In this document: one piece after another, positions 1 to 64,000 of the stretch
How positions within the stretch are numbered: position 1 is the stretch's first letter
How the letters are laid out: every line of letters starts with the position of its first letter
DNA from: Desulfatitalea sp. BRH_c12
GTDB lineage: Bacteria > Desulfobacterota > Desulfobacteria > Desulfobacterales > Desulfosarcinaceae
NCBI GenBank assembly: GCA_000961655.1
Contig: LADR01000014.1
Coordinates: 1-64,000, forward strand
Length of the DNA: 64,000 bases
Direction: 5' to 3'
Notes under the pieces: model-generated
Told to the model about the DNA's origin: nothing
The model's input: only the letters and a program-made list of their open reading frames with translations
The model's database searches: none
Program-made: the position numbers and the translations under genes

Positions 1-2
1 CG

Positions 3-1163
3 CTGGCCCAGGCGGCCGACCTGCTGGCCCGGGCGGCTTACCCGGTTATTCTGGCTGGCGGCGGTATCTGCCAGGCCGACGCCCTGGCCGAAGTGACCGC
101 CCTGGCCGAATACCTGAGCGCGCCGGTGGTCAACTCGTATCTGCACAACGACACCTTTCCGGCCGCTCACCCCCTGGCGGTCGGCCCGATCGGCTATTGC
201 GGGTCCAAGGCCGCCATGCGCACCATCGCCAAAGCCGACGTGGTGCTGGCCCTGGGATCGCGGCTGGGGCCCTTCGGCACCTTGCCCCAATACGACATGG
301 CTTATTGGCCCGGCAATGCCAAGATCATTCAGGTGGATGTGGATGTCGCCGTGCTGGGCCTGAGCAAACGGGTCGATGTGGCCTCATGCGGCGATGCCAA
401 AAGCTTCAGCACCGAACTTCTGGCACGCATCCGAACGCTCAAACCAGATCGCCAGCCCGATCATGCCCGCCTGCAGGAGATCGCTGCCGAAAACCGCGAA
501 TGGGCCGAAGAACTGGCCCGGTGGTCGTCGCCCGAAACCACCCCCATGCACCCGCGCCGATTTCTGGCCGAACTGGCCGCGGCCATGCCAAGCGGTTCGA
601 TCATCACGACCGACATCGGCAACAACGCCTCCATGTGCAATGCCTATTTCAAATTCAGCGGGGCGCGCCAGCATCTGGCGGCCCTGAGTTGGGGCAACTG
701 CGGCTTTGCCTATGGCGCGGCCATGGGAGCCAAAATCGGGGCGCCGGACACACCCGTCTTCGCCTTCCAGGGAGACGGCGCCTATGGCATCAGCGGCATC
801 CAGGAGGTGATGACGGCCGTGCGCGAGAAGATCCCAGTGATCGCCATCGTGGCCAACAATCTGGAGTGGGGAGCCGAGAAGAAGAACCAGATCGACTACT
901 ACGCCAACCGGTTTGTCGGCGCCAACCTGCGCGAGAATCCCGATTACGCCAAGCTCGCCGAAGACATGGGCGCCAGGGGCTTTCGGGTCACCGATCACCG
1001 GCAGGTCGCCGAAACGGTTCGCGAAGCCGTGGCCTGCGGGCAACCCTGCGTCATCAATGCCATGATCCAGGGCGGCGCCGAAGTACTGGCCGAACCGTTC
1101 CGCCGCGACGCGCTCAAAATGCCCGTGCGGTATCTGGAAAAGTACAAGCACTTGAATGGGTGA
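3..1163 (+). CDS. xsc: Sulfoacetaldehyde acetyltransferase, C-terminal part (5' truncated by window)
   Basis: Thiamine-diphosphate enzyme that converts sulfoacetaldehyde plus phosphate to acetyl phosphate and sulfite in taurine/isethionate breakdown. The reading frame is open from base 3, so about 386 C-terminal residues are visible and the N-terminal TPP domain lies outside the window. Visible landmarks are the central domain (IIQVDVD region), the TPP/Mg motif GDGAYGIS with a downstream NN, and GAEKKNQIDYY, which is characteristic of Xsc among TPP enzymes. The stop codon overlaps a possible GTG start of the acetate kinase frame, consistent with cotranscription. Other acetolactate-synthase-like enzymes are the alternative, but the GAEKKNQ stretch and the acetyl-phosphate-using neighbour favour Xsc. 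Confidence 0.85.
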   Translation: MAQAADLLARAAYPVILAGGGICQADALAEVTALAEYLSAPVVNSYLHNDTFPAAHPLAVGPIGYCGSKAAMRTIAKADVVLALGSRLGPFGTLPQYDMAYWPGNAKIIQVDVDVAVLGLSKRVDVASCGDAKSFSTELLARIRTLKPDRQPDHARLQEIAAENREWAEELARWSSPETTPMHPRRFLAELAAAMPSGSIITTDIGNNASMCNAYFKFSGARQHLAALSWGNCGFAYGAAMGAKIGAPDTPVFAFQGDGAYGISGIQEVMTAVREKIPVIAIVANNLEWGAEKKNQIDYYANRFVGANLRENPDYAKLAEDMGARGFRVTDHRQVAETVREAVACGQPCVINAMIQGGAEVLAEPFRRDALKMPVRYLEKYKHLNG

Positions 1164-1198
1164 ACATTAGCGTGGCCAGCCAAAAAACGACGCAACCA

Positions 1199-2422
1199 AT
1201 GCCAGGTATGACCCTGATACTCAACAGCGGCAGTTCTTCGCTGAAGTTCAAGCTGTTCGATATGCCCGCCGAGCGTGAGCTGGCCTGGGGCATGGTCGAA
1301 CGCATCGGCGAAAGGCGCAACCGGGCGCGGCTCGTCTGCAACACGCCGCACGAACACTGCGCCCGGGAAGTGACCTGCGCCGATCACACCCAAGCCTTGC
1401 GTTTGATCCTCGAAGGTCTCGCGCACACCCCCCACCGCTGCGATGACATCCGCCTGGCAGGCCACCGCCTGGTCCACGGCAAGGACCTGTTCACAGGCCC
1501 GACCTTGATCGACACGCGCGCGCTCGCACGCATGGCCGCCATCCAGGACCTGGCCCCCCTGCACATGCCGCCGGCGCTGGATGTTGTGCGCGCTTCCATG
1601 GCCATGCTGCCGCGCGCTTTACAGGTGGCCTGCTTCGACACGACCTTTCATCTGAGCATGCCCGCGCATACCTACCGCTATGCCGTGCCACAAGAGTGGT
1701 ACAGCGATCATGGTGTGCGGCGCTTCGGGTTTCACGGTCTGTCGCACCACTATGTCACTGTGTGCGCCTCGCAAAGACTCGGCATCCCCCTGGAAGAGCT
1801 CAAACTGATAACCGCCCATCTGGGCAACGGCGCCAGCATCACGGCCTTCGAACGTGGACGGGTGCTCGACACCTCGATGGGTTTTACGCCCCTGGAAGGA
1901 TTGATCATGGGCACACGGGCCGGCTATCTGGACCCTGCGGTGCTGGCCCACGTACAGCGCCGCACCGGACTGAGCCTGGAGGAGATGATAGAGATACTCA
2001 ACACCCGCAGCGGCCTTGCGGCCATCAGCGGATTGAGCCGCGATCTGCGCACGATCATGGCCGCGCGCGCTGAAGGTCATGCCGACGCGGCCCTGGCCGT
2101 AGAGATGTACGTCCACACGTTGCGCAAATATGTGGGGGCCTACGCCTTTGCCCTGCGAGGCGTCCACGCTGTGGTATTCACCGGCGGTGTGGGCGAGAAT
2201 GCCTTCGAGATACGCGAATGGGTCCTGGACGGCCTGGAAGAGATGGGCCTGATCCTGGACGACGGCGCCAACCGACAAACAGTGAACGGCCGCGCCGGCC
2301 GAATCAGCGCCGATCATAGTCGCATCCAGGTGTTGATCATTCCAACCGACGAAGAACGCATGATTGCACGTCAGGCCAGCCAACTGGCCACCAGCGCATG
2401 CGAGTCGCACAGCAATGCATAG
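1199..2422 (+). CDS. ackA: Acetate kinase
   Basis: Transfers phosphate from acetyl phosphate to ADP, giving acetate and ATP. Family landmarks occur in order: NSGSSSLKF at the N-terminus, GHRLVHG, FDTTFH, RRFGFHGLSH, AHLGNGAS, DTSMGFTPLEG, GTRAGYLDP and GGVGENA near the C-terminus. From ATG 1199 the protein has 407 residues, normal for the family. GTG at 1160, overlapping the xsc stop, would add 13 residues and allow translational coupling; neither start has an obvious Shine-Dalgarno, so the start is uncertain. Directly behind xsc it closes a two-step route from sulfoacetaldehyde to acetate with substrate-level ATP, replacing the phosphotransacetylase usually found beside xsc. Confidence 0.92.
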   Translation: MPGMTLILNSGSSSLKFKLFDMPAERELAWGMVERIGERRNRARLVCNTPHEHCAREVTCADHTQALRLILEGLAHTPHRCDDIRLAGHRLVHGKDLFTGPTLIDTRALARMAAIQDLAPLHMPPALDVVRASMAMLPRALQVACFDTTFHLSMPAHTYRYAVPQEWYSDHGVRRFGFHGLSHHYVTVCASQRLGIPLEELKLITAHLGNGASITAFERGRVLDTSMGFTPLEGLIMGTRAGYLDPAVLAHVQRRTGLSLEEMIEILNTRSGLAAISGLSRDLRTIMAARAEGHADAALAVEMYVHTLRKYVGAYAFALRGVHAVVFTGGVGENAFEIREWVLDGLEEMGLILDDGANRQTVNGRAGRISADHSRIQVLIIPTDEERMIARQASQLATSACESHSNA

Positions 2423-2436
2423 TCGCACCGGACAGT

Positions 2437-2465
2437 GCGCGGACCACCCACCCGAATCACCGGGT
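2437..2465 (+). repeat. Dispersed intergenic repeat, short copy
   Basis: Carries the core GCGGACCACCCACCC followed by GAATCACCGG, the same core as the copies near 22600 and 49960. It lies 14 bases behind the ackA stop codon. The rest of the 2423-2667 gap has no gene-like frame with a ribosome site. Confidence 0.6.
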
Positions 2466-2667
2466 TTTGCAGCACGATAGATATGGAGCCAAACAAAGAA
2501 CTCATAACAACATGCTGCGTGCCAAGGTTTACATACGATTGCCCTGTCTGTTTGAATTGCTGCTATTGACCTGTGCCCGGAAATACGCTCTACTGCCTCA
2601 TCACGCAAGCACCACAGTGTGCGTTGAACAACACCTCTTACCACCAACCCGGAAAGGAGTACCCCGC

Positions 2668-3786
2668 ATGTATTCCCACCTTTTTTCCGAGATCACCATG
2701 GCCGGCCTGACCTTGAAAAATCGTCTCACCATGGCTCCGCTGTACCTGGGCTATGCCGGCGAAGGCGGCACGGTCAGCCCGATGCTGCTCGAACATTACC
2801 GGCTTATGGCCCAAAGCGGTGTGGCCATGGTGGTGGTCGAAAACGCGACCGTGGACCACCCCAGCGGCAGCGGCTCCAACCGCACCTTGCGCGCGGACAC
2901 GGACGACAACCTGGACGGACTGACGCAATTGGCTGCGGTGATCAAACAGGAAGGCGCGTTGGCCTGCCTGCAGATCAATCACGCCGGCCGCTTCGCACAC
3001 GCCGCCGGCGAACCGCTGGCGCCGTCGGCCGTTCAGACATTCGGACGGATGCCGAAAGCAATGTCAAAGGATGACATTGCGCGCATCATCGACTGCTTCG
3101 GCCATGCCGCGGCCAGGGCAAAAGCCGCCGGATTCGACATGCTGGAACTGCATGGCGGCACCGGCTATCTGCTGGCCCAGTTTCTCTCGCCACGGACCAA
3201 CCGGCGCGACGATGACTATGGCGGCGGTTTGGAAAACCGCCAGCGCTTCGCCTTGCAGGTTGTGGAGCGGGTCAAGTCGGCGGTCGGCGACTTTCCGGTC
3301 GGCTATCGGTTTCTGGCCGACGAATGGCTTCCCGATGGATTGCAACTGGATGAGGCGCGCCGCTTTGCCAAAACGCTCTCCGCCAAAGGCATCGCTTACC
3401 TTTCCGTCATGGGTGGCACCTATGAGTCGTTCGCGCTGCCTGAAATCATCGAAAAATCCCGCCAGCAGGGTTACATGCTCGGCCTGGCCGCCGCCATCCG
3501 CGCAGAAGTTTCCGTGCCGGTCATCGCCGCCGGCCGTTTTGCCGATGGCGCCTTTGCGAACCAGGCTGTCGCCGATGGCCAAACCGATCTCATCGGCCTG
3601 GCACGCGTGCTCTGGACCGATCCGCAGTGGCCGCAAAAAGTCCGCGACGGCCGGGAAGCCGACATCATTCACTGCACCCCGGAGTGCGGCGATGCTTGCA
3701 TGCAGATGGTCATGAAGGGCCGCCCGGCGTTTTGCGTTCAGTGGCCGGTCGAAAAGATGAAGGCCTGGAAGAACAAGTTCACTTAA
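2668..3786 (+). CDS. NADH:flavin oxidoreductase, old yellow enzyme family, single domain
   Basis: A 372-residue FMN-dependent TIM-barrel oxidoreductase of the OYE family. Start ATG 2668 follows GGAAAGGAG. Visible motifs are NRLTMAPL near the N-terminus, QINHAGR, ELHGGTGYLLAQFLSP with NRRDDDYGG, and the late barrel segment DLIGLARVLW. Near the C-terminus a cysteine set, CTPECGDAC then C after eleven residues, resembles the [4Fe-4S] ligands of 2,4-dienoyl-CoA reductase (FadH) with one extra residue in the first gap. The FAD/NAD(P) domains that follow in FadH and 2-enoate reductases are absent. It would therefore need an external electron donor. The substrate is unknown, probably an enoate or enoyl-CoA. 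It is convergent with the acyl-CoA dehydrogenase at 3805. Confidence 0.85.
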   Translation: MYSHLFSEITMAGLTLKNRLTMAPLYLGYAGEGGTVSPMLLEHYRLMAQSGVAMVVVENATVDHPSGSGSNRTLRADTDDNLDGLTQLAAVIKQEGALACLQINHAGRFAHAAGEPLAPSAVQTFGRMPKAMSKDDIARIIDCFGHAAARAKAAGFDMLELHGGTGYLLAQFLSPRTNRRDDDYGGGLENRQRFALQVVERVKSAVGDFPVGYRFLADEWLPDGLQLDEARRFAKTLSAKGIAYLSVMGGTYESFALPEIIEKSRQQGYMLGLAAAIRAEVSVPVIAAGRFADGAFANQAVADGQTDLIGLARVLWTDPQWPQKVRDGREADIIHCTPECGDACMQMVMKGRPAFCVQWPVEKMKAWKNKFT

Positions 3787-3789
3787 AAC

Positions 3790-3802
3790 CCGGCGCAGCC
3801 GG
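3790..3802. terminator. Short hairpin between convergent genes
   Basis: CCGGC-GCA-GCCGG sits in the 18-base gap between convergent stop codons. There is an A-run on its left side (a U-run for minus-strand transcripts), but only moderate T content on the right. Possibly bidirectional and weak. Confidence 0.4.
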
Positions 3803-3804
3803 CT

Positions 3805-5049
3805 TCATTCGTATATCTTTTCCCCCTCGGCAAAGGCTTCGGCGGCGTCGTTCTCGAAATCGCGCTCGGTCTTCTTCGCCTTGCGGGCGAAGTACTCTTT
3901 GTACCACTCGTGGGCGATGATCATGCTCATGACTTCATTGGAGCCGGTCCAGATCGATGCCAGGCGTAAGTCCCTGGCGATGCGCTCGACCGGAAAGACA
4001 TTGGTGTAGCCGATGCCGCCCATGACCTGCATCGCATTGTGGGCCACTTTCTGGCACGATTCGGTGACGAATTTTTTGGTCTGGCTCACCATGCGCCGCG
4101 TCGCTTTGGCCGGCAGGCCGGAATCCACGGTTTTGGCTGTGGTGAAAACCAGGCTGCGGGCCGCATCCAGCAGCATCGCCGCTTCCGCAATCTGAAAGCT
4201 GACGCCCTGAAACTGCGCGATCGCCTGCCCAAAAGCCTTGCGCCGGCTGGTATAGCCAGTGGCCACGTCCAGCGCCGGCCGCGCCGCGCCGATGGTCATG
4301 GCCGCGGTCCCCAGCCGTTCAGGGATCATCATGGTGGTGAAAACGGCATAGGCGTTATTCAACTGCCCGACGATATTTTGCTTGGGCACCTTCACATCTT
4401 TGAATACCACCCGTCCCGCACCTCCGCCGCGACTGCCCATCAGACCATAGATATAATCCACGCTGACGCCCGGGCCGCGGTCCACGATGAAGCATGTCAA
4501 GGCTTTGTGCGGTTCGGCCTGCGGGTCGGTTTTGGCGTAGACAAGGAAGTAGTCCGCACCTTCCGCGCCCACGATAAAGCGCTTCTGACCGTTGAGCACG
4601 AAATACGCGCCTTTGTCTTCGGCCAGTGTGGTCGTGCCGAAAAAATCCGAGCCGCCGCGTGGTTCGGTCAGGCATTCGGCGGCGAATATATCGCCGCGCA
4701 GCAACGGCTTGACGTACTGCTCCTTCTGCGCATCCGTGCCGTGCAGGATAATGGCGTCACAGACCAGTTCAGCGCCCACACCGAAAGTACAGGCGAAGAT
4801 GTAGCCGATGGTGCCCATTTCTTCCATCACCATACAGGTCGACACCCAGTCCATGCCGCGCCCGCCCCACTGCTTGGGATAACGGCAGCCCAGCAGGTTC
4901 CGGCGGCCGGCTTCCTGCAGAAATTCCTTGGGAAACTGGATCTTGTCCTGATCCATATCCAGGATCATCTGGCGCGGCACCCAGCGCACCAGGTCCCGGG
5001 CTTCCTCGCGCAATTGCTTCTGCGCATCCGACATCATGCAATCGAACAT
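3805..5049 (-). CDS. Acyl-CoA dehydrogenase
   Basis: FAD flavoprotein of the acyl-CoA dehydrogenase superfamily, about 414 residues from ATG 5049, which has GGGGGAT just upstream; the frame also opens at TTG 5061. Visible family segments are ECLTEPRGGSD (FAD/acyl binding), NGQKRFI, RRKAFGQAIAQFQ, and QVMGGIGYTN near the C-terminus. At the place where many family members have the catalytic glutamate (YEG), this protein reads IWTGSNEV, with Thr368 instead. The base may lie elsewhere, as in isovaleryl- and long-chain enzymes, or the activity may differ. It is the last gene of the merR / acyl-CoA synthetase operon, 92 bases after the synthetase. Confidence 0.88.
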   Translation of the reverse strand: MFDCMMSDAQKQLREEARDLVRWVPRQMILDMDQDKIQFPKEFLQEAGRRNLLGCRYPKQWGGRGMDWVSTCMVMEEMGTIGYIFACTFGVGAELVCDAIILHGTDAQKEQYVKPLLRGDIFAAECLTEPRGGSDFFGTTTLAEDKGAYFVLNGQKRFIVGAEGADYFLVYAKTDPQAEPHKALTCFIVDRGPGVSVDYIYGLMGSRGGGAGRVVFKDVKVPKQNIVGQLNNAYAVFTTMMIPERLGTAAMTIGAARPALDVATGYTSRRKAFGQAIAQFQGVSFQIAEAAMLLDAARSLVFTTAKTVDSGLPAKATRRMVSQTKKFVTESCQKVAHNAMQVMGGIGYTNVFPVERIARDLRLASIWTGSNEVMSMIIAHEWYKEYFARKAKKTERDFENDAAEAFAEGEKIYE

Positions 5050-5141
5050 ATCATCCCCCAACCTGGCAGTTCCATGCGGAACCGCCTATCTCGAGTCTAT
5101 TTACAAATCGTCATCTACTCCTCGCAGGGTCGCTGTATCTT

Positions 5142-6647
5142 CTAACGGTATTGCTTTCTCAAGGTGAACTTGGTCACCTTGCCGGTCGGCGTATGTGGTA
5201 GGGCTTCAGCAAAAACGATCTCCCTGGGGATTTTGTATTTGGCCAGCCGTTCGGCCAGAAAGGCTTTCAGGGCCTCTTCATCCGGAGCGCCTTCGGGCTT
5301 TGGCACCACAATCGCCAGGATTGTTTCACCCCACTGCGGATGAGGTTTTCCGATGACAGCCGCCTCCATGATGCCGGCGTGGGCCACGATCGCATCTTCC
5401 ACTTCCTTGGAGTAGACATTTTCACCGCCGGTCACGATCATGTCCTTCAAGCGGTCGACGATAAACAAGTAGCCGTCCTGATCGACCCTGGCCACGTCAC
5501 CGGTCTTGTACCACCCTTGGTGCAGGGCGTCTGCAGTGGCTTGCGGATTGTTATAGTAGCCTTTCATCATGCTGTCCGCTTTGAGCCAGATTTCGCCGGT
5601 TTCGCCGGGAGCGGCTTCCTCCTCGGGCGTCTTCATGACCTTGAGGTCCGCCCCGGGCAGGGCTTTGGATCCGATCGAGCCGGCTTTGACCAACTGCTCG
5701 CGGGGCAGCAGCACGGTGCCGGTGGGCCCCGATTCCGTCATGCCGTAAACCTGGTAAAAGTTGTCACTTTTATATTTTGCAGCGAGCATACGGGCGACAT
5801 CGCTGGAAATCGGACCGCCGCCATAAATCCAACAGCGCATCGATGTAAGGTCGAACGAATCGAAGTGGGGCAGCATCTGCACCGGCATGATGTAGCTGAT
5901 GGGTGCGCCAAAGTAGACCGTGCAGCGTTCATCCTGTACCGTCTGTAGAAAATGCAGCGGGTGATATTCGCGCAGCAGCACGGTGCACGCCCCCACAAAT
6001 TGAGCGGCCATGAACCAGTTGTTGAGAGGGGATGAATGCCAGATAGGCATGGCCATGAGCAACCGGTCCTGGTCGTCCATTTTCGTCACCAAAGCACCGG
6101 TGATCCCGGCAAAGATCACGTTGGCATGCGTGTGCACGCAGCCCTTGGGTTTCCCCGTGGTTCCGGAGGTGTACAGGATTTCCGCCGGGTCGTCGTCCCG
6201 GATTTCCATTGGGGTAAGCAGGGGTGCTGCTTCCATTTCCGTTTCGAAACGCGCATACCCGGAGACGTCCGAGTCCAGGGAGACCTTCTTGATCGAAGAA
6301 GTCAGTTGCGCAGCCACCGCCGCCAAAGCCCCGTCAAAAAGAAAAATTTTTGCGCCGCTGTGCTCGAGGATGTATTCAACTTCAGGGGCCATCAGTTTGT
6401 GGTTGACCGGCACAACGGACGCGCCTGCTTTCGCCGCACCGAAAAAGCCAATGACATAGGCTGGGGTATTCAGGCTCATCAAAGCCACCTTGTCGCCTCG
6501 GCCTACCCCCCAGGACTGCAGCAGCGCCGCAGCTTTTTCCGCGTTTTCCTTTAACATGGAAAACGTTATGGTCCGCCCGTTGTAACGCAGGCAAGCCTGA
6601 CTTCCCAGTTTTCTCGCATTCAGATCGACCATCTCCGACAGGTTCAC
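5142..6647 (-). CDS. AMP-forming acyl-CoA synthetase
   Basis: A 501-residue class I adenylate-forming enzyme activating a carboxylic acid to its CoA thioester with ATP. Motifs in order: phosphate loop ILYTSGTTGKPKG, YGMTESGPTG, WYKTGDVARVDQDGYL, the hinge DRLKDMIVTGGENVY, and the C-terminal catalytic lysine in TPTGKVTKF. It starts with GTG 6647, whose first base is the last base of the merR stop codon; AGGAGG inside the last merR codons serves as ribosome site, so translation is coupled to the regulator. The substrate cannot be read from sequence. Company with a LiuR-like regulator and an acyl-CoA dehydrogenase suggests a fatty or branched-chain acid. Confidence 0.9.
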   Translation of the reverse strand: MNLSEMVDLNARKLGSQACLRYNGRTITFSMLKENAEKAAALLQSWGVGRGDKVALMSLNTPAYVIGFFGAAKAGASVVPVNHKLMAPEVEYILEHSGAKIFLFDGALAAVAAQLTSSIKKVSLDSDVSGYARFETEMEAAPLLTPMEIRDDDPAEILYTSGTTGKPKGCVHTHANVIFAGITGALVTKMDDQDRLLMAMPIWHSSPLNNWFMAAQFVGACTVLLREYHPLHFLQTVQDERCTVYFGAPISYIMPVQMLPHFDSFDLTSMRCWIYGGGPISSDVARMLAAKYKSDNFYQVYGMTESGPTGTVLLPREQLVKAGSIGSKALPGADLKVMKTPEEEAAPGETGEIWLKADSMMKGYYNNPQATADALHQGWYKTGDVARVDQDGYLFIVDRLKDMIVTGGENVYSKEVEDAIVAHAGIMEAAVIGKPHPQWGETILAIVVPKPEGAPDEEALKAFLAERLAKYKIPREIVFAEALPHTPTGKVTKFTLRKQYR

Positions 6648-7045
6648 TAGTCCCCCTCCTTTTTGAGCAGTTTCAGCCGAGTGTTCAGTTTTTCCTGCAT
6701 TTCGAGGATCTCCGACTCGAACATTGTCAACTCTTCAATTTGTTGCCGGATCGTGCCCAGGCTCTTTTCGGCGTAGCGGAATGTACGGCGAATCTGTTCC
6801 TGCTCGTCGATGTCGTCCGTGGCCAGACCGATCATGTCGGCTATGTCTTCAAGGGAGTACCCAAAACGTTTGCCCCGCAGAATCAGTTTCAGGCGGGAGC
6901 GGTCCCTGCGAGTATAATAACGGTGGCCGCCGCTGGTACGCGTCGGCGCCAGCAATCCCTTTTCTTCGTAAAAACGAATGGTCCGGGTGCTGATGTCGAA
7001 TTCACTTGCCAAGCGGCTGATGGTCCAGGTGGTTTCGTCGTTCAT
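6647..7045 (-). CDS. MerR-family transcriptional regulator, LiuR-like
   Basis: A 132-residue MerR protein. The N-terminal winged helix-turn-helix is clear (TISRLASEFDISTRTIRFYE, then GLLAPTRTSGGHRYYTRRD), followed by a long dimerisation helix (residues about 80-130). There is no cysteine sensor, so it is not a metal- or redox-type MerR. Small MerR proteins of this kind regulate branched-chain acid and fatty acid degradation (LiuR-type). It is the first gene of an operon with an acyl-CoA synthetase and an acyl-CoA dehydrogenase. A perfect palindrome lies 50 bases upstream, as expected for autoregulation. Confidence 0.85.
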   Translation of the reverse strand: MNDETTWTISRLASEFDISTRTIRFYEEKGLLAPTRTSGGHRYYTRRDRSRLKLILRGKRFGYSLEDIADMIGLATDDIDEQEQIRRTFRYAEKSLGTIRQQIEELTMFESEILEMQEKLNTRLKLLKKEGD

Positions 7046-7094
7046 GCGATCCTTTTGAAGATTTAAAAGCGACTTTTTACGAGCACATTAATCT

Positions 7095-7108
7095 TAACGT
7101 TAACGTTA
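7095..7108. promoter_or_regulatory. Candidate MerR/LiuR operator palindrome
   Basis: TAACGTTAACGTTA is a perfect 14-base palindrome, 50-63 bases upstream of the merR start. From memory it resembles the ACGT-NN-ACGT half-site layout of LiuR-type operators. Placement and symmetry point to the operator of the merR operon. Confidence 0.6.
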
Positions 7109-7372
7109 TATTCCTCAAGACGGATACTTTGTCAAGATAAAGCGGCAATCGTGGCCAGCAGGCCGCCGGGGCCAGGCTCACGATCTGACAGATCAACGGA
7201 CAGCCCCTGGCCGTGGAACCAAATGGCCCCCAGTTACGCAATTGACTCACAATTGCGCATCCGGCCTTACAGATCCAACCGACGGGTGCGGCCTGCCGCC
7301 ACCGCTACTATCCAATTAAGTCAGTCGGTTATAGGTAAGATCCGTCCGGGGGCGTGCCGGGCCCATTTTTAC
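7109..7372. other. Intergenic region between divergent operons, no gene seen
   Basis: Spans the rest of the divergent gap between merR and the hydrogenase genes. Open frames here lack ribosome sites and family features. Nothing else recognised apart from short GC-rich repeats. Confidence 0.5.
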
Positions 7373-7388
7373 GGGCATGAGAATTGCT
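7373..7388 (+). promoter_or_regulatory. Candidate sigma-54 (-24/-12) promoter of the hydrogenase genes
   Basis: GGGCATGAGAATTGCT fits the GG-N10-GC spacing (GG at 7374-7375, GC at 7386-7387) and partly the TGGCAC-N5-TTGCW consensus. It lies about 95 bases upstream of the small-subunit start. No dedicated activator gene adjoins, so this rests on motif alone. Confidence 0.45.
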
Positions 7389-7482
7389 TAAAGAGGCACG
7401 GCGCCGATGGCGCACACCGATTCCGAATAGACGAATGGCAGCAAAGGACGCTGAAATCGCCTCGAACGACAGTGGAGGGACA

Positions 7483-8571
7483 ATGAAGCAAAGATTGATC
7501 GACAGAAGATCGTTTCTTAAATACTGCGGCACGATCGCGGCAACGCTGGGCCTTAGTTCAACGATGGTGCCTCGTATTGTCAAGGCGCTCACCACCGATG
7601 CCAGGCCTCCGGTGATCTGGCTCCATTTTGCCGAGTGCACGGGCTGCAGCGAGGCATTTCTGCGCGCCACCGACCCTGGCGTGGCCGACATTCTTCTGGA
7701 TGTCCTCAATGTCACCTATCATGAAACCATCCAGGTCGCCTGCGGCCAGAAGGCCGAATACAACAGGGATCAAGCAGTGGCCGATCATGCCGGGGAATTC
7801 ATATGTATTGTGGAAGGCGCCATTCCCACTGCGGACAACGGCATTTACGGCATGATCGGGGGCCGCACCATGCTGGATATCGCCCGCGCGGTGATTCCGC
7901 AGGCCAGGCACACCATCGCCCTGGGCACCTGCGCTGCCTATGGCGGACTGCCCGCAGCACAGCCCAACCCCACCGGCGCCAAAGGGGTCAAAGACGCGAT
8001 CGGCGTCGATACCATCAACATCACCGGCTGTCCGCCGCATCCCATGAACCTGGTGGCCTGCATCACCAGCTACCTGCTCAACGGCCGCATGCCCTCCCTG
8101 CGCCCGGACGGACGGCCCGAATTTTGCCATGGCAGCACAGTTCATGCTGCGTGCACGGTCCCGCACGGCTGTATGCAGGGCTACAACTGCAAGGGACCGC
8201 GCACCTACAACAACTGCGCCAGCCTGCACTACAACCAGGAATCCTGGTGCGTGCAGGCCGAGCACCAGTGTATCGGCTGCTCCGAACCCAACTTCTGGGA
8301 TCTGAACCAGCCCTTTTACAATCCAATGTGGATGTCGATGTTCGCTACCTACCGCGCCACGGCCACCCCTCACGAAGAGCAGACCACCGCCAGCTGCACC
8401 CCATGCCATGGCGGCGATATCTTCGAAAAAGAAGAGGCCCGCCAGAGCAATCCGCGCAAATTCCAACTCGCCATGCACCGCGAACACGAAATCAGCCTCA
8501 TGACCAATCGCTCCTGCGCCAGCTGCCATCCCGAAGCGCCGGGCGCAACCAACGAACGGATCGACGACTGA
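7483..8571 (+). CDS. [NiFe] hydrogenase small subunit with C-terminal di-haem c tail
   Basis: Electron-transfer subunit of a periplasmic uptake-type [NiFe] hydrogenase, 362 residues. ATG 7483 is preceded by GGAGG. The Tat signal has twin arginines at residues 8-9 (DRRSFLK) and a hydrophobic stretch. Cluster ligands are visible: C52/C55 in CTGCSE, GTCAAYGG, TGCPPHP, then the medial/distal set HAACTVPHGC, NCKGP, CVQAEHQCIGCSEPNFWD. Beyond the normal end of the family lies a roughly 60-residue extension with two haem c sites, C305-TP-C308-H309 and C345-AS-C348-H349, with H332 and H335 between them as possible axial ligands. Electrons could thus pass from the distal cluster to two covalently bound haems. 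The large-subunit gene follows. Confidence 0.9.
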   Translation: MKQRLIDRRSFLKYCGTIAATLGLSSTMVPRIVKALTTDARPPVIWLHFAECTGCSEAFLRATDPGVADILLDVLNVTYHETIQVACGQKAEYNRDQAVADHAGEFICIVEGAIPTADNGIYGMIGGRTMLDIARAVIPQARHTIALGTCAAYGGLPAAQPNPTGAKGVKDAIGVDTINITGCPPHPMNLVACITSYLLNGRMPSLRPDGRPEFCHGSTVHAACTVPHGCMQGYNCKGPRTYNNCASLHYNQESWCVQAEHQCIGCSEPNFWDLNQPFYNPMWMSMFATYRATATPHEEQTTASCTPCHGGDIFEKEEARQSNPRKFQLAMHREHEISLMTNRSCASCHPEAPGATNERIDD

Positions 8572-8643
8572 CATCCGTTCTGCCGCGGAACGCAATGATG
8601 CGTGGAGCGCCGCAGGATCGATATGAAAGGAAATGGATATACC

Positions 8644-10944
8644 ATGGCTTCCAAACCGAGCATTACCGGCATTGTGACCAGTGTCGCCACCCTCCAGGTG
8701 CCTGAAGGCGGACAAGCCTCATTCAATGTAAAACTCGCTACCCGACCGATCGCGCAGTTTGCAAAAGTCGATATCAGTCCGGTCTCCGGCGACCAGGACA
8801 TTGCGGTGACCGGTGCGACGCAATTGACTTTCACGCGGACCAATTACAACCAGTGGCAGACTGTGACGCTGACAGCCGCCAAGGACGCCGACACGCTCTG
8901 CGGACAGGCCGTCTTCCGCCTTTCCGGTAACAAGCTGCAGGAGGCCACCGTAACGGCTGTCGAAATCGACCGCGATCAGCCGGCGCCGGCCTTTGAGATC
9001 CTGACCGATTTCAGCGCCGTTACGGTAGCCGAGGGCGCCACCGGTGTGTTCAACGTCAAACTGAGCGCCGATCCCGCCCGGACGGTGGCGGTCACGGTCG
9101 GCTTCCGGGACGGGGATGCCGACATCTCCGTCGCCTCGGGTGCCACCCGCTACTTCGACAGCACCAACTGGGAGATCTACCAGCCGGTAACCCTGCAGGC
9201 CGCGGCCGATCAGGACACGACCAACGGGCAGGCCACGTTCGCCCTGGCAGCCGAAGGCGCGACGACTGTTCTCGTCACGGCGATCGAACAGGATGCCGGC
9301 GGCGAGGGCGGCAGCAAGCCTGGACGGGTGGTGATCGATCCGGTATCCAGAATCGAGGGTCATCTGCGGGTAGAGGTGGCGATCAGCGGCGGCAAGATCA
9401 CGCACGCCTGGACCACGGCCACCCTTTTCAGAGGCATCGAAACCATCCTGGGCGGCCGCGACCCGCGCGATGCGCCAATCATCACCCAACGCCTGTGCGG
9501 CGTGTGCACCTATGTGCATCAGCTCTGCTCGGTCCGGGCTATCGAAGATGCGTCGGGCACGATCGTTCCGGACAACGCCCGGCTGGTGCGCAACCTGACC
9601 CTGGGAGCGCAGTTCATGCACGATCACATCGTGCATTTCTTCCATCTGCACGGGCTGGACTGGGTGGACATCACCAGTGCGCTGCGCGCCGATCCGGCGG
9701 CGACCGCGCGTCTGGCCGCGAGCGTCAGCCCCGAAGCGGACGCCATTGATTTCAGCGCGGTCCAGCAGCGGTTGCAGGGCCTGGTAAACACCGGCAACCT
9801 GGGTCCCTTTGCCAATGCCTACTGGGGACACGCCGAATACCGCCTGGCGCCGGAGGAGAATCTTCTGGTCACGGCCCACTACCTGACGGCCCTCGAGCTG
9901 CAGGTCACGGCGGCCAAAATGATGGCCATTCTGGGCGGCAAGAATCCGCACCCCCAATCCACCATTGTCGGCGGCGTCACCTGCGGCGGCGAATTGACGC
10001 CCGATCGGCTGCACACGTTCCGCGACCACCTCGAGCGGACCCGCCGCTATGTGGCCAATGTCTACCTGCCTGACCTGAGGGTGATCGCGGAGCGCTATCC
10101 AGACTGGAAATCGGTCGGCGGCTTCAACAACTTCCTGGCTGTGGGCGAATTTCCGCAAAGCGCCGCACCCGACGACCTGTTCATGCCGCGCGGCGTCATT
10201 CTGAACGGCGACATCTTCAATGTCCAGCCGCTGGACGAATCCGCGATTACGGAACATGTGGCACGCTCATGGTATACTGGCACCACCGACCGGCATCCTC
10301 TGGTAGGCGAAACCCAGCCGGCCTACACGGGCCTGGACCTCGACGACCGCTACTCATGGTTCAAGGCACCGCGCTACGACGGAGCCGCCATGGAGGTCGG
10401 CCCTCTGGCGCGGGTCCTGGTCGGTTACGGTTTGGGCAAACCCGAGTTCGTCCGCGCCGTGCATGATTTTTTGATCGAAACCGGCCTGTCGGAGACCGAT
10501 CTGGCCTCCACCCTGGGCCGCACGGCGGCCCGGGCGATCGAAACCGCCATCATCGGGGACGGCATGGTTCAATGGCTCGCTCAACTGGAAAGCAACCTGG
10601 CGGGAGGCGACAAGGAGATTTTTACGGCGTACAACATGGCGTCCGGAACCGGGAGAGGCCTGCTCGAAGCGCCGCGCGGCGCCCTGGGGCATTGGATCGA
10701 TTTTGAAAACAGTGCGATCCGGCGCTATCAGATGGTGGTCCCCACGACTTGGAACCTGGGTCCGCGCTGTGCGGCCGGCACGCCCGGCGCGTTGGAACAG
10801 GCGCTGGTGGGCGTACCGGTGGCCGACCCGGACAACCCTTTGGAGATCCTGCGCGTGATCCACTCCTTCGACCCGTGTGTCGCCTGTGGGGTGCATGTCA
10901 TCGACACCGACAATAATCGGACTTTTGATATCAAAGTCGTGTAA
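8644..10944 (+). CDS. [NiFe] hydrogenase large subunit with two N-terminal Calx-beta-like domains
   Basis: Catalytic subunit, 766 residues from ATG 8644 (ATG 8623 and GTG 8602 are in-frame alternatives). Residues about 226-766 are the hydrogenase: DPVSRIEGHLRVEV, the N-terminal nickel ligands RLCGVC (C285, C288), and the C-terminal pair DPCVACGVH (C745, C748, H751). The last 15 residues after H751 look like the tail cut off by a maturation protease. Residues 1-225 are foreign to the family: two beta-rich repeats beginning near residues 17 (VPEGGQASFNVKL) and 126 (VAEGATGVFNVKL), each ending in VTAxExD, as in Calx-beta-like surface proteins. There is no signal peptide, so export should ride on the Tat signal of the small subunit. 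No hyp or protease genes are nearby. Confidence 0.9.
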   Translation: MASKPSITGIVTSVATLQVPEGGQASFNVKLATRPIAQFAKVDISPVSGDQDIAVTGATQLTFTRTNYNQWQTVTLTAAKDADTLCGQAVFRLSGNKLQEATVTAVEIDRDQPAPAFEILTDFSAVTVAEGATGVFNVKLSADPARTVAVTVGFRDGDADISVASGATRYFDSTNWEIYQPVTLQAAADQDTTNGQATFALAAEGATTVLVTAIEQDAGGEGGSKPGRVVIDPVSRIEGHLRVEVAISGGKITHAWTTATLFRGIETILGGRDPRDAPIITQRLCGVCTYVHQLCSVRAIEDASGTIVPDNARLVRNLTLGAQFMHDHIVHFFHLHGLDWVDITSALRADPAATARLAASVSPEADAIDFSAVQQRLQGLVNTGNLGPFANAYWGHAEYRLAPEENLLVTAHYLTALELQVTAAKMMAILGGKNPHPQSTIVGGVTCGGELTPDRLHTFRDHLERTRRYVANVYLPDLRVIAERYPDWKSVGGFNNFLAVGEFPQSAAPDDLFMPRGVILNGDIFNVQPLDESAITEHVARSWYTGTTDRHPLVGETQPAYTGLDLDDRYSWFKAPRYDGAAMEVGPLARVLVGYGLGKPEFVRAVHDFLIETGLSETDLASTLGRTAARAIETAIIGDGMVQWLAQLESNLAGGDKEIFTAYNMASGTGRGLLEAPRGALGHWIDFENSAIRRYQMVVPTTWNLGPRCAAGTPGALEQALVGVPVADPDNPLEILRVIHSFDPCVACGVHVIDTDNNRTFDIKVV

Positions 10945-10979
10945 TCTGTTGGTCCGGGCGCTCAAGGCCAGATATAAAC

Positions 10980-11004
10980 CGGCCGGGTTGGGGGAACCCG
11001 GCCG
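10980..11004 (+). terminator. Hairpin behind the hydrogenase genes
   Basis: CGGCCGGGTT and AACCCGGCCG form a perfect 10-base stem with a GGGGG loop, 36 bases after the large-subunit stop codon. Only a few T residues follow, so the intrinsic terminator is not ideal. It lies in the convergent gap with lemA. Confidence 0.55.
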
Positions 11005-11075
11005 ATCTCTTCGGCGACAGTTCCAACGCGGTGCGTCGGCCCGTCTGTGAGCCCAAAGGCTTGCGCTTGAGCGCG

Positions 11076-11714
11076 CTACCCCTCACCGCCCTGGTCATCG
11101 CGACCCGCACGCCGTTGCGTCGCGCCAGTCGTCTCCGCGGCCCCCTTCAAAGCATCCTGGACGCCGGAAAATTCGATCTCCGGCAGCTCTCGTTGGGTCG
11201 CCAGTTCCAGTGCAAAATAGCTTTGCTTTTCAAATCCGAATCGTCTGGCGATGAAAACGGCGGGGAAAGACTCGACCAGCGTGTTGAATCTACCCACAAA
11301 GCGGTTGTACCGGTTTCTGGCCTTTTGAATATCTTCTTCGACTTCGTCGAGCGTGTTGTGAAGCGCGATGAAATTGGCGCTGGCTTTCAGATCCGGATAG
11401 GCTTCGGCCAGTCCCAGAAGACCGCGCAGCGTTTCTGAGATCCGGCTTTCCTCTTCGACACGATTGGGGATGTTCGCCGCGCCGGTCAAGTAGTCACCCT
11501 TGGTTCTGAAAAGGCTCGCCTCATGCTGGCTGTAACCTTCAATGGTGCGGATCAGATTGGGGATCAGACTGGATCGACGCTTCAAGGCAACATCGATGCC
11601 GCTCCAGGCCTCCTCGATGCCGTTTTTGTATTTGACGAAACGATTGTAGATACCGATCAGCGAGGCGACGGCGACGAAGAGGAAAAACAACAGAAAAATG
11701 ACGAGCGGTGCCAT
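11076..11714 (-). CDS. LemA family protein
   Basis: A 212-residue membrane-anchored coiled helical protein. One N-terminal membrane segment (VIFLLFFLFVAVASLIGIY) is followed by the LemA signature region: YNRFVKYKNGIEEAWSGID, KRRSSLIPNLIRTI, and NRYNRFVGRFNTLVESFPA. ATG 11714 is preceded by GAGGAG. The molecular role of LemA proteins is poorly defined; they are usually linked to the envelope. It is followed 43 bases downstream in genome order by a GlsB-like membrane protein on the same strand, so an envelope-stress pair is plausible. Confidence 0.9.
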   Translation of the reverse strand: MAPLVIFLLFFLFVAVASLIGIYNRFVKYKNGIEEAWSGIDVALKRRSSLIPNLIRTIEGYSQHEASLFRTKGDYLTGAANIPNRVEEESRISETLRGLLGLAEAYPDLKASANFIALHNTLDEVEEDIQKARNRYNRFVGRFNTLVESFPAVFIARRFGFEKQSYFALELATQRELPEIEFSGVQDALKGAAETTGATQRRAGRDDQGGEG

Positions 11715-11757
11715 AGTGGCTCCTCTGCTATCAGACGTATCAAACCGGGGCCGGTTG

Positions 11758-12009
11758 TCAACGCCGCTTCAAAGCGCGATAGATCACCAGCAGCAGGACC
11801 GCGCCGCCCACGGCCAGAACGAGGCTGCCGATATTGAAGCCCGTCACCTTGCCGAAGCCCAGCGCCGAACCGATGAAGCCGCCAACGAATGCTCCTGCGA
11901 TGCCAATGAGAATGGTGATGATAAACCCGCCGGGATCTTTGCCAGGCATGATCAATTTTGCCACGGCGCCGACGATCAAGCCCATGATGATCCATGAAAT
12001 GATGCCCAT
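11758..12009 (-). CDS. GlsB/YeaQ/YmgE family membrane protein
   Basis: An 83-residue, almost wholly hydrophobic protein with three membrane segments (IISWIIMGLIVGAVAKLIMP, GFIITILIGIAGAFVGGFIG, LVLAVGGAVLLLVIYRAL) ending in KRR. The MPGKDPGG loop after the first segment is the family signature (formerly transglycosylase-associated protein). Members are often stress-induced. ATG 12009 is preceded by AAAGGAT. It lies upstream of lemA on the same strand and may share its transcript. Confidence 0.88.
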   Translation of the reverse strand: MGIISWIIMGLIVGAVAKLIMPGKDPGGFIITILIGIAGAFVGGFIGSALGFGKVTGFNIGSLVLAVGGAVLLLVIYRALKRR

Positions 12010-12161
12010 TGTCGCTATCCTTTCTTTGATGAACGCGTAAAAAGTCACATTTCGAACCGGGCCCGTCAATGACCGCTTCCGGTCTTTGCGGACACCATAA
12101 ACCAGGGATGATCTGATCGCAAAACAAAAAAGATCGCCCGAAAAACACGCAACATTTAAAA

Positions 12162-12215
12162 CGAACGTTCGGTTTTCATGTTGACAGGGGCTCCAAAGCA
12201 GATTCACAATGTGAA
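12162..12215 (+). promoter_or_regulatory. Candidate promoter with two palindromic operator-like sites
   Basis: CGAACGTTCG (12162-12171) is a perfect 10-base palindrome just upstream of a -35-like TTGACA (12181-12186). A second palindrome, TTCACAATGTGAA (12203-12215), covers the expected -10 area (CACAAT, 18-base spacer). Both lie within 110 bases of the acyl-CoA synthetase start at 12270, suggesting a repressed promoter whose regulator is not adjacent. Confidence 0.45.
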
Positions 12216-12269
12216 TGCAAAACCTGATGAACTCGAATATACACTTCCCATTACCCAAGGAGGCCCTGA

Positions 12270-13937
12270 TTGACACCACGCCACACCCCTTTCTGGCCCA
12301 AAAGATTGCCCCAAACACTGGAATACCCGGCAGTGCCGATTTTCCGCCTGGTTGAGGTGGCCGCTGAGTATTACCCTCAAAAAGCCGCCCTCAACTACTA
12401 CGGCCAGGCGATCAGCTATGCGCGGCTGAACCACGACATTCAACACCTGGCCGGCGCCCTGGCCGAACGCGGCATTGCCAAAGGAGACCGGGTTGCCGTG
12501 TACATGCAGAACTCCCCGCTCTATGTGATCGCCTTTTACGCGATCATGCGGGCCAATGCCGTGGTGGTGCCGGTCAATCCCATGAACAACGACAAAGAGC
12601 TGGCCTTCATTCTAAAGGACAGCGGGGCCGCAGCCCTGATCACCACGACCGACCTGCTTGGCGTGGCAGAAAAGGTGCGCGATGCCGCCGGTTTGAAATT
12701 TCTGATTGCCGGCGCCTACCAGGATTATCTGCCGGCCGAGCCCGCCCTGAACGTACCGCCGGCCATGCTGCAAGCGCCCGCCTGCCCTGACACCTGTCTG
12801 GCGTGGAATGCTCTGCTCAGCTGCCAGACGCCGCCGCCCGCGGTGCAGGTCGGGCCGCAAGACATGTGCCTGCTGCCCTACACCTCCGGCTCCACCGGCA
12901 GGCCCAAGGGGTGCGTGCACACCAACCAGACCGTCATGTCCAATGTCGTCAGCGCCTACCACTGGCTGAGCAACACCGCCTCGGCCGTACACCTGTCAGT
13001 CCTGCCGTTTTTCCATGTCACCGGCCTGGTACACAGCATGCTGGCGCCGCTGTATGCCGGGGCGGCCCTGGTGCTGCTGACCCGCTGGGACCGCAGCACC
13101 GCCCTGGACGCCATCGAAAAGTACAAAGTCACCCATTGGATCAACATTTCCACCATGGTCGTGGACCTGCTGAGCGCACCGGATATCGCCGAGCACGATT
13201 TGGGCTCGCTGGTCGCCATCGGCGGTGGCGGCGCCCCGCTGCCCGAAGCCCTGGGCCGTCGGCTGCACGATCTGACCGGCCTTTCCTACGTGGAAGGCTA
13301 CGGACTGACGGAAACGATCTCCCAAACGCATTTCAACCCACCGGACCGGGCCAAGCTGCAGTGCATCGGCATTCCCGATTTCGGCGTGGATGCACGCATC
13401 GTCAATGTGGAAACCCTGGCGGAAGTACCGCCCGGCACGCCGGGGGAACTGGTGATCAACGGACCCGAAGTGCTCAAAGAGTACTGGAACCGCCCCGAGG
13501 AAACTGCCAAGGCCTTTATGCAGCTGGACGGCAAGCGGTTTTTCCGCACCGGCGATATCTGCCGCATGGATGAAGAGGGCTACTTCTTCCTCGTGGATCG
13601 TACCAAGCGCATGATCAATGCCGCCGGGTTCAAGGTGTGGCCGGCGGAAGTGGAAAACACGCTCTACAGCCACCCGGCCGTGAAAGAAGCGTGCGTGGTG
13701 GGCGTACCGGACCCGGTGCGCGTCGAGGAGGTGCGTGCTTATATTGTTTTACAGGATGATTCGTGCAACAAAGTGACACCGGAGGATATCATCCGCTGGT
13801 CCAAGGAACAGATGGCCGCCTACAAATACCCGCGGCAGGTGATCTTTGTCGATGCGCTGCCGAAAAGCGGCACCGGAAAAATCCTCTGGCGGCAGATACA
13901 GGAAAAAACGCGGTCGGAAGCAGGGCCATCAAAATAG
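12270..13937 (+). CDS. AMP-forming acyl-CoA synthetase (long-chain type)
   Basis: A 555-residue adenylate-forming ligase. Start TTG 12270 is chosen because AGGAGG lies six bases upstream and no better ATG precedes the conserved N-terminus. Motifs: LLPYTSGSTGRPKG (phosphate loop), YGLTETISQTHFNP, FFRTGDICRMDEEGYFFLVD, RTKRMINAAGFKVWPAEVE, and KSGTGKILWR with the catalytic lysine. The WPAEVE-type signature is usual for medium- and long-chain ligases. It stands alone, with its own promoter region and a palindromic repeat element starting seven bases after the stop codon. Confidence 0.9.
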   Translation: MTPRHTPFWPKRLPQTLEYPAVPIFRLVEVAAEYYPQKAALNYYGQAISYARLNHDIQHLAGALAERGIAKGDRVAVYMQNSPLYVIAFYAIMRANAVVVPVNPMNNDKELAFILKDSGAAALITTTDLLGVAEKVRDAAGLKFLIAGAYQDYLPAEPALNVPPAMLQAPACPDTCLAWNALLSCQTPPPAVQVGPQDMCLLPYTSGSTGRPKGCVHTNQTVMSNVVSAYHWLSNTASAVHLSVLPFFHVTGLVHSMLAPLYAGAALVLLTRWDRSTALDAIEKYKVTHWINISTMVVDLLSAPDIAEHDLGSLVAIGGGGAPLPEALGRRLHDLTGLSYVEGYGLTETISQTHFNPPDRAKLQCIGIPDFGVDARIVNVETLAEVPPGTPGELVINGPEVLKEYWNRPEETAKAFMQLDGKRFFRTGDICRMDEEGYFFLVDRTKRMINAAGFKVWPAEVENTLYSHPAVKEACVVGVPDPVRVEEVRAYIVLQDDSCNKVTPEDIIRWSKEQMAAYKYPRQVIFVDALPKSGTGKILWRQIQEKTRSEAGPSK

Positions 13938-13944
13938 CTGTTTA

Positions 13945-14076
13945 TGGTTATCCAGTTCGCTCCAGTGACTATTGAAGAAGTGTATTCGGGATTGGCACGG
14001 AGGAGGTGATCCGGGTGGACCACCCTCCCGGATCACCGGGGCACCCACCCGTATCTCACTTGACCGAAGTGGATAG
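13945..14076 (-). repeat. Dispersed palindromic repeat element, full copy
   Basis: Reverse-oriented copy of the family. It begins with TGGTTATCCAGTTCGCTCC (13945-13963), contains GGGATTGGCACGGAGGAGG, and has the inverted arms GGTGATCCGGG (14005-14015) and CCCGGATCACC (14027-14037). It ends with a segment shared with 49918-49945. Matching copies lie near 22600 and 49911-50045. Confidence 0.75.
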
Positions 14077-14130
14077 CCAGATAGCCGTTCAGGACCGCGC
14101 TTGCGCAAGACAACCGGAGGCACCACCCCC

Positions 14131-15381
14131 ATGATCGCTTTGGAAACGATCGTGCAGGCCGCGCGCGTGATCGAAGGCCACATACTGCAAACGCCTTTGA
14201 TCTACTCGCCCGCACTCAGCGCACGTTTCGACGCTCACATCTATCTGAAGCTCGAAAATCTGCAGCGGACCGGCTCGTTCAAAATTCGCGGGGCCGCCTA
14301 CAAGATCATTCACGGCCGCGGCCACGGCACCATTTCAGCCAAAGGGGTCGTGGCCGCGTCGGCCGGCAATCATGCCCAGGGGGTCGCCCTGGCCGCCAGC
14401 AAGGCCGGTCTGGCCGCCACGATCGTCATGCCGCAATGGGCCTCGATAGGCAAGCAGGAGGCCACCCGCAAGTACGGCGGCCGGGTCCTCATTCACGGCG
14501 CCACAGTCGAAGAGAGTGTGGCCCACGCCCGGCAGATCGCCGCGCAGGGCCTGACCTTCATTCATCCCTTCGATGATGCCGACATTATCGCCGGGCAGGC
14601 CACCATCGGCCTTGAAATTCTGTCCGCACTGCCGGAGGTCGACACCGTGCTGGTGCCGGTGGGCGGCGGCGGACTAATCGCCGGCATCGCCAGTGCGCTC
14701 AAAACCAGGCACCCGCGCACGCGTGTGGTCGGCGTCGAAGCCGCCGCCTGTCCATCGGGCCAGGCCTCGCTGCTTGCCGGCCGCTGCGTGTCGGTTGCGA
14801 CCGGACCGTCGATCGCGGACGGTATTAACGTCAAACAACTGGGCCGGGTGCCCTTTGAGATCATTCGCCGATGGGTCGATGATGTGGTAACCGTGCAGGA
14901 GGCGTATATCGCCGCAGCGATCCAGATCCTGCTGGAGCGCAAACGGGTATTGGCCGAGGGCGCAGGCGCCGCTCCCCTGGCGGCCTTGCTCAATGGGACG
15001 GTTCGGACGCACAGCGGCGAAAAAATCGTGCTCCTCATTTCAGGCGGCAATGTGGACACCCCCCTGCTGGGCCGTATCCTTCACCAGGGATTGCTCAAAA
15101 ACGGCCGCATCATGCGTGTCCGGCTCACCTTGAACGACAAGCCGGGAACCCTGGCCTGCCTGCTGGCCACAATCGCGGATCTGCAGGCCAACATCCTGCA
15201 TATCCGCCATGACCGCAGCGTAGAACGGCAGGCCATCGACAAAACCAGCGTCGAACTGGAACTGGAGACCCGCAACGCGGATCATATCCAGGAAATCATC
15301 CGGGCGCTTGGCGCAGCAGACTATGTGATGGAACCGATCGGATGCCCTGATCCGGTCTCGTCGGAGCTGGAAAAGAAGTAG
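14131..15381 (+). CDS. Threonine dehydratase (ammonia-lyase) with C-terminal ACT domain
   Basis: A 416-residue PLP enzyme deaminating threonine (or serine) to 2-oxobutyrate (or pyruvate). ATG 14131 is preceded by CGGAGG; a TTG at 14101 is an alternative. The PLP lysine is in TGSFKIRGA, the substrate loop is ASAGNHAQG, and the phosphate-binding glycines are in PVGGGGLIAG. Residues about 330-405 (VRLTLNDKPGTLACLLATIA) form an ACT regulatory domain. Length and the single ACT resemble catabolic TdcB/IlvA1-type enzymes rather than the 500-residue biosynthetic form. The cyclase gene follows after 14 bases, suggesting cotranscription. Confidence 0.9.
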   Translation: MIALETIVQAARVIEGHILQTPLIYSPALSARFDAHIYLKLENLQRTGSFKIRGAAYKIIHGRGHGTISAKGVVAASAGNHAQGVALAASKAGLAATIVMPQWASIGKQEATRKYGGRVLIHGATVEESVAHARQIAAQGLTFIHPFDDADIIAGQATIGLEILSALPEVDTVLVPVGGGGLIAGIASALKTRHPRTRVVGVEAAACPSGQASLLAGRCVSVATGPSIADGINVKQLGRVPFEIIRRWVDDVVTVQEAYIAAAIQILLERKRVLAEGAGAAPLAALLNGTVRTHSGEKIVLLISGGNVDTPLLGRILHQGLLKNGRIMRVRLTLNDKPGTLACLLATIADLQANILHIRHDRSVERQAIDKTSVELELETRNADHIQEIIRALGAADYVMEPIGCPDPVSSELEKK

Positions 15382-15395
15382 GGGGCGGATGCACA

Positions 15396-16628
15396 ATGGA
15401 AACGACCAAAGTGGACCTCAAAGAGAAATACTACAAAGAGAGATTCGAAGCCCAGCGGCGGATCGCCAGAAAAGTCGCCCCGATCATGGAGGCCAATGAA
15501 ATCCTTGAAAAAATGCGTTCCGAACTCAAGGATATCATTCCCATGGCCATGGAGACCTGCATTCTGCTGATCGATCCCGAGGCCGGCGACTACACCCGGC
15601 CGCTGCAGTGCGCCCTGTACGACCGGCCGGTCAACTGCCTGCAATGCAAGCGCCGGCGCCCCGCCGTCCAGAAAGCCATCGCCAAACGCAAAACGGTCGT
15701 GGCGCCCGGCGGCGACCCGGTTGTGCGGCCCGACGGCACACAGATCGATATCGGTCCCGAAGTGGCCATTCCGGTATACGATCACGACGAACTGCTGGCG
15801 GTGGTCAGTGCGGTGGTGCCGCCCAATACTCTTTTTTCGCGCAAAGAGTTTTTCCTGCTGCAGGATTTTGCCGAAACGGTCGGCAATCTGCTGGTGAGCG
15901 CCAAGAAGCACTGGTCGATCACCCAGGAGAAAATCCGCATCAACCAGATGTTGACCCATTTGTCGCCTTTCGTGCCGCAATCGGTGCGCCAGATGGTGGA
16001 GAACCACCCCGAACTGATCGATCGCGAAAAAGAAAAGAAGAATGTCAGTGTGCTGTTTCTGGACCTGGAGGGCTATACCAAACTCACCCTCGACAGGCCC
16101 GAGGTCGAGGTCAACAGCCTGGTGGAGAAAATCTTCTCCAGCTTCGTCGACCCCATCCACCGCTCCCACGGGGACATCAACGAAACCGCAGGCGATGGAT
16201 TGATGATCATTTTCAAGGAAGATGACGCCCGCGCCAATGCGATCAATGCCGTCAAGGCTGCTCTCGACATCCGGGCCAGGAGCCTGGAAGTCAGCCGCGC
16301 GCTCGGCTCGGATGTCGCGCCCGTCAACGTGAACATGGGCATCAACACCGGTGAGGCGCTGCTCGGCATGACGCGCCTGAAAGGCACCCTGAGCACCCGC
16401 ATGACCTACACTGCCAGCGGCGCGGTCACCAACCTGGCCGCGCGCCTGGCCCAGCATGCCAATGGCGGAGATATTCTTCTGGGCGAAACCACGATGCACA
16501 TGATCGGGAACCTATGGCCGGTCCACGACCGCGGCACGGTCACGCTTAAAGGCATCGCGGCGCCGCTTCGGATTTTCTCCCTCCTGGCGCCCGAGATTCT
16601 GGCGTGCGACACGATCGCGATTTGCTGA
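15396..16628 (+). CDS. GAF-domain class III nucleotidyl cyclase
   Basis: A 410-residue predicted soluble cyclase. Residues about 20-175 look like a GAF-type sensor; a CLQCKRRRPA motif with two cysteines could bind a ligand or metal. Residues about 215-395 are a class III catalytic domain: SVLFLDLEGYTKL holds the first metal aspartate, NETAGDGLM the second, MGINTGEALLG the glycine loop, and NLAARLAQ the transition-state Asn and Arg. The residue that is usually the adenine-binding lysine is Glu (ETAGD), and its partner position is Thr (YTASG), so ATP versus GTP preference is unclear. It starts 14 bases after the threonine dehydratase and is convergent with the CHAT gene. Confidence 0.82.
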   Translation: METTKVDLKEKYYKERFEAQRRIARKVAPIMEANEILEKMRSELKDIIPMAMETCILLIDPEAGDYTRPLQCALYDRPVNCLQCKRRRPAVQKAIAKRKTVVAPGGDPVVRPDGTQIDIGPEVAIPVYDHDELLAVVSAVVPPNTLFSRKEFFLLQDFAETVGNLLVSAKKHWSITQEKIRINQMLTHLSPFVPQSVRQMVENHPELIDREKEKKNVSVLFLDLEGYTKLTLDRPEVEVNSLVEKIFSSFVDPIHRSHGDINETAGDGLMIIFKEDDARANAINAVKAALDIRARSLEVSRALGSDVAPVNVNMGINTGEALLGMTRLKGTLSTRMTYTASGAVTNLAARLAQHANGGDILLGETTMHMIGNLWPVHDRGTVTLKGIAAPLRIFSLLAPEILACDTIAIC

Positions 16629-16779
16629 ATATGGATAGCATGCGATCGATTCGCACACAACGAGGTGATCCGGGCGCCAGGTCTGAAGCAAACTCCATGG
16701 GATGTGGATACAAACATCTCGTGATGAAAAAAGATGGAAGCATTGCGTCGCTATCGAAGACGTGCCGGCCTGCCGGTCG

Positions 16780-19700
16780 TCAGCCGTCTACTCTTCGCCG
16801 TATTTCCAGAAGGGCATTTCCCATTTCCGACTCAAGGGTCGCTTCCGGAGGCGCGTCGACGATGTTTTTTAGAAATTCAATATGCTCCAGGACTGAACGG
16901 AACTCGCGTGGCGAACCGATCCTCTGCTTGATTTCCAGGTACGCCGCGGCGATCTGCTCTGTGTACAAGGCCAGATCCCTTTTCTCCAGGTGCTCCAGGA
17001 GCCGGCAATCGACCGCGGTAATGGCGCTCCAGAAATCCGGGGCCTCGCGATGGCTGGCCGTTGCGCCTTCGGCGGCTTTTTCCAAAAGGACCTTAAAATC
17101 GTCCGGTTTGTGGGACGTATCGCCGAGCAGTTCCAGCAAAACCCCTGCGGTAAGCCAGTTGAGCAAAGCGTAAAATCCGGACTTACCCTTTTCTCCTTGA
17201 ATGCCACAGGCGGCTTTATATTTTTCAGCCATGCGGCCAAGCGCAACTTTTTTTTCATCGAGGCTTTCGGCGATCATTGCGCTTCGCTTGGCAGCGCTTC
17301 CCAGCAGGCTTTCACGTTCCGCGGTCGGGCCTAACGTGTCGATCATCTGTTGAATCTTCTTCTCGGACTCCTTGATCAAAGCTTTGGACGTCCGCACGTC
17401 CTCTTGTGCGACCGCCCAGCGTGTCTGCAGATCAAAAAGCTGTTCGATTGCCAAAAAGGGGAACTGCGCTTTTTCGATTTGCAGGAGATAACGGTAGTGC
17501 GTCACCGCCTCGGCAAACAGGTCTAGTTCGCCGCAGGCATGCCCCAGGGCAGCCCGCACCTCACCCGCGCCCAGCCATTTTTTGGGCAGAATCTGCACGA
17601 TGCGCTGCACACTTTCCCTCAGTGCGGCAATCTCGCTGTCCGAAGCCGAAGCGGCTTGCCCCGCGATATTTCCCAAGGCGACGACCGCCTCTGCCGGTGC
17701 GTTAAAAGACAGTTTGGCCTCTTGGTGCATGGGGACGGCACCCTTTCGCACAAGACTGAAGGCCGGATCGCCATAACACTGGTAGGCCCCCCAGGTGTTC
17801 ACGTGGGGATAGTTGGCGTATATGACCTGGCGCGCATGCAGAACCGCGGCCCCAAAGGGAATGCCCGACAGCATTTTGCTGTAGAACTCACTGGCAAAGG
17901 TTTGCGCGGCCGCGTCATCGACGGCCCAGCCTGCGGCAACCACGGCCCGCACGCCCATATTGATAAGCTCTTTGCCAAGATTGGCTGCCAGTTTGGGCGG
18001 ATGATTGGGCGGGCGGTCGTCCTCTTTTTCAATTTTTCCAAGATGACAACAGTTGACAAACACCATCTCTGGAACAGCGCGCATCTGACGGATCAGGGCC
18101 GGTGTGAGAAATTGATTTTTGCCGATCACCATTCCCGAGATGCCTTTGCCGCGGGTCTCCGATCCGCAGACATCGCAGATGACCTTTTTCTTTTCAGGGT
18201 CGTAGTTATAGACGCCGTGGCCCGCAAGATGAAGAATGCGGTAGTCCCGAACATACACCTCTCTGAGAATGTCCTTGGCACTTTTTCCAATGAGCGCCGT
18301 CACCTGGTAGCCCCTGCCTTCAAGGGTCCGGACAACTTCGCCGGCTTCTTTTTCGGCCCCGGAAAGCGGGGGAAAATTGCTGGGCGGATCGCCCACCACC
18401 AGGGCCGTCTCCCCCAGCGCCATCACCACACGCTCCCGGTAGTCACCGGTTTGCAGCTGGCGCACCATTCCCGCTTGAATCGCAAGGGGCTTGGGCGCCC
18501 AACCGCTGGCCATGCGGGCGCCGGCCGGCCGCTCCTTCATCAGTTCCCAAGGATAGCGGGCCGAACCGTCGTTCAGCACCAGTACAATGTCCCGACGTTC
18601 GGGCGCATATTCTTTCAGTTCATTGGGAACCAGCATTTCAAACAAGGTGACAGCGACCTCATCCTCGAAGGCCGTGGCACGAACGATGGCGTCATCGATG
18701 AACAGGTCGACCAACTGGCGCTGCGTCGGTTGCAGATGCACTTCCGCCCTGGCCCGATCGGTCAATAGATTAAACCTGAGACGTTCCTGCTTGTCCTCCA
18801 CGATCTCCAGACGCTGCCACCAGGGCGGTTCTTCCGCAAAACAGGCCCGCTTGCATCCTCCGGGCAGGCATCTGATTTCAAGTTCCGGATCGATGTTGAA
18901 ACTGCTGGCGATATCCGTATTTCGGCTGATGCGGGCGAGGGCCTGGGCAGCCAGGATGGCACGATCTTCGTAGAGTTCCAGAAATTCGACCGCATCGATC
19001 CGCACCCGGTCGGCAAACTTATTTTCTTCCAGATTCTGATTGGCGTGGGCGATCCCCCGCAGAATAGCCGTAAGCGCATCGCCCACGCCGATGCCCCCGG
19101 CGCCGGTGCCGACAAGCAGGCAAGCCATTTTGGCGGACACCCGCGTGCTGCCGCCCGCTTTTTCCCGGATGGCTTGATCCCATTGTGTTTTGGCATACAT
19201 CCGGGTCCCGCGCGAAACAGCCTGCATCAGGCGCCCGGGAGACAGGCTGCCCACTTCTCCCAGGCCTATGACAACGGCGCCGGCCGGTTTTTTGTGTGGA
19301 TTGAGAAAAACTTCGGCCGTGTCTTCTTTTCCCGGATAAAGCCCCAGGCTGTGCAGGTCGGCCAAGCGCCCCCCCAGAACCCTGTTCAGATGGGCCTCAG
19401 CGCTGACGATGGTGTCGCCCGCGTAGTGGCCGACCATGATCGGATGGTTGGCGTAAGCCAGATTGCCATGCGCCACAGTGACCTCCGCCCGGTGGGCTTT
19501 TTCTTTTTGCACGGCCTTTTTGGCGCCGAGGGCGATGCGGGCTAAGTCCTCCTGGTCCGGGAATAGCGGGGTTTTCTCCACCGGCATCTCGAACAACTCG
19601 GGAAGGCCGCGGGTCACCGGGGGCGTTATAGGCAGCCGGTTCGTGGCACCCTTTTCGAGCAGGTCGAGAATGGCATCGAAGGCCTCCCTGTGATTGGGCA

Positions 19701-22170
19701 GATCGCCATGGGCCGCGTCCATGTACCAGGTCTTGACGCCTGGCAGCATGCCGGTCGCCCAGGGAACCCGGCCGTCCCCTTGAGAGGTCGCAAGAAAGGC
19801 GATATCCCGCGTGCTCTTTTTCCCCTGGGAAATGACGATGTCCACCGGCGTCGCCGGGGCATGCCCGGCCACATAGAGCATCCGTTGGGGGTCGACCGTT
19901 TTCTCATTCTTAAAAATAGTGTCACGCACTTTTTTGGCGGCCGCCAGCCTTTGTTTCTTCGGAAGCGGCCAGGCACCGGCATCCTGATCGCTTTTTCGAA
20001 TCTGTTCCCATCCTTCCGCTGAAAACAGATCCAGCGTGCCGTGAACCGGCATCATTTCCAGAAAACCGGGGAATTCCGAAACGATTTCCAACAGCTCTTT
20101 CTTATTGTTGACAAAGTCGAGCAAAGCGAGTTTTTTGATCAACGTGTCGCGACCGGTCAGAACCAGGGGGACACAGTAGGCGCCGCCGTTGGGGGTCCCC
20201 AACATGATCAACCGGGCCTCGGGATGCCTGCACATGCGCTCCCAGACGGTGCCGCCCTCGGGTGTGGCGATCATGGCCCGCGCCACCAACCCGCCCATGG
20301 AGTGGGCCAGGATGCTGACAGGCTGGTCGTGTTTTTCCGATTCGTCGAGCTTGCGCGTGATGGCCTCCGCCAGGCGCAACGCCTCGATCTCAAGGGAAAG
20401 ACGCCAGTCGAAAGCGAAGGGGACCACCTCGTGGGTTCTGGCCAAAAAGCGGGTGATATCCGCATAGACCGTCCACACGGGGCACTCCGCACGCACCGCC
20501 TGTGCCGTCATTTTCAACTTGGACATACCGCCGAAGGCCAGATCCACAAAATCCAGCCAGATCCGATTCCGGCCCACCTCCAGGTGACTGCCCATGATGC
20601 CCGGCACGAGAAAAACGATCGGCTTTGGCGGACCGCCCTCGCGTCGGTAGGGCGGCTCGCCGGCATCGGTTTTACGCACTATGTACGGGGTAAAATCATC
20701 TTTTTTTCCCGCAGGCCGTGTAATGGCCTGGGCCAGATCCCGGAGGTTGTCCGCATTCTCGAAATAGTGAAAATGCGTGACCTCTTTGCCCTGGTAAAAA
20801 CGAAAGGCAGCACCGCCCTTGCGTTCTGCCCCACCAAACATGGCGGATGTGTTGACCACCAGGTCGTGATCGTCGAGATAGAGCGGGTCGGTCAACAACG
20901 TGCCCAACAGGCTCCAGGTGTTTGCGCCCGCGATATCTCCGGCGATGATCCGCAATTCTCCGTCCACCAGGCGATCGGGGCGGTTCAACATGCGGACCAG
21001 CGCGGAACCGGGGATCATCGCCTCGATGCCGGGCAGAACAGCAGGATTGGCGCGTTCTCTGGCGATCGCCATCAGGAGCTCGGTGAAAATATCGAAGGCC
21101 ACTTTCCCCGGCCCCGCCTGAAAGACCGGTATTTTTTCAATCAGGCTGAAAACGAGGGAAAGATAGATGTCAAAGCGCTCCGATGCGAGGGTCGTCCCCC
21201 AAGCCGGACAGGCCACGCGCACAAAACGCGCCACCTGGATCCGTTTCTCCTTGAGCAGACTGTTCAGCACCTCAAGAGACCCGCGGTCGGCCTTGGGGTC
21301 GTCTTTTTTGAAGAGCGCGAAATCGAGTTCATCGAAAGGATCGCGGCCTTCCGACATCTGAGCACGGCAGAGAAGTTCTCCGATCAGCCCGCCGCGAGAA
21401 TGGGAAACCAGATGCAAACGTGCGCCGGCCGGGAGTTGCTTGAGCAGGGCAATCGCATTGTGCACAGGGCTTTGTGACAGAGAGTGGTGTTCGAAGCCGA
21501 ACACATGGTTCTGGTAAGGCGCAAAAAGCGCTTCCCGAATCGCCTTTTTTTCGGCCTGCGGATCCCACAGCTTGCCGAAGCTGCCTTCAGTGGTGGATGC
21601 CATACCATGCAGGAAAAGCAAAAGGGGGCGATCGGGCGCTATGTCAGATGGCGCAACAAGGTCGCCCAGCTCAAATCGGTCGCCGGTTGCGCATCGGCGC
21701 AGGCCGGGTCCGGGTCCCCTCTCCGATTTCCCCAGGGTGTGGTTTTCCCACAGTTCGGCGAGGGTCATGGCCGCCTGACCAGGCACATCGATCTGGAAGA
21801 ACTTAAGCGTCTTGATCACCAGCGACCCGATCATGCCGCGTGCGGCACCGTACAACGGCAGCGTTGGCGACAGGTCATACACCCCATCCGCTTCGCGCTT
21901 TGCACCGGACTTGAGAATGGCTGCACAGAGGCGCTCGCTGGTAGTGATCAGACGGGTGCCATTTTCCAGCGCGATGATCACGACCTCATCGGGATCATAG
22001 TCGTGGGTTGGCGAATCCGCATCTCCGGAGCGCATTGCGGAAACCACGTAAGATGCGCTTTTTTGAATCCCTAATGTCTTTGGCGCCTCAATTTCCGGGC
22101 GTTGTAGATCGTCGACATGCACTATCCCCGGTATCCGCAGTTTCCTGACGGCATTTGTCTTGTCTTGCAT
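16780..22170 (-). CDS. Giant CHAT protease fused to two alpha/beta-hydrolase domains
   Basis: A single 1796-residue frame; ATG 22170 is preceded by AAAGGATGG. Residues 1-180 are unassigned. Residues about 184-480 form an alpha/beta hydrolase with LLLFLHGMAS and the nucleophile elbow SHSRGG (Ser258). Residues about 510-830 form a second, lipase/PGAP1-like hydrolase: VFLVPGIMGSHLE, AHSMGG (Ser624), MLGTPNGG. Residues about 880-1190 are a glycine-rich unassigned region (VVIGLGEVGSLSPGR, ACLLVGTGAGGIG). Residues about 1193-1468 are a CHAT caspase-like protease with HLAGHG (His1318) and VFVNCCHLG (Cys1375 probably catalytic). The rest to the end is helical, TPR- or coil-like. There is no signal peptide or membrane segment. 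Such architecture suggests a protease-gated lipase or esterase effector, perhaps in defence or cell death; substrates are unknown. Confidence 0.85.
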   Translation of the reverse strand: MQDKTNAVRKLRIPGIVHVDDLQRPEIEAPKTLGIQKSASYVVSAMRSGDADSPTHDYDPDEVVIIALENGTRLITTSERLCAAILKSGAKREADGVYDLSPTLPLYGAARGMIGSLVIKTLKFFQIDVPGQAAMTLAELWENHTLGKSERGPGPGLRRCATGDRFELGDLVAPSDIAPDRPLLLFLHGMASTTEGSFGKLWDPQAEKKAIREALFAPYQNHVFGFEHHSLSQSPVHNAIALLKQLPAGARLHLVSHSRGGLIGELLCRAQMSEGRDPFDELDFALFKKDDPKADRGSLEVLNSLLKEKRIQVARFVRVACPAWGTTLASERFDIYLSLVFSLIEKIPVFQAGPGKVAFDIFTELLMAIARERANPAVLPGIEAMIPGSALVRMLNRPDRLVDGELRIIAGDIAGANTWSLLGTLLTDPLYLDDHDLVVNTSAMFGGAERKGGAAFRFYQGKEVTHFHYFENADNLRDLAQAITRPAGKKDDFTPYIVRKTDAGEPPYRREGGPPKPIVFLVPGIMGSHLEVGRNRIWLDFVDLAFGGMSKLKMTAQAVRAECPVWTVYADITRFLARTHEVVPFAFDWRLSLEIEALRLAEAITRKLDESEKHDQPVSILAHSMGGLVARAMIATPEGGTVWERMCRHPEARLIMLGTPNGGAYCVPLVLTGRDTLIKKLALLDFVNNKKELLEIVSEFPGFLEMMPVHGTLDLFSAEGWEQIRKSDQDAGAWPLPKKQRLAAAKKVRDTIFKNEKTVDPQRMLYVAGHAPATPVDIVISQGKKSTRDIAFLATSQGDGRVPWATGMLPGVKTWYMDAAHGDLPNHREAFDAILDLLEKGATNRLPITPPVTRGLPELFEMPVEKTPLFPDQEDLARIALGAKKAVQKEKAHRAEVTVAHGNLAYANHPIMVGHYAGDTIVSAEAHLNRVLGGRLADLHSLGLYPGKEDTAEVFLNPHKKPAGAVVIGLGEVGSLSPGRLMQAVSRGTRMYAKTQWDQAIREKAGGSTRVSAKMACLLVGTGAGGIGVGDALTAILRGIAHANQNLEENKFADRVRIDAVEFLELYEDRAILAAQALARISRNTDIASSFNIDPELEIRCLPGGCKRACFAEEPPWWQRLEIVEDKQERLRFNLLTDRARAEVHLQPTQRQLVDLFIDDAIVRATAFEDEVAVTLFEMLVPNELKEYAPERRDIVLVLNDGSARYPWELMKERPAGARMASGWAPKPLAIQAGMVRQLQTGDYRERVVMALGETALVVGDPPSNFPPLSGAEKEAGEVVRTLEGRGYQVTALIGKSAKDILREVYVRDYRILHLAGHGVYNYDPEKKKVICDVCGSETRGKGISGMVIGKNQFLTPALIRQMRAVPEMVFVNCCHLGKIEKEDDRPPNHPPKLAANLGKELINMGVRAVVAAGWAVDDAAAQTFASEFYSKMLSGIPFGAAVLHARQVIYANYPHVNTWGAYQCYGDPAFSLVRKGAVPMHQEAKLSFNAPAEAVVALGNIAGQAASASDSEIAALRESVQRIVQILPKKWLGAGEVRAALGHACGELDLFAEAVTHYRYLLQIEKAQFPFLAIEQLFDLQTRWAVAQEDVRTSKALIKESEKKIQQMIDTLGPTAERESLLGSAAKRSAMIAESLDEKKVALGRMAEKYKAACGIQGEKGKSGFYALLNWLTAGVLLELLGDTSHKPDDFKVLLEKAAEGATASHREAPDFWSAITAVDCRLLEHLEKRDLALYTEQIAAAYLEIKQRIGSPREFRSVLEHIEFLKNIVDAPPEATLESEMGNALLEIRRRVDG

Positions 22171-22396
22171 GGTTCCATCCTTTTTTTGAGGACTTCGTTA
22201 ATCAATAGAACCAAAAGCAGGATTGCCTGAATGCTTGGACAGCGTTCTCGGAGCATCATCTTGGCTTCTGAAGAGCTCTGTGAGATCCATTTTGCGTTGG
22301 GCTATCCGAAGGCGATTGCTGCTGCAGATACAGGGGTCACTGTGGGCGAATGCTGGAACCAATGGCGGTTGACGCGAAGGGTGCAAATTTGTATTT
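22171..22396. other. Upstream region of the CHAT gene, nothing recognised
   Basis: Leader and upstream DNA of the giant CHAT gene. One short minus-strand frame at 22198-22386 has no family features and no convincing ribosome site. No promoter could be chosen with confidence. Confidence 0.4.
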
Positions 22397-22684
22397 TCTG
22401 ATCATCCACTTTGGCAGGTGAGAATGGGGTGACGTAGGAAAGCCCCGGTGATCCGGGTGGGTGGTCCGCGCCACCATCCATTCGATTAAGTGAGGCTATA
22501 AGGCATGCTCCGGACGGGCCGCAAACTCGCTGCGCTCAAACAGTGCGGCCCCATGTCCTGCGCAGGCCTTATGCCTCACTAAATCTCATGGCTGACGTGG
22601 CGCGGACCACCCACCCGGATCACCTCCTCTGTGCCAATCCCGAAAACAATTCTCCAATTGTCGCTGGAGCGAACTGGATAACCA
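22397..22684 (+). repeat. Nested inverted-repeat element of the dispersed family
   Basis: Outer arms of 28 bases at 22447-22474 and 22597-22624 are exact reverse complements of each other. Inside them, AGTGAGGC-T-ATAAGGC pairs with GCCTTATGCCTCACT, and inside that GGGCCGCA pairs with TGCGGCCC. The right flank carries GTGCCAATCCC and ends with GGAGCGAACTGGATAACCA (22666-22684), as in the copies at 13945 and 50045. No open frame is inside, so it looks like a non-autonomous mobile or structured repeat. It ends two bases before the stop codon of the next gene. Confidence 0.8.
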
Positions 22685-22686
22685 GA

Positions 22687-23433
22687 TTAGATCTTAAACC
22701 GCCAGGCACAAAACCAATCTTCGGGATGTGCATCCGGCGGACAGCCAATGCATTCGGTGACGATGCGCGCATCGATGCCGCGCGCGAAATAGGTGTATTC
22801 CACCAGGCCGGCCGATTTACACGGATAATCCACCAGGCCCTTGGCCTTGCGGGCTGCCTGCACGCGGCACACATTCATTTTGAAGACCAGGGCGTTGTCC
22901 TCTTCGAAAGACACCGATTGCGTGTTGAGACGGGCGTAGACCCTGAAATTCAATGCACGCGCAAGGCCTTGCAGGCCGGGCGCTTCGCCCAACCCGAGCA
23001 GACGTTTGACACTCCAGGCTTCGAAGGGGCTGAAATGTGCCCAGCAGCTGTCGTTGCAGCGTTTGGCGTCGTTCATGCCATGGCTGAACTCCACGGCCTG
23101 AAACCAGAGGCCGTCGTTGGCCAGCCAATTCTTGGCCACCTCATCGATCAGGTTCAGCAAAGCGGTTTTATCCAGGTTGGTCAGCGCCGCCGGTAATCCG
23201 TCGACCACCTCGAACCCGAGTGTTTTGCCGAGGCGTTTCATCTGAAGACCCATGTTTTTCTCGAAAACCGCAGAGAGCATCTCCAAGGCTTTGGGCATGC
23301 CCATCTGGTGGCGCACCTCGGTGAACCACAACGCGTAGTGAATGACAATCCGATGCATGAAATCGGGCAACACCTTAAGCAGTTCGTCTTTGGAAAGATC
23401 GTCGATGCGATCCTTGGGTTGAGAAACTGACAT
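22687..23433 (-). CDS. DUF6125-like hypothetical protein
   Basis: A 248-residue soluble protein from ATG 23433 with AAAGGA upstream. The stretch WLANDGLWFQAVEFSHGM resembles, from memory, the DUF6125 proteins common in anaerobic acyl-CoA degraders. The C-terminal third is cysteine-rich (CRVQAARKAKG, CKSAG, CIGCPPD, WFCAWRF) and could hold a metal or Fe-S site; C38-type ligands elsewhere are lacking. Function is unknown. It is the third gene of an operon with an enoyl-CoA hydratase and a nitroreductase, 96 bases after the latter. Confidence 0.65.
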   Translation of the reverse strand: MSVSQPKDRIDDLSKDELLKVLPDFMHRIVIHYALWFTEVRHQMGMPKALEMLSAVFEKNMGLQMKRLGKTLGFEVVDGLPAALTNLDKTALLNLIDEVAKNWLANDGLWFQAVEFSHGMNDAKRCNDSCWAHFSPFEAWSVKRLLGLGEAPGLQGLARALNFRVYARLNTQSVSFEEDNALVFKMNVCRVQAARKAKGLVDYPCKSAGLVEYTYFARGIDARIVTECIGCPPDAHPEDWFCAWRFKI

Positions 23434-23529
23434 GTCGCAAGTCCTTTCCTGTTCTTTCGTATAAAGCCCGATGCGTATGATCTTGATGCTTCTTGCCCGC
23501 ACGCTGCCCGTCGAACTGCAGGGGCGGAC

Positions 23530-24087
23530 CTACGCCTTGGATAATGACGCGCCGTAACGTTCGCGGCTGATTTTGGCATACGGCAAGGCATCCGCCGGAC
23601 GCGGCGCTTTCTCCTCGGCCGGGTAGCCCATGGCAATGATCGTTTCGACTTCCAAGCCTTCGCGCAGCCCGAGCACGTCAGCCACATAGGCGCCGGCGCT
23701 ATGCTGCTGATCGTGATCGCGCAGGCGGATCTGGATCCAGCAGCTGCCCAGCCCGAGGCTTGCGGCGGCCAGTTGCAGAAAGGCGGCTGCAATACTCGCA
23801 TCCTCCACCCAGATATCGGACTTGGCCGAGTCCGCGCAGACCACGAATGCCAGGGGCGCATTTTTCAAAAATGCGCTGCCGTGCGGCTTGGCTTCGCTCA
23901 AGCGTGCGATGCGCTCCGGTCCAGTGACCACGACGAATTCCCAGGGTTGGCTGCCATGCGAGGTGGGCGCGCGCAGGGCAGCTTCGACCAGCAGGTCGAT
24001 CTTCTTTTGTTCGACCGGTCGTTGCGCGTATTTACGAATGCTTCGCCGCGCTCTGACCAGATCGATGAATGCATGCATTGTTTCCAT
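23530..24087 (-). CDS. Nitroreductase family protein
   Basis: A 185-residue FMN-dependent reductase of the nitroreductase superfamily. RARRSIRKYAQRPV at the N-terminus, RAPTSHGSQPWEFVVVT (FMN and substrate contacts), and GLGSCWIQIR followed by AMGYPAEEKAPRP at the C-terminus are typical. ATG 24087 is chosen, preceded by GGGGGC and eight bases after the enoyl-CoA hydratase stop; an in-frame ATG at 24111 would overlap that gene. The substrate is unknown: a quinone, nitro compound or, given the context, an enoyl-type electron acceptor. Confidence 0.88.
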   Translation of the reverse strand: METMHAFIDLVRARRSIRKYAQRPVEQKKIDLLVEAALRAPTSHGSQPWEFVVVTGPERIARLSEAKPHGSAFLKNAPLAFVVCADSAKSDIWVEDASIAAAFLQLAAASLGLGSCWIQIRLRDHDQQHSAGAYVADVLGLREGLEVETIIAMGYPAEEKAPRPADALPYAKISRERYGASLSKA

Positions 24088-24095
24088 ACTGCCCC

Positions 24096-24872
24096 CTATT
24101 TTTCCTTCCACTTCGGTGGACGTTTTTCCAGAAAAGCCGTGACCCCCTCCTTGGCGTCTTCACTCGAGCATAACCGGGCAAAGGCCTCATTCATGTACCC
24201 GAAGGCTTTATCGTACTCCAAGTCGGCGGACGCGTAAAAGGCCGACTTGGCATTCTGGAGGGCCACCGGGCTTTTGGCAGCCAACACGGCAGCCCAACGC
24301 CGGGTTTCGACCTCCAGGTCCTGCGCCGGCACCACTTTGTTGATCAAGCCCATCTCCAGGGCTGCCTGCGGCTTGATCAAATCACCAAACAAAAGCATTT
24401 CCATCGCGCGTTTGCGCCCCACCGAGCGGGTCACCGGCACGACCGGTCCCACACAGTTAAGCCCCACGTTGATGGCGGTCAGCCCGATCCGGGCATTGTC
24501 GGCCATCACGGCCAGATCAGCGGCCGCCACCAGTCCGGCGCCATTGGCGGCAGCCACGCCGTGCACCTGGGCGATCACCGGCTTTTTCATGCGGCTGATG
24601 GTCACCAGGGGGGTCTCCATGCGCTCGATCCACTCCCGGTATTCCAGGGTGCTCTTGCCAAAAAAATCGCCCACATCAATGCCGACGCAAAAGGCCCTGC
24701 CGGCACCCTTAAGGATAATGACCCGCACCGCGGGATCGGCATCTAAGGCCTGCAACGCCGCGGTGAGTTCCGAGGCCAGGGTCCGTGAGAAGGTATTGAG
24801 GCTTTCGGGGCGATTAAGGGTGATTTCGCCAATGTAGTTATCCAGGACATCGACAAGAATTGTTTCGGCCAT
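24096..24872 (-). CDS. Enoyl-CoA hydratase/isomerase (crotonase) family protein
   Basis: A 258-residue crotonase-fold protein: NRPESLNTFS, GAGRAFCVGIDVGDF (oxyanion-hole region), VHGVAAANGAGLVAAADL and FLEKRPPKW at the end. Of the two hydratase glutamates, the second is kept (RAMEMLLFG). The first, normally in a xPEVxxG context, is replaced (LTAINVGLN has Ala/Ile there). It may therefore be an isomerase or another crotonase activity rather than a hydratase. It is the first gene of the operon with the nitroreductase and the DUF6125-like protein. Confidence 0.88.
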   Translation of the reverse strand: MAETILVDVLDNYIGEITLNRPESLNTFSRTLASELTAALQALDADPAVRVIILKGAGRAFCVGIDVGDFFGKSTLEYREWIERMETPLVTISRMKKPVIAQVHGVAAANGAGLVAAADLAVMADNARIGLTAINVGLNCVGPVVPVTRSVGRKRAMEMLLFGDLIKPQAALEMGLINKVVPAQDLEVETRRWAAVLAAKSPVALQNAKSAFYASADLEYDKAFGYMNEAFARLCSSEDAKEGVTAFLEKRPPKWKEK

Positions 24873-25314
24873 TAGATCCTCCTTGATGTGTGGTCATGGG
24901 TTTGCCCAAGTCATTGGAACAGTGATCAAAGCGGGTCGCGCCGCATGCCGCAAAGATCGCCATTGCCGTTCACACCGTACCAGAAAATCAGCCGCCCGAA
25001 CATAATTCATTAAATGATTTGAATCGAAATCTTTGATATGGATATTTATTAAACTTTCGGGTTCCAAACGCCGGCGATCCGTGCAGGTGATTGGGTTGAC
25101 AGCGACCGCGGGAGGGATGATTGTTTGATAGAATCATCCGGGCCTTGCCCGCGCTCCGGCAACCTTGCTCAGGGTTTCGCCCAACGATTCATTGGGCGTG
25201 CGCGCACGCTGTTTCGCATCTTCCCAAGAGGCTTCCTCCGGCCACACCTTTCCCCAGGCTTGGGGCAGATATCAGGCCCGCAATCGACAGCAAGCGACAT
25301 TAAGGAGGTGCATT
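24873..25314. other. Divergent intergenic region with a 23-base repeat
   Basis: Contains an AT-rich patch (about 25005-25060) likely to hold promoters for the divergent genes. A 23-base segment at 25052-25074 (containing TTTCGGGTTCCAAACGCC) recurs exactly, in reverse, at 47293-47315. No gene with a ribosome site is visible here. Confidence 0.5.
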
Positions 25315-25611
25315 ATGAAGTCCGGAATCTTTTTTACCGGCACGGGTCCGATCTTATTGCTGACCAGCTATGAATCGTTTTCCGATCCCTATCTTGTGGA
25401 AAAACTGGCGTCCAAGGGGATCAAGAAGTTCATCGCCTACGAAATCGATATGCATAAGGTCAAACAGCGTTACGGCCAGCATTTCAATGTTGTGCTGGGC
25501 GACTTGAAGCAAACCGATGATGTGCGGGTGCTGGATTACGATGGCCATCACATTTTCAACAACTTCTCGCTCAACGAACTGGGTGAAGCCACTATCCGCG
25601 ACATGGGGTAG
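25315..25611 (+). CDS. Small hypothetical protein
   Basis: A 98-residue protein from ATG 25315, preceded by a strong AAGGAGGTG at five bases. The sequence starts KSGIFFTGTGPILLLTSYES and continues with KGIKKFIAYEID and VLGDLKQTDDVRVLDYDG. It has no cysteine cluster, signal peptide or clear membrane span. I recognise no function. The ribosome site, codon use and balanced composition argue it is real. It is convergent with the flavoprotein gene at 25707. Confidence 0.72.
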   Translation: MKSGIFFTGTGPILLLTSYESFSDPYLVEKLASKGIKKFIAYEIDMHKVKQRYGQHFNVVLGDLKQTDDVRVLDYDGHHIFNNFSLNELGEATIRDMG

Positions 25612-25633
25612 CCTTGAACCGACATCGTCAGCG

Positions 25634-25657
25634 CCGGGGCAACGCAAGTTGCCCCGG
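25634..25657. terminator. Ten-base hairpin with GCAA loop between convergent genes
   Basis: CCGGGGCAAC and GTTGCCCCGG flank a GCAA (GNRA-type) loop, 22 bases after the stop of the small ORF. No long T-run follows, but a stable convergent-gene terminator is likely. Confidence 0.55.
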
Positions 25658-25706
25658 GCGCATTCCGAGCGTTTCGGAGCCCAACACGTCACGTACGGCA
25701 GTGGGG

Positions 25707-26774
25707 TTACCCGAACAGCTGATCGAAGCGCATCAGCAGATCAAAATCCCCAGTGACCGTATACTTTTGCTCCATGAACAGCTTCTGCCCGTCGGCCTTG
25801 CCGGTGAGAATGTCCATCCAGAGTTCGAAAGGAGCCTCGATGCGCATGCTGGGGTGTTCGGCGCACCCGAGGTGTCCCTGAATGGCGCCGTTGGCGATAT
25901 CGAAGTAGCACTCCCCCGTTTTCTCGCCGGTGAAAGCAAACTGAATGCACGCTTGTGTGTCGCCAGCCGCCTTGGCGTTGAAGGCAATCGCCATCATCAA
26001 CATGAAGCTGTCAATACTATCCGGACGCGGGACCAGCCCCCGCTCCTTGAATATTTTGGGGGTGACGCCTTCGGCGATACAGGTTTGCCACATCAGGTTG
26101 CCGACCGTGCTCCAGGTTTTCAGATCCTTGACACTTTGCTCTTTGACCCCTTGCAGGGTCGCCACGCTGATGCGGCCGGTGGCGATCAGTTCCCTTCCCG
26201 CCTGAACGGTCGCCGCCAGGATCCTTTCGTCGCGATGGCGCCCGTGCCGGGAAGCGCCTATCGATTCTGCGCCGGGCCGATATATTTCAGCCACCAGCCG
26301 TTCACCGAACAGGTATTTGGCCCACGTGGACAGTGGGCCGAAAATCTCCTCCTCGTGGAATCCGGCCACCGAAAGCATCACGGCCTTGGGAATCGGATAG
26401 CGCACCGGATGGACCAGGCGATCTCCTTCCGGCACGAAAAAAGGCTGGATCATGGGCAGCGTGCGTTCGATGAACGCTTTCATGGTGGCATTCACCATAT
26501 AGTGATAGAGCGGACTGGCGTAGACGACCAGTTCGGCCGCGCGGTATTTGTCAAACAGCTCGGCGCGCATGTCATCCTTATGGATGCAGACGCCGGGCGT
26601 TTTGGTCCAGCAGGTAAAGCAGCCGCAGCACACGTTGATCTTCTTCTCACGCAGGTGCACGATCTCCACCTGCGCGCCGGCCTCGGTCATGCCGCGCACC
26701 AGGTGCGACAGCATCAATTCGGTTTTGCTCTGGTCCTGAGCGCGCGGGCTGGAATTAAGCGCAAGCACTTTCAT
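25707..26774 (-). CDS. Iron-sulfur flavoprotein fused to an SCP2-like domain
   Basis: A 355-residue protein from ATG 26774 with GGAGG upstream. Residues about 1-200 are a flavodoxin-fold NAD(P)H:FMN reductase: LALNSSPR binds FMN phosphate, then the compact cluster CCGCFTCWTKTPGVC supplies Fe-S ligands as in archaeal-type iron-sulfur flavoproteins, and SPLYHYMVNATMKAFIERT is the flavin loop. Residues about 265-350 (CIQFAFTGEKTGECYFDIAN through LMRFDQLF) look like an SCP2 sterol/lipid-carrier domain. The fusion suggests electron delivery to a hydrophobic or CoA-bound substrate held by the SCP2 part. It stands alone between the small ORF and transposase debris. Confidence 0.8.
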   Translation of the reverse strand: MKVLALNSSPRAQDQSKTELMLSHLVRGMTEAGAQVEIVHLREKKINVCCGCFTCWTKTPGVCIHKDDMRAELFDKYRAAELVVYASPLYHYMVNATMKAFIERTLPMIQPFFVPEGDRLVHPVRYPIPKAVMLSVAGFHEEEIFGPLSTWAKYLFGERLVAEIYRPGAESIGASRHGRHRDERILAATVQAGRELIATGRISVATLQGVKEQSVKDLKTWSTVGNLMWQTCIAEGVTPKIFKERGLVPRPDSIDSFMLMMAIAFNAKAAGDTQACIQFAFTGEKTGECYFDIANGAIQGHLGCAEHPSMRIEAPFELWMDILTGKADGQKLFMEQKYTVTGDFDLLMRFDQLFG

Positions 26775-26840
26775 CCGGAACCTCCTTCATCAATTTTGTT
26801 TGAATCCTCCCAGGCCCGGATTGCCTGATAACGCGCAATG

Positions 26841-27212
26841 TCAAGTGATAAAGGCCAGTGAACCGGGCTGCGATCCGCGTCCTACGCCATCATAGACGAC
26901 GTAAGTTCGAGCGGTCAAACGAAATTGTGCTGCTGGGGACATGGCCGCGGAGGCGGCCAAAGACGCCCCGAACAAGCTCCGGCGAGGCCGACCTGGGCAG
27001 CTATGGATTTTACTTACCGGCGCAAGATGGCCCTTTTTTGCTGGTGCAAAGCTGCCGTCTATGAAGGCTTCTTTCCAGTCCAGCAATCCTTTTTCATCAA
27101 GCATGGATAAAAAATTTCGCCAAACATCAACCCAGACACCTTGGTCTTCCCATAAGCGTAAGCGCCGCCAGCAAGTTGATGGGCTTGGATACCGATCCGG
27201 CAGATCCTCAAT
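26841..27212 (-). pseudogene. IS5-type transposase remnant
   Basis: The frame reads DLPDRYPSPSTCWRRLRLW, then GVWVDVW, LDEKGLLDWKEAFIDGSFAPAKKG. This matches the N-terminal half of IS5-group transposases, including the catalytic-core aspartate of FIDGS. The start of the transposase is missing and the sequence loses similarity after FAPAKKG, so no active element remains. Upstream it is fused in frame to an acyl-CoA dehydrogenase scrap. Confidence 0.7.
26911..26977 (+). repeat. 67-base repeat shared with 39940-40008
   Basis: Begins GCGGTCAAACGAAATTGTGC, holds the small palindrome GGCCGCGGAGGCGGCC and ends CGCCCCGAACAAGC. The second copy is near-identical with a few substitutions and one inserted base. 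Here it overlaps the end of the transposase debris. Confidence 0.7.
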
Positions 27213-27329
27213 GGGCGGCAGGGCGATATTCAAGGAGCCGATGCCGGCGGCGAACCCGCCGGAGCTGGTTCGCATCAGCTCTTCGTTCAAAGCGATCTGG
27301 GCGAACAGAACGCCGCCGCTGCCGCCCAC
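27213..27329 (-). pseudogene. Acyl-CoA dehydrogenase N-terminal scrap
   Basis: About 39 residues (GGSGGVLFAQIALNEELMRT, SSGGFAAGIGSLNIALPP) fit the N-terminal helical region of acyl-CoA dehydrogenases. They break directly into the transposase sequence. No start codon context or rest of the gene is present. It lies five bases behind the acyl-CoA synthetase stop, so a former gene of this operon was probably cut by an insertion. Confidence 0.6.
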
Positions 27330-27334
27330 CGCTT

Positions 27335-28843
27335 CTATTTGAACTGATCCCGCAGCACCCGTTTAAGAATTTTGCCCGTGGGGGTGCGTGGGAGCTGATC
27401 GGTGAAGACCACCTGCTTGGGGGTCTTGTACCGCGCCAGCTTGTCGCGGCACCAGTCGATGAGGGCCTCCTGGCTGAGGCTTTCTCCCTTTTTGAGCACC
27501 ACGACGGCCTTGACGGCCTCGCCCCACTTCTCGTCCGGGATGCCGATCACGCCGACATCGGCGATGGCCAGGTGCCCCATGAGGCAATTCTCCACTTCGG
27601 CCGGATAGACGTTCTCTCCGCCGGAGATGATCATGTCCTTCTTGCGGTCCAGGATGTACAGGAAGCCTTCGGCGTCCATGCGGGCGATGTCGCCGGTGTG
27701 TAGCCAGTCGTCGATGATGGTCTGGGCCGTCGCTTTGGGATTGTTGTAGTAGCCCTTCATGAGGTGGGTAGTGCGCAGGAGCAACTCACCGGGCGTGTCG
27801 GGGGGGCAATTCTTCCCATCGGCATCCACCACCCGGATATCGGTGTGAAAGAAGGGAGGCCCGCAGGAGCCGGCTTTCTGGATCGCCCATTCGGCGTCGA
27901 TGACCGAGGCGGGGCCGGTGCACTCGGTCAGGCCGTAGAGCTGGCGCACCCCCATGCCCTTCTCGGCAAAGGCTTTGATCAGGGTCACCGGCACGGGCGC
28001 CGCGTAAACCAGCGCCAGCTTGATGGTGGACCAGTCGAAGGTCTCGAACTGCGGTACCGAGCGCAGGAACATCAGCACCTGGGGCACCGAGCCGAACCAG
28101 GAGATGCGCTCGGTCTGGATCAGCTTGAGGAATTCGGCGGGCTCGAAGGCGCGCTGGAAGATCATGGTCGAGCCGAAATGCGCGCACATGGGCACCGGGG
28201 CAAGGGCGCCGATGTGGAACAGGGGCAGCGGCATCAGCATGCGGGTGCCGACATCGGCGAGGGTGGCCTTGAGGTCCACCGAGGTATGATAGTAGCCGTT
28301 GTGAGTCAACTCGGCCCCTTTGGGCCGCCCGGTGGTGCCCGAGGTGTAGAGGATGGTCAAGGTGTCATCGTCCCCACCGACATATTCGGGCTCGTCGGTC
28401 GGGGCGGCCCCCATGACGGCCCGATAGGAGCTGGCCCAGGTCGGGGGTTCGTCCATGATGCCGATGAAGGTCTTGGCCAAGATCTGGCCGCGGATGGCTT
28501 CGGCCACCGGCAGGAACTCCTTGCCGAAGATGAAGGTCTGCGGTCCGCAATCATTGGCGATGTAGGCCACCTCGGGCGGCGCCAGGCGATAGTTGAGCGG
28601 CACCAGCACCACTCCGATCTTGGCCAGCCCGAAGTAGAGTTCCAAGTATTCGGGGTCGTTCAGGGCCAGCACCGCCACCCGATCCCCCCGCTGAACCCCC
28701 AGCTTGCGCATGGCGTTGGCGACCCGGTTGGCGCCCTCGTTCAATTCCGGATAGGAACGCCGCACCTCTCCCACCACGAGGGCCTCCAGTTTGGGACTCA
28801 GCATGGCCCGCTTATAGAGCAGATAACCAATGTTGATCTTCAT
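27335..28843 (-). CDS. AMP-forming acyl-CoA synthetase
   Basis: A 502-residue adenylate-forming ligase from ATG 28843 with AAGGAG upstream. Motifs: ILYTSGTTGRPKG, YGLTECTGPAS, WLHTGDIARMDAEGFLYILD, RKKDMIISGGENVYPAEVE, and TPTGKILKRVL with the catalytic lysine. It is the last intact gene of the carboxylase operon and probably activates the acid that the upstream dehydrogenase and carboxylase then process. The chain length of the acid cannot be read from sequence. Confidence 0.92.
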   Translation of the reverse strand: MKINIGYLLYKRAMLSPKLEALVVGEVRRSYPELNEGANRVANAMRKLGVQRGDRVAVLALNDPEYLELYFGLAKIGVVLVPLNYRLAPPEVAYIANDCGPQTFIFGKEFLPVAEAIRGQILAKTFIGIMDEPPTWASSYRAVMGAAPTDEPEYVGGDDDTLTILYTSGTTGRPKGAELTHNGYYHTSVDLKATLADVGTRMLMPLPLFHIGALAPVPMCAHFGSTMIFQRAFEPAEFLKLIQTERISWFGSVPQVLMFLRSVPQFETFDWSTIKLALVYAAPVPVTLIKAFAEKGMGVRQLYGLTECTGPASVIDAEWAIQKAGSCGPPFFHTDIRVVDADGKNCPPDTPGELLLRTTHLMKGYYNNPKATAQTIIDDWLHTGDIARMDAEGFLYILDRKKDMIISGGENVYPAEVENCLMGHLAIADVGVIGIPDEKWGEAVKAVVVLKKGESLSQEALIDWCRDKLARYKTPKQVVFTDQLPRTPTGKILKRVLRDQFK

Positions 28844-28938
28844 GACCCCAGCTCCTTTTTAAATGGTTGATGTTTACACTGGACCCTCCGCACCTTTATG
28901 GAACGCTCGATGATGGACCTCCCGACGGGTTTTCGGCA

Positions 28939-30090
28939 TCAAAACCCTTCGAGCTTGGCGATAATGTCGCTCATCACTTCGCTGGCGCCCGCGCCGATGG
29001 CGATCAGCCGGGCGTCGCGGAAGAACCGGGAGACCCGCATCTCGTTCATGAACCCCATGCCGCCGTGCATCTGCAGGCAGCCATCGGCCACCTGGTTGAG
29101 CAGGCGCCCGCCCACCAGTTTGCCCATGGAGATCTCCCGGGTGGCATCCTGGCCGGCCATCTTCAGGCGCACGATGTGATAGGTGAGCTGCCGCAGGCAC
29201 TCAATCCCGCTGAGCCAATCCACCAGCCGGTGGCGCAGCACCTGTTTGGTGATCAGGGGCTTGCCGAAAACGATGCGCCCTTTGATGTAGGCCACGGTTT
29301 CGCGGATCATCTCTTCGGCGCCGATGTAGCAGATGGGCAGAGCCGAGAAGCGCTCGTGCTGGAACTGCCGCATCTGATATATGAAGCCTTCGCCCTCTTG
29401 GCCGATGAGGTTCTCGACCGGAATGCGCAGGTCGTCGAAATACAACTCGGCCGTGTCGCTGCTGCGCATGCCCAGCTTGTCGAGTTTTTTGCTGATCTTG
29501 AATCCGGGCAGATCGGTGGGCACCACGAAGAGGCTGAAGGAGTGATATCCCGGCGCCTCGCTGGTGCGCGCCAGAAGCGTTAGAAAGTCGGCCTGGGTGC
29601 CGTTGGTGATATAGGTCTTCGAGCCGTTGAGCACGTAAACGTCGCCCTCTTTGCGGGCAAAAGTTCTCAGGGCGGCCACGTCCGAGCCGGCGTCCGGTTC
29701 GGTGACGGCGATAGCGCCCACCATCTCCCCGCGGATGGCGGCGCGCAGATACTTCTCCTTCAGATATTCACTGCCGAACTCGGCGATGGCCGGGGTGGCC
29801 ATGTTGGTCTGGACTGCGATGGCCATGGGCACACCGCCGCAATGCGCACGGGCGATCTCCTCAAGCATCACTGTTTCGTACCAATAGTCAAGACCTTCGC
29901 CGCCGTACTGCTCATCGTAGCGGATGCCCAGAAATCCCAGCTCCCCCATCTCCTTGAACAGCGCATGCAGCGGCGCAGCGCCCTTTTCTTCCCATTCGTC
30001 GACGAAGGGGTTGATGCGCTTGTTCACGAAGTCCCGCAACGCGGTGCGCACCTGCTCGTGTTCTTTGGTGAAATATAGATTCTGGCTCAT
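28939..30090 (-). CDS. Acyl-CoA dehydrogenase
   Basis: A 383-residue FAD enzyme from ATG 30090; the open frame runs further upstream but without family similarity. Visible: YDEQYGGEGLDYWYE, AVTEPDAGSDVAAL, NGSKTYITNG, GRIVFGKPL and QMHGGMGFMNE. Near the C-terminus it reads IGAGASEVM, as in isovaleryl-CoA-type dehydrogenases, which lack the usual YEG glutamate there and carry the base in an earlier helix. A glutamate in MIRETVAYIKG is a candidate. Its ATG overlaps the stop of the relic frame upstream (ATGA). The context suggests a branched or isoprenoid acyl-CoA. Confidence 0.9.
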   Translation of the reverse strand: MSQNLYFTKEHEQVRTALRDFVNKRINPFVDEWEEKGAAPLHALFKEMGELGFLGIRYDEQYGGEGLDYWYETVMLEEIARAHCGGVPMAIAVQTNMATPAIAEFGSEYLKEKYLRAAIRGEMVGAIAVTEPDAGSDVAALRTFARKEGDVYVLNGSKTYITNGTQADFLTLLARTSEAPGYHSFSLFVVPTDLPGFKISKKLDKLGMRSSDTAELYFDDLRIPVENLIGQEGEGFIYQMRQFQHERFSALPICYIGAEEMIRETVAYIKGRIVFGKPLITKQVLRHRLVDWLSGIECLRQLTYHIVRLKMAGQDATREISMGKLVGGRLLNQVADGCLQMHGGMGFMNEMRVSRFFRDARLIAIGAGASEVMSDIIAKLEGF

Positions 30091-30299
30091 GCGGCGTCTC
30101 CGTGTTGATGCTGGTCGCAGTTGAGAGCGGCCAGGAAACCGCCGTGGACGGCGTCCTGGATCTTGCGCGGTCCGGTGCAATCGCCCACCGCCGTAAAAGG
30201 GATGCCCAGGGCCGCCAGAGGCTCGGCCAGGGCGTTTACCGGGCGCGGTCCCGAGGCCACGATGACCTGGTCGAATTCTCCGGACGCCCCCGTCATCTG
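30087..30299 (-). pseudogene. C-terminal relic of a FadH/2-enoate-reductase-like flavoenzyme
   Basis: About 70 residues (DQVIVASGPRPVNALAEPL, VGDCTGPRKIQDAVHGGF, LAAL) match the C-terminal FAD/NAD(P)-binding part of old-yellow-enzyme-type dienoyl-CoA reductases. The N-terminal barrel and most of the flavin domains are missing. The start overlaps the end of the DinB-like gene and the stop overlaps the ATG of the acyl-CoA dehydrogenase. An in-frame internal deletion of a former operon gene is the simplest reading. Confidence 0.72.
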
Positions 30300-31093
30300 C
30301 GGGGCAACCGCGTTGCCGGGGCCGGTCCCGGGGTGGGCGGCCCGGCGAAGCACTGGGCCACCTCCATCCACTTGCGGGCCACCTCGCCGACGACCACCAG
30401 AGCGGTGTCATCCACGTGCCGCCGCTGAATCGCCACCAGGCAGAAATCCACGGCCGGCCCGCTGATGCGCTCGGCCGCGGTCTCGTCGCCCCAGCTCCAG
30501 ATCTCGCCCGAGGGCGCGGTCAGTTCGACGTGCACCGGGGTTTCGGGAACCTGCATCCCCCGGTTGGCGAAACTCCAGCCGAAGGTGGTGACCCCCAGGT
30601 GGGCGATGTGGCGCAACCCCGGGCTGGCAGGCCGCTCAAGGCCCAGAACATCATAAATGTCCTGGCCGTGGGCCCAGGTCTCCATGAGCCGGGCGCTGGC
30701 GAACGAACGCGCGCTCATGGGCGGTCCGTACCAAGGCAGGCGCTGCTTGGGGGAAATCCGTACAAGGGCGTCGACCAGTTGCCGTCGCTCCTGGCGCCAC
30801 CAGGCGAGCAGATCGCCGGTGGCCATGGCACGGCCCTTGGCCAGGGTGATCCCGGTGACTTCGTCCATGTTTTTGATCCGGCCCAGGTCCGCGACCATGT
30901 GGTGCTGAAAAGCCTCGGGATCCGTGGCCGACAAGCGGGCCGTATGGTCGAAATAGGCCAGGTGGCAGATCTCGTCCTTGACGGTCCAGTTGCCGCAGGG
31001 CGCCAGGGTTTGCCACGCAGCGGGGGTAAAGCCGCTCACCAGGGCGTCCAGGGTCTCTTGCTCCCAGGCAAGGTCGGCGCACAACGCTTTCAT
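30293..31093 (-). CDS. DinB/maleylpyruvate-isomerase-like metal-binding protein (TIGR03084 type)
   Basis: A 266-residue protein of the DinB-like four-helix fold, TIGR03084-like by memory. The N-terminal half has WTVKDEICHLAYFDHT and the later METWAHGQDI, whose histidines would bind a divalent metal. The C-terminal half ends WMEVAQCFAGPP. Relatives use mycothiol-like cofactors or have unknown roles; the partner thiol here is unknown. The ATG overlaps the stop of the AtuA-like gene (ATGA), with GGAGGT upstream. It regularly accompanies AtuA-like genes in acyl-CoA operons, as I recall. The last residues run into the flavoenzyme relic. Confidence 0.75.
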   Translation of the reverse strand: MKALCADLAWEQETLDALVSGFTPAAWQTLAPCGNWTVKDEICHLAYFDHTARLSATDPEAFQHHMVADLGRIKNMDEVTGITLAKGRAMATGDLLAWWRQERRQLVDALVRISPKQRLPWYGPPMSARSFASARLMETWAHGQDIYDVLGLERPASPGLRHIAHLGVTTFGWSFANRGMQVPETPVHVELTAPSGEIWSWGDETAAERISGPAVDFCLVAIQRRHVDDTALVVVGEVARKWMEVAQCFAGPPTPGPAPATRLPRR

Positions 31094-32880
31094 CGGACCT
31101 CCTTTGCTTCCGGATCGGTCACCAGGATCGATGCCGGCATCTCCACGATTTTCGCGCGCAAGTATTCTCCCAGCGTCTTGGCCTGAGGGTCGCTGCGCAC
31201 CGAGGCCGCCACGCCGTCGCCGAGCAGCCCGCGGATGTAGAAATTGACCGCCAGAAGGTTGGGCAGTTCATAGCGCTCGATGGCCAAAGGCGCGCAATCT
31301 GGCAGCAGCGCCTTGAGGCGCTCGGTGGTCAGAAAGCTTCGCAGGAACGCATAGGCTTCCGGCGTGCGGCCCCAGATGCCGAGGTTGGCATTGCCGCCCT
31401 TGTCGCCCGAGCGGGTGGCGAAAGCCCGCCCTAAGGGCGCCCGGACGGTCTTGCCCTTCGGAACCGCGGGAATCTCCGGCATGGGGGGCGCCAGCGCAAA
31501 AGGTTCGTAGTCCCCGGCGGCTTCGATCACCACGGCCGGACGGTCGTCGATGCACACCGTCTGATGGATGTGCCGATTGGAGACCAGCGCGGGCCAGTGC
31601 ACCACGGCCGGCGCCCCGTTGGTGGGCGGCGAGGTCAAGGTGAATCCCGGAATGCTGGCCAGGGCCATCTCCACCACTTTGGCCGAAAAGCGTTTGCCCA
31701 CCTTGTCGGCATCCGGGTCCATCACCGTGATGCGCAGGTAGGCGAAAGCCTCGTCGTTGGTGGCCGGATCGATCTTTTCGGAATGCACCAGCTGTACATC
31801 CACCGTGCGGAACCGCTCGCGGCCCCCCAGGTTCTCGAACAGGGTTCGGGTGACGATCTCGGCTTTGCGGTCGATGTCCAGCCCGGTGAGAATCACGGTC
31901 ATGGCATTCTTGTGTCCGCCCAGGGTATTGATGCACACTTTGGTGGTTTCCGGGGGCGGCTCGCCCCGGGTGCCGGTGCCACGCACCCGGTCCGGTCCCT
32001 CCTGGATCAGCGAAAGGGTGTCGAAGCGCACTGCCACGTCCGGGGTCAGGTAGGTCGGCGAGGCGATCTCATAAAGCAGTTGCGCCGTGACCGTTCCCAC
32101 CGACACCAGACCGCCGGTGCCGGGATGCTTGGTGATCACGAAGCTGCCGTCGGCATGCATCTCGGCTATGGGAAAGCCCACGTTGCGATAGGAGGGCACC
32201 TCGTGGATGAACGAATAGTTGCCGCCTGTGGCCTGGGCGCCACATTCGATGATGTGTCCGGCGGTGTAGGCCCCGGCCAGTTGGTCCCAGTCGGTGGACT
32301 GCCAGCCGAAGCGCCAGGCGCAGGGGCCGGCGACCAGGGCGGCGTCGGCCACCCGGCCGCAGACCACGATGTCCGCCCCGTGTTCCAGGGCCGCAGTGAT
32401 GCCCCAGCCTCCCAGATAGGCGTTGGCGGAGATGGGTATCGCCTCGGCATCGGCCAGGCGAACACCCTTGTCCAGATGGATGAAGCTTTCCCCGGCCTGC
32501 TGCAGTTCCAACAGGCGCGGCATCAGATCGTCGCCTTCGATGTAGACGATCCGGGGAGACAGGCCCAGCGTTTGGGCTGCGGCCTTGAGCGCCCGAGCCA
32601 TGCCCGCCGGGTTCAACCCGCCGGCATTGGTCACCACGCGGATGCCTTTTTCAAGGCATTCACCCATGACGGCTTCCATCTGCTTGAGGAAGGTCGGAAC
32701 GTAGCCGCCCTCGGGCGACTTGAGCTTTTTCTGGAAGAGGATCGCCATGGTCAGCTCCGCCAGGTAATCCCCGGTGAGCACGTCGACGGGGCCGCCTTGA
32801 ACCATTTCCCTGGCGGCCGAGAGGCGGTCGCCGAAAAAGCCGCTGCAGTTGGCGATGATAAGTTTTTCAGGATCGCGCAT
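31090..32880 (-). CDS. AtuA/DUF1446 family protein (acyclic terpene utilisation type)
   Basis: A 596-residue cytoplasmic protein from ATG 32880 with GGGAGGT upstream. The N-terminal part (IIANCSGFFGDRLSAAREM, VDVLTGDYLAELTMAIL, TNAGGLNPAGMA) is the DUF1446 signature. The C-terminal part (about residues 480-590: AFATRSGDKGGNANLGIWG) is the accompanying small domain. AtuA is essential for citronellol/geraniol catabolism in Pseudomonas, but its reaction is not established. Together with the carboxylase, hydratase and dehydrogenase genes this points to an Atu- or Liu-like route for methyl-branched acyl-CoA. Confidence 0.85.
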   Translation of the reverse strand: MRDPEKLIIANCSGFFGDRLSAAREMVQGGPVDVLTGDYLAELTMAILFQKKLKSPEGGYVPTFLKQMEAVMGECLEKGIRVVTNAGGLNPAGMARALKAAAQTLGLSPRIVYIEGDDLMPRLLELQQAGESFIHLDKGVRLADAEAIPISANAYLGGWGITAALEHGADIVVCGRVADAALVAGPCAWRFGWQSTDWDQLAGAYTAGHIIECGAQATGGNYSFIHEVPSYRNVGFPIAEMHADGSFVITKHPGTGGLVSVGTVTAQLLYEIASPTYLTPDVAVRFDTLSLIQEGPDRVRGTGTRGEPPPETTKVCINTLGGHKNAMTVILTGLDIDRKAEIVTRTLFENLGGRERFRTVDVQLVHSEKIDPATNDEAFAYLRITVMDPDADKVGKRFSAKVVEMALASIPGFTLTSPPTNGAPAVVHWPALVSNRHIHQTVCIDDRPAVVIEAAGDYEPFALAPPMPEIPAVPKGKTVRAPLGRAFATRSGDKGGNANLGIWGRTPEAYAFLRSFLTTERLKALLPDCAPLAIERYELPNLLAVNFYIRGLLGDGVAASVRSDPQAKTLGEYLRAKIVEMPASILVTDPEAKEVR

Positions 32881-32884
32881 GGAT

Positions 32885-33472
32885 CTACCTCCCTTGGGTT
32901 GCGTCACCGGCCGGGTTCGCCGCTGCGCCGGCATTATCGATACCCAGTGGTTCCAGGTCCGAGGCCAAGTAGCGCTTGGCCAGATCCACGTAGAGCTGCT
33001 TGCCGAATTTCCAGATCTCCAGGTCTTTGGGGCTCACTGCGCGTTTGACTTCAGCCGGATTGCCGACGGCCACCATGCGCGCCGGGATCTTCTGGCCCCA
33101 TTTGACCAGCGCGCCTTCGGCCACGATGGCGCCCTCGCCGATCTCGCTGAGGATGCTCAGAATCGCGCCCATACCGATGACGGCCCCGTCGCCGATGCTG
33201 CTGCCGTGCAGGATCGCGCCGTGGCCCAGGGTGACGCGCCGACCGATGCGGTTGAGGTGATCGGGCGGCGCGTGAATGATAACCCCCTCCTCCACGGCTG
33301 TGCCGTCGCCGATTTCGATGCGGCCGTAATCGCCGCGCAGAATGGCGCCGTGTCCGATGTAGCAGTGGTCGCCGATGACCACCTCGCCGATGACCTGGGC
33401 CAGGTCGCTGACATACGTCTCTTTGCCGATGGAGGGCGTGCGGCCATGGAAACGGTAGAGCATGCGGTTCAT
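32885..33472 (-). CDS. Gamma-carbonic-anhydrase-like / PaaY-type hexapeptide protein
   Basis: A 195-residue left-handed beta-helix protein made of hexapeptide repeats (VIGEVVIGDHCYIGHGAILR, IEIGDGTAVEEGV, IGDGAVIGMGAIL). The histidines in IIHAPP and TLGHGAILHG are placed like the zinc ligands of gamma-class carbonic anhydrases. The family also includes PaaY-type thioesterases, so hydratase activity is not certain. ATG 33472 overlaps the enoyl-CoA hydratase stop (ATGA); ATG 33463 is an alternative with better ribosome-site spacing. Inside a carboxylase operon, bicarbonate supply is an attractive role. Confidence 0.82.
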   Translation of the reverse strand: MNRMLYRFHGRTPSIGKETYVSDLAQVIGEVVIGDHCYIGHGAILRGDYGRIEIGDGTAVEEGVIIHAPPDHLNRIGRRVTLGHGAILHGSSIGDGAVIGMGAILSILSEIGEGAIVAEGALVKWGQKIPARMVAVGNPAEVKRAVSPKDLEIWKFGKQLYVDLAKRYLASDLEPLGIDNAGAAANPAGDATQGR

Positions 33473-34245
33473 TCTCCTTTGAAGTGCGGTGCGCGTTTTT
33501 CCAGAAAAGCGGTGATGCCTTCCCGGGCGTCCCGGGTGCCGGATACCTCAACCAGTTTGCCGGCCAGGAGGCGTACGGCTTCGGCCTGGGGCATCTGTTC
33601 GACAGCTGCGAAGGCTTCTTTGCCCATGCGCAGGCCGATAGGGCTTTTGGCCGAAAGGGCGGCGAGCACCCGGGCCAACTCGGCGTCGAAATCGGCGTCC
33701 GGCACCACTCGCGTCACCATGCCCATTTCAAGGGCTTGTGCCGCCGTCAGCCGCTCCCCCAGCAGGATCATCTCCATGGCCTTCTTGCGGGGCACGTTGC
33801 GGAAGATCAGCGCCCCGATCATCATGGGGAACAGCCCGACGTTGACCTCGGGGGTGCCGAACTGGGCCGAGGCCTTGGCGATGACGATGTCGCAGGCCAA
33901 CATGAAGCCGGTGCCGCCGGCCAGGCAGTGGCCGTTGACCCGCGCCACAGTGGGCTTGGGAAATTCCGAAAGTCGGCTGATGAGCCGGGCATAGTTGTCG
34001 AAGTGGCTGCGGCGGCCGGCGTCGTCCTGCATGCCACCGCCCAGGTCGGCCCCCGAGCAGAAGGCCTTGTCGCCGGCGCCGGTAACGCAAATCACGCGCA
34101 CGAGCGGATCGGCCTGGGCCTGGTTCAGCGCCGCGTGGAACAAGCCGACGGTCTCGAAGGTGATGGCATTGCGCGCGGGCGCCCGGTTGATGGTCACGGT
34201 GGCCACATGCCCGTCAACTTGGTAGATCAGATCCTTTTCAGCCAT
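33469..34245 (-). CDS. Enoyl-CoA hydratase
   Basis: A 258-residue crotonase-fold protein from ATG 34245 with AAAGGAGG upstream. GAGDKAFCSGADLGG and VNGHCLAGGTGFMLACDI form the oxyanion-hole region. Both hydratase glutamates appear: one in FGTPEVNVGL, one in KAMEMILLGE. A hydratase (or methylglutaconyl/isohexenyl-glutaconyl-CoA hydratase, LiuC/AtuE-like) acting on the product of the neighbouring acyl-CoA carboxylase fits best. It overlaps the biotin carrier gene by eight bases. Confidence 0.9.
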   Translation of the reverse strand: MAEKDLIYQVDGHVATVTINRAPARNAITFETVGLFHAALNQAQADPLVRVICVTGAGDKAFCSGADLGGGMQDDAGRRSHFDNYARLISRLSEFPKPTVARVNGHCLAGGTGFMLACDIVIAKASAQFGTPEVNVGLFPMMIGALIFRNVPRKKAMEMILLGERLTAAQALEMGMVTRVVPDADFDAELARVLAALSAKSPIGLRMGKEAFAAVEQMPQAEAVRLLAGKLVEVSGTRDAREGITAFLEKRAPHFKGE

Positions 34246-34777
34246 GGATCGCCTCCTTTCGGCCTTCGGCCGCATCGACCACCGCGGGTTCGATATCCAC
34301 CAGCACCTGCCTGGGGGACACTTTCTGCCCTTCGGCCACGTTGATGCGCGTGACCCTGCCGGCATAAGGCGCGGCGAGAACCGTGTCCATCTTCATGGCC
34401 GACACCACTACCAGCCCCTGCCCCTTTTCGACCGGCTGGCCCTGGGCGACCAGGATCTGGGTCACCACCGCCGGCATGGGGGCCGTGACCGCCTTCGGGC
34501 CGTTGGCACCCCCGGACCGGGGCCGCGTCCCGGTTGCGCGATCGTCGGCGAGCAGAAAGGTGCGACCGTCGACCATCACTGCCTTGCCGTCGGGGAGTTC
34601 GGCCACGTAGGCCAGGTGCTTTCGGCCGTCCACACGCAGGCTCAGCAGGTTTTCGGAAATGCGCTCGAAGGCCACTTCCATTTTTTTATATCCCATGGTG
34701 GCCGACAGGAGGCCGTCACCGACCGCCTCGACCGCCAGGGTGATAATTTCTTCGTTGTATTTGAGCTTGTAGTCCAT
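34238..34777 (-). CDS. Biotin carboxyl carrier protein of acyl-CoA carboxylase
   Basis: A 179-residue protein from ATG 34777 with AGGAGA upstream. The C-terminal 75 residues are a biotinyl domain with the biotinylation site SAMKMDT (Lys129) between PMPAVVTQILVAQGQPVEKG and PYAGRVTRINVAEGQ. The N-terminal 95 residues are beta-rich and resemble the BT domain of methylcrotonyl/propionyl-CoA carboxylase alpha chains, which joins carrier to core. Here carrier and biotin carboxylase are separate genes instead of one alpha subunit. Confidence 0.92.
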   Translation of the reverse strand: MDYKLKYNEEIITLAVEAVGDGLLSATMGYKKMEVAFERISENLLSLRVDGRKHLAYVAELPDGKAVMVDGRTFLLADDRATGTRPRSGGANGPKAVTAPMPAVVTQILVAQGQPVEKGQGLVVVSAMKMDTVLAAPYAGRVTRINVAEGQKVSPRQVLVDIEPAVVDAAEGRKEAIHG

Positions 34778-34823
34778 GCAGCAGATCTCCTATAGTCCGG
34801 TGATGCGGTCGGTTGCGCTTGGC

Positions 34824-36311
34824 CTACAGCCGCCAATGATTCAACGTATGCCAAGGGTCCGGGTGGGCCGGCGGCTGCGCAGCGCGTCCGGCCGGCCGCG
34901 CTTTGGGCGCCATGGTGTCCGCCACATAGGCGATGGCGGCTAGGTCCAGCGTGTCGCGATCCGGGGACCATTTGGTAAAGTGCCGGGCGATAAAGTCAGT
35001 ATAGGTCTCTCCGGCTTGAAACGGCGCCGACGCAAGCACGTCCAGCAGAAAATCAATGGGAGTCCTCACCCCCAATACCGCATACGATTGGAGTGCCCGG
35101 ATCATGCGCCGGATGGCCTGCTCCCGGGTTTCGGCGTGGACCACCAGCTTGGATAGAATCGGATCGTACGCCACCGGGACCTCGAAGCCGGCATAGACAC
35201 CGCTATCATTGCGGACCCCCGGACCGGTCGGTTCTTTAAAAAAGGCGATGCGTCCCGGCGACGGCATGAAATTCTGCTCCGGATCTTCGGCGTAGATACG
35301 GCATTCGATGGCGTGCCCCCGGCTGGACAGCTCATCCTGGGTCAGGGCCAGCGGCCGGCCGGCGGCGATCTCGATCTGGTGGCGCACCAGGTCCAGGCCG
35401 GTGATCATCTCCGTGATGGGGTGTTCCACCTGCAGGCGCGTGTTGACTTCCAGAAAGTAGAAGTTGCCGTCCGGGTCCAGGATGAACTCCACCGTGCCCG
35501 CATTGACATAGCCGGCGGCCTGGGCGGCGGTCACCGCCGCCTGGCCCATGGCGGCGCGCAGGGACGGGGTCAGGGCCGGGCTGGGGGTCTCCTCGATGAT
35601 CTTCTGGTGCCGACGCTGGATGGAGCACTCGCGCTCGAAGAGGTGGATGGCATGCCCCTTCTGGTCGGCCAGAATCTGGATCTCCACATGCCGGCATTTG
35701 GGTAGAAACTTTTCAAGGTAAACCGTCCCATCCCCGAAAGCCGCGGTGGCCTCCCGGGAAGCGCCCCGGCGGGCCTCGGCCAGTTCGGCAGGGTCATGGA
35801 CGATGCGCATGCCTTTGCCGCCGCCGCCTGCCGAAGCCTTGATCAGCAGCGGGAAGCCGATCTGTTCGGCATGCGCGGCCCATACGGCGGGATCATCCGC
35901 CGCTGCAAGCATGCCCGGAATGATGGGCACCCTGCCCTGCAACATGATCCGGCGTGCCGTGATCTTGTTACCCAGGTCCCGAATCACCTGGGCCGGCGGA
36001 CCGATAAAGACGATCCCTTCCCGCTCGCAGCGCTCGGCGAAGTCGGCATTTTCGGCCAGAAAACCGTAGCCCGGGTGAACGGCCTCGGCACCGGTCTGTT
36101 GGACCGCAGCAATGATGCGGTCGATGGCCAGGTAGCTTTGGGAAGGCTCGGCGGGGCCGAGTGGCACCGCCTCGTCGCCCTCGAGCGTGTGCAGGGCATG
36201 TTTGTCGGCATCGGAGTAAACGGCCACGGTGGCGATGCCCATCTCTTTGCAGGTGCGCATGATGCGCACCGCGATCTCCCCACGGTTGGCGATCAGAATT
36301 TTCTTGAACAT
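34824..36311 (-). CDS. Biotin carboxylase subunit of acyl-CoA carboxylase
   Basis: A 495-residue ATP-grasp enzyme that carboxylates the biotin carrier. ATG 36311 starts MFKKILIANRGEIAVRI; an in-frame ATG four codons upstream is possible. Landmarks: HPGYGFLAENADFAERC, KASAGGGGKGMRIV (ATP loop), EKFLPKCRHVEIQI, ECSIQRRHQKIIEE, and FLEVNTRLQVEHPITE. The BT and biotinyl domains normally fused behind it in alpha subunits are encoded by the next gene. It lies 22 bases after the carboxyltransferase gene. Confidence 0.94.
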   Translation of the reverse strand: MFKKILIANRGEIAVRIMRTCKEMGIATVAVYSDADKHALHTLEGDEAVPLGPAEPSQSYLAIDRIIAAVQQTGAEAVHPGYGFLAENADFAERCEREGIVFIGPPAQVIRDLGNKITARRIMLQGRVPIIPGMLAAADDPAVWAAHAEQIGFPLLIKASAGGGGKGMRIVHDPAELAEARRGASREATAAFGDGTVYLEKFLPKCRHVEIQILADQKGHAIHLFERECSIQRRHQKIIEETPSPALTPSLRAAMGQAAVTAAQAAGYVNAGTVEFILDPDGNFYFLEVNTRLQVEHPITEMITGLDLVRHQIEIAAGRPLALTQDELSSRGHAIECRIYAEDPEQNFMPSPGRIAFFKEPTGPGVRNDSGVYAGFEVPVAYDPILSKLVVHAETREQAIRRMIRALQSYAVLGVRTPIDFLLDVLASAPFQAGETYTDFIARHFTKWSPDRDTLDLAAIAYVADTMAPKARPAGRAAQPPAHPDPWHTLNHWRL

Positions 36312-36333
36312 GCGATTCCCCATGGATTTGGCG

Positions 36334-37950
36334 TTACATGCGGAAAATGCCGTAGCCGTGCACATCGCTGCGCAATGGCGCGTTGAGCGCCGTGCTGATG
36401 CACAGGCCCAGCACATCGCGGGTCTTGGCTGGATCGATGATGCCGTCGTCCCACAGGTTGGCGGTGCTGTAGTAGGCGTTTCCCTCTTTAAGAGCCGCGG
36501 CGATCACCGGCTCGCGGATGGCGGCGGCTTCCGCCTCGTCCATGGGAGGCTGCCCGGCCCGGGCCCGCTGGTCGTTCTGCAGGGTGATGAGCACGTCGGC
36601 CGCCTGTCGCCCGCCCATGACGCCGATCTGGTGATTGGGCCAAGTCCACAAAAAGCGGGGGCTGTAAGCCCTTCCGCACATGGCGTAGTTGCCGGCGCCG
36701 AAGGAGGCCCCCACCATGACCGTGAATTTGGGAACGGTGGCCGTCGCCACGGCATTGACCATCTTTTGCCCGTTCTTGGTGATGCCGCCGCGTTCGTAGT
36801 CGCGGCCGATGATAAAGCCCGTGATGTTCTGCAGGAACACCAGCGGGATCTTTCGCTTGTCGCACAATTGGATGAACTGGGTGCCCTTCAAGGCGCTTTC
36901 CGAAAACAGGATGCCGTTGTTGCCCAGGATGCCCACCGGGTAGCCGTGAATGTGGGCGAAGCCGCACACCAGGGTCGAACCGTACATCTCCTTGAACTCG
37001 ATGAACTCGCTGCCGTCCACGATCCGGGCGATGACCTCGCGGATATCGTAGGGCTCGGAGATGTCCCCAGGCACGATGCCGTAGAGCTCCTTGGGGTCGT
37101 AGAGCGTGGGCCGGAAGTCCCGGGTGGTCAGGCAGGCTTTAGGCGGGGCCGGCAGGTTAGCCACCAGCCTGCGCACGATCTCGATGGCGTGGGCGTCGTC
37201 TTCGGCAAAATAATCCGACACCCCGGACTCGGCGCAATGCACCTCCGCACCGCCCAGTTCGTCGGCCGTGACCTCTTCGCCGGTGGCGGCTTTGACCAGC
37301 GGCGGTCCGCCCAGGAAGATCGCGCCGTGACCCTTGACGTGAACCACCTCGTCGCTCATGGCTGGCACGTAAGCGCCGCCGGCGGTGCACAAGCCCATCA
37401 CCGCCGTGATCTGGGCAATACCCATCTTGCTCAGGATCGCCTGATTGTAGAAGACGCGCCCCCCGTCATCCACATCCGGAAAGATCTCCGACTGCAAAGG
37501 CAGAAAGGCGCCCGCCGAATCCAGCAGGTTCACCACGGGTAGCCGGTTTTCCATGGCGATCGTATGGCTGCGCAGGGTTTTCTTCACAGTCATGGGATAG
37601 GAGGAGCCCCCCTTGATGCTGGCGTCGTTGACCGATATGAGCACCTCCCGGCCCGATACCATGCCGATCCCGATGATGATGCCGGCTTTGTGAATCTTGC
37701 CGCCGTACATCCCCTTGGCCGCCAAAGGCGCGATTTCGAGAAAGGGCGTGTTGGGATCGAGCAGCAGTTCCAGCTTTTTCGGGGTCGGCAGTTTGCCGCT
37801 TTCGGATAGCCGCTTCAGGGCTTTATCCGACCGTTCGTTCGACGCCCGGTTCAATTCCGTATTCAGCTCCGCCACGCGGGCCGCCATGGTATCGTAATTC
37901 TTCCGGTACGCCTCCGATTCAGTGTCGATGCGGGATTCGATGACATGCAT
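36334..37950 (-). CDS. Acyl-CoA carboxylase carboxyltransferase (methylcrotonyl/geranyl-CoA type) beta subunit
   Basis: A 538-residue crotonase-fold carboxyltransferase moving CO2 from biotin to an acyl-CoA. Landmarks are SGKLPTPKKLELLLD, LVNLLDSAGAFLPLQSEIFPD-type region, TAGGAYVPAMSDEVV, FLGGPPLVKAATGEEV, ELGGAEVHCAESGVSDYFAE, FLQNITGFIIGRDYE and GASFGAGNYAMCGRAYSP. The FGAGNYAMCGRA region is characteristic of methylcrotonyl- and geranyl-CoA carboxylases rather than propionyl-CoA carboxylase. It is the first gene of the minus-strand operon, directly behind a candidate sigma-54 promoter, with GGAGG before ATG 37950. Confidence 0.92.
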   Translation of the reverse strand: MHVIESRIDTESEAYRKNYDTMAARVAELNTELNRASNERSDKALKRLSESGKLPTPKKLELLLDPNTPFLEIAPLAAKGMYGGKIHKAGIIIGIGMVSGREVLISVNDASIKGGSSYPMTVKKTLRSHTIAMENRLPVVNLLDSAGAFLPLQSEIFPDVDDGGRVFYNQAILSKMGIAQITAVMGLCTAGGAYVPAMSDEVVHVKGHGAIFLGGPPLVKAATGEEVTADELGGAEVHCAESGVSDYFAEDDAHAIEIVRRLVANLPAPPKACLTTRDFRPTLYDPKELYGIVPGDISEPYDIREVIARIVDGSEFIEFKEMYGSTLVCGFAHIHGYPVGILGNNGILFSESALKGTQFIQLCDKRKIPLVFLQNITGFIIGRDYERGGITKNGQKMVNAVATATVPKFTVMVGASFGAGNYAMCGRAYSPRFLWTWPNHQIGVMGGRQAADVLITLQNDQRARAGQPPMDEAEAAAIREPVIAAALKEGNAYYSTANLWDDGIIDPAKTRDVLGLCISTALNAPLRSDVHGYGIFRM

Positions 37951-37997
37951 GGCTATCGTCTGCCTCCTTTAGAAAAGCATCCTTCGCGACAGCTTAT

Positions 37998-38013
37998 TCA
38001 AGATTGATGCCAA
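37998..38013 (-). promoter_or_regulatory. Sigma-54 (-24/-12) promoter of the carboxylase operon
   Basis: Read on the minus strand: TTGGCATCAATCTTGA, matching TTGGCA-N6-TTG, with only the final C of the -12 GC changed. It sits about 50 bases upstream of the carboxyltransferase start and faces away from a sigma-54 activator gene. Confidence 0.68.
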
Positions 38014-38086
38014 GTCTAGCGGTAAGGTTTTACGACTTGATTTATAAAGAAATTCGGAGCGCATCACTGCATTGACACCGGGATAT

Positions 38087-38125
38087 GTTTCAAATTATGA
38101 TTAACATATGTGAAACATGTGAAAC
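38087..38125. promoter_or_regulatory. Candidate upstream activator sites
   Basis: GTTTCA at 38087-38092 is inverted relative to TGAAAC at 38111-38116, with a second TGAAAC at 38120-38125. The cluster is 75-110 bases upstream of the -24/-12 element on the operon side, the usual position for a bound sigma-54 activator. Confidence 0.5.
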
Positions 38126-38177
38126 CTTCAAGCAACACGAATGCAACATCCGAAAGAAGTTCCCGAGGAGCGACCGC

Positions 38178-39908
38178 ATGCACGCCAGTGTTCCTGCATC
38201 GTCCGACAGTGTCAATCTGAAGCGTATCCTGGACGACCTGAAGATCAGCTATTGGCTGACCGATCTCGACTTCATCCTTCTGGATGTCAATACCACTTTC
38301 CTCGAATTCGCCGGCGCCAGTCGCACCAACCTGATCGGCCGCGACGTGCGCACGCTGATCAGCACGGAAGAGATTCAAATGGTGGAGCACAATGTCGGAC
38401 TTCTCCGCGAAGGGCGCCAATCGGTCCAGTTCGAACTTTACGTCTACGGGTCGCGCAACCGGGAGAAGATCCCGGTGTTGTTTCATCTTTCGTCCAACAG
38501 CGACGTCAAAGGACGCCCCGTATCAGTCAACATACTTCTGGTGGATATCAGCCAGCAGAAACGGATGCGCGACGAGCTGGAGAAGGAAAAACGCATGCTC
38601 CAGAGCATCCTTTTCGGCATCCGCGACTGCGTTTCGATCTTCGATGCCGACGGGCGCTACATGTTCGGCAGCCCCGAAAGTGCGAGCCTGCACTGCGGCC
38701 GAACAGTACCACTGCTGCCGCTGGGCGCACAGGGGCCTGTCGAACTGGCGCTCCCCGTGGAGGGCCAGCTTCGCCAGTTCATCGGCGAGATTCGCCCGAT
38801 TTACGACCACCAGGGCCGGCTGTTCGCGCATGCCGAAACCCTCACGGACGTCACCGACAACGTGCGCCTAGCCGAAAAGGAGCGGGAGTTATTTCACTTC
38901 AAGCGGGAGATGCGGCGCAGCGAACTGCAAACCGAGATGATCGGCGGCGACCGAAGCATGCAGGGCGTCTTCGAAACCGTGGTACGCTGTGCGGAGGTGG
39001 ATTCTAACGTTCTGATCACTGGTGAGACAGGGGTCGGCAAGGAGGTGGCCGCCCGGGCCATCCACAGCCAGAGCCACCGCAAAGACAAACCTTTCGTGGC
39101 CGTGAATTGCGGCGCCCTGCCGGAAGCGCTGCTTGAGTCGGAATTGTTCGGCCATGTGAAGGGCGCCTTTACCGGCGCCATCTCGGACCGAGCCGGGCTT
39201 TTCCGGGAAGCCCATGAAGGCACGCTTTTTTTGGACGAAATCGGAGAGCTGAACATGAGCATGCAGGTCAAGCTGCTCAGGGTGCTGCAGGAACGCAAAG
39301 TGCGCCCCGTGGGGTCAGATCGCTTTTATCCGGTGGACGTACGCTTCATCTGCGCCACCAACCGGAATCTTTCGGCCAACGCACAGCAGGGGAAATTCCG
39401 GTTGGACCTGTACTATCGGATAGCGGTAATTCCCTTGGCCATTCCCCCGTTGCGGGAAAGGCTTCAGGACATCCTTCGGCTGGCGGGCCACTTCATCGAC
39501 AAGCACCAGAAGAAAAATCGCCGTCATCTGAAGACGCTCAGCATAGCAGCCCAACAGCTGCTGCAGCAATACCACTGGCCAGGCAATATTCGTGAGCTCG
39601 AGAACGCCATTGAACACGCTCTCGCAATGAGCCGGGAAAACGAAATCACCCCCGCGCACCTGCCCCTGCAACTCTTATATCCGGATACGATAGTATCGGT
39701 CGCAGCTCATCAAGCCGACCTTGCGTCCGCCGTTGACGGGCAAACAAAACGACGGGAGCGGGAGTGCCGAGCCATCACGGACGCCCTTTCCAGGCATGAA
39801 GGCAACCTGGGCGCTGTTGCTGAGGAATTAGGCATATCGCGGGTGACATTGTGGAGGAAAAGAAAGAAGTACTTTCGGTTACAATCAGGTCCGGCGCCCA
39901 AAAGATAA
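38178..39908 (+). CDS. Sigma-54-dependent transcriptional activator with PAS sensor
   Basis: A 576-residue enhancer-binding protein. ATG 38178, with GAGGAG eight bases upstream, is preferred over ATG 38085, which would run through the candidate binding sites. Residues about 15-130 are a PAS domain ([19 protein letters not shown]), followed by a second PAS-like region. The AAA+ core has Walker A GETGVGKE, the sigma-54 contact GAFTGA, Walker [12 protein letters not shown] and [20 protein letters not shown]. The end is a Fis-type helix-turn-helix ([20 protein letters not shown]). It is divergent from the carboxylase operon, which it probably controls in response to a pathway metabolite. It lacks a receiver domain. 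Confidence 0.92.
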
Positions 39909-39939
39909 AGGGTCCCATTTACATTGTCCGCAATGATTA

Positions 39940-40008
39940 GCGGTCAAACGAAATTGTGCCGCTGGTGACACGGCCGCGGAGGCGGCCAAAGCCGCCCCGA
40001 AACAAGCC
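39940..40008 (+). repeat. Second copy of the 67-base repeat
   Basis: Starts GCGGTCAAACGAAATTGTGC like 26911 and includes GGCCGCGGAGGCGGCC. It is followed at once by the hairpin arms CCGCTGCG (40007-40014) and CGCAGCGG (40025-40032), which the other copy lacks. It lies 31 bases behind the activator stop codon and may act as its terminator. Confidence 0.65.
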
Positions 40009-40152
40009 GCTGCGCATTGAGATACGCAGCGGTACCGTTTCCGCCCGCGAGGCGTATTGACAATTGATTTCGTCTAAATACCTTGTTGGGCAACGACGCT
40101 GAACACGCCGCGACAGCGTCATGCCGCCAACCCGGAAAGGAGATGACCCGCC
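40009..40152. other. Leader region of the exchanger gene
   Basis: Part of the 351-base gap between the activator and the exchanger. Apart from the hairpin arm it has an AT-rich stretch (TTGACAATTGATTTCGTC around 40058) that could hold a promoter; no gene is visible. Confidence 0.35.
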
Positions 40153-40263
40153 ATGCGCAAAGCGCGCTTCGTATCCCGGATCAGGCTGAATTCGCCTGGA
40201 CCAAAGCCGACCCCGATGCCTCTGTGGCGGCCGCCGGGCAACCGGAACGATATGCCGAAATGA
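40153..40263 (+). CDS. Possible 36-residue leader peptide
   Basis: An ATG at 40153 follows AAAGGAG at ten bases and opens a 36-codon frame (MRKARFVSRIRLNSPGPKPT at the start) rich in Arg, Pro and Lys. It ends in TGA overlapping the ATG of the exchanger gene (ATGA). The start of the exchanger has no ribosome site of its own nearby, so coupling through this frame is plausible. No homology is recognised and it may be chance. Confidence 0.3.
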   Translation: MRKARFVSRIRLNSPGPKPTPMPLWRPPGNRNDMPK

Positions 40264-41333
40264 ACATCTATCTGGCGGTTATCCTTCTTTTGTTGTCATT
40301 TCTTTTGATCGGCATCATTATCGATAAATACTTCATCCCCAGCCTGGAGACGATCGCCGGCTGGCTCAAAATGCCCGAAGATGTCGCCGGAGCCACACTC
40401 CTGGCGTTCGGCAGCAGCGCTCCCGAGCTGTTCACGGCACTTTTGACGCTTCTCGTCTTTCGTTCACGGCCGTCATTCGGCGTCGGCAATGTCGTTGGAT
40501 CGGCCCTCTTTCAGGTTCTCGTGGTCATCGGGTTTGCTGCCTTGATCAAACGCGCCCACCTGCAATGGCGTCCGGTGCTCCGCGACGGCAGCGTATATGC
40601 ATTGTCTGTCGTGCTCCTTTATTATCTCATGCGCGACGGCGTATTTACCGCCTGGGATGGTGTTGCGCTCGTCGGCGCCTACGGACTTTACCTGGGCCTT
40701 TTGCTGGTCTGGCCGCGTTTTGTCCGCACCCGCAAACCGATCAAAAAATCAGAGGCCAAGAATACTTCCGACCGTGCGCCCAGCCAAAAAGTTCCCCGCT
40801 CGTCCGTAAGACGTCTGCTGGACCGCTTGCGCCGGCCGCTTCCCGACCCCCGGGAGAAACCGGGTTGGACGATCCCGGTGTTTTTGCTGTCGCTTGGCTT
40901 TATCGGCGCGGGAACTTACATCTTCCTGCGATCCGGTGAAGCCATCGCGGCCTATCTGGGCATCGATGCCACGATCATCGCATTGACGATCATCGCCGGC
41001 GGCAGCTCTGTCCCGGAACTGGTCGCATCCGCTATCGTGGCCCGAAAGGGAAAAGGCGACATGGCGATCGCCAATGCCCTGGGCAGCAATACCTTCGATA
41101 TCTGCATCAGTCTCGGCCTGCCGGTACTGCTCACCACCCTGATTTACGGACCGGTGGAGAACATCGGCAGCGCCAACATCACCACCACAACGATTTTGCT
41201 CCTGGCGACGCTGCTGATGGTGCTCGGCCTTCTCGTCCTGCAGAAATTCAGAGCCGGGCGACCTTTCGGCCTCGTTCTGATCATCGGATATGGGCTGTAT
41301 GTGGTGGCGGCCTTCAAGGGCTGGATCGGCTGA
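40260..41333 (+). CDS. Sodium/calcium (CaCA family) exchanger membrane protein
   Basis: A 357-residue inner-membrane cation antiporter of about ten membrane segments. Start ATG 40260 (MNIYLAVILLLLSF) is chosen because the open frame upstream is hydrophilic and unrelated. The two inverted alpha repeats are clear: ATLLAFGSSAPELFTALLTL and ALTIIAGGSSVPELVASAIV, the latter followed by GDMAIANALGSNTFDICI. A charged cytoplasmic loop (residues about 155-205) separates the halves. Exchanges Ca2+ (or K+-dependent) against Na+ or H+; specificity cannot be read. It is convergent with the acyl-CoA synthetase gene. Confidence 0.9.
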   Translation: MNIYLAVILLLLSFLLIGIIIDKYFIPSLETIAGWLKMPEDVAGATLLAFGSSAPELFTALLTLLVFRSRPSFGVGNVVGSALFQVLVVIGFAALIKRAHLQWRPVLRDGSVYALSVVLLYYLMRDGVFTAWDGVALVGAYGLYLGLLLVWPRFVRTRKPIKKSEAKNTSDRAPSQKVPRSSVRRLLDRLRRPLPDPREKPGWTIPVFLLSLGFIGAGTYIFLRSGEAIAAYLGIDATIIALTIIAGGSSVPELVASAIVARKGKGDMAIANALGSNTFDICISLGLPVLLTTLIYGPVENIGSANITTTTILLLATLLMVLGLLVLQKFRAGRPFGLVLIIGYGLYVVAAFKGWIG

Positions 41334-41352
41334 GCTGTCGCGGCTACCGGCA

Positions 41353-43053
41353 TCAGGCTTTTTTATTCAAGGCTTCTTCGACAAGCACCCTGCGCAATAA
41401 TTTGCCGACGCCACTCATGGGTAGTTCTTCTCGAAAATCGATCGCCTGGGGCACTTTGTAAGAAGAAATCCCCTCTTTGGCCCAAGCGATGATTTCTTCG
41501 GGTTTGGTAGTATCCTTGAACGCCGGTTTGAGAATGATGTAAGCCTTGATGACTTCACCCTTCATGGGATCCGGGGCGCCGATCACGGCCGCTTTTTCCA
41601 CTGCTGGATGCTGCAGCAGGAAAGTCTCCACCTCTTCGGGGAAAACGCTGAAGCCGGACACCTTGATCATTTCCTTTTTGCGTCCCAGAAAATAGAGGTA
41701 TCCATCCGAGTCGAACTTGCCCATGTCCCCGGTATAAACCCATCCATCCACCAATGAATTCGCGGTTTCCTCGGGCTTGTTCCAATAGCCTTTCAAAACA
41801 GCGGGATTGTTGAGTACGATTTCTCCCATCTCGCCAGCCGGCACTTCACGAGAGCGGTCTTCCCAGGAGACGATTTTGATCTGCTGCCCGGGAATAGGGA
41901 TCCCCTGGCACCCGGCACTGTATTTAGGTCTGTCCAAAGGCATAAAGGTGTCAAAAGTATGCGTTTCGGTCAGGCCGTAAGCGGCTTCGGCCAACATGCA
42001 GCCGCCGGTGTCCTCTTGCCACTTTTTTACGATATCTTCGGTAAGCTGGACGCCGAAACTGGTCGTCAGACAGAGCTTGAGCGAAGAAAGATCATATTTG
42101 AGACGATCAGGGTGACCCATGATGGCAATGTTCATGGGCACGGCGGCTTGGAAGAATTGGACCTTGTAACGGTCGATGGCCTGCATGGCCGCCACAGGAT
42201 CGAACATGACCATCTGGACCTGCGTGGCGCCTTGCGCGATCATCACATCCACGGCGCCAAGCATTCCGGCGATGTGGAAAGTGGGCAGAATGGCTAAACT
42301 GGTCGTGTGATCATCCGAAGCCCCCAGGTAAGTCAGATTGGCGCTTAAAATGTTCATCAGTGCGCCAACCTTGAAGAGCTTGCAACCGTGGGTCAGAATC
42401 GCACCCTTGGGAAGCCCGGTGGTGCCCCCGGTAAACTGAAGCTGGACGATATCCTCCAGTCCGATCGCGACGTTGACTGATTCGGCAGGATAGCGCTCAA
42501 AGATCTCCATGAAGTCAGTCGTTCCCGGACAGGTCGCTTTTGGAGCCCCCATCATGGGAAGCAAATTCATGGTCGGCGTGCTGGGAAGAAAATCGTGCAG
42601 GCTTGTGGTCACGACCGTTTTCAAACCGCACTCTTTACTGGCACCGTCGGCGACGGGGAAGAAGAGATCAAGGGCCACGATCGCTTTGGCGCCCGTATCA
42701 CGCAACTGATAAGCGAGTTCCCATTGCTTGAAAAGCGGGCTGCAGGGCACGATCACACCGCCCATTTTGCAGATACCATAATGCGCAATGTGGTACTGCG
42801 GGCAACTGGGCAGAAAAAGCGCGATGCGATCTCCCTTTTTGAAGCCGGTATCGATCAAAAAACGGGCGAACTGTTCCGACTTGCGGTCCAGTTCGCCATA
42901 GGTCACCTCTTGGCCGTAAAAGACAATGGCCGTGCGTTCGGGAAATTCGCGTGCATTGTCGCGAAGGTACTCGAAGACAGGCTTGCGGCCTTTTGGATAG
43001 GTTACCTCTTGAGGGATAAAAGCGGGCCAGTTCTTCATCCAGATGCGCTCCAT
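41353..43053 (-). CDS. AMP-forming acyl-CoA synthetase (long-chain type)
   Basis: A 566-residue ligase. ATG 43053 (MERIWMKNWPAF) has AGGAGG seven bases upstream; ATG 43059 is too close to it. Motifs: LQFTGGTTGLPKGAI (phosphate loop), YGLTETHTFDTFMP, WVYTGDMGKFDSDGYLYFLG, RKKEMIKVSGFSVFPEEVE, and SGVGKLLRRVL. It is the last gene of an operon with a TetR regulator and a single-chain acyl-CoA carboxylase, 38 bases after the carboxylase. The pair probably activates and then carboxylates the same acid. Confidence 0.92.
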   Translation of the reverse strand: MERIWMKNWPAFIPQEVTYPKGRKPVFEYLRDNAREFPERTAIVFYGQEVTYGELDRKSEQFARFLIDTGFKKGDRIALFLPSCPQYHIAHYGICKMGGVIVPCSPLFKQWELAYQLRDTGAKAIVALDLFFPVADGASKECGLKTVVTTSLHDFLPSTPTMNLLPMMGAPKATCPGTTDFMEIFERYPAESVNVAIGLEDIVQLQFTGGTTGLPKGAILTHGCKLFKVGALMNILSANLTYLGASDDHTTSLAILPTFHIAGMLGAVDVMIAQGATQVQMVMFDPVAAMQAIDRYKVQFFQAAVPMNIAIMGHPDRLKYDLSSLKLCLTTSFGVQLTEDIVKKWQEDTGGCMLAEAAYGLTETHTFDTFMPLDRPKYSAGCQGIPIPGQQIKIVSWEDRSREVPAGEMGEIVLNNPAVLKGYWNKPEETANSLVDGWVYTGDMGKFDSDGYLYFLGRKKEMIKVSGFSVFPEEVETFLLQHPAVEKAAVIGAPDPMKGEVIKAYIILKPAFKDTTKPEEIIAWAKEGISSYKVPQAIDFREELPMSGVGKLLRRVLVEEALNKKA

Positions 43054-43091
43054 GTACATACCTCCTTCTAATAAAAAATGGGTTGGTTGGA

Positions 43092-46000
43092 TTACCACGG
43101 ATCGATGTACGTGTGACTGTTTTTGCCCCGGGATGGGGAAGGAACCGACTTCAAGCCACGCATAATCCAGCGGCGCGTTTCGGCCGGATCGACGACGGCA
43201 TCGATTTCCATGTGGGAGGCCATATTGATGGCCTTGCCACGGGCATAGGCCATCGCCACCATGGAGCGATAGGTTTCCTCGCGCTCTTCAAGGTCCTGGA
43301 TGGCGGCCAGTTCTTTTTTGAAGGCATGTTTGACAGCCCCTTCCAGGCCCATGCCGCCGAATTCCCCGGAAGGCCAGGCAGCTGTAAAAAAAGCCTCGTG
43401 AAAACCGCCCGCCGACATCGCCATAGCGCCCAGGCCATAGCCTTTGCGTAAAACGACAGTGAAGAATGGCACACGAATCTTGGCGCCCACGACGAACATC
43501 CGGCAAACATGCCGCACGTGGCCGCGGGCCTCGATCTCAGGCCCGACCATGAAACCCGGCGTGTCGCACAAAGAGATCATCGGCAGCCCATGGGCGTCGC
43601 AAAGCTGCATGAACCGCGCGGCCTTATCCGCGCCTTCGGCTTCGATGGCGCCGCTCATGTGGGTCGGATCGTTGGCAATCAGCCCGAAAGGGTGGCCTTC
43701 GATGCGGACCAGGGCTGTAATCAGACCGGCCCCGAAATGGCGGCGCAGTTCAAGAACTGAGCCCGTATCTGCAAGCGTTTCGATACCCTTTCGGATATCA
43801 TAAACCCGCAAGCGGTTTTCGGGGATCAAAAAGCGCAGATTGCGTTGATCGGCCGCCTGCCACACGGACGTAGGCCCCTGAAAATAGGCAAGATAGATCT
43901 TTGCGGCCGCTACGGCCGCCGCTTCGTCGGCCACGGCAATATCGACCACACCATTGCGGCACTGCACATCGATCGGGCCGATTTCTTCAACCCGAACAGT
44001 GCCGAGTCCGCCGCCTTCGATCATGGCAGGCCCGCCCATGCCGATGTTGGACCGTTCGGTGGCGATAATCACGTCGCAACAGCCCAGCAGGGCTGCGTTG
44101 CCGGCAAAACAGGGCCCTTCCACGATGCCGATGAGAGGGGTCCGGCCGCTGATAGCGGCAAATTGTTTAAAGGTCGAAAGATCCAGGCCCGCAACCACAT
44201 CCACATCGGTATCGCCCGGACGACCGCCGCCGCCTTCGGCCAAGAGCACGGTCGGCAACCGCCACGCGTTGGCCAGACCCAGCATGCGATCCATTTTCTT
44301 ATGACTCATCAACCCCTGCGTGCCGGCCAGCACAGTGAAATCATAAGCAAGGACCATGCAACGGGCCTTTTCTTCTCCGAACAAGGCTGCATTCACGGTA
44401 CCAATCCCGGCTATCAGCCCATCGGCAGGGGTCTTGCGGATCAAATCGTCCAATGAACGCCTTTGACGCTGGGCGGCAACGATGAGCGCACCGTATTCGA
44501 CGAAGCTGCCGTGATCGCACAGGTCCTCAACGTTTTCACGGGCGGAGCGCTGGTTTTTCTTCCTGCGGCGTTCTATGGCGTCCGGCCGGTGATCGTCGCG
44601 GGTAAATGCATGGCGTGCGATCACTTCTTCCAAATCCGGCCGAATTGCCTTGAGATCGATATGCTGCGCCTCAATGGCGGCACCTTCGACCCCGTCGGCC
44701 TGCGCGACAACAAACAAGACACTGCCCTTGCAGACTGACGCGTTGACCTGCGCGCAGATATCGTGGATATACCCGCTGTGCTCGGATAGGATCACATGCT
44801 CCATCTTCATCGCTTCGATCACCGCCAGAGTTCGCCCAGGCCAAACGGGATCTCCCTTTCGAACGGCGATATCCACGATGATGCCCTGCATGGCGCAACG
44901 CAGCGCGTCCATTCCGGCGGGAATAATCGGGCACGCGTGAACCTGTGATGCCATGACATCATTCGCGGGCTCTGCAAAATAGCCGGTCCGATGATGGGGC
45001 ATGGGCGTTGCCAGGTCAGCCGCATTTTCTTCAATAAAACGTGTGTGGCAATCGTTGCGCAGCACCTCGGTCCGCCGCAGCAAGTTCAACAAAAGGGGGA
45101 TATTGGTCGGTACGCCGTCAATCTTAAACTCGGTCAACGCACGGTATGCTTTACGGATCGCCGCCTCAAAGCCAGGCGCTGTCACGACCAGCTTTGCCAG
45201 CAGGGAATCGAAGCCTGAATGGGGCCGGTAGCCGCCATACCCGCAGCCATCGACGCGTATATCCTTGCCGGATGGGGCTTCATAGATGCTCAGCACGCCT
45301 GACTGCGGCATGACCGATCCATCCGGATCCATGGTTTCCATATTGATGCGCAGTTGCACGGCAAATCCGGTCGACTGAACGCCCGTCAGGAGACCGAGAT
45401 CTGCCAGTGAGCGGCCTGCGGCGATCTCGAGCTGTGTTCGCACCAGATCGATGCCCGTAACCTGCTCGGTGACCGTATGCTCCACCTGCAAGCGCGGATT
45501 GACTTCGAGGAACACAAATGCGTCATCACCGTTTGCATCCGCATCCACGAGGAATTCAAAGGTGCCAAGATTCTGATAGCCGACCTTGCGGGCCATGCGC
45601 AAGGCGGCATCCGTCAGCTTGTCTCGCAGCGTTGCAGATAGTGTGGGGCACGGCGCCACCTCGATGAGTTTCTGATTGCGACGCTGCAGTGTGCAGTCGC
45701 GTTCGCCTAAATGAATAACATCCCGCCCATCGCCAACCACCTGGATTTCGATATGCCGCGGGCACCTGATCAGCTTTTCTACATATAGATCGCCGTTTCC
45801 GAAAGCGGAGAGCGCCTCCGACCGGCAGCGCTCAAATGCTTCCGGTATCATGGCGGCATCCATCACTGGCCGCATCCCCCGGCCGCCGCCACCCGCAACG
45901 GCTTTGATCATCACCGCCGCTCCCGGTCCGAGAGCTGCAAAAAAAGTCTCGGCTTCCGCCAGGGTGGCCGAATGGGATGTTCCCTCAAGCAACGGCACGT

Positions 46001-46382
46001 CACAGCTTCGCGCCAAAGCGCGCGCATCGGTCTTTTTGCCGAACAGTGCAAGCAGGTCTGCCGATGGCCCCACAAAAATGATGCCGGCCTGCTGACACAG
46101 TCTCGCGAAATCGGCGTTCTCGCTCAAAAAACCGTAGCCAGGATGGATCGCATCGCACCCCTCGGCTTTGGCTGCCGCCACCAGGTGCGCCCCATCGAGA
46201 TAGGCCGCTTTGCCCTTTGCATCGAAAAGCAAAAACGTGTCCGCGGCCTTGGTATGCAAGGATGCGGCATCATCTGCCGAGCTTACCGCCACAGTGCGGA
46301 TATCCAGATCGGCGGCAGCGTGGGCGATGCGGATGGCAATTTCACCCCGGTTGGCGATCAAGAGGCGGCTAATCGGCATCAT
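43092..46382 (-). CDS. Single-chain biotin-dependent acyl-CoA carboxylase
   Basis: One 1096-residue chain holding all three carboxylase functions. Residues 1-450 are biotin carboxylase (LLIANRGEIAIRIA, HPGYGFLSENADFARLC, VAGGGGRGMRPV, FLEVNPRLQVEHTVTE). A biotinyl domain follows with EAMKMEH (Lys526). Residues about 600-1096 are carboxyltransferase (TVLAGTQGLMSHKKMDRML, EGGGGRPGD, CFAGNAALLGCCDVI, LCDTPGFMVGPEIEARGH, GLGAMAMSAGGFHEAFF). The layout resembles the single-chain long-chain acyl-CoA carboxylases. ATG 46382 lies five bases after the tetR stop codon. A second such enzyme ends at 62646. Confidence 0.92.
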   Translation of the reverse strand: MMPISRLLIANRGEIAIRIAHAAADLDIRTVAVSSADDAASLHTKAADTFLLFDAKGKAAYLDGAHLVAAAKAEGCDAIHPGYGFLSENADFARLCQQAGIIFVGPSADLLALFGKKTDARALARSCDVPLLEGTSHSATLAEAETFFAALGPGAAVMIKAVAGGGGRGMRPVMDAAMIPEAFERCRSEALSAFGNGDLYVEKLIRCPRHIEIQVVGDGRDVIHLGERDCTLQRRNQKLIEVAPCPTLSATLRDKLTDAALRMARKVGYQNLGTFEFLVDADANGDDAFVFLEVNPRLQVEHTVTEQVTGIDLVRTQLEIAAGRSLADLGLLTGVQSTGFAVQLRINMETMDPDGSVMPQSGVLSIYEAPSGKDIRVDGCGYGGYRPHSGFDSLLAKLVVTAPGFEAAIRKAYRALTEFKIDGVPTNIPLLLNLLRRTEVLRNDCHTRFIEENAADLATPMPHHRTGYFAEPANDVMASQVHACPIIPAGMDALRCAMQGIIVDIAVRKGDPVWPGRTLAVIEAMKMEHVILSEHSGYIHDICAQVNASVCKGSVLFVVAQADGVEGAAIEAQHIDLKAIRPDLEEVIARHAFTRDDHRPDAIERRRKKNQRSARENVEDLCDHGSFVEYGALIVAAQRQRRSLDDLIRKTPADGLIAGIGTVNAALFGEEKARCMVLAYDFTVLAGTQGLMSHKKMDRMLGLANAWRLPTVLLAEGGGGRPGDTDVDVVAGLDLSTFKQFAAISGRTPLIGIVEGPCFAGNAALLGCCDVIIATERSNIGMGGPAMIEGGGLGTVRVEEIGPIDVQCRNGVVDIAVADEAAAVAAAKIYLAYFQGPTSVWQAADQRNLRFLIPENRLRVYDIRKGIETLADTGSVLELRRHFGAGLITALVRIEGHPFGLIANDPTHMSGAIEAEGADKAARFMQLCDAHGLPMISLCDTPGFMVGPEIEARGHVRHVCRMFVVGAKIRVPFFTVVLRKGYGLGAMAMSAGGFHEAFFTAAWPSGEFGGMGLEGAVKHAFKKELAAIQDLEEREETYRSMVAMAYARGKAINMASHMEIDAVVDPAETRRWIMRGLKSVPSPSRGKNSHTYIDPW

Positions 46383-46387
46383 TTTGT

Positions 46388-47116
46388 TTACCCCTTTTCT
46401 CCTGACGACAAAGGCTTTTTTCGCGTGGGTCGTTTTTCGGGGACAACCGGTACGGGTGAACTGCTCGCCTGGCAATGGGCGCCTTCTTTTTCAATGGTCA
46501 CTTTGAACGCCAGACTTTGCGCCGCATCAGGCTGGATCCCCTTCATGACAAGATCGAGCATGGGGTCCACATAATCGAGCAGATTGTCGTCGGTCCCCAT
46601 CAGGATTTTTCGGGTGGTCAAATGCTCGATGGTGCCCAACAGGACCGAACGGATGAAATAAGGCGTCAATCCGGACCTTATCTCGCCCGCGGCAATGCCT
46701 TCCTCGATCACCTCAATAAGGGGACGCAGCCTCTGGCGAAGAATTCGATAGCCCTCGGTTTGCGTGAAACGGCTATTTTGTTTGAGAATCAGGTAGCTGA
46801 CGGCGGCGTAACTGGGATTGGTCTGGTGAATCCAGAAAAGGATGTAAATCATCGCTCTTAGTTTGTTCACCGTCCCCTTGGCCATTTTCAGATGAAAATC
46901 GATCAGCTCGCCCAGCTTGCACGCGGTCTCGACAGGAATAGTGAACAGGATGTCTTCCTTGGAAGAAAAGTACTCATAGATCGTTGGTTCCGACAGGCCG
47001 GCCCCCTTGGCAATTTCTGATATGGTGGTCTCATGGAAGCCTTTTTCGCCGAAAATTTTCTCCGCGGCTTTGACGATCTGTTCCCTTCGGGCTTCCTTTC
47101 TTTTCGCTTTAGCCAT
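46388..47116 (-). CDS. TetR/AcrR family transcriptional regulator
   Basis: A 242-residue repressor-type protein. The N-terminal helix-turn-helix is clear: REQIVKAAEKIFGEKGFHET, TISEIAKGAGLSEPTIYEYF, SSKEDIL. The C-terminal part is a ligand-binding helical domain resembling FadR/PaaR-like regulators of fatty acid degradation, followed by a short basic, Pro-rich tail. It is the first gene of the operon with the carboxylase and acyl-CoA synthetase, and very likely answers to an acyl-CoA and controls its own operon from the AT-rich DNA upstream. Confidence 0.9.
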   Translation of the reverse strand: MAKAKRKEARREQIVKAAEKIFGEKGFHETTISEIAKGAGLSEPTIYEYFSSKEDILFTIPVETACKLGELIDFHLKMAKGTVNKLRAMIYILFWIHQTNPSYAAVSYLILKQNSRFTQTEGYRILRQRLRPLIEVIEEGIAAGEIRSGLTPYFIRSVLLGTIEHLTTRKILMGTDDNLLDYVDPMLDLVMKGIQPDAAQSLAFKVTIEKEGAHCQASSSPVPVVPEKRPTRKKPLSSGEKG

Positions 47117-47218
47117 GCCAACCCTCCTTTGTTGCGGTTCAACGGGGCTTCATAAAAGCATAAAGCCATCGCTTATCTTAGGACCTGGCTCACCTGTATC
47201 CGAATCAAGATAACTAAC
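47117..47218. other. Upstream DNA of tetR
   Basis: Leader of the tetR operon up to the repeat element. No gene; ribosome site GGAGGG precedes the tetR start. No palindrome I would call an operator with confidence. Confidence 0.35.
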
Positions 47219-47315
47219 TCAACTTCGGGATTGGCACGTAGTGAGGTGCGCCAGCGAAATGGCGTGTGGCGCGGACCACTCGCCCGGATCACCCGGCGTT
47301 TGGAACCCGAAAGTT
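47219..47315 (-). repeat. Dispersed repeat element, variant copy
   Basis: Contains GGGATTGGCACG and the core GTGGCGCGGACCACTCGCCC-GGATCACC. Outer ends are an imperfect inverted repeat (CAACTTCGGG against CCCGAAAGTTG). Its last 23 bases (47293-47315) recur exactly at 25052-25074 in reverse orientation. Confidence 0.65.
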
Positions 47316-47761
47316 GAAATAACTAAGCTGAAATAAAACGAAGCCACTATGCTTGTCAACATAAACTAAATCATAATTAGAAAAATTCAAGATAATATAG
47401 TCTTCTATAAGATTTTGTATCTAAATACTTACTATAGATATTTAATTACAAATGTGCTGATCGCTCTATTCCGGCGCGCATGCGTAGCACGCCGGCGAAC
47501 ACAATGTTCGCCCTATAAGCCGGTCGATGCCCCGTTCATGCAAGGGCGCCTGCCTCAAAGCCGCATCCGATAGGCGTCGTTGCCGGACAGAATTGTTGGA
47601 TCGGCTGGAAACTATCCGTCATTAGGCATTGATAAAGTGTGAATGGATGAGGTAATCTTAAGCATCGGAAAAGGGCGGACTGTCCATTCGTGTCATCGGG
47701 TCATCGCGATACTTTTATCCAGGAAGCCAAGGGCCGCCTCCCCCCACACAAAGGAGAAAAC
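47316..47761. other. AT-rich spacer with a hairpin, no gene
   Basis: Bases about 47320-47460 are far richer in A and T than any neighbour, with small inverted repeats such as TATAG-TCTT-CTATA. A perfect hairpin GGCGAACA-CAA-TGTTCGCC lies at 47494-47512. It may hold the tetR promoter and operator and the promoter of the hydrolase at 47762. Confidence 0.45.
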
Positions 47762-48559
47762 ATGTCCATAGTGACTGTCAACGGCTGTGATCTATATTAT
47801 GAAATCCACGGACAGGGTGACCCGTTGGTGATGATCATGGGATTGCGGCGCAATATTGCGTGGTGGCATCTTCAGATTCCGTTTTTGGCGAAGCACTTCC
47901 AGGTGATTGCATTTGACAACCGCGGCGCCGGGCGCTCGGATAAGCCGGCCATGGCGTATTCGACCCGGCTGTTCGCGGATGACACGGCGGCCTTGATGGA
48001 CGCATTGGGTATCGAAAAGGCCCATATACTGGGCATTTCCATGGGGGGCTACATTGCCCAGGAGCTGACCATCAACCATCCGCACAAAGTGACCGATCTG
48101 GTGTTGGGATGCACCAGCTGCGGGGGCGAGCAAGCCGTTCCGATGCACCCTGACCGGCTGGCGCAATTCATGGCCAACAAAGGCCTGACGCCTGAACAGA
48201 TTCTGCAAAAAGACATGGATATCTACTTTTCCGATGGTTTCATCGCCGGAAATCCGGCGGCCATTGCGGCATTCAGCGACATTTCCATGCGGTTTTACCA
48301 GCCGGCCGAGGCCTTTTTAAGGCAATATGCGGCATGTCAACGGCACGACACCGCCGCGCGGCTCGACCGCATTGTTCAACCCGCCTTGGTCATGACGGGC
48401 GACGACGATCCGCTGGTACCAGCGCAGAATTCATTCATTCTTGCAGAGCGCCTGCCCGCCGCGCGCCTTTCCGTGTTCCCCAAGGGCCGGCACTGCTTTT
48501 TTATGGAATTTGCCGATCGCTTCAATGCGGAAGTGGTTACTTTTTTCGAACATCGCTGA
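47762..48559 (+). CDS. Alpha/beta-fold hydrolase
   Basis: A 265-residue esterase/lactonase-type hydrolase. ATG 47762 follows AAAGGAG. HGQGDPLVMIMGL is the oxyanion-hole region, GISMGGY carries the nucleophile Ser, GDDDPLVP the acidic residue and KGRHCFFME the histidine. The AFDNRGAGRSDKP motif is typical of the 3-oxoadipate enol-lactonase-like group, but the substrate is not determined. It is convergent with the flavoprotein gene 20 bases away. Confidence 0.88.
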   Translation: MSIVTVNGCDLYYEIHGQGDPLVMIMGLRRNIAWWHLQIPFLAKHFQVIAFDNRGAGRSDKPAMAYSTRLFADDTAALMDALGIEKAHILGISMGGYIAQELTINHPHKVTDLVLGCTSCGGEQAVPMHPDRLAQFMANKGLTPEQILQKDMDIYFSDGFIAGNPAAIAAFSDISMRFYQPAEAFLRQYAACQRHDTAARLDRIVQPALVMTGDDDPLVPAQNSFILAERLPAARLSVFPKGRHCFFMEFADRFNAEVVTFFEHR

Positions 48560-48578
48560 GCCGCGACACGGTCCCGCG

Positions 48579-49154
48579 TCACACGATCTTCTTGAGCAGC
48601 CAGGCCATGTTTTGGCCCAGGGTCCGCATGGTCTGCATGCCCTCGTCATCCTTTTCCACATCGCCTTTATCAAGCCCGATGCCCATGTTCCAGTAGCTGG
48701 CGCCGGGGATGATCATCTGGCTGATGGTGAAAAAGTGATTGATGCCGTCGAAGGTGTGCACGGACCCGGCGCGGCGCACGGCCACCACCGCGGCGCCGAC
48801 TTTGCGCCGGTAGATATCGCCGTTGGCTTTGGCAACCAGGCCGGCGCGATCGATGAGAGCCTTGAGATCAGTGCTCATGTTGGCAAAATAGGTGGGCGAC
48901 CCCAGGATGATGCCGTCGGCGGCAAGCATCTTTTCAATGCAGTCGTTGAGCATGTCCTTGGTGACCGCACAACGCTGGTTTTTGTTTTCGAAACATTTAT
49001 AGCAGGCAATACACCCGCGGATATTTTTTGCGCCAATCTGTACCAGTTCGGTTTCAATGCCTTCTTGGACGAGTTCATCCAGAACCGTGTTGATCAGGCG
49101 AAAAGTGTTTCCATCTTTACGCGGACTGCCGTTGAATGCGACAACTTTTATCAT
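48579..49154 (-). CDS. Iron-sulfur flavoprotein (NADPH-dependent FMN reductase family)
   Basis: A 191-residue flavodoxin-like protein from ATG 49154 with GGAGG upstream. [14 protein letters not shown] binds FMN phosphate, [15 protein letters not shown] holds a compact four-cysteine Fe-S site, and [20 protein letters not shown] lines the flavin. It carries electrons between ferredoxin-type donors and unknown acceptors, often oxidants in anaerobes. It is a shorter relative of the fused protein at 25707. Confidence 0.9.
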
Positions 49155-49435
49155 GGGGCCTTCCTCCTTGGGCAGGTGGGTCTGTTAGCATCGATTTTGG
49201 TACCGATGCCGGGCCCGGCAGGAACCAGGCACATGCGCCTTCGGATCCGACAGGGCCTGGTCCCTTTTCCACGAGCGACGCAAACTTGTCAAACCGTTTA
49301 TAACGGCACCTTTATCATACGGGGCAGTCGCTAGCGGCCATTACCTGTTTCATTGTTGGTAAATACTATCTTACAGGCATTCGAAAGCAATCGGAAAGGT
49401 GCCATTTTGGATGATACGATTAGGGGGTTGAGCCT
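49155..49435. other. Intergenic region, nothing recognised
   Basis: 281 bases between divergently oriented genes; no repeat, RNA gene or coding frame recognised. Confidence 0.3.
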
Positions 49436-49846
49436 ATGAACATGGATGTTTTTATAATGATCGTCCTGGTGCTATGCTACTTTCTGGCGTTGCTCGCACT
49501 GCCGGCTCTATTGGTCAAAAGGGCCATGATTAAGGTGGTCGAAATCTTTCGCGCCCATGGCGCCACAGAGGCGCGCCGCGCGAAACCCGCTGAAGCAATG
49601 GGTTTGAAGCCTCCCGAATTCCTGTTGCGCATCGGCACATTGCGCGATTACAAACCGGCCGCAGTCGATCTGCTCTTAAAAGCCGAAGTGATCATCGAAA
49701 CATACGATCACAAGGTTTTCCTTTCTGAGAAACGGCTGCGGGAGTTTTGCGAAATGAGTTCGAAGAGCCTGCTGAAGCTCTGCGATTCTGATCAGCTACA
49801 GCCCAAATGCGATGGCGATGAGTGCACCCTTTCCAAGTTCAAGTGA
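49436..49846 (+). CDS. Hypothetical single-span membrane protein
   Basis: A 136-residue protein from ATG 49436 with GGGGG upstream. An N-terminal membrane segment (VFIMIVLVLCYFLALLALPA) anchors a soluble part with KPPEFLLRIGTLRDYKPAAV and AEVIIETYDHKVFLSEKRLR, which resembles a small winged-helix-like fold. The C-terminus has three cysteines (C118 region, CDGDEC). Function unknown; it stands alone, and its ORF quality and ribosome site support it being real. Confidence 0.65.
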   Translation: MNMDVFIMIVLVLCYFLALLALPALLVKRAMIKVVEIFRAHGATEARRAKPAEAMGLKPPEFLLRIGTLRDYKPAAVDLLLKAEVIIETYDHKVFLSEKRLREFCEMSSKSLLKLCDSDQLQPKCDGDECTLSKFK

Positions 49847-49910
49847 ATGGCAGGGCGGCATGAAAGCGACGGCCCCTCCCCGATCTTACCCTCTTCGATA
49901 ATACCTCTTT

Positions 49911-50045
49911 CTGGTGATCCACTTCGGTCAAGTGAGATACGGGTGGGGGTTGGCTGACGTGGCGCAGACCACCCACCGGGATCACCTCCTCCGTGCCAAT
50001 CCCTAATACACTTCGCCAATGGTACTGGAGCGAACTGGATAACCA
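49911..50045 (+). repeat. Dispersed palindromic repeat element, full copy
   Basis: Runs from GTGATCCACTTCGGTCAAG through GGCGCAGACCACCCACC and CTCCTCCGTGCCAATCCC to GGAGCGAACTGGATAACCA (50027-50045). The copy at 13945-14076 is the same unit in reverse, and the copy at 22397-22684 is an expanded form. Confidence 0.75.
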
Positions 50046-50063
50046 AATACCTGTTTATCTGAC

Positions 50064-50117
50064 GCCTGTTCCTGATTCGAACCCATGTCCTGTATTCCAG
50101 ACTTGACAGGAACAGGC
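50064..50117. promoter_or_regulatory. Perfect 11-base inverted repeat upstream of the ADP-forming synthetase operon
   Basis: GCCTGTTCCTG (50064-50074) and CAGGAACAGGC (50107-50117) are exact complements around a 32-base spacer, 210-260 bases upstream of the gene at 50327. It could be an operator or a hairpin in a long leader. The remaining gap to 50326 holds no gene. Confidence 0.45.
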
Positions 50118-50326
50118 TGCATGACAGAAAATTCCTTCATCCGCTGATCAGCCGCTGATTCTTGAGAATTCAGATCTCGATTAAATCATCATTTCACCGC
50201 CCACATTGCCGCCGGGTATTGTGGGAGACGTATTACGCTTTATTTTGTTTTCACACGCGCCAAGATCCTGTTGCAGGCCGGGACCAAGGTGGGTCGGCCT
50301 GAAACCCATAGGCCCTGAAAGGGAGT

Positions 50327-52474
50327 ATGCTCACGGCACATCCCCTCTACCCGCTTTTTTATCCACAATCGATCGCGGTCATCGGCGCCTCCGAGGTCCC
50401 CGGTAAAGCCGCGGAGCGTCGCACGCGCAGCCTTATCGAAGGCGGGTTCAGCGGCGACCTTTTCTTGATAAATCCCCGACGCGACAGGCTTTTCGGCCGC
50501 AAAGCCTACCGGTCCATCCGCGATATCGGCCGTCCGGTCGACCTGGTCATGGTGGCCGTGGCCCCCAGATGGGTCCCCGAAGCGGTTGCCGACAGCGTGG
50601 CCACTGGGGCCAAGGGGATCGTGATCATTACCGCCGGGCTTGGTGAAAGCAGCGCGGAAGGCAAAAAGATCGAAGCCGACATCTTGTCCATGGCTGCCAC
50701 TGGCGGCGCCAAACTCATCGGACCCAACTGCTCAGGGCTTTTTTCCGCGCCCGGCAGGATGAACCTGCTTGGCATCCCGCATATCAGCCCGGGCCCGTTG
50801 GCGGTCATCGCGCAAAGCGGCAACATCATCGACTCTCTGACCCATTACAGCGCCCTCCGGGGCGTGGGACTGAGCACGATCATCTCGACCGGCAATGCCA
50901 TCGGGGTCAAATTCCACGAATATTTGGAGTACCTGGGCCAGGACGCAGAGACCCGCGTCATCATGATGTACATGGAGGGCATTACGGAAGGGGACCGCCT
51001 GGTGCGGATTGCGCGCCAGGTGTGCCAGCACAAGCCGGTGATTATCCTCAAAGTCGGTCGCAGCCAGGCCGGTATCCGCGCGGCCGCCTCGCACACTGGA
51101 TCGCTGGCCGGCGTGGATGCCATTGTGGATGCGGCCTTTCGGCAGGCCGGAATTTTGCGGGTTTCCAATGTGGACGAGATGTTCGATGCCGCCATCTGCT
51201 TTGCCCACCTTCCATTGCCACGCGGTAAACGGGTGGCCATTATGTCGGAAGGCGGCGGTGACAACTCCGTGGCCGCGGACAACGCGGAAACCTGGGGGCT
51301 GGAGGTGCCGATTCTGCCCCAGGCCACCCAAGACCGCATCACACCCTACCTGTTGCCCGGCATGCCGGCTGCCAACCCCATCGATTATGGCGGCACGGCC
51401 GAAGAAAACCCGGATGTCATCAACCGGGTGGCCGAAGTGCTGATGCAGGAAGATACGGTGGATGCGATTTACATCACCGGCTTTTTCGGTGGTTTCAAGG
51501 AAATCATCGCGCCTCACATCGGCGAACTGGAGGAAAAGACAGCCCGGGAACTGGTCCGTCTGGTGAAAACCTACCATAAGCCGCTGGCGGTACACAGTTC
51601 CTTTGCCAACGAACCCTTGCAAGCCATTCAAGTGCTGAAAGACAATGCCGGCATGTTCGTTACCAGTTCGTCCGCAAGGGCGGCCGAATGCCTGGCGCAT
51701 ATGGCGCGTTTTGCCGAAAACCGCCACCAACTGGCAGCCGCGACCGGCGTCAGCGCCACATCCACCGACGACATCGCAGCGCGACAAGTGCTGGCCAATG
51801 TCCGCAAAAGCGGCAGGACCCTGTTGCTGGAAACCGAAGCCAGAGCCCTGTTTGCGCTGTACGGGATTGCATTGCCACCGGCCATCCCGACTAAAAGCGC
51901 GGCCGAAGCCGTACAGGCAGCCGGAAGGCTTGGGTATCCCGTGGCACTGAAAATCATGTCGCCCAAAATCATCCACAAGTCGGAGGCCGGCGGCGTGCAA
52001 CTGAAACTGAACGATGCCGACGCCGTGCGCACGGCTTACCATGCAGTGATGGACAGTGCCGGGCGCCTGGCCGGGCCGGAAGACATTGAAGGCGTGCTGG
52101 TCGCGCCCATGGCGCCTCTCGGGCAAGAGTGTATTGTCGGCATGGTCCGCAATCCCCAGTTCGGGCCAGTGGTCATGTTCGGGCTGGGGGGCATTTTTGT
52201 GGAAGTGTTAAAAGACGTTGCCTTCCGGGTCATGCCCCTGACCGACCGTGACGTGGACGGCATGCTTCGCGAGATCCAGGGGTTTGCGCTGCTGCAGGGT
52301 ATCCGGGGGAAAAAGCCTAAGGATATCGGCATACTGAAAGAGATCCTGGTGCGCGTCGGGCAATTGGGCCTCGATTTCCCCGAGATCCTGGAGGTGGATA
52401 TCAACCCCGTCATCGTTCACGAAAATGGGGCTTCGATCGTAGATGCCCGGGTTATTCTGCGCCAGAAACCCTGA
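50327..52474 (+). CDS. ADP-forming acyl-CoA synthetase (acetyl-CoA synthetase, single chain)
   Basis: A 715-residue NDP-forming ligase, interconverting acyl-CoA, ADP and phosphate with acid, ATP and CoA. ATG 50327 follows AAAGGGAG. Domain order: CoA-binding Rossmann domain (SIAVIGASEVPGKAAERRT), two succinyl-CoA-ligase-like domains with the likely phosphohistidine in AAASHTGSLAG, then the ATP-grasp part (LGYPVALKIMSPKIIHKSEA, GGVQLKL, VMFGLGGIFVEVLKD). It may make ATP from acyl-CoA or activate an imported acid at low ATP cost. It begins a transcription unit with a crotonase and a TAXI-TRAP transporter. Confidence 0.92.
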   Translation: MLTAHPLYPLFYPQSIAVIGASEVPGKAAERRTRSLIEGGFSGDLFLINPRRDRLFGRKAYRSIRDIGRPVDLVMVAVAPRWVPEAVADSVATGAKGIVIITAGLGESSAEGKKIEADILSMAATGGAKLIGPNCSGLFSAPGRMNLLGIPHISPGPLAVIAQSGNIIDSLTHYSALRGVGLSTIISTGNAIGVKFHEYLEYLGQDAETRVIMMYMEGITEGDRLVRIARQVCQHKPVIILKVGRSQAGIRAAASHTGSLAGVDAIVDAAFRQAGILRVSNVDEMFDAAICFAHLPLPRGKRVAIMSEGGGDNSVAADNAETWGLEVPILPQATQDRITPYLLPGMPAANPIDYGGTAEENPDVINRVAEVLMQEDTVDAIYITGFFGGFKEIIAPHIGELEEKTARELVRLVKTYHKPLAVHSSFANEPLQAIQVLKDNAGMFVTSSSARAAECLAHMARFAENRHQLAAATGVSATSTDDIAARQVLANVRKSGRTLLLETEARALFALYGIALPPAIPTKSAAEAVQAAGRLGYPVALKIMSPKIIHKSEAGGVQLKLNDADAVRTAYHAVMDSAGRLAGPEDIEGVLVAPMAPLGQECIVGMVRNPQFGPVVMFGLGGIFVEVLKDVAFRVMPLTDRDVDGMLREIQGFALLQGIRGKKPKDIGILKEILVRVGQLGLDFPEILEVDINPVIVHENGASIVDARVILRQKP

Positions 52475-52568
52475 AAACCGCTCATCCGACGGGATAAGGG
52501 TCTCGCCGATTCGTTCTTAGCGCGCACCGGCGACCGCCCTATCCTGCGCCAGGCAAAGGAGCAAGACA

Positions 52569-53330
52569 ATGGATGAAGCCTGCATTGTTTATGAACAAAA
52601 GGGCAGCGCCGCCGTGATCGCACTCAACCGGCCCGATGTGCTCAATGCCATGAACAAACAGCTTTGGCTGGACTTGCGGGCCGCCCTGCAAAGGGCCCGC
52701 AGCGACGATGCGATCAAAGTGGTGATCATTACCGGTAATGGGCGGGCTTTTTCCACGGGGGCGGATCTGAAGGATTCCAAGGGCCGATCGCCGGGCGCCT
52801 ATCGCGATTACCTGGAGCTCCTTCAGGAAATCTCCAGGGAAATCATCCGCTATCCTAAGCCGACCATCGCCGCCATCAACGGCTATGCACTGGGCAGCGG
52901 ATACGAGCTGGCCCTGGCCTGCGACATCCGCCTGGCGGCCGAAAATGCCAAAATGGGTTCACCCGAGGCACGCGTCTCTTCTTCGGTCACCGGCGGCGCT
53001 CTGCGGCTCCTTCAGGACTTGGTCGGGCCCGGCAAGGCCAGGGAACTGCTCTTGACCTGTGAGTATATTGACGGCCACGAAGCGCAACGCATCAACCTGG
53101 TGAACCGCGTGGTGGCCGATGATTGTTTGATGACGGAAGCCCTGCGCCTGGCCGAAAAGATCGCTGTGAACTCCCAGCTGTCCATGCGCCTGATCAAAAA
53201 AGGGCTCGCCATGGCGCATGAAGTCAGCCTGGAAGCCCTTATGGATTACGAGATCGAGGCGTGCCTGGCCACGGTGGCCACGGTGGATCGCAAAACCCAA
53301 CTCGAGCAGTTCCAGCAACGCAAAAAGTAG
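52569..53330 (+). CDS. Enoyl-CoA hydratase/isomerase family protein
   Basis: A 253-residue crotonase-fold protein from ATG 52569 with AAAGGAG upstream. NRPDVLNAMN, GNGRAFSTGADLKDS and INGYALGSGYELALACDI are typical. Both candidate glutamates are present (MGSPEARV and ARELLLTCEY), though VSSSVTGGAL differs from the usual xGxxPGxGG loop, so the exact reaction is open. It sits 94 bases behind the ADP-forming synthetase and 81 before the solute-binding protein. Confidence 0.88.
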   Translation: MDEACIVYEQKGSAAVIALNRPDVLNAMNKQLWLDLRAALQRARSDDAIKVVIITGNGRAFSTGADLKDSKGRSPGAYRDYLELLQEISREIIRYPKPTIAAINGYALGSGYELALACDIRLAAENAKMGSPEARVSSSVTGGALRLLQDLVGPGKARELLLTCEYIDGHEAQRINLVNRVVADDCLMTEALRLAEKIAVNSQLSMRLIKKGLAMAHEVSLEALMDYEIEACLATVATVDRKTQLEQFQQRKK

Positions 53331-53411
53331 TCACGCACCCCCTTATCAGTCACAGCAAGCTACCGGCTCGCCGGTTGCCAGACATCAACCCGAACCCACA
53401 GGAGGCAATTT

Positions 53412-54368
53412 ATGCAATGGAGAAAAACGCTAATCGCGGCCGCCGTCACTTTGGGCCTGCTCGTGCCGGCCCATGCCATGGCTAAAACGGATGTCCTGTT
53501 CGGAGGGGCTTCCATCGTAGGGGTTTACTACCAGGTGGCGCTCCAGATCAGCAATCTCATGAACAAGCAGATGGGCGACCAGTACAATTACATCGGCCGT
53601 CCCACCGGCGGCTCGGTGTTCAACATCAACGCCATGTCCCAGAAAAGCTTTGAATTCGGCGTGGCGCAGTCGGACCGCAACTACCAGGCCTACGAGGGGC
53701 TGGAGGACTGGAAAGGCAAACCCGTCAAGAATCTGCGCAGCGTTTTCAGCATGCACCCTGAGACGGTCCTGCTGGTCACTCGCAAGGACACGGGCATCAA
53801 AAAGGTGGAAGATATCAAGGGCAAGCGCATCAACATCGGCAACCCCGGTTCGGGACAGCGCTTTAACGCCGAGGAGGTGCTGCGCATTTACGGCATCGAT
53901 CAGAATAAAGATATCCGCGCAGAAAGCTTGCAACAGCACGAGGCCTCGCGCGCCCTGGTGGACCGCAAGATCGATGCTTTCTTCTACACTGTAGGCAACC
54001 CCAGCGCCGCTATCGAAGAGCCCGCGCAGTCCGTGGATATCGCCATCGTTCCACTCGATCACCCCGATATCCGAAAGCTTGCCGAAGAAAAGCCTTATTA
54101 TGTTTTTACCACCATTCCGGCGGGCACCTACAAGGGGGTGGATTACGATGTGCCCACCTATGCGGTGACCGCCACGGTCATCACTCATGAAGAGGTGCCG
54201 AATGATGTCGTTTACGATATGGTGAAAACCGTTTTCGACAATCTGGACGATTTAAAATCCTCGCATGCCGCTTTCCGGAATCTGGACCCCAAATCGATGC
54301 TCGAGGGGCTCTCCGCACCGTTCCACCCCGGCGCGGCCAAGTATTACAAAGAAAAAGGCTGGCAGTAA
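53412..54368 (+). CDS. TAXI family TRAP transporter solute-binding protein
   Basis: A 318-residue periplasmic binding protein. ATG 53412 follows AGGAGG. A Sec signal peptide (RKTLIAAAVTLGLLVPAHAMA) is probably cut after residue 24. The mature part starts with VLFGGASIVGVYYQVALQIS, the TAXI-family ligand-binding loop, and continues with YNYIGRPTGGSVFNINAM and KGKRINIGNPGSGQRFNAEE. It delivers an organic acid to the fused permease encoded downstream. The expected ligand is the acid used by the neighbouring synthetase; its identity is unknown. Confidence 0.93.
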   Translation: MQWRKTLIAAAVTLGLLVPAHAMAKTDVLFGGASIVGVYYQVALQISNLMNKQMGDQYNYIGRPTGGSVFNINAMSQKSFEFGVAQSDRNYQAYEGLEDWKGKPVKNLRSVFSMHPETVLLVTRKDTGIKKVEDIKGKRINIGNPGSGQRFNAEEVLRIYGIDQNKDIRAESLQQHEASRALVDRKIDAFFYTVGNPSAAIEEPAQSVDIAIVPLDHPDIRKLAEEKPYYVFTTIPAGTYKGVDYDVPTYAVTATVITHEEVPNDVVYDMVKTVFDNLDDLKSSHAAFRNLDPKSMLEGLSAPFHPGAAKYYKEKGWQ

Positions 54369-54383
54369 AGCACCTGACCGGAA

Positions 54384-54409
54384 GTGAAGGACCCACGAGG
54401 GTCCTTCAC
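54384..54409 (+). terminator. Intercistronic stem-loop in the TRAP operon
   Basis: GTGAAGGACCC and GGGTCCTTCAC form a perfect 11-base stem around ACGA, 16 bases after the solute-binding-protein stop. No T-run follows. Such stem-loops usually stabilise the binding-protein message or attenuate the permease, giving excess binding protein. Confidence 0.6.
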
Positions 54410-54440
54410 CTGCACCTGGGTTTAAGCGGAGGCGGGAAGC

Positions 54441-56651
54441 ATGGTTCAAAATGACAACAGTACGGGTGACAACAGGCCGGACAACGAAGAGCCGGACACC
54501 CGGGGCGCCGAAATCGCCAAGGAGATTGCGGCTCAGGCCGAATCGGGGGCGCGCAAACCGGCAAGCCGGGTAGCCTTTTGGATCATCACGGCCCTGTGCT
54601 TAGGGTGGTCGGCTTATCAGCTTTTCATCGCCTACCAACCGATCGACTCGCACGTGGCCAGGGCCTGGCACCTGGCCTTCGCCCTGAGTTTGGCCTTTCT
54701 GCTGTATCCGGCGTACCGGGAGCACAGCCCCCCTTTTTGGGTGCGCGGTACGCGGAAAACTTTCAGACTGCGGCCCGGACGCGGAATCACCACACGCATC
54801 TCTTTTCCGGACATGCTGTTCGCGGTGGCCGGCACATGCGCGGCCCTCTACATCTGGTGGGAATATGATCAGCTGATCATGCGGCAGGGCCTGCCCAACA
54901 CCACGGATATCGTCATGGGCTGCGTGCTGACCGTTCTGCTGCTGGAAGCCGCCCGACGGACGCTGGGCCCGGCCTTGGCTGTGCTGGCCAGCTCATTTTT
55001 GATCTACACGATGGCCGGTCCTTACCTTCCGGAAATATTGCGCCACCGGGGCGTGCCCTTGGATTTTATCATCAGCGACATGTACCTGACCACCACCGGT
55101 ATTTTCGGCGTGCCCCTGGGCGTTTCAACCGACTTCGTGTTTCTCTTTGTGCTTTTCGGCGCACTCCTGGATAAGGCCGGCGGTGGCAAATACTTCATCG
55201 ATGTGGCTTTTTCGGCCCTGGGAACGTTCCGCGGAGGCCCGGCCAAAGCTGCCGTGCTGGCCTCCGGGCTGACCGGCCTGGTGTCCGGCTCGTCGATTGC
55301 CAATACCGTGACCACCGGCACCTTCACCATTCCCTTGATGAAACGGGTGGGCTTGCCGGCCTATAAGGCCGCCGCCGTGGAGGTGGCCGCTTCGACCAAC
55401 GGTCAACTCATGCCGCCCATTATGGGCGCGGCCGCCTTTATCATGGCGGAAATCCTCGGCATCCCCTACCTGGACGTGGTCAGGGCCGCGCTGCTGCCAG
55501 CCCTGATCTCTTACATGGCACTTTTCTATGTCGTGCACATGGAAGCGCTTAAGCTGAACCTCAGGGCCATTCCAAGAGAAGAACTGCCCCTTTTTAAACA
55601 AACATTTGTCCGGGGTGTACATTTCATCATCCCCCTGGCGATCCTGATCATCTATCTTGTAGTCCTGCGCCGCTCGCCGGTCACCTCCGTGCTGCTGGCC
55701 ATCGAGTCCCTGATCGTGATCATGCTCGTGCAACGACCGATCGCCATGTACTTTTCGCTGAAGATGACCCAGCGGTCCGGCGGACCGAGTTCTGACGGGA
55801 TCATGGGAGCCCGGATCGGTCAGGCATTTATGGCGGGGGTCGGCGATGTATGGCACGGACTGATCGGAGGGGCCCGCAACATGATTTCCGTGGGCGTGGC
55901 CACCGCCACGGCGGGCATCATCGTGGGCGTGGTGACGATCACCGGCCTGGTCGGCCGCTTTATAACCCTTATCGATACCATCAGCATGGGCAACGTGGTC
56001 CTGATGCTGATCTTCACGGCCATGACCAGCCTGCTGCTCGGCATGGGCATGCCCACAACGGCGAACTACATCATCATGGCCACCCTGACCGCCCCGGTCA
56101 TCGTGCAACTGGGCGCCGACGCGGGCCTGGTATTTCCCTTGATCGCGGCGCACCTGTTCGTATTCTACTTCGGCATTCTCGCTGACGACACCCCGCCTGT
56201 AGGGCTGGCGGCCTACGCAGGCGCAGCCATCGCCCGCGCGGATCCCATAAAAACCGGCATCCAGGGCTTTACCTACGATTTGCGCACTGCGATTCTGCCG
56301 TTCATTTTTATTTTCAACAATGAACTGCTCATGATCGGTGGGGTTACCGATACCGGTCGCATTATCTGGCTGGAAAGCCCTCTGCGCATCGGCTGGGTAT
56401 TTTTCTCCGCGCTGATCGCCATGTTCGCTTTTGCCTCTTTCCTGCAGGGCCAGTTGGCCCGGCGCTGCAATCTCCTTGAGCGTCTTTTACTTTTCGTGGT
56501 CGCGGCATCGACCTTCAAAGCGGCGATCATTCAAGAATATTTGCCACTGGGCACAACCAGCGTTCAGGTTCTGGGCGTCAGTATCTATTTTGTGATGTTT
56601 TTCTGGCAGAAACGCGGAATGCGGTCCAATCGCAAGCAGACCCGCCTATAG
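54441..56651 (+). CDS. TRAP transporter fused permease (small plus large subunit)
   Basis: A 736-residue inner-membrane protein joining the four-span small (DctQ-like) and the large (DctM-like) subunits, as is usual with TAXI binding proteins. The hydrophilic N-terminal 50 residues are followed by many membrane spans. The DctM part has GLTGLVSGSSIANTVTTGTF, EVAASTNGQLMPPIMGAAAF and LLLGMGMPTTANYIIMATL. It drives Na+- or H+-coupled uptake of the acid bound by the preceding protein. A strong terminator follows. Confidence 0.93.
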   Translation: MVQNDNSTGDNRPDNEEPDTRGAEIAKEIAAQAESGARKPASRVAFWIITALCLGWSAYQLFIAYQPIDSHVARAWHLAFALSLAFLLYPAYREHSPPFWVRGTRKTFRLRPGRGITTRISFPDMLFAVAGTCAALYIWWEYDQLIMRQGLPNTTDIVMGCVLTVLLLEAARRTLGPALAVLASSFLIYTMAGPYLPEILRHRGVPLDFIISDMYLTTTGIFGVPLGVSTDFVFLFVLFGALLDKAGGGKYFIDVAFSALGTFRGGPAKAAVLASGLTGLVSGSSIANTVTTGTFTIPLMKRVGLPAYKAAAVEVAASTNGQLMPPIMGAAAFIMAEILGIPYLDVVRAALLPALISYMALFYVVHMEALKLNLRAIPREELPLFKQTFVRGVHFIIPLAILIIYLVVLRRSPVTSVLLAIESLIVIMLVQRPIAMYFSLKMTQRSGGPSSDGIMGARIGQAFMAGVGDVWHGLIGGARNMISVGVATATAGIIVGVVTITGLVGRFITLIDTISMGNVVLMLIFTAMTSLLLGMGMPTTANYIIMATLTAPVIVQLGADAGLVFPLIAAHLFVFYFGILADDTPPVGLAAYAGAAIARADPIKTGIQGFTYDLRTAILPFIFIFNNELLMIGGVTDTGRIIWLESPLRIGWVFFSALIAMFAFASFLQGQLARRCNLLERLLLFVVAASTFKAAIIQEYLPLGTTSVQVLGVSIYFVMFFWQKRGMRSNRKQTRL

Positions 56652-56681
56652 AGCGCCCGGTTTGGATCTGGAGCAAACGCG

Positions 56682-56716
56682 AGACGGTGTGCTTCCGTAG
56701 GCGTGCACACCGTCTC
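56682..56716 (+). terminator. Intrinsic terminator of the TAXI-TRAP operon
   Basis: GAGACGGTGTGC and GCACACCGTCTC form a perfect 12-base stem with a 11-base loop, followed by TTTC, 30 bases after the permease stop codon. Confidence 0.75.
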
Positions 56717-56750
56717 TTTCATGTCAAATTCGGGGGGACTTCTGGTTCAA

Positions 56751-57032
56751 TTAATAATCGTAGGTGCGGTCGGACCCGGCGACTTTCACGATCTTGTTGT
56801 ACAGACCGAACAGCAGAAATGGGGCCACCCACTGGCCGACAAACCGGCTTTTCTCAACATGGCCCGTAATTTCGAGAAAGAATGACACGCCAATCGACCC
56901 AAGCGCCGCCCAAAGAAAGGCATCCGAGGGCAATTTCGCCGTTTGTTGTTCGATCGTGCGGGCGACCGGCCCTTCAGCATGCTCCTCTCGCTCGCGCAGC
57001 GCTGATGTCTCACGTAAGGCTTCAGCATTCAT
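56751..57032 (-). CDS. Small hypothetical membrane protein
   Basis: A 93-residue protein from ATG 57032, preceded by AAGGAGG at eight bases. The N-terminal 35 residues are hydrophilic and rich in Glu and Arg (ETSALREREEHAEGP). Two hydrophobic segments follow (FLWAALGSIGVSFFLEITG and FVGQWVAPFLLFGLYNKI), then VAGSDRTYDY. I have seen similar short proteins annotated only as hypothetical. It is convergent with the TRAP permease. Confidence 0.7.
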   Translation of the reverse strand: MNAEALRETSALREREEHAEGPVARTIEQQTAKLPSDAFLWAALGSIGVSFFLEITGHVEKSRFVGQWVAPFLLFGLYNKIVKVAGSDRTYDY

Positions 57033-57112
57033 AAGGTATTCCTCCTTTTTGATGATATACCGAATATGCTATTTCCTCCGGGACCAAAACGCTCTAAGGA
57101 CGAGAGGGTATT

Positions 57113-57388
57113 TCATGCGCTGACGGTCTGTAATTCAACCGTCGAAAGCGCCACAATTTTCTCGCCGGCGGGCCGCTGCTTTATCCGGTACTCCAACTTT
57201 AACGCATCGCTTTTGGTCATTTTGGGGCTGCTCGCGACCAACGCCACCGGCAGCCTGGAACGCGTATACTTTGCGCCGCGACCCTTCCTGTGGGCGGATA
57301 GACGGTTTCCCAGGTTTTTGGCAATCCCGCAATACAATGATCCGTCTGCGCACCGAAGCAGATACACTGTCCACTCTTTGGTTTCCAT
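57113..57388 (-). CDS. GIY-YIG nuclease family protein (UPF0213 type)
   Basis: A 91-residue stand-alone GIY-YIG domain. ATG 57388 is chosen as the start of WTVYLLRCADGSLYCGIA, the fold's first strand and catalytic tyrosines. RLSAHRKGRGAKYTRSRLPV carries the conserved arginine and histidine, and ALKLEYRIKQ the catalytic glutamate. Such small proteins have unsettled roles in DNA repair. The open frame upstream of 57388 is not conserved. Confidence 0.88.
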   Translation of the reverse strand: METKEWTVYLLRCADGSLYCGIAKNLGNRLSAHRKGRGAKYTRSRLPVALVASSPKMTKSDALKLEYRIKQRPAGEKIVALSTVELQTVSA

Positions 57389-57636
57389 CGCGACCCCTAA
57401 CCCTTCCCCCCTGTGAGCGCCGCCCCTAAGATGCACTGCGCTCAATGCCCCTGCCCCCTGCTACTCCATAGATAGGTTGCATGCACGCCTGGCACTAGAA
57501 AAATACCTATACGCATGCATACAGGATAGACGTGCTTATACTCACAAAAGTGGGCTGGTGACACGTATTATTCGATAGGACAGTTGTCGTGGCCAGCCAT
57601 CTTGATACCCGAAAACCTGAATACCCGGAGGGCATT

Positions 57637-58155
57637 ATGCGCACCCAAACCGCCACCCAAAATCATATACCAGGGTTAGCCGGGCTGATCCTATTAAGCA
57701 TCATCAGCCTGATAGCGACCATGAACGGGCAGGCCTTTGCGGCCGGTTCAGGCGCTTCACCGGTCAAGGAGCCCGGGTCGGCGCAAAATCGCCGCGAACA
57801 GGCCAATGATTATTTCAACCAGGCGCAATCCTATCAGAATCAGGAAAATTTCAAGGATGCCGCCAAAGGATATGAAAAAGCCATCGCGGCTGATCCCGAT
57901 TACGCTGAAGCCCACAGCAATCTGGGCTATTGCTATCGCAAACAAAAAATGTTCGACAAGGCCATTGCCTCTTATCAGCGCGCCATCGCGCTCAATCCCA
58001 AGCTGGCAGCGGCACATGAATATATCGGCGAGGCATATGCTGAAACGGGCCGATTCGACTTGGCTGATCAACACCTCAAGATCCTGAAGGACTTGGGTGC
58101 TGCTGAGGCCGGAGAACTTGAAGCATTCATCCAGAAAAGCAAAAGGAGTTCCTGA
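57637..58155 (+). CDS. TPR-repeat periplasmic or lipid-anchored protein
   Basis: A 172-residue protein; ATG 57637 follows CCGGAGGGC. Residues 1-38 look like a signal sequence (IPGLAGLILLSIISLIATMN, then GQAFAAG). Three tetratricopeptide repeats follow: ANDYFNQAQSYQNQENFKDA, AAIADPDYAEAHSNLGYCYR-type, and ALNPKLAAAHEYIGEAYAET. It probably acts as an exported protein-interaction scaffold. The partner is unknown. Confidence 0.82.
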   Translation: MRTQTATQNHIPGLAGLILLSIISLIATMNGQAFAAGSGASPVKEPGSAQNRREQANDYFNQAQSYQNQENFKDAAKGYEKAIAADPDYAEAHSNLGYCYRKQKMFDKAIASYQRAIALNPKLAAAHEYIGEAYAETGRFDLADQHLKILKDLGAAEAGELEAFIQKSKRSS

Positions 58156-58555
58156 GGGTAACACATGGGAGTTGCGATCGGTTAGCATTTTTCCTTGGCT
58201 TTACGCGAACCTTCATTGCCGTGCATCGCAGGGGTTTCCACCTGTAGGGGTGACCGCCGGCCGCCCCTACAGCGAGCAGCGTGCCAATACGAATTGCGAT
58301 CATAAGCATCGTGCCCACAAGCATTTGACACAATATGCATCGTGATCAATCCAGGTGTCCACTCGACCCGGGGATCCAATGACATCTCCCCGCACCGGGG
58401 AACACAGGGTTCATCCCTACGAAAGAACGATGTTTCTGAAATGCGGCCCATACGCAAATGCGGTTACCCTGTGCAGATGCCGGTCCCATCTGGACATTTT
58501 TTTCGAATCATGCACATGATGCACTCGACACTGAATCCGCCATTGGAGAAGATCG
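58156..58555. other. 400-base intergenic region with hairpins
   Basis: Hairpins CTGTAGGGG/CCCCTACAG (58242-58250 and 58264-58272) and TCCCCG-CAC-CGGGGA (58387-58401) are the only structures seen. The first is likely a palindromic repeat unit or the terminator of the TPR gene. No coding frame has a ribosome site. Confidence 0.5.
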
Positions 58556-59383
58556 ATGAAGAAGGCAAAAGGGACGAGTCGGTTTGCCTTGCCGGCAGCA
58601 CTGATTGCGGCGTCAGTATTGGCCTACCCGTGGGTCATCGATCGATGTGCATTTTATCCGGAGCGACACACGATGCCCCCCGCGGAACAATTGCCGGCCG
58701 GGATCCAGGAGCACTTCATTGCCACCGAGGACGGCGAACAGCTCTACTGCTATTGGCTGCCGCGCCCGCCCAGCACCCGCGCGATCGCCTACTTTCATGG
58801 CAACGCCGGCCACATCGGGCATCGCATTCCCAACCTGACCCGTCTGGCCGACATGGGCTTCAATGTCATGGGGGTGGGCTATCGGGGTTTCGGCAAGAGT
58901 TCCGGGCGGCCCAGCGAGCGCGGAATTTACCGGGATGGCCGTGCGGTTTTGGACGACCTTGTGAACGCGCAAGGCTTCCACACCTCCCAAATCATCCTGA
59001 TGGGCATATCCATCGGCAGCACCGTGGCCGTCGAGATCGCCGAAGACACGCCGGTCGGCGCCGTCGTTCTGGTAACCCCTTTGACCACCGGCAAAGCCGT
59101 GGCCAAAGCGAATGGCTACGATGTCCTATCCGTTTTTGCCGGCAACATGTTTGACAACCTGAGTCGGATCGATCGGATCCGCTCACCCCTGCTGATCATT
59201 CACGGCACCGCCGACGAAATAATCCCGGTCGAGATGGGACGTCAGCTCTACGAAAAAGCCAACCAGCCCAAACAGATGATCATTATCGAAGGCGCTCACC
59301 ACAACGACATCGCCTCATTCGCACCCGATCTTTTCTGGGGTGCCCTGCAAAATTTCTTCGCCTCACTGAACGCGGCCGAATGA
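58556..59383 (+). CDS. Alpha/beta hydrolase, BEM46-like, membrane-anchored
   Basis: A 275-residue hydrolase with an N-terminal anchor (FALPAALIAASVLAYPWVI). AYFHGNAGHIGHRI is the oxyanion strand region, GISIGSTVAVEIA holds the nucleophile Ser, IIHGTADEIIPVEMG the Asp, and EGAHHNDI the His. The HGNAGH motif is characteristic of the BEM46/DUF-type hydrolases of unknown substrate. It is followed 71 bases later by a second hydrolase on the same strand. Confidence 0.88.
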   Translation: MKKAKGTSRFALPAALIAASVLAYPWVIDRCAFYPERHTMPPAEQLPAGIQEHFIATEDGEQLYCYWLPRPPSTRAIAYFHGNAGHIGHRIPNLTRLADMGFNVMGVGYRGFGKSSGRPSERGIYRDGRAVLDDLVNAQGFHTSQIILMGISIGSTVAVEIAEDTPVGAVVLVTPLTTGKAVAKANGYDVLSVFAGNMFDNLSRIDRIRSPLLIIHGTADEIIPVEMGRQLYEKANQPKQMIIIEGAHHNDIASFAPDLFWGALQNFFASLNAAE

Positions 59384-59454
59384 GTATTATGTTCTTTTAA
59401 AAACGTCTTTGCGCATTTCCCGCGCGGGCATGGTCGCAAGCTAAAGGAGCACGC

Positions 59455-60243
59455 ATGAAAACCCAACCATTGAATCTGAACTTCCGGCGCTGGGGATCAT
59501 CGGGAAAACCGCTGATCATCGTGCACGGGCTTTTCGGATCCACGGTAAACTGGCAGTCCATCGGCCTGCAACTGTCGGAACAGTGGTCTGTGATTGCACT
59601 GGACCTGCGCAATCATGGGGATTCTCCGCACCATCCGGATTTCAGCTATGCGGCCATAGTCGAAGATTTGAACGCATTCATGGCGCAGGAACGGATCGAA
59701 AAAGCCATTCTCATGGGCCATTCGCTGGGCGGCAAGATCGTTATGAGCTTTGCAGACCGGTTCCCGCAAAAAGCCGAGCGCCTCATCATTGTGGACATCG
59801 CGCCCAAGCCCTACCCAGCCAGTCACCGCGACTTGCTGCAAGCCATGATCGATCTGGATCTGAGCCGCATAAAGAGCCGCAAGGAAGCGCTCGACGCACT
59901 GGCGGCGGCGATTCCGTCATTGGCCATCCGTCAGTTTCTGCTCAAAAGTATGAAACGCGGATCCGACGGCCGCTATCGCTGGCAAATCAACCTCGATGCG
60001 ATCGATCACCACCTTGACGCGCTGAGTCAGGGGCCTTCGCTGAAGAATCCGTACCTTAACCCGAGCCTGTTCATCAGCGGCAGCGCGTCGGGATACATCA
60101 CCGCAGAGGATGCCGAACTTATTCACCGCCTTTACCCCAATGCCCGGATCGTTACGATTGACGGAACCGGCCACTGGCTGCACGCGGACGCGCAGGCGCA
60201 AACCGTCGAAACCATCCGGACTTTTCTACAGTCGCCCTCCTGA
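59455..60243 (+). CDS. Alpha/beta hydrolase, YbfF-like esterase
   Basis: A 262-residue cytoplasmic esterase from ATG 59455 with AAAGGAG upstream. IIVHGLFGSTVNWQSIG, ALDLRNHGDSPHHPDFSYA and MGHSLGGKIVMSFADRFP (nucleophile Ser) follow the YbfF/PLDLRNHG pattern; DGTGHWLHAD near the end supplies the histidine. Family members cleave short acyl esters or acyl-CoA thioesters. Probably co-transcribed with the hydrolase upstream. Confidence 0.9.
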   Translation: MKTQPLNLNFRRWGSSGKPLIIVHGLFGSTVNWQSIGLQLSEQWSVIALDLRNHGDSPHHPDFSYAAIVEDLNAFMAQERIEKAILMGHSLGGKIVMSFADRFPQKAERLIIVDIAPKPYPASHRDLLQAMIDLDLSRIKSRKEALDALAAAIPSLAIRQFLLKSMKRGSDGRYRWQINLDAIDHHLDALSQGPSLKNPYLNPSLFISGSASGYITAEDAELIHRLYPNARIVTIDGTGHWLHADAQAQTVETIRTFLQSPS

Positions 60244-60334
60244 CACGCCATTGACTTACAACCGCGCGGCAACGCGCTTGGCGCAAAGCACCGCCCGCCA
60301 ATGCCAATCCGATCGGTCCGCGCAAGACAGATCA

Positions 60335-60372
60335 GATAGCCAACAAGCTATTGCCTTGCCTGTTGGGCTATC
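60335..60372. terminator. Hairpin between convergent hydrolase and khpA genes
   Basis: GATAGCCAACA pairs with TGTTGGGCTATC with a one-base bulge and a 15-base loop. It lies in the 151-base convergent gap. Confidence 0.5.
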
Positions 60373-60394
60373 CGGGTAAGAAGATGTTCAGAAA

Positions 60395-60625
60395 CTATTC
60401 AAGGATTTCCAAGACAGCCCGTTTACGGGCTTTGGTGGACACAGCATTGAGGATGGTGCGCATCGCGAGCGCGGTCCGGCCCTCTTTGCCGATCACCTTT
60501 CCGATGTCCTCTTTGGAAACTTGCAACTCCAAGACAGTCGTGTGGCTGCCTTCAACTTTGGTCACAATAACATCATCAGGGCGATCAACCAACTGCTGAG
60601 CGATAAAACTAATCAACTGGTCCAT
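60395..60625 (-). CDS. khpA: KH-domain RNA-binding protein KhpA
   Basis: A 76-residue single KH-domain protein from ATG 60625 with AGAGGAGA upstream. The RNA-binding loop is GKVIGKEGRTALAMRTIL; length and sequence fit the KhpA/YlqC family that binds small RNAs, often with KhpB/Jag. The usual rpsP-rimM-trmD neighbours are not here, so it is separated from the common ribosomal context. Confidence 0.9.
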   Translation of the reverse strand: MDQLISFIAQQLVDRPDDVIVTKVEGSHTTVLELQVSKEDIGKVIGKEGRTALAMRTILNAVSTKARKRAVLEILE

Positions 60626-60800
60626 GAGAATTCTCCTCTACAAGATTATCTTTTCAGAAAGTGAACCGAGGACAGATATAAATCCGCAGTGTTGTAGAGA
60701 ATTTATCATGCGTGCAAATAGGATGATATGGGGTGATTACCTTATTGAGCAGCCGACGAAGCGGCAGGGCCCTACATGAAGATAGAATGGAACGTCGTTC

Positions 60801-60839
60801 TACCTGTATGGGCGAACCTTGTGAACGCCCATACAGGTA
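60801..60839. repeat. Perfect 14-base hairpin in the flavodiiron-khpA gap
   Basis: TACCTGTATGGGCG and CGCCCATACAGGTA are exact complements around an 11-base loop. It lies about 30 bases behind the flavodiiron-protein stop on the minus strand. There is no T-run, so a palindromic repeat unit or factor-dependent terminator is as likely as an intrinsic one. Confidence 0.6.
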
Positions 60840-60867
60840 AACGCGGGATTGTGCGGGGATGTTTTTT

Positions 60868-62046
60868 TTAAGTATACCCCTGCTCCTTGTGTTTGGCTGC
60901 AATCGCGATAGCCAAGTTGTCCAATGCCTTTAACACATCCGGAGTCGGCAACCCTTTGCACAAGACCGGCGTCAGCACCTCAACCTTGAGATTAGAGATC
61001 ATGCCGGCCATGGTTTCAACGGTTTTACCGCCCCAGCCATAGGAGCCGATGATCGATAGAAATTGGGCCTTGGGCCGCAGGGCGTTGGCTAGAAAAGTAG
61101 CATATGCGGCCAGCGGGTGCGGTCCGGCCAGCACGGTGGGGGTGCCCACGACGATAGTCGCCGCATCCACCAGACTGATCGCCAGTTTGCCGATATCGGT
61201 GACCACCAGGTTGAAAGGCTCGACGCTGACGCCCCGCTCCAGCAACGCCGCAATGAGGTGATCGACCATGATTTGCGTGCTGCCATGCATGGAGACATAC
61301 GGCAGCACCACTAAGTTGCGCGGCGGCGCAGCCACCCACTCCCGGTAAGCGTCCATAATCCATGCGGGCTGATCGTAAATCTGCCCGTGGCTGGGCGCGA
61401 TCATCCGAATGTCATAGCCCTTGAGTTTGTCCATGTTCTTTTGGATGGTGCTCCGAAAGGGCATCATGATTTCAGCGAAATAGCGCTTGGCCGCCTCGTA
61501 CACCCGGCACGGGTCGGTCACGTACAAATCGCCGGCGGCAATGTGCGAACCGAAGAAGTCACAACTGAATAATATGCGATCCTCTTCGAGGTAACTGACC
61601 ATGGTTTCGGGCCAGTGCACCCAGGGCGTGTGGATGAACTTAAGGGTTTTATCACCGAGCGAGAGCGTTTCGCCATCGGCCACGGTGACAATGGCCTCTT
61701 CCGGGATCCGCAGCAAATCCATCAGCATGCTTTTGGCCTTGGGGCTGGTGACCACCTTGGCCTGGGGAAAGCGCTGGAGCACCTGCCCGATCGTACCGGA
61801 ATGGTCCTGTTCAGCATGATGGGAGACGATATAATCGATCTTGGCCAGCCCCTCCAGCTGAGCCAACCATGGCCCGGCCAAGTGCGCATCGACGGTGTCC
61901 AGCAAGGCAGTCTTTTCACTGCCTTCGATCACGTATGCATTGTAGGTGGTGCCGTCGGGCAATGGAATGAGGGAATCGAAAAGGCGCCTGTCCCAGTCGA
62001 TCGCCCCCAGCCAGTAGATCTTTTCCAGTATTTGTCTTTTCAGCAT
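60868..62046 (-). CDS. A-type flavodiiron protein (FprA / rubredoxin:oxygen oxidoreductase type)
   Basis: A 392-residue cytoplasmic enzyme reducing O2 to water (or NO) to protect anaerobes. Residues 1-250 are a beta-lactamase-like diiron domain with ligands in HHAEQDHSG (His77, Glu79, Asp81, His82) and FSCDFFGSHIA; residues about 250-392 are a flavodoxin domain (VSMHGSTQIMVDHLI, GTPTVLAGPHP, GSYGWGGKTV). There is no C-terminal rubredoxin or flavin-reductase extension, so electrons must come from a separate rubredoxin not encoded nearby. The cytochrome c gene lies 42 bases upstream on the same strand. Confidence 0.93.
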   Translation of the reverse strand: MLKRQILEKIYWLGAIDWDRRLFDSLIPLPDGTTYNAYVIEGSEKTALLDTVDAHLAGPWLAQLEGLAKIDYIVSHHAEQDHSGTIGQVLQRFPQAKVVTSPKAKSMLMDLLRIPEEAIVTVADGETLSLGDKTLKFIHTPWVHWPETMVSYLEEDRILFSCDFFGSHIAAGDLYVTDPCRVYEAAKRYFAEIMMPFRSTIQKNMDKLKGYDIRMIAPSHGQIYDQPAWIMDAYREWVAAPPRNLVVLPYVSMHGSTQIMVDHLIAALLERGVSVEPFNLVVTDIGKLAISLVDAATIVVGTPTVLAGPHPLAAYATFLANALRPKAQFLSIIGSYGWGGKTVETMAGMISNLKVEVLTPVLCKGLPTPDVLKALDNLAIAIAAKHKEQGYT

Positions 62047-62088
62047 GGCAAACCACTCCCCTTTTAGGTTTATGTTTTCATTTCTCTC

Positions 62089-62565
62089 TCATTCTTCCCG
62101 TGACTTTGCTTGCCTCTTTCTGACCGCTGCGTCCGCCTCCGTCGCAATCGCCTGCCCCTTTTTACTTTTGCGGATAATGTCCGTGACCATGCGCTGGGCT
62201 TCGTCCTCGGTGAGCGTGTCTTTAAACGCCGGCATGGCCAACCCGAAGAACTTGCCTTTCAAAATCGTCTTGACCATCTGATCGTCACGCGTTTCCCGCT
62301 GCCATTCCGGATCAGTCAAGTCACGGCCACGAAGCTTTTCGCCCGCTGCGCTCACAGCTGATCCGTCCGGTCCATGACACTTGGCGCAGTTGTGCTGATA
62401 GAACACCCTCAGGTCCTTGCCCGCAGGCTCCTGGGCCCAGGCAGGGGCCATGCCCAAAAAGAAAAACAGCGCAGACAATGACGCACCGGCCCTCAAGCGC
62501 CTGCCCGTGAAAGCAGTCGCACCGGCAAACACACCCTTGATACGTGTGGAAGTGACCTTTTTCAT
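62089..62565 (-). CDS. Periplasmic mono-haem cytochrome c
   Basis: A 158-residue protein from ATG 62565 with GAAAGGAG upstream. A long signal peptide (core ASLSALFFFLGMAPAWAQ) precedes a class I cytochrome c with the haem site C60-AK-C63-H64 and the axial Met111 in GLAMPAFKD. The C-terminus is a charged tail (KSKKGQAIATEADAA). It is a soluble single-electron carrier in the periplasm, possibly partner to a dehydrogenase or hydrogenase. It precedes the flavodiiron gene, but the two act in different compartments. Confidence 0.88.
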   Translation of the reverse strand: MKKVTSTRIKGVFAGATAFTGRRLRAGASLSALFFFLGMAPAWAQEPAGKDLRVFYQHNCAKCHGPDGSAVSAAGEKLRGRDLTDPEWQRETRDDQMVKTILKGKFFGLAMPAFKDTLTEDEAQRMVTDIIRKSKKGQAIATEADAAVRKRQAKSREE

Positions 62566-62645
62566 GACGGCTCCTTTCGATGTTAACGCTTCGATTCACT
62601 GATTGCATTAAGACGGTTTGTGCGCAAAAAAGGCTTTTACTTCGC

Positions 62646-64000
62646 TCACACCGGATCGATGAAGGGCAGATTGGCCTCCTTGGCGGATCTGTTTGGGGCC
62701 GACATTAATCCCTTCATGATCCACCTGCGGGTATCGATCGGATCAATGACTGCGTCGATTTCCAGGTAAGCTGCCATATTGACCGCTTTACCGCGCTCGT
62801 AAAGCTGGGCGAGCAATGTATTGAAGAGCGCTTCCCTTGCCTGAGGGTCCTTTTGGGCTTCGAGTTCCTTTTTAAAACCGGCTTTAACCGCACCTTCGAG
62901 CCCCATGCCACCAAACTCACCGGTTGGCCACGCTGCGGTAAATACCGATTCGTGAAAGCCGCCTCTTGCCATGGCCATGGCGCCGAGGCCATATCCCCTG
63001 CGGGTCACCACCGAAAAATAAGGAACCGAGACATGTGATCCGTGGACAAACATACGACAGACATGGCGCACCTGGGCGCGCGTCTCAATGTCCGGCCCCA
63101 CCATGAATCCGGGCGTATCGATCAGACTCAGGATCGGGATCCCATGGACATTGCAAAGCTGGATGAGGCGGACGGCATTGTCGGCATCCTCTGCTTCGAT
63201 GGCGCCGGCCATGTATTGGCAATTGTTTGCGATGACACCGAAAGACTTGCCTTCGATCCGCATAAAACCCGTAATAATACCGGGGCCATAATCCGGGCGA
63301 AGCTCCAGGAAGGAATCGACATCGGCGATGCCCTTGATCACCAGCCGCATGTCATAGGCCCGACGTCGGTTTTCCGGTATGATGGTACGCAGGGGCAGCG
63401 GGTCGGGAGCTGTCCAATTCGTAACAGGGCCCTGAAAAAAGGATAGGTATTTTTTCGCTGCCGCCACGGCCGCCACATCATCTTCAACGGCAATATCGAC
63501 AACACCATTGCTTGTCTGAACATCGATCGGTCCGACATCCTCGGGCTGGAAGACGCCCAGACCACCGCCTTCGATCATCACCGGACCGCCCATCCCGATG
63601 TTGGCGTTCCGGGCGGCGATGATCACATCACAACATCCCAACAAAGCCGCATTGCCTGCAAAACAGCGCCCGGAGACAACTCCTATCAAAGGCGCTTTGC
63701 CACTGAATCCACCGAACATCGCGAAAGTCGCCAAATCCAGACCGGCTATGACCACCCCGCCGGCATCGACATCACCGGGTCTGCCACCGCCGCCTTCGGC
63801 GAATAACACCAGCGGAATCTCCTGTTCATGGGCCAGTTTTAACATGCGATCCAGTTTTTTGTGGCTGAAATGGCCTTGCGTGCCGGCCAGAACCGTGTAG
63901 TCGTAGGCCAGTACCAGGCAGCGCGAATTCTCTTCGCCAAACAGGTCGCTATTGACCGATCCGAGACCGGTGATGAGGCCATCGGCCGGCGTTTTAACCA
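62646..64000 (-). CDS. Acyl-CoA carboxylase carboxyltransferase domain, likely single-chain type (truncated by window)
   Basis: The frame runs off the window end; about 450 C-terminal residues are visible. They align throughout with the carboxyltransferase part of the single-chain carboxylase at 43092: TVLAGTQGHFSHKKLDRML, EGGGGRPGDVD, CFAGNAALLGCCDVI, DTPGFMVGPDIETRAQ and GLGAMAMARGGFHESVF. The biotin carboxylase and carrier parts would lie beyond 64000, so single-chain layout is an inference from the paralogue. The end, NLPFIDPV, also parallels HTYIDPW there. Confidence 0.88.
   Translation of the reverse strand, partial: VKTPADGLITGLGSVNSDLFGEENSRCLVLAYDYTVLAGTQGHFSHKKLDRMLKLAHEQEIPLVLFAEGGGGRPGDVDAGGVVIAGLDLATFAMFGGFSGKAPLIGVVSGRCFAGNAALLGCCDVIIAARNANIGMGGPVMIEGGGLGVFQPEDVGPIDVQTSNGVVDIAVEDDVAAVAAAKKYLSFFQGPVTNWTAPDPLPLRTIIPENRRRAYDMRLVIKGIADVDSFLELRPDYGPGIITGFMRIEGKSFGVIANNCQYMAGAIEAEDADNAVRLIQLCNVHGIPILSLIDTPGFMVGPDIETRAQVRHVCRMFVHGSHVSVPYFSVVTRRGYGLGAMAMARGGFHESVFTAAWPTGEFGGMGLEGAVKAGFKKELEAQKDPQAREALFNTLLAQLYERGKAVNMAAYLEIDAVIDPIDTRRWIMKGLMSAPNRSAKEANLPFIDPV

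Follow-up and report, generated by a model that had tools for sequence, protein, structure and literature searches.

A hydrogenase large subunit fused to tandem beta repeats

In Desulfatitalea sp. BRH_c12, beta repeats are fused in one reading frame to the intact large subunit of a group-1 [NiFe] hydrogenase, next to a small subunit that carries a diheme extension. The rebuilding is real and inherited, and it probably serves to tether the enzyme and to wire it to cytochromes outside the cell membrane. The gene pair lies in the window analyzed here, a stretch of 64,000 nucleotides on contig 11 of a 6.0-Mb genome whose named relatives are Desulfosarcinaceae. As the first-pass annotation had proposed, the catalytic domain is preceded in a single frame by an extension, here measured at about 220 residues, that holds two homologous beta repeats; the features are as follows:

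8644..10944, + strand: fused large subunit, 766 amino acids from ATG 8644; other in-frame starts at 8623 and 8602
8665..8976, + strand: Ig-like beta-sandwich repeat 1 (AF2 block pLDDT about 83-94; A10 profile match 8668-8976)
8995..9297, + strand: Ig-like beta-sandwich repeat 2 (AF2 block pLDDT about 91-98; A10 profile match 8995-9300)
9298..9327, + strand: short Gly/Ser-rich linker of about 10 residues (pLDDT <50 at 220-225; variable in the alignment)
9328..10941, + strand: [NiFe] catalytic domain, containing the two CxxC pairs (RLCGVC, DPCVACGVHV) and a maturation tail at the C-terminus

The frame is open from a GTG at 8602 to the stop at 10944, with ATG codons at 8623 and 8644. Residues 270-758 of the 773-residue product counted from 8623 matched PF00374 over positions 1-508 of 508, and the N- and C-terminal CxxC nickel ligands of group-1 large subunits were present, DPCVACGVHV being encoded with a Cys codon rather than selenocysteine. 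The closest PDB structure for the catalytic part was that of the Desulfovibrio vulgaris Miyazaki F enzyme (1h2a_L, E=1.5e-189, residues 231-770).

The extension might be a neutral passenger, or its start might be mis-called, the functional enzyme then beginning near 9319, where other group-1 large subunits begin; long open frames do occur by chance upstream of ordinary ones (G432, G694, G524 and G1074). However, the extension is homologous, domain-length and conserved over two classes, the arm being 50-59% identical to its counterpart in five other genomes, and a seventh genome (G967) carries it as well. Its codon positions 1/2/3 differ by 35/26/63% from those of G099, with similar figures for other homologues, so that third positions take most of the substitutions, as they do in the core. 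In the homologues with an examined start, an ATG was found before the repeats with an AGGA-like, possible ribosome-binding site upstream. Because the extension is conserved, the substitutions are of the coding type and the homologues start before the repeats, a start near 9319, which the first-pass annotation had named as a finding that would count against the fusion, was rejected as far as sequence allows, as was an artefactual frame, and we regard this reading as very improbable. Judged from these comparisons, the extension is old and selected.

Fold and family of the N-terminal repeats

An AF2 model of the arm, based on an alignment of five homologues, consisted of two beta sandwiches (mean pLDDT 89.7, pTM 0.85) that correspond to repeats of about 105 residues each (residues 8-111 and 118-218; 38% mutual identity); the alignments were shallow, and the full-length model of the large subunit reached a pLDDT of 47 in the catalytic part. 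At the sequence level, no convincing match to the first 220 residues was obtained in Pfam, NCBIfam or the PDB.

The repeats had been called Calx-beta-like, a name that was not confirmed. The Calx-beta model PF03160 was not matched in the domain search of the N-terminal residues, nor did any of the repeats match Pfam, and hhalign of the repeats against six PF03160 domains yielded a colinear but weak alignment (probability 7.6%, E 0.0046). Foldseek searches of the PDB matched many kinds of tandem Ig-like chain with strong E-values, the top folds being those of ciliary central-apparatus proteins, titin, RbmA, the SbsB S-layer protein and cadherins, and Calx-beta entries were absent among the 50 matches listed; the whole-length TM-scores were low, as is to be expected where the angle between two domains can vary. 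A viral structure library likewise returned only generic Ig-like matches to the arm. With no Pfam match, a weak profile alignment and a generic fold, the arm is therefore named here as Ig-like repeats of an unnamed family, which is perhaps akin to Calx-beta, sharing with it a tandem beta sandwich of about 105 residues. Four acidic residues (Asp43, Asp74, Asp76 and Glu100) were invariant in 15 repeats, and their pattern would suit Ca2+ binding.

No other protein with this repeat was found in the same genome, and borrowing from an adhesin encoded there was rejected. Similar repeats were found in large unrelated proteins of two other genomes (G387 and G583); in G387, a protein on contig 46 (L011) contains this beta repeat six times or more, following repeats of other kinds, and may represent the donor family.

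A diheme small subunit with an altered medial-cluster ligand

Directly upstream of the fused large subunit lies its small subunit, whose diheme extension had been overlooked in the first-pass annotation and bears directly on the idea, put forward there, that the arm could hold a redox partner:

7483..8571, + strand: [NiFe] hydrogenase small subunit, 362 amino acids (PF01058, PF14720, TIGR00391; best PDB match 1h2a_S)
7483..7590, + strand: twin-arginine signal region (MKQRLIDRRSFLKYCG...), TIGR01409 26.5 bits against a cut-off of 16.7
8248..8250, + strand: Cys256 at the medial-cluster position, SWC for the NWP (Pro) of D. vulgaris, from the alignment to 1h2a_S
8323..8568, + strand: C-terminal diheme extension of about 80 residues, containing two CXXCH motifs and the invariant His297, His332 and His335
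8395..8409, + strand: heme site 1, CTPCH, read in the sequence; pattern invariant in homologues
8515..8529, + strand: heme site 2, CASCH, read in the sequence; pattern invariant in homologues

The ligands of the proximal, medial and distal clusters and the Tat signal, as in group-1 enzymes, were all present in the small subunit, and the RRxFLK of the signal was conserved across homologues. The signal is found on the small subunit only; because the large subunit has none of its own, it must travel with its Tat-tagged partner, and the arm would thereby cross the membrane folded. The earlier suggestion of folded translocation by the Tat complex is thus backed by the twin-arginine match, by analogy with the established export of [NiFe] hydrogenases.

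The small subunit ends in the heme extension instead of a membrane tail. Its CXXCH sites, accompanied by candidate axial His residues, are as in multiheme c-type cytochrome domains. Matches to cytochrome models were weak: the best, MtrC/MtrF II-IV, gave 23.9 bits against a cut-off of 30, and the models of cytochrome c7 and of class III also stayed below the cut-off. Where the ordinary hydrogenase of this genome has Pro at the medial-cluster position, the fused enzyme has Cys256, which predicts an all-cysteine [4Fe-4S] medial cluster of low potential. The prediction follows what is reported of the D. fructosovorans enzyme with this Pro mutated to Cys, and such a cluster would suit low-potential bis-His hemes.

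Compared with the D. vulgaris Miyazaki F periplasmic hydrogenase (1h2a), the enzyme is alike in both subunits, in the Ni-Fe and FeS ligands, in Tat export and in the C-terminal maturation site, whereas the D. vulgaris enzyme lacks N-terminal beta domains and a heme extension, has Pro at the medial cluster and a longer small-subunit loop. The [NiFeSe] hydrogenases of sulfate reducers, likewise of the periplasmic type, have an all-Cys medial [4Fe-4S] cluster; they differ in giving a weaker match, in having selenocysteine where the fused enzyme has a Cys codon, and in lacking the Ig-like arm and the fused hemes.

Distribution and history of the fused hydrogenases

The suggested comparison with other Desulfobacterota recovered the same fusion in genomes of two classes. 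A class-wide search of 390 genomes revealed four others that carry the extension in full (59-62% identity across extension and junction), three of them being Desulfosarcina alkanivorans PL12 (complete genome), Desulfosarcina sp. Hel50_75_bin69 and the Desulfosarcinaceae MAG MO_167. A scan of genome contigs added Halodesulfovibrio spirochaetisodalis JC271, and G967 came from searching the class to which Halodesulfovibrio belongs. In these six genomes the repeats are conserved, with 2-3 copies each, MO_167 and G967 having three. One repeat each was found in G655 (by the repeat profile) and in G1075 (by family search). All searches covered genome sets. The strongest large subunits listed from 395 genomes mostly have open frames of 550-620 residues, and the longer frames examined in G432, G694 and G524 begin at an ordinary start; G300, G432, G524, G694, G1074 and G1081 were discarded as further fusions, having only open sequence upstream of such a start.

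The hydrogenase of G318 (large subunit at L082 1523-3475) resembles the repeat-bearing enzymes in having an N-terminal fusion at the same place, but the fused domain, of about 115 amino acids and without a Pfam match, is of another, unrelated family, hemes are absent and the medial position is Pro. In catalytic-domain trees (IQ-TREE, LG+C20), the ten large subunits with an extra N-terminal domain formed one clade (100/99), separate from the ordinary sulfate-reducer hydrogenases, with G318 sister to all repeat-bearing members, followed by the one-repeat pair (G655 and G1075) and then by the diheme members. The fused enzyme belongs, therefore, to a distinct, sporadically distributed clade of Desulfobacterota group-1 [NiFe] hydrogenases, and the earlier statement that such repeats do not belong to hydrogenases was too strong, the whole clade having extra N-terminal domains. 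The adhesin-like tandem beta sandwiches themselves are shared with other Desulfobacterota.

The diheme extension, the same arrangement of large and small subunit genes and Cys at the medial position occur in each of the seven members that have two or three repeats; the extension is absent in G655, G1075 and G318, which have Asp, Asp and Pro, respectively, at that position. The Pro-to-Cys change thus coincides with the hemes. A strict coupling of arm and hemes is ruled out by G655 and G1075, which have an arm without hemes; given these two members and the earlier appearance of the arm in the tree, arm and hemes may well have separate functions. The simplest story is a stepwise rebuilding of the textbook enzyme, with the N-terminal domain acquired first and the fused hemes and the change of medial-cluster ligand later. 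In the window's family the diheme small subunit was found in 4 of 30 genomes; the figure is 1 of 86 for the family to which G099 belongs, 2 of 297 for the Halodesulfovibrio class (full-length match) and 1 of 395 for the phylum at large, a patchiness that likely results from loss or lateral transfer.

A further change of the small subunit follows the arm and not the hemes. In each of the nine members that bear the repeat, whether they have hemes or not, the loop joining the ligands of the distal cluster falls short of that in the genome's ordinary hydrogenase by about 19 residues; the shortfall in G318 is smaller. Such a loss would be expected if the arm were structural rather than a tether, supporting oligomers or taking the place of the shortened loop near the distal cluster. 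Nevertheless, the number of repeats varies from one to three and the arm is conserved (50-58% identity) far below the core (68-78%), neither of which resembles a fixed structural contact, and we consider a purely structural arm unlikely.

Proposed working of the enzyme

The reading that we slightly favor is that of a Tat-exported, H2-oxidizing heterodimer whose fused diheme domain passes electrons to c-type cytochromes while the Ig-like arm tethers or docks it. The heterodimer would be exported folded by means of the small-subunit signal, and H2 would most likely be oxidized at the Ni-Fe site outside the cytoplasmic membrane. Electrons would pass through three FeS clusters, the medial one predicted to be [4Fe-4S], into the fused bis-His hemes and leave these for multiheme cytochromes of the periplasm or the surface, since the genes provide neither a quinone-linked subunit nor a membrane tail. 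The arm, of one to three domains in the clade, would act as a tether or docking platform, its possible targets being a cytochrome partner, the envelope, the matrix or another copy of the enzyme. This is the best explanation of the gene pair, the domain order, the heme motifs, the cluster ligands and the clade, all of which are read directly in the genomes; the direction of electron flow, the heme ligation, the cluster type and the role of the arm are what we infer. No cytochrome or membrane subunit adjoins the pair in the window. Against this reading, no cytochrome or envelope gene adjoins the pair consistently in the homologue loci compared, and two members have the arm without hemes.

Alternatively, the arm could anchor the enzyme on the surface or the extracellular matrix, as the first-pass annotation had also considered, after Tat export and a crossing of the outer membrane (for example, by type II secretion), and wire it to external acceptors or partners. 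The fold matches to the biofilm scaffold RbmA and to an S-layer protein, the similarity, below cut-off, of the heme tail to domains of the outer-membrane cytochromes MtrC/MtrF and the variable number of repeats are consistent with such a location. Against it, the Ig-like folds are generic, no secretion or anchoring signal and no adjoining surface gene were found, and the repeat does not recur in the genome. Surface anchoring is hence doubtful, and so, to a slightly greater degree, is its fullest form, a surface-displayed or matrix-bound hydrogenase attached by the arm and wired directly by the diheme domain to extracellular cytochromes, minerals, metal or partner cells.

For the preferred periplasmic or surface cytochrome connection, location and electron acceptor are directly testable, since named strains (D. 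alkanivorans PL12 and H. spirochaetisodalis JC271) carry the enzyme. An enzyme that has a heme exit of its own is relevant to the way in which sulfate reducers join H2 to cytochrome networks. In the part of the literature available as open-access full text, no description was found of a hydrogenase with Calx-beta or Ig-like domains, nor of one with a diheme small subunit; earlier mention of either is possible.

Maturation and neighboring genes

A maturation-protease-like gene adjoins the pair in G099 and in Halodesulfovibrio, in the latter case confirmed by profile. Two different HyaD/HybD-like maturation proteases are encoded side by side on contig 38 of the Desulfatitalea genome (L040, 6398-6955 and 7142-7666), both downstream of its ordinary [NiFe] hydrogenase, and one of them may serve the fused enzyme. 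The genome encodes a third hydrogenase large subunit on contig 12 (L041, 473-1840), in which the PF00374 match crosses an in-frame TGA near the C-terminal nickel ligands, a probable selenocysteine codon. Within the window, a LemA-family protein (11079-11714, - strand) is encoded convergently with the hydrogenase pair, and positions 16780-22170 (- strand) encode a 1796-residue protein with CHAT protease, TPR-S, DUF7379 and alpha/beta-hydrolase-like matches, of the large multi-domain kind seen in caspase-like or defence systems.
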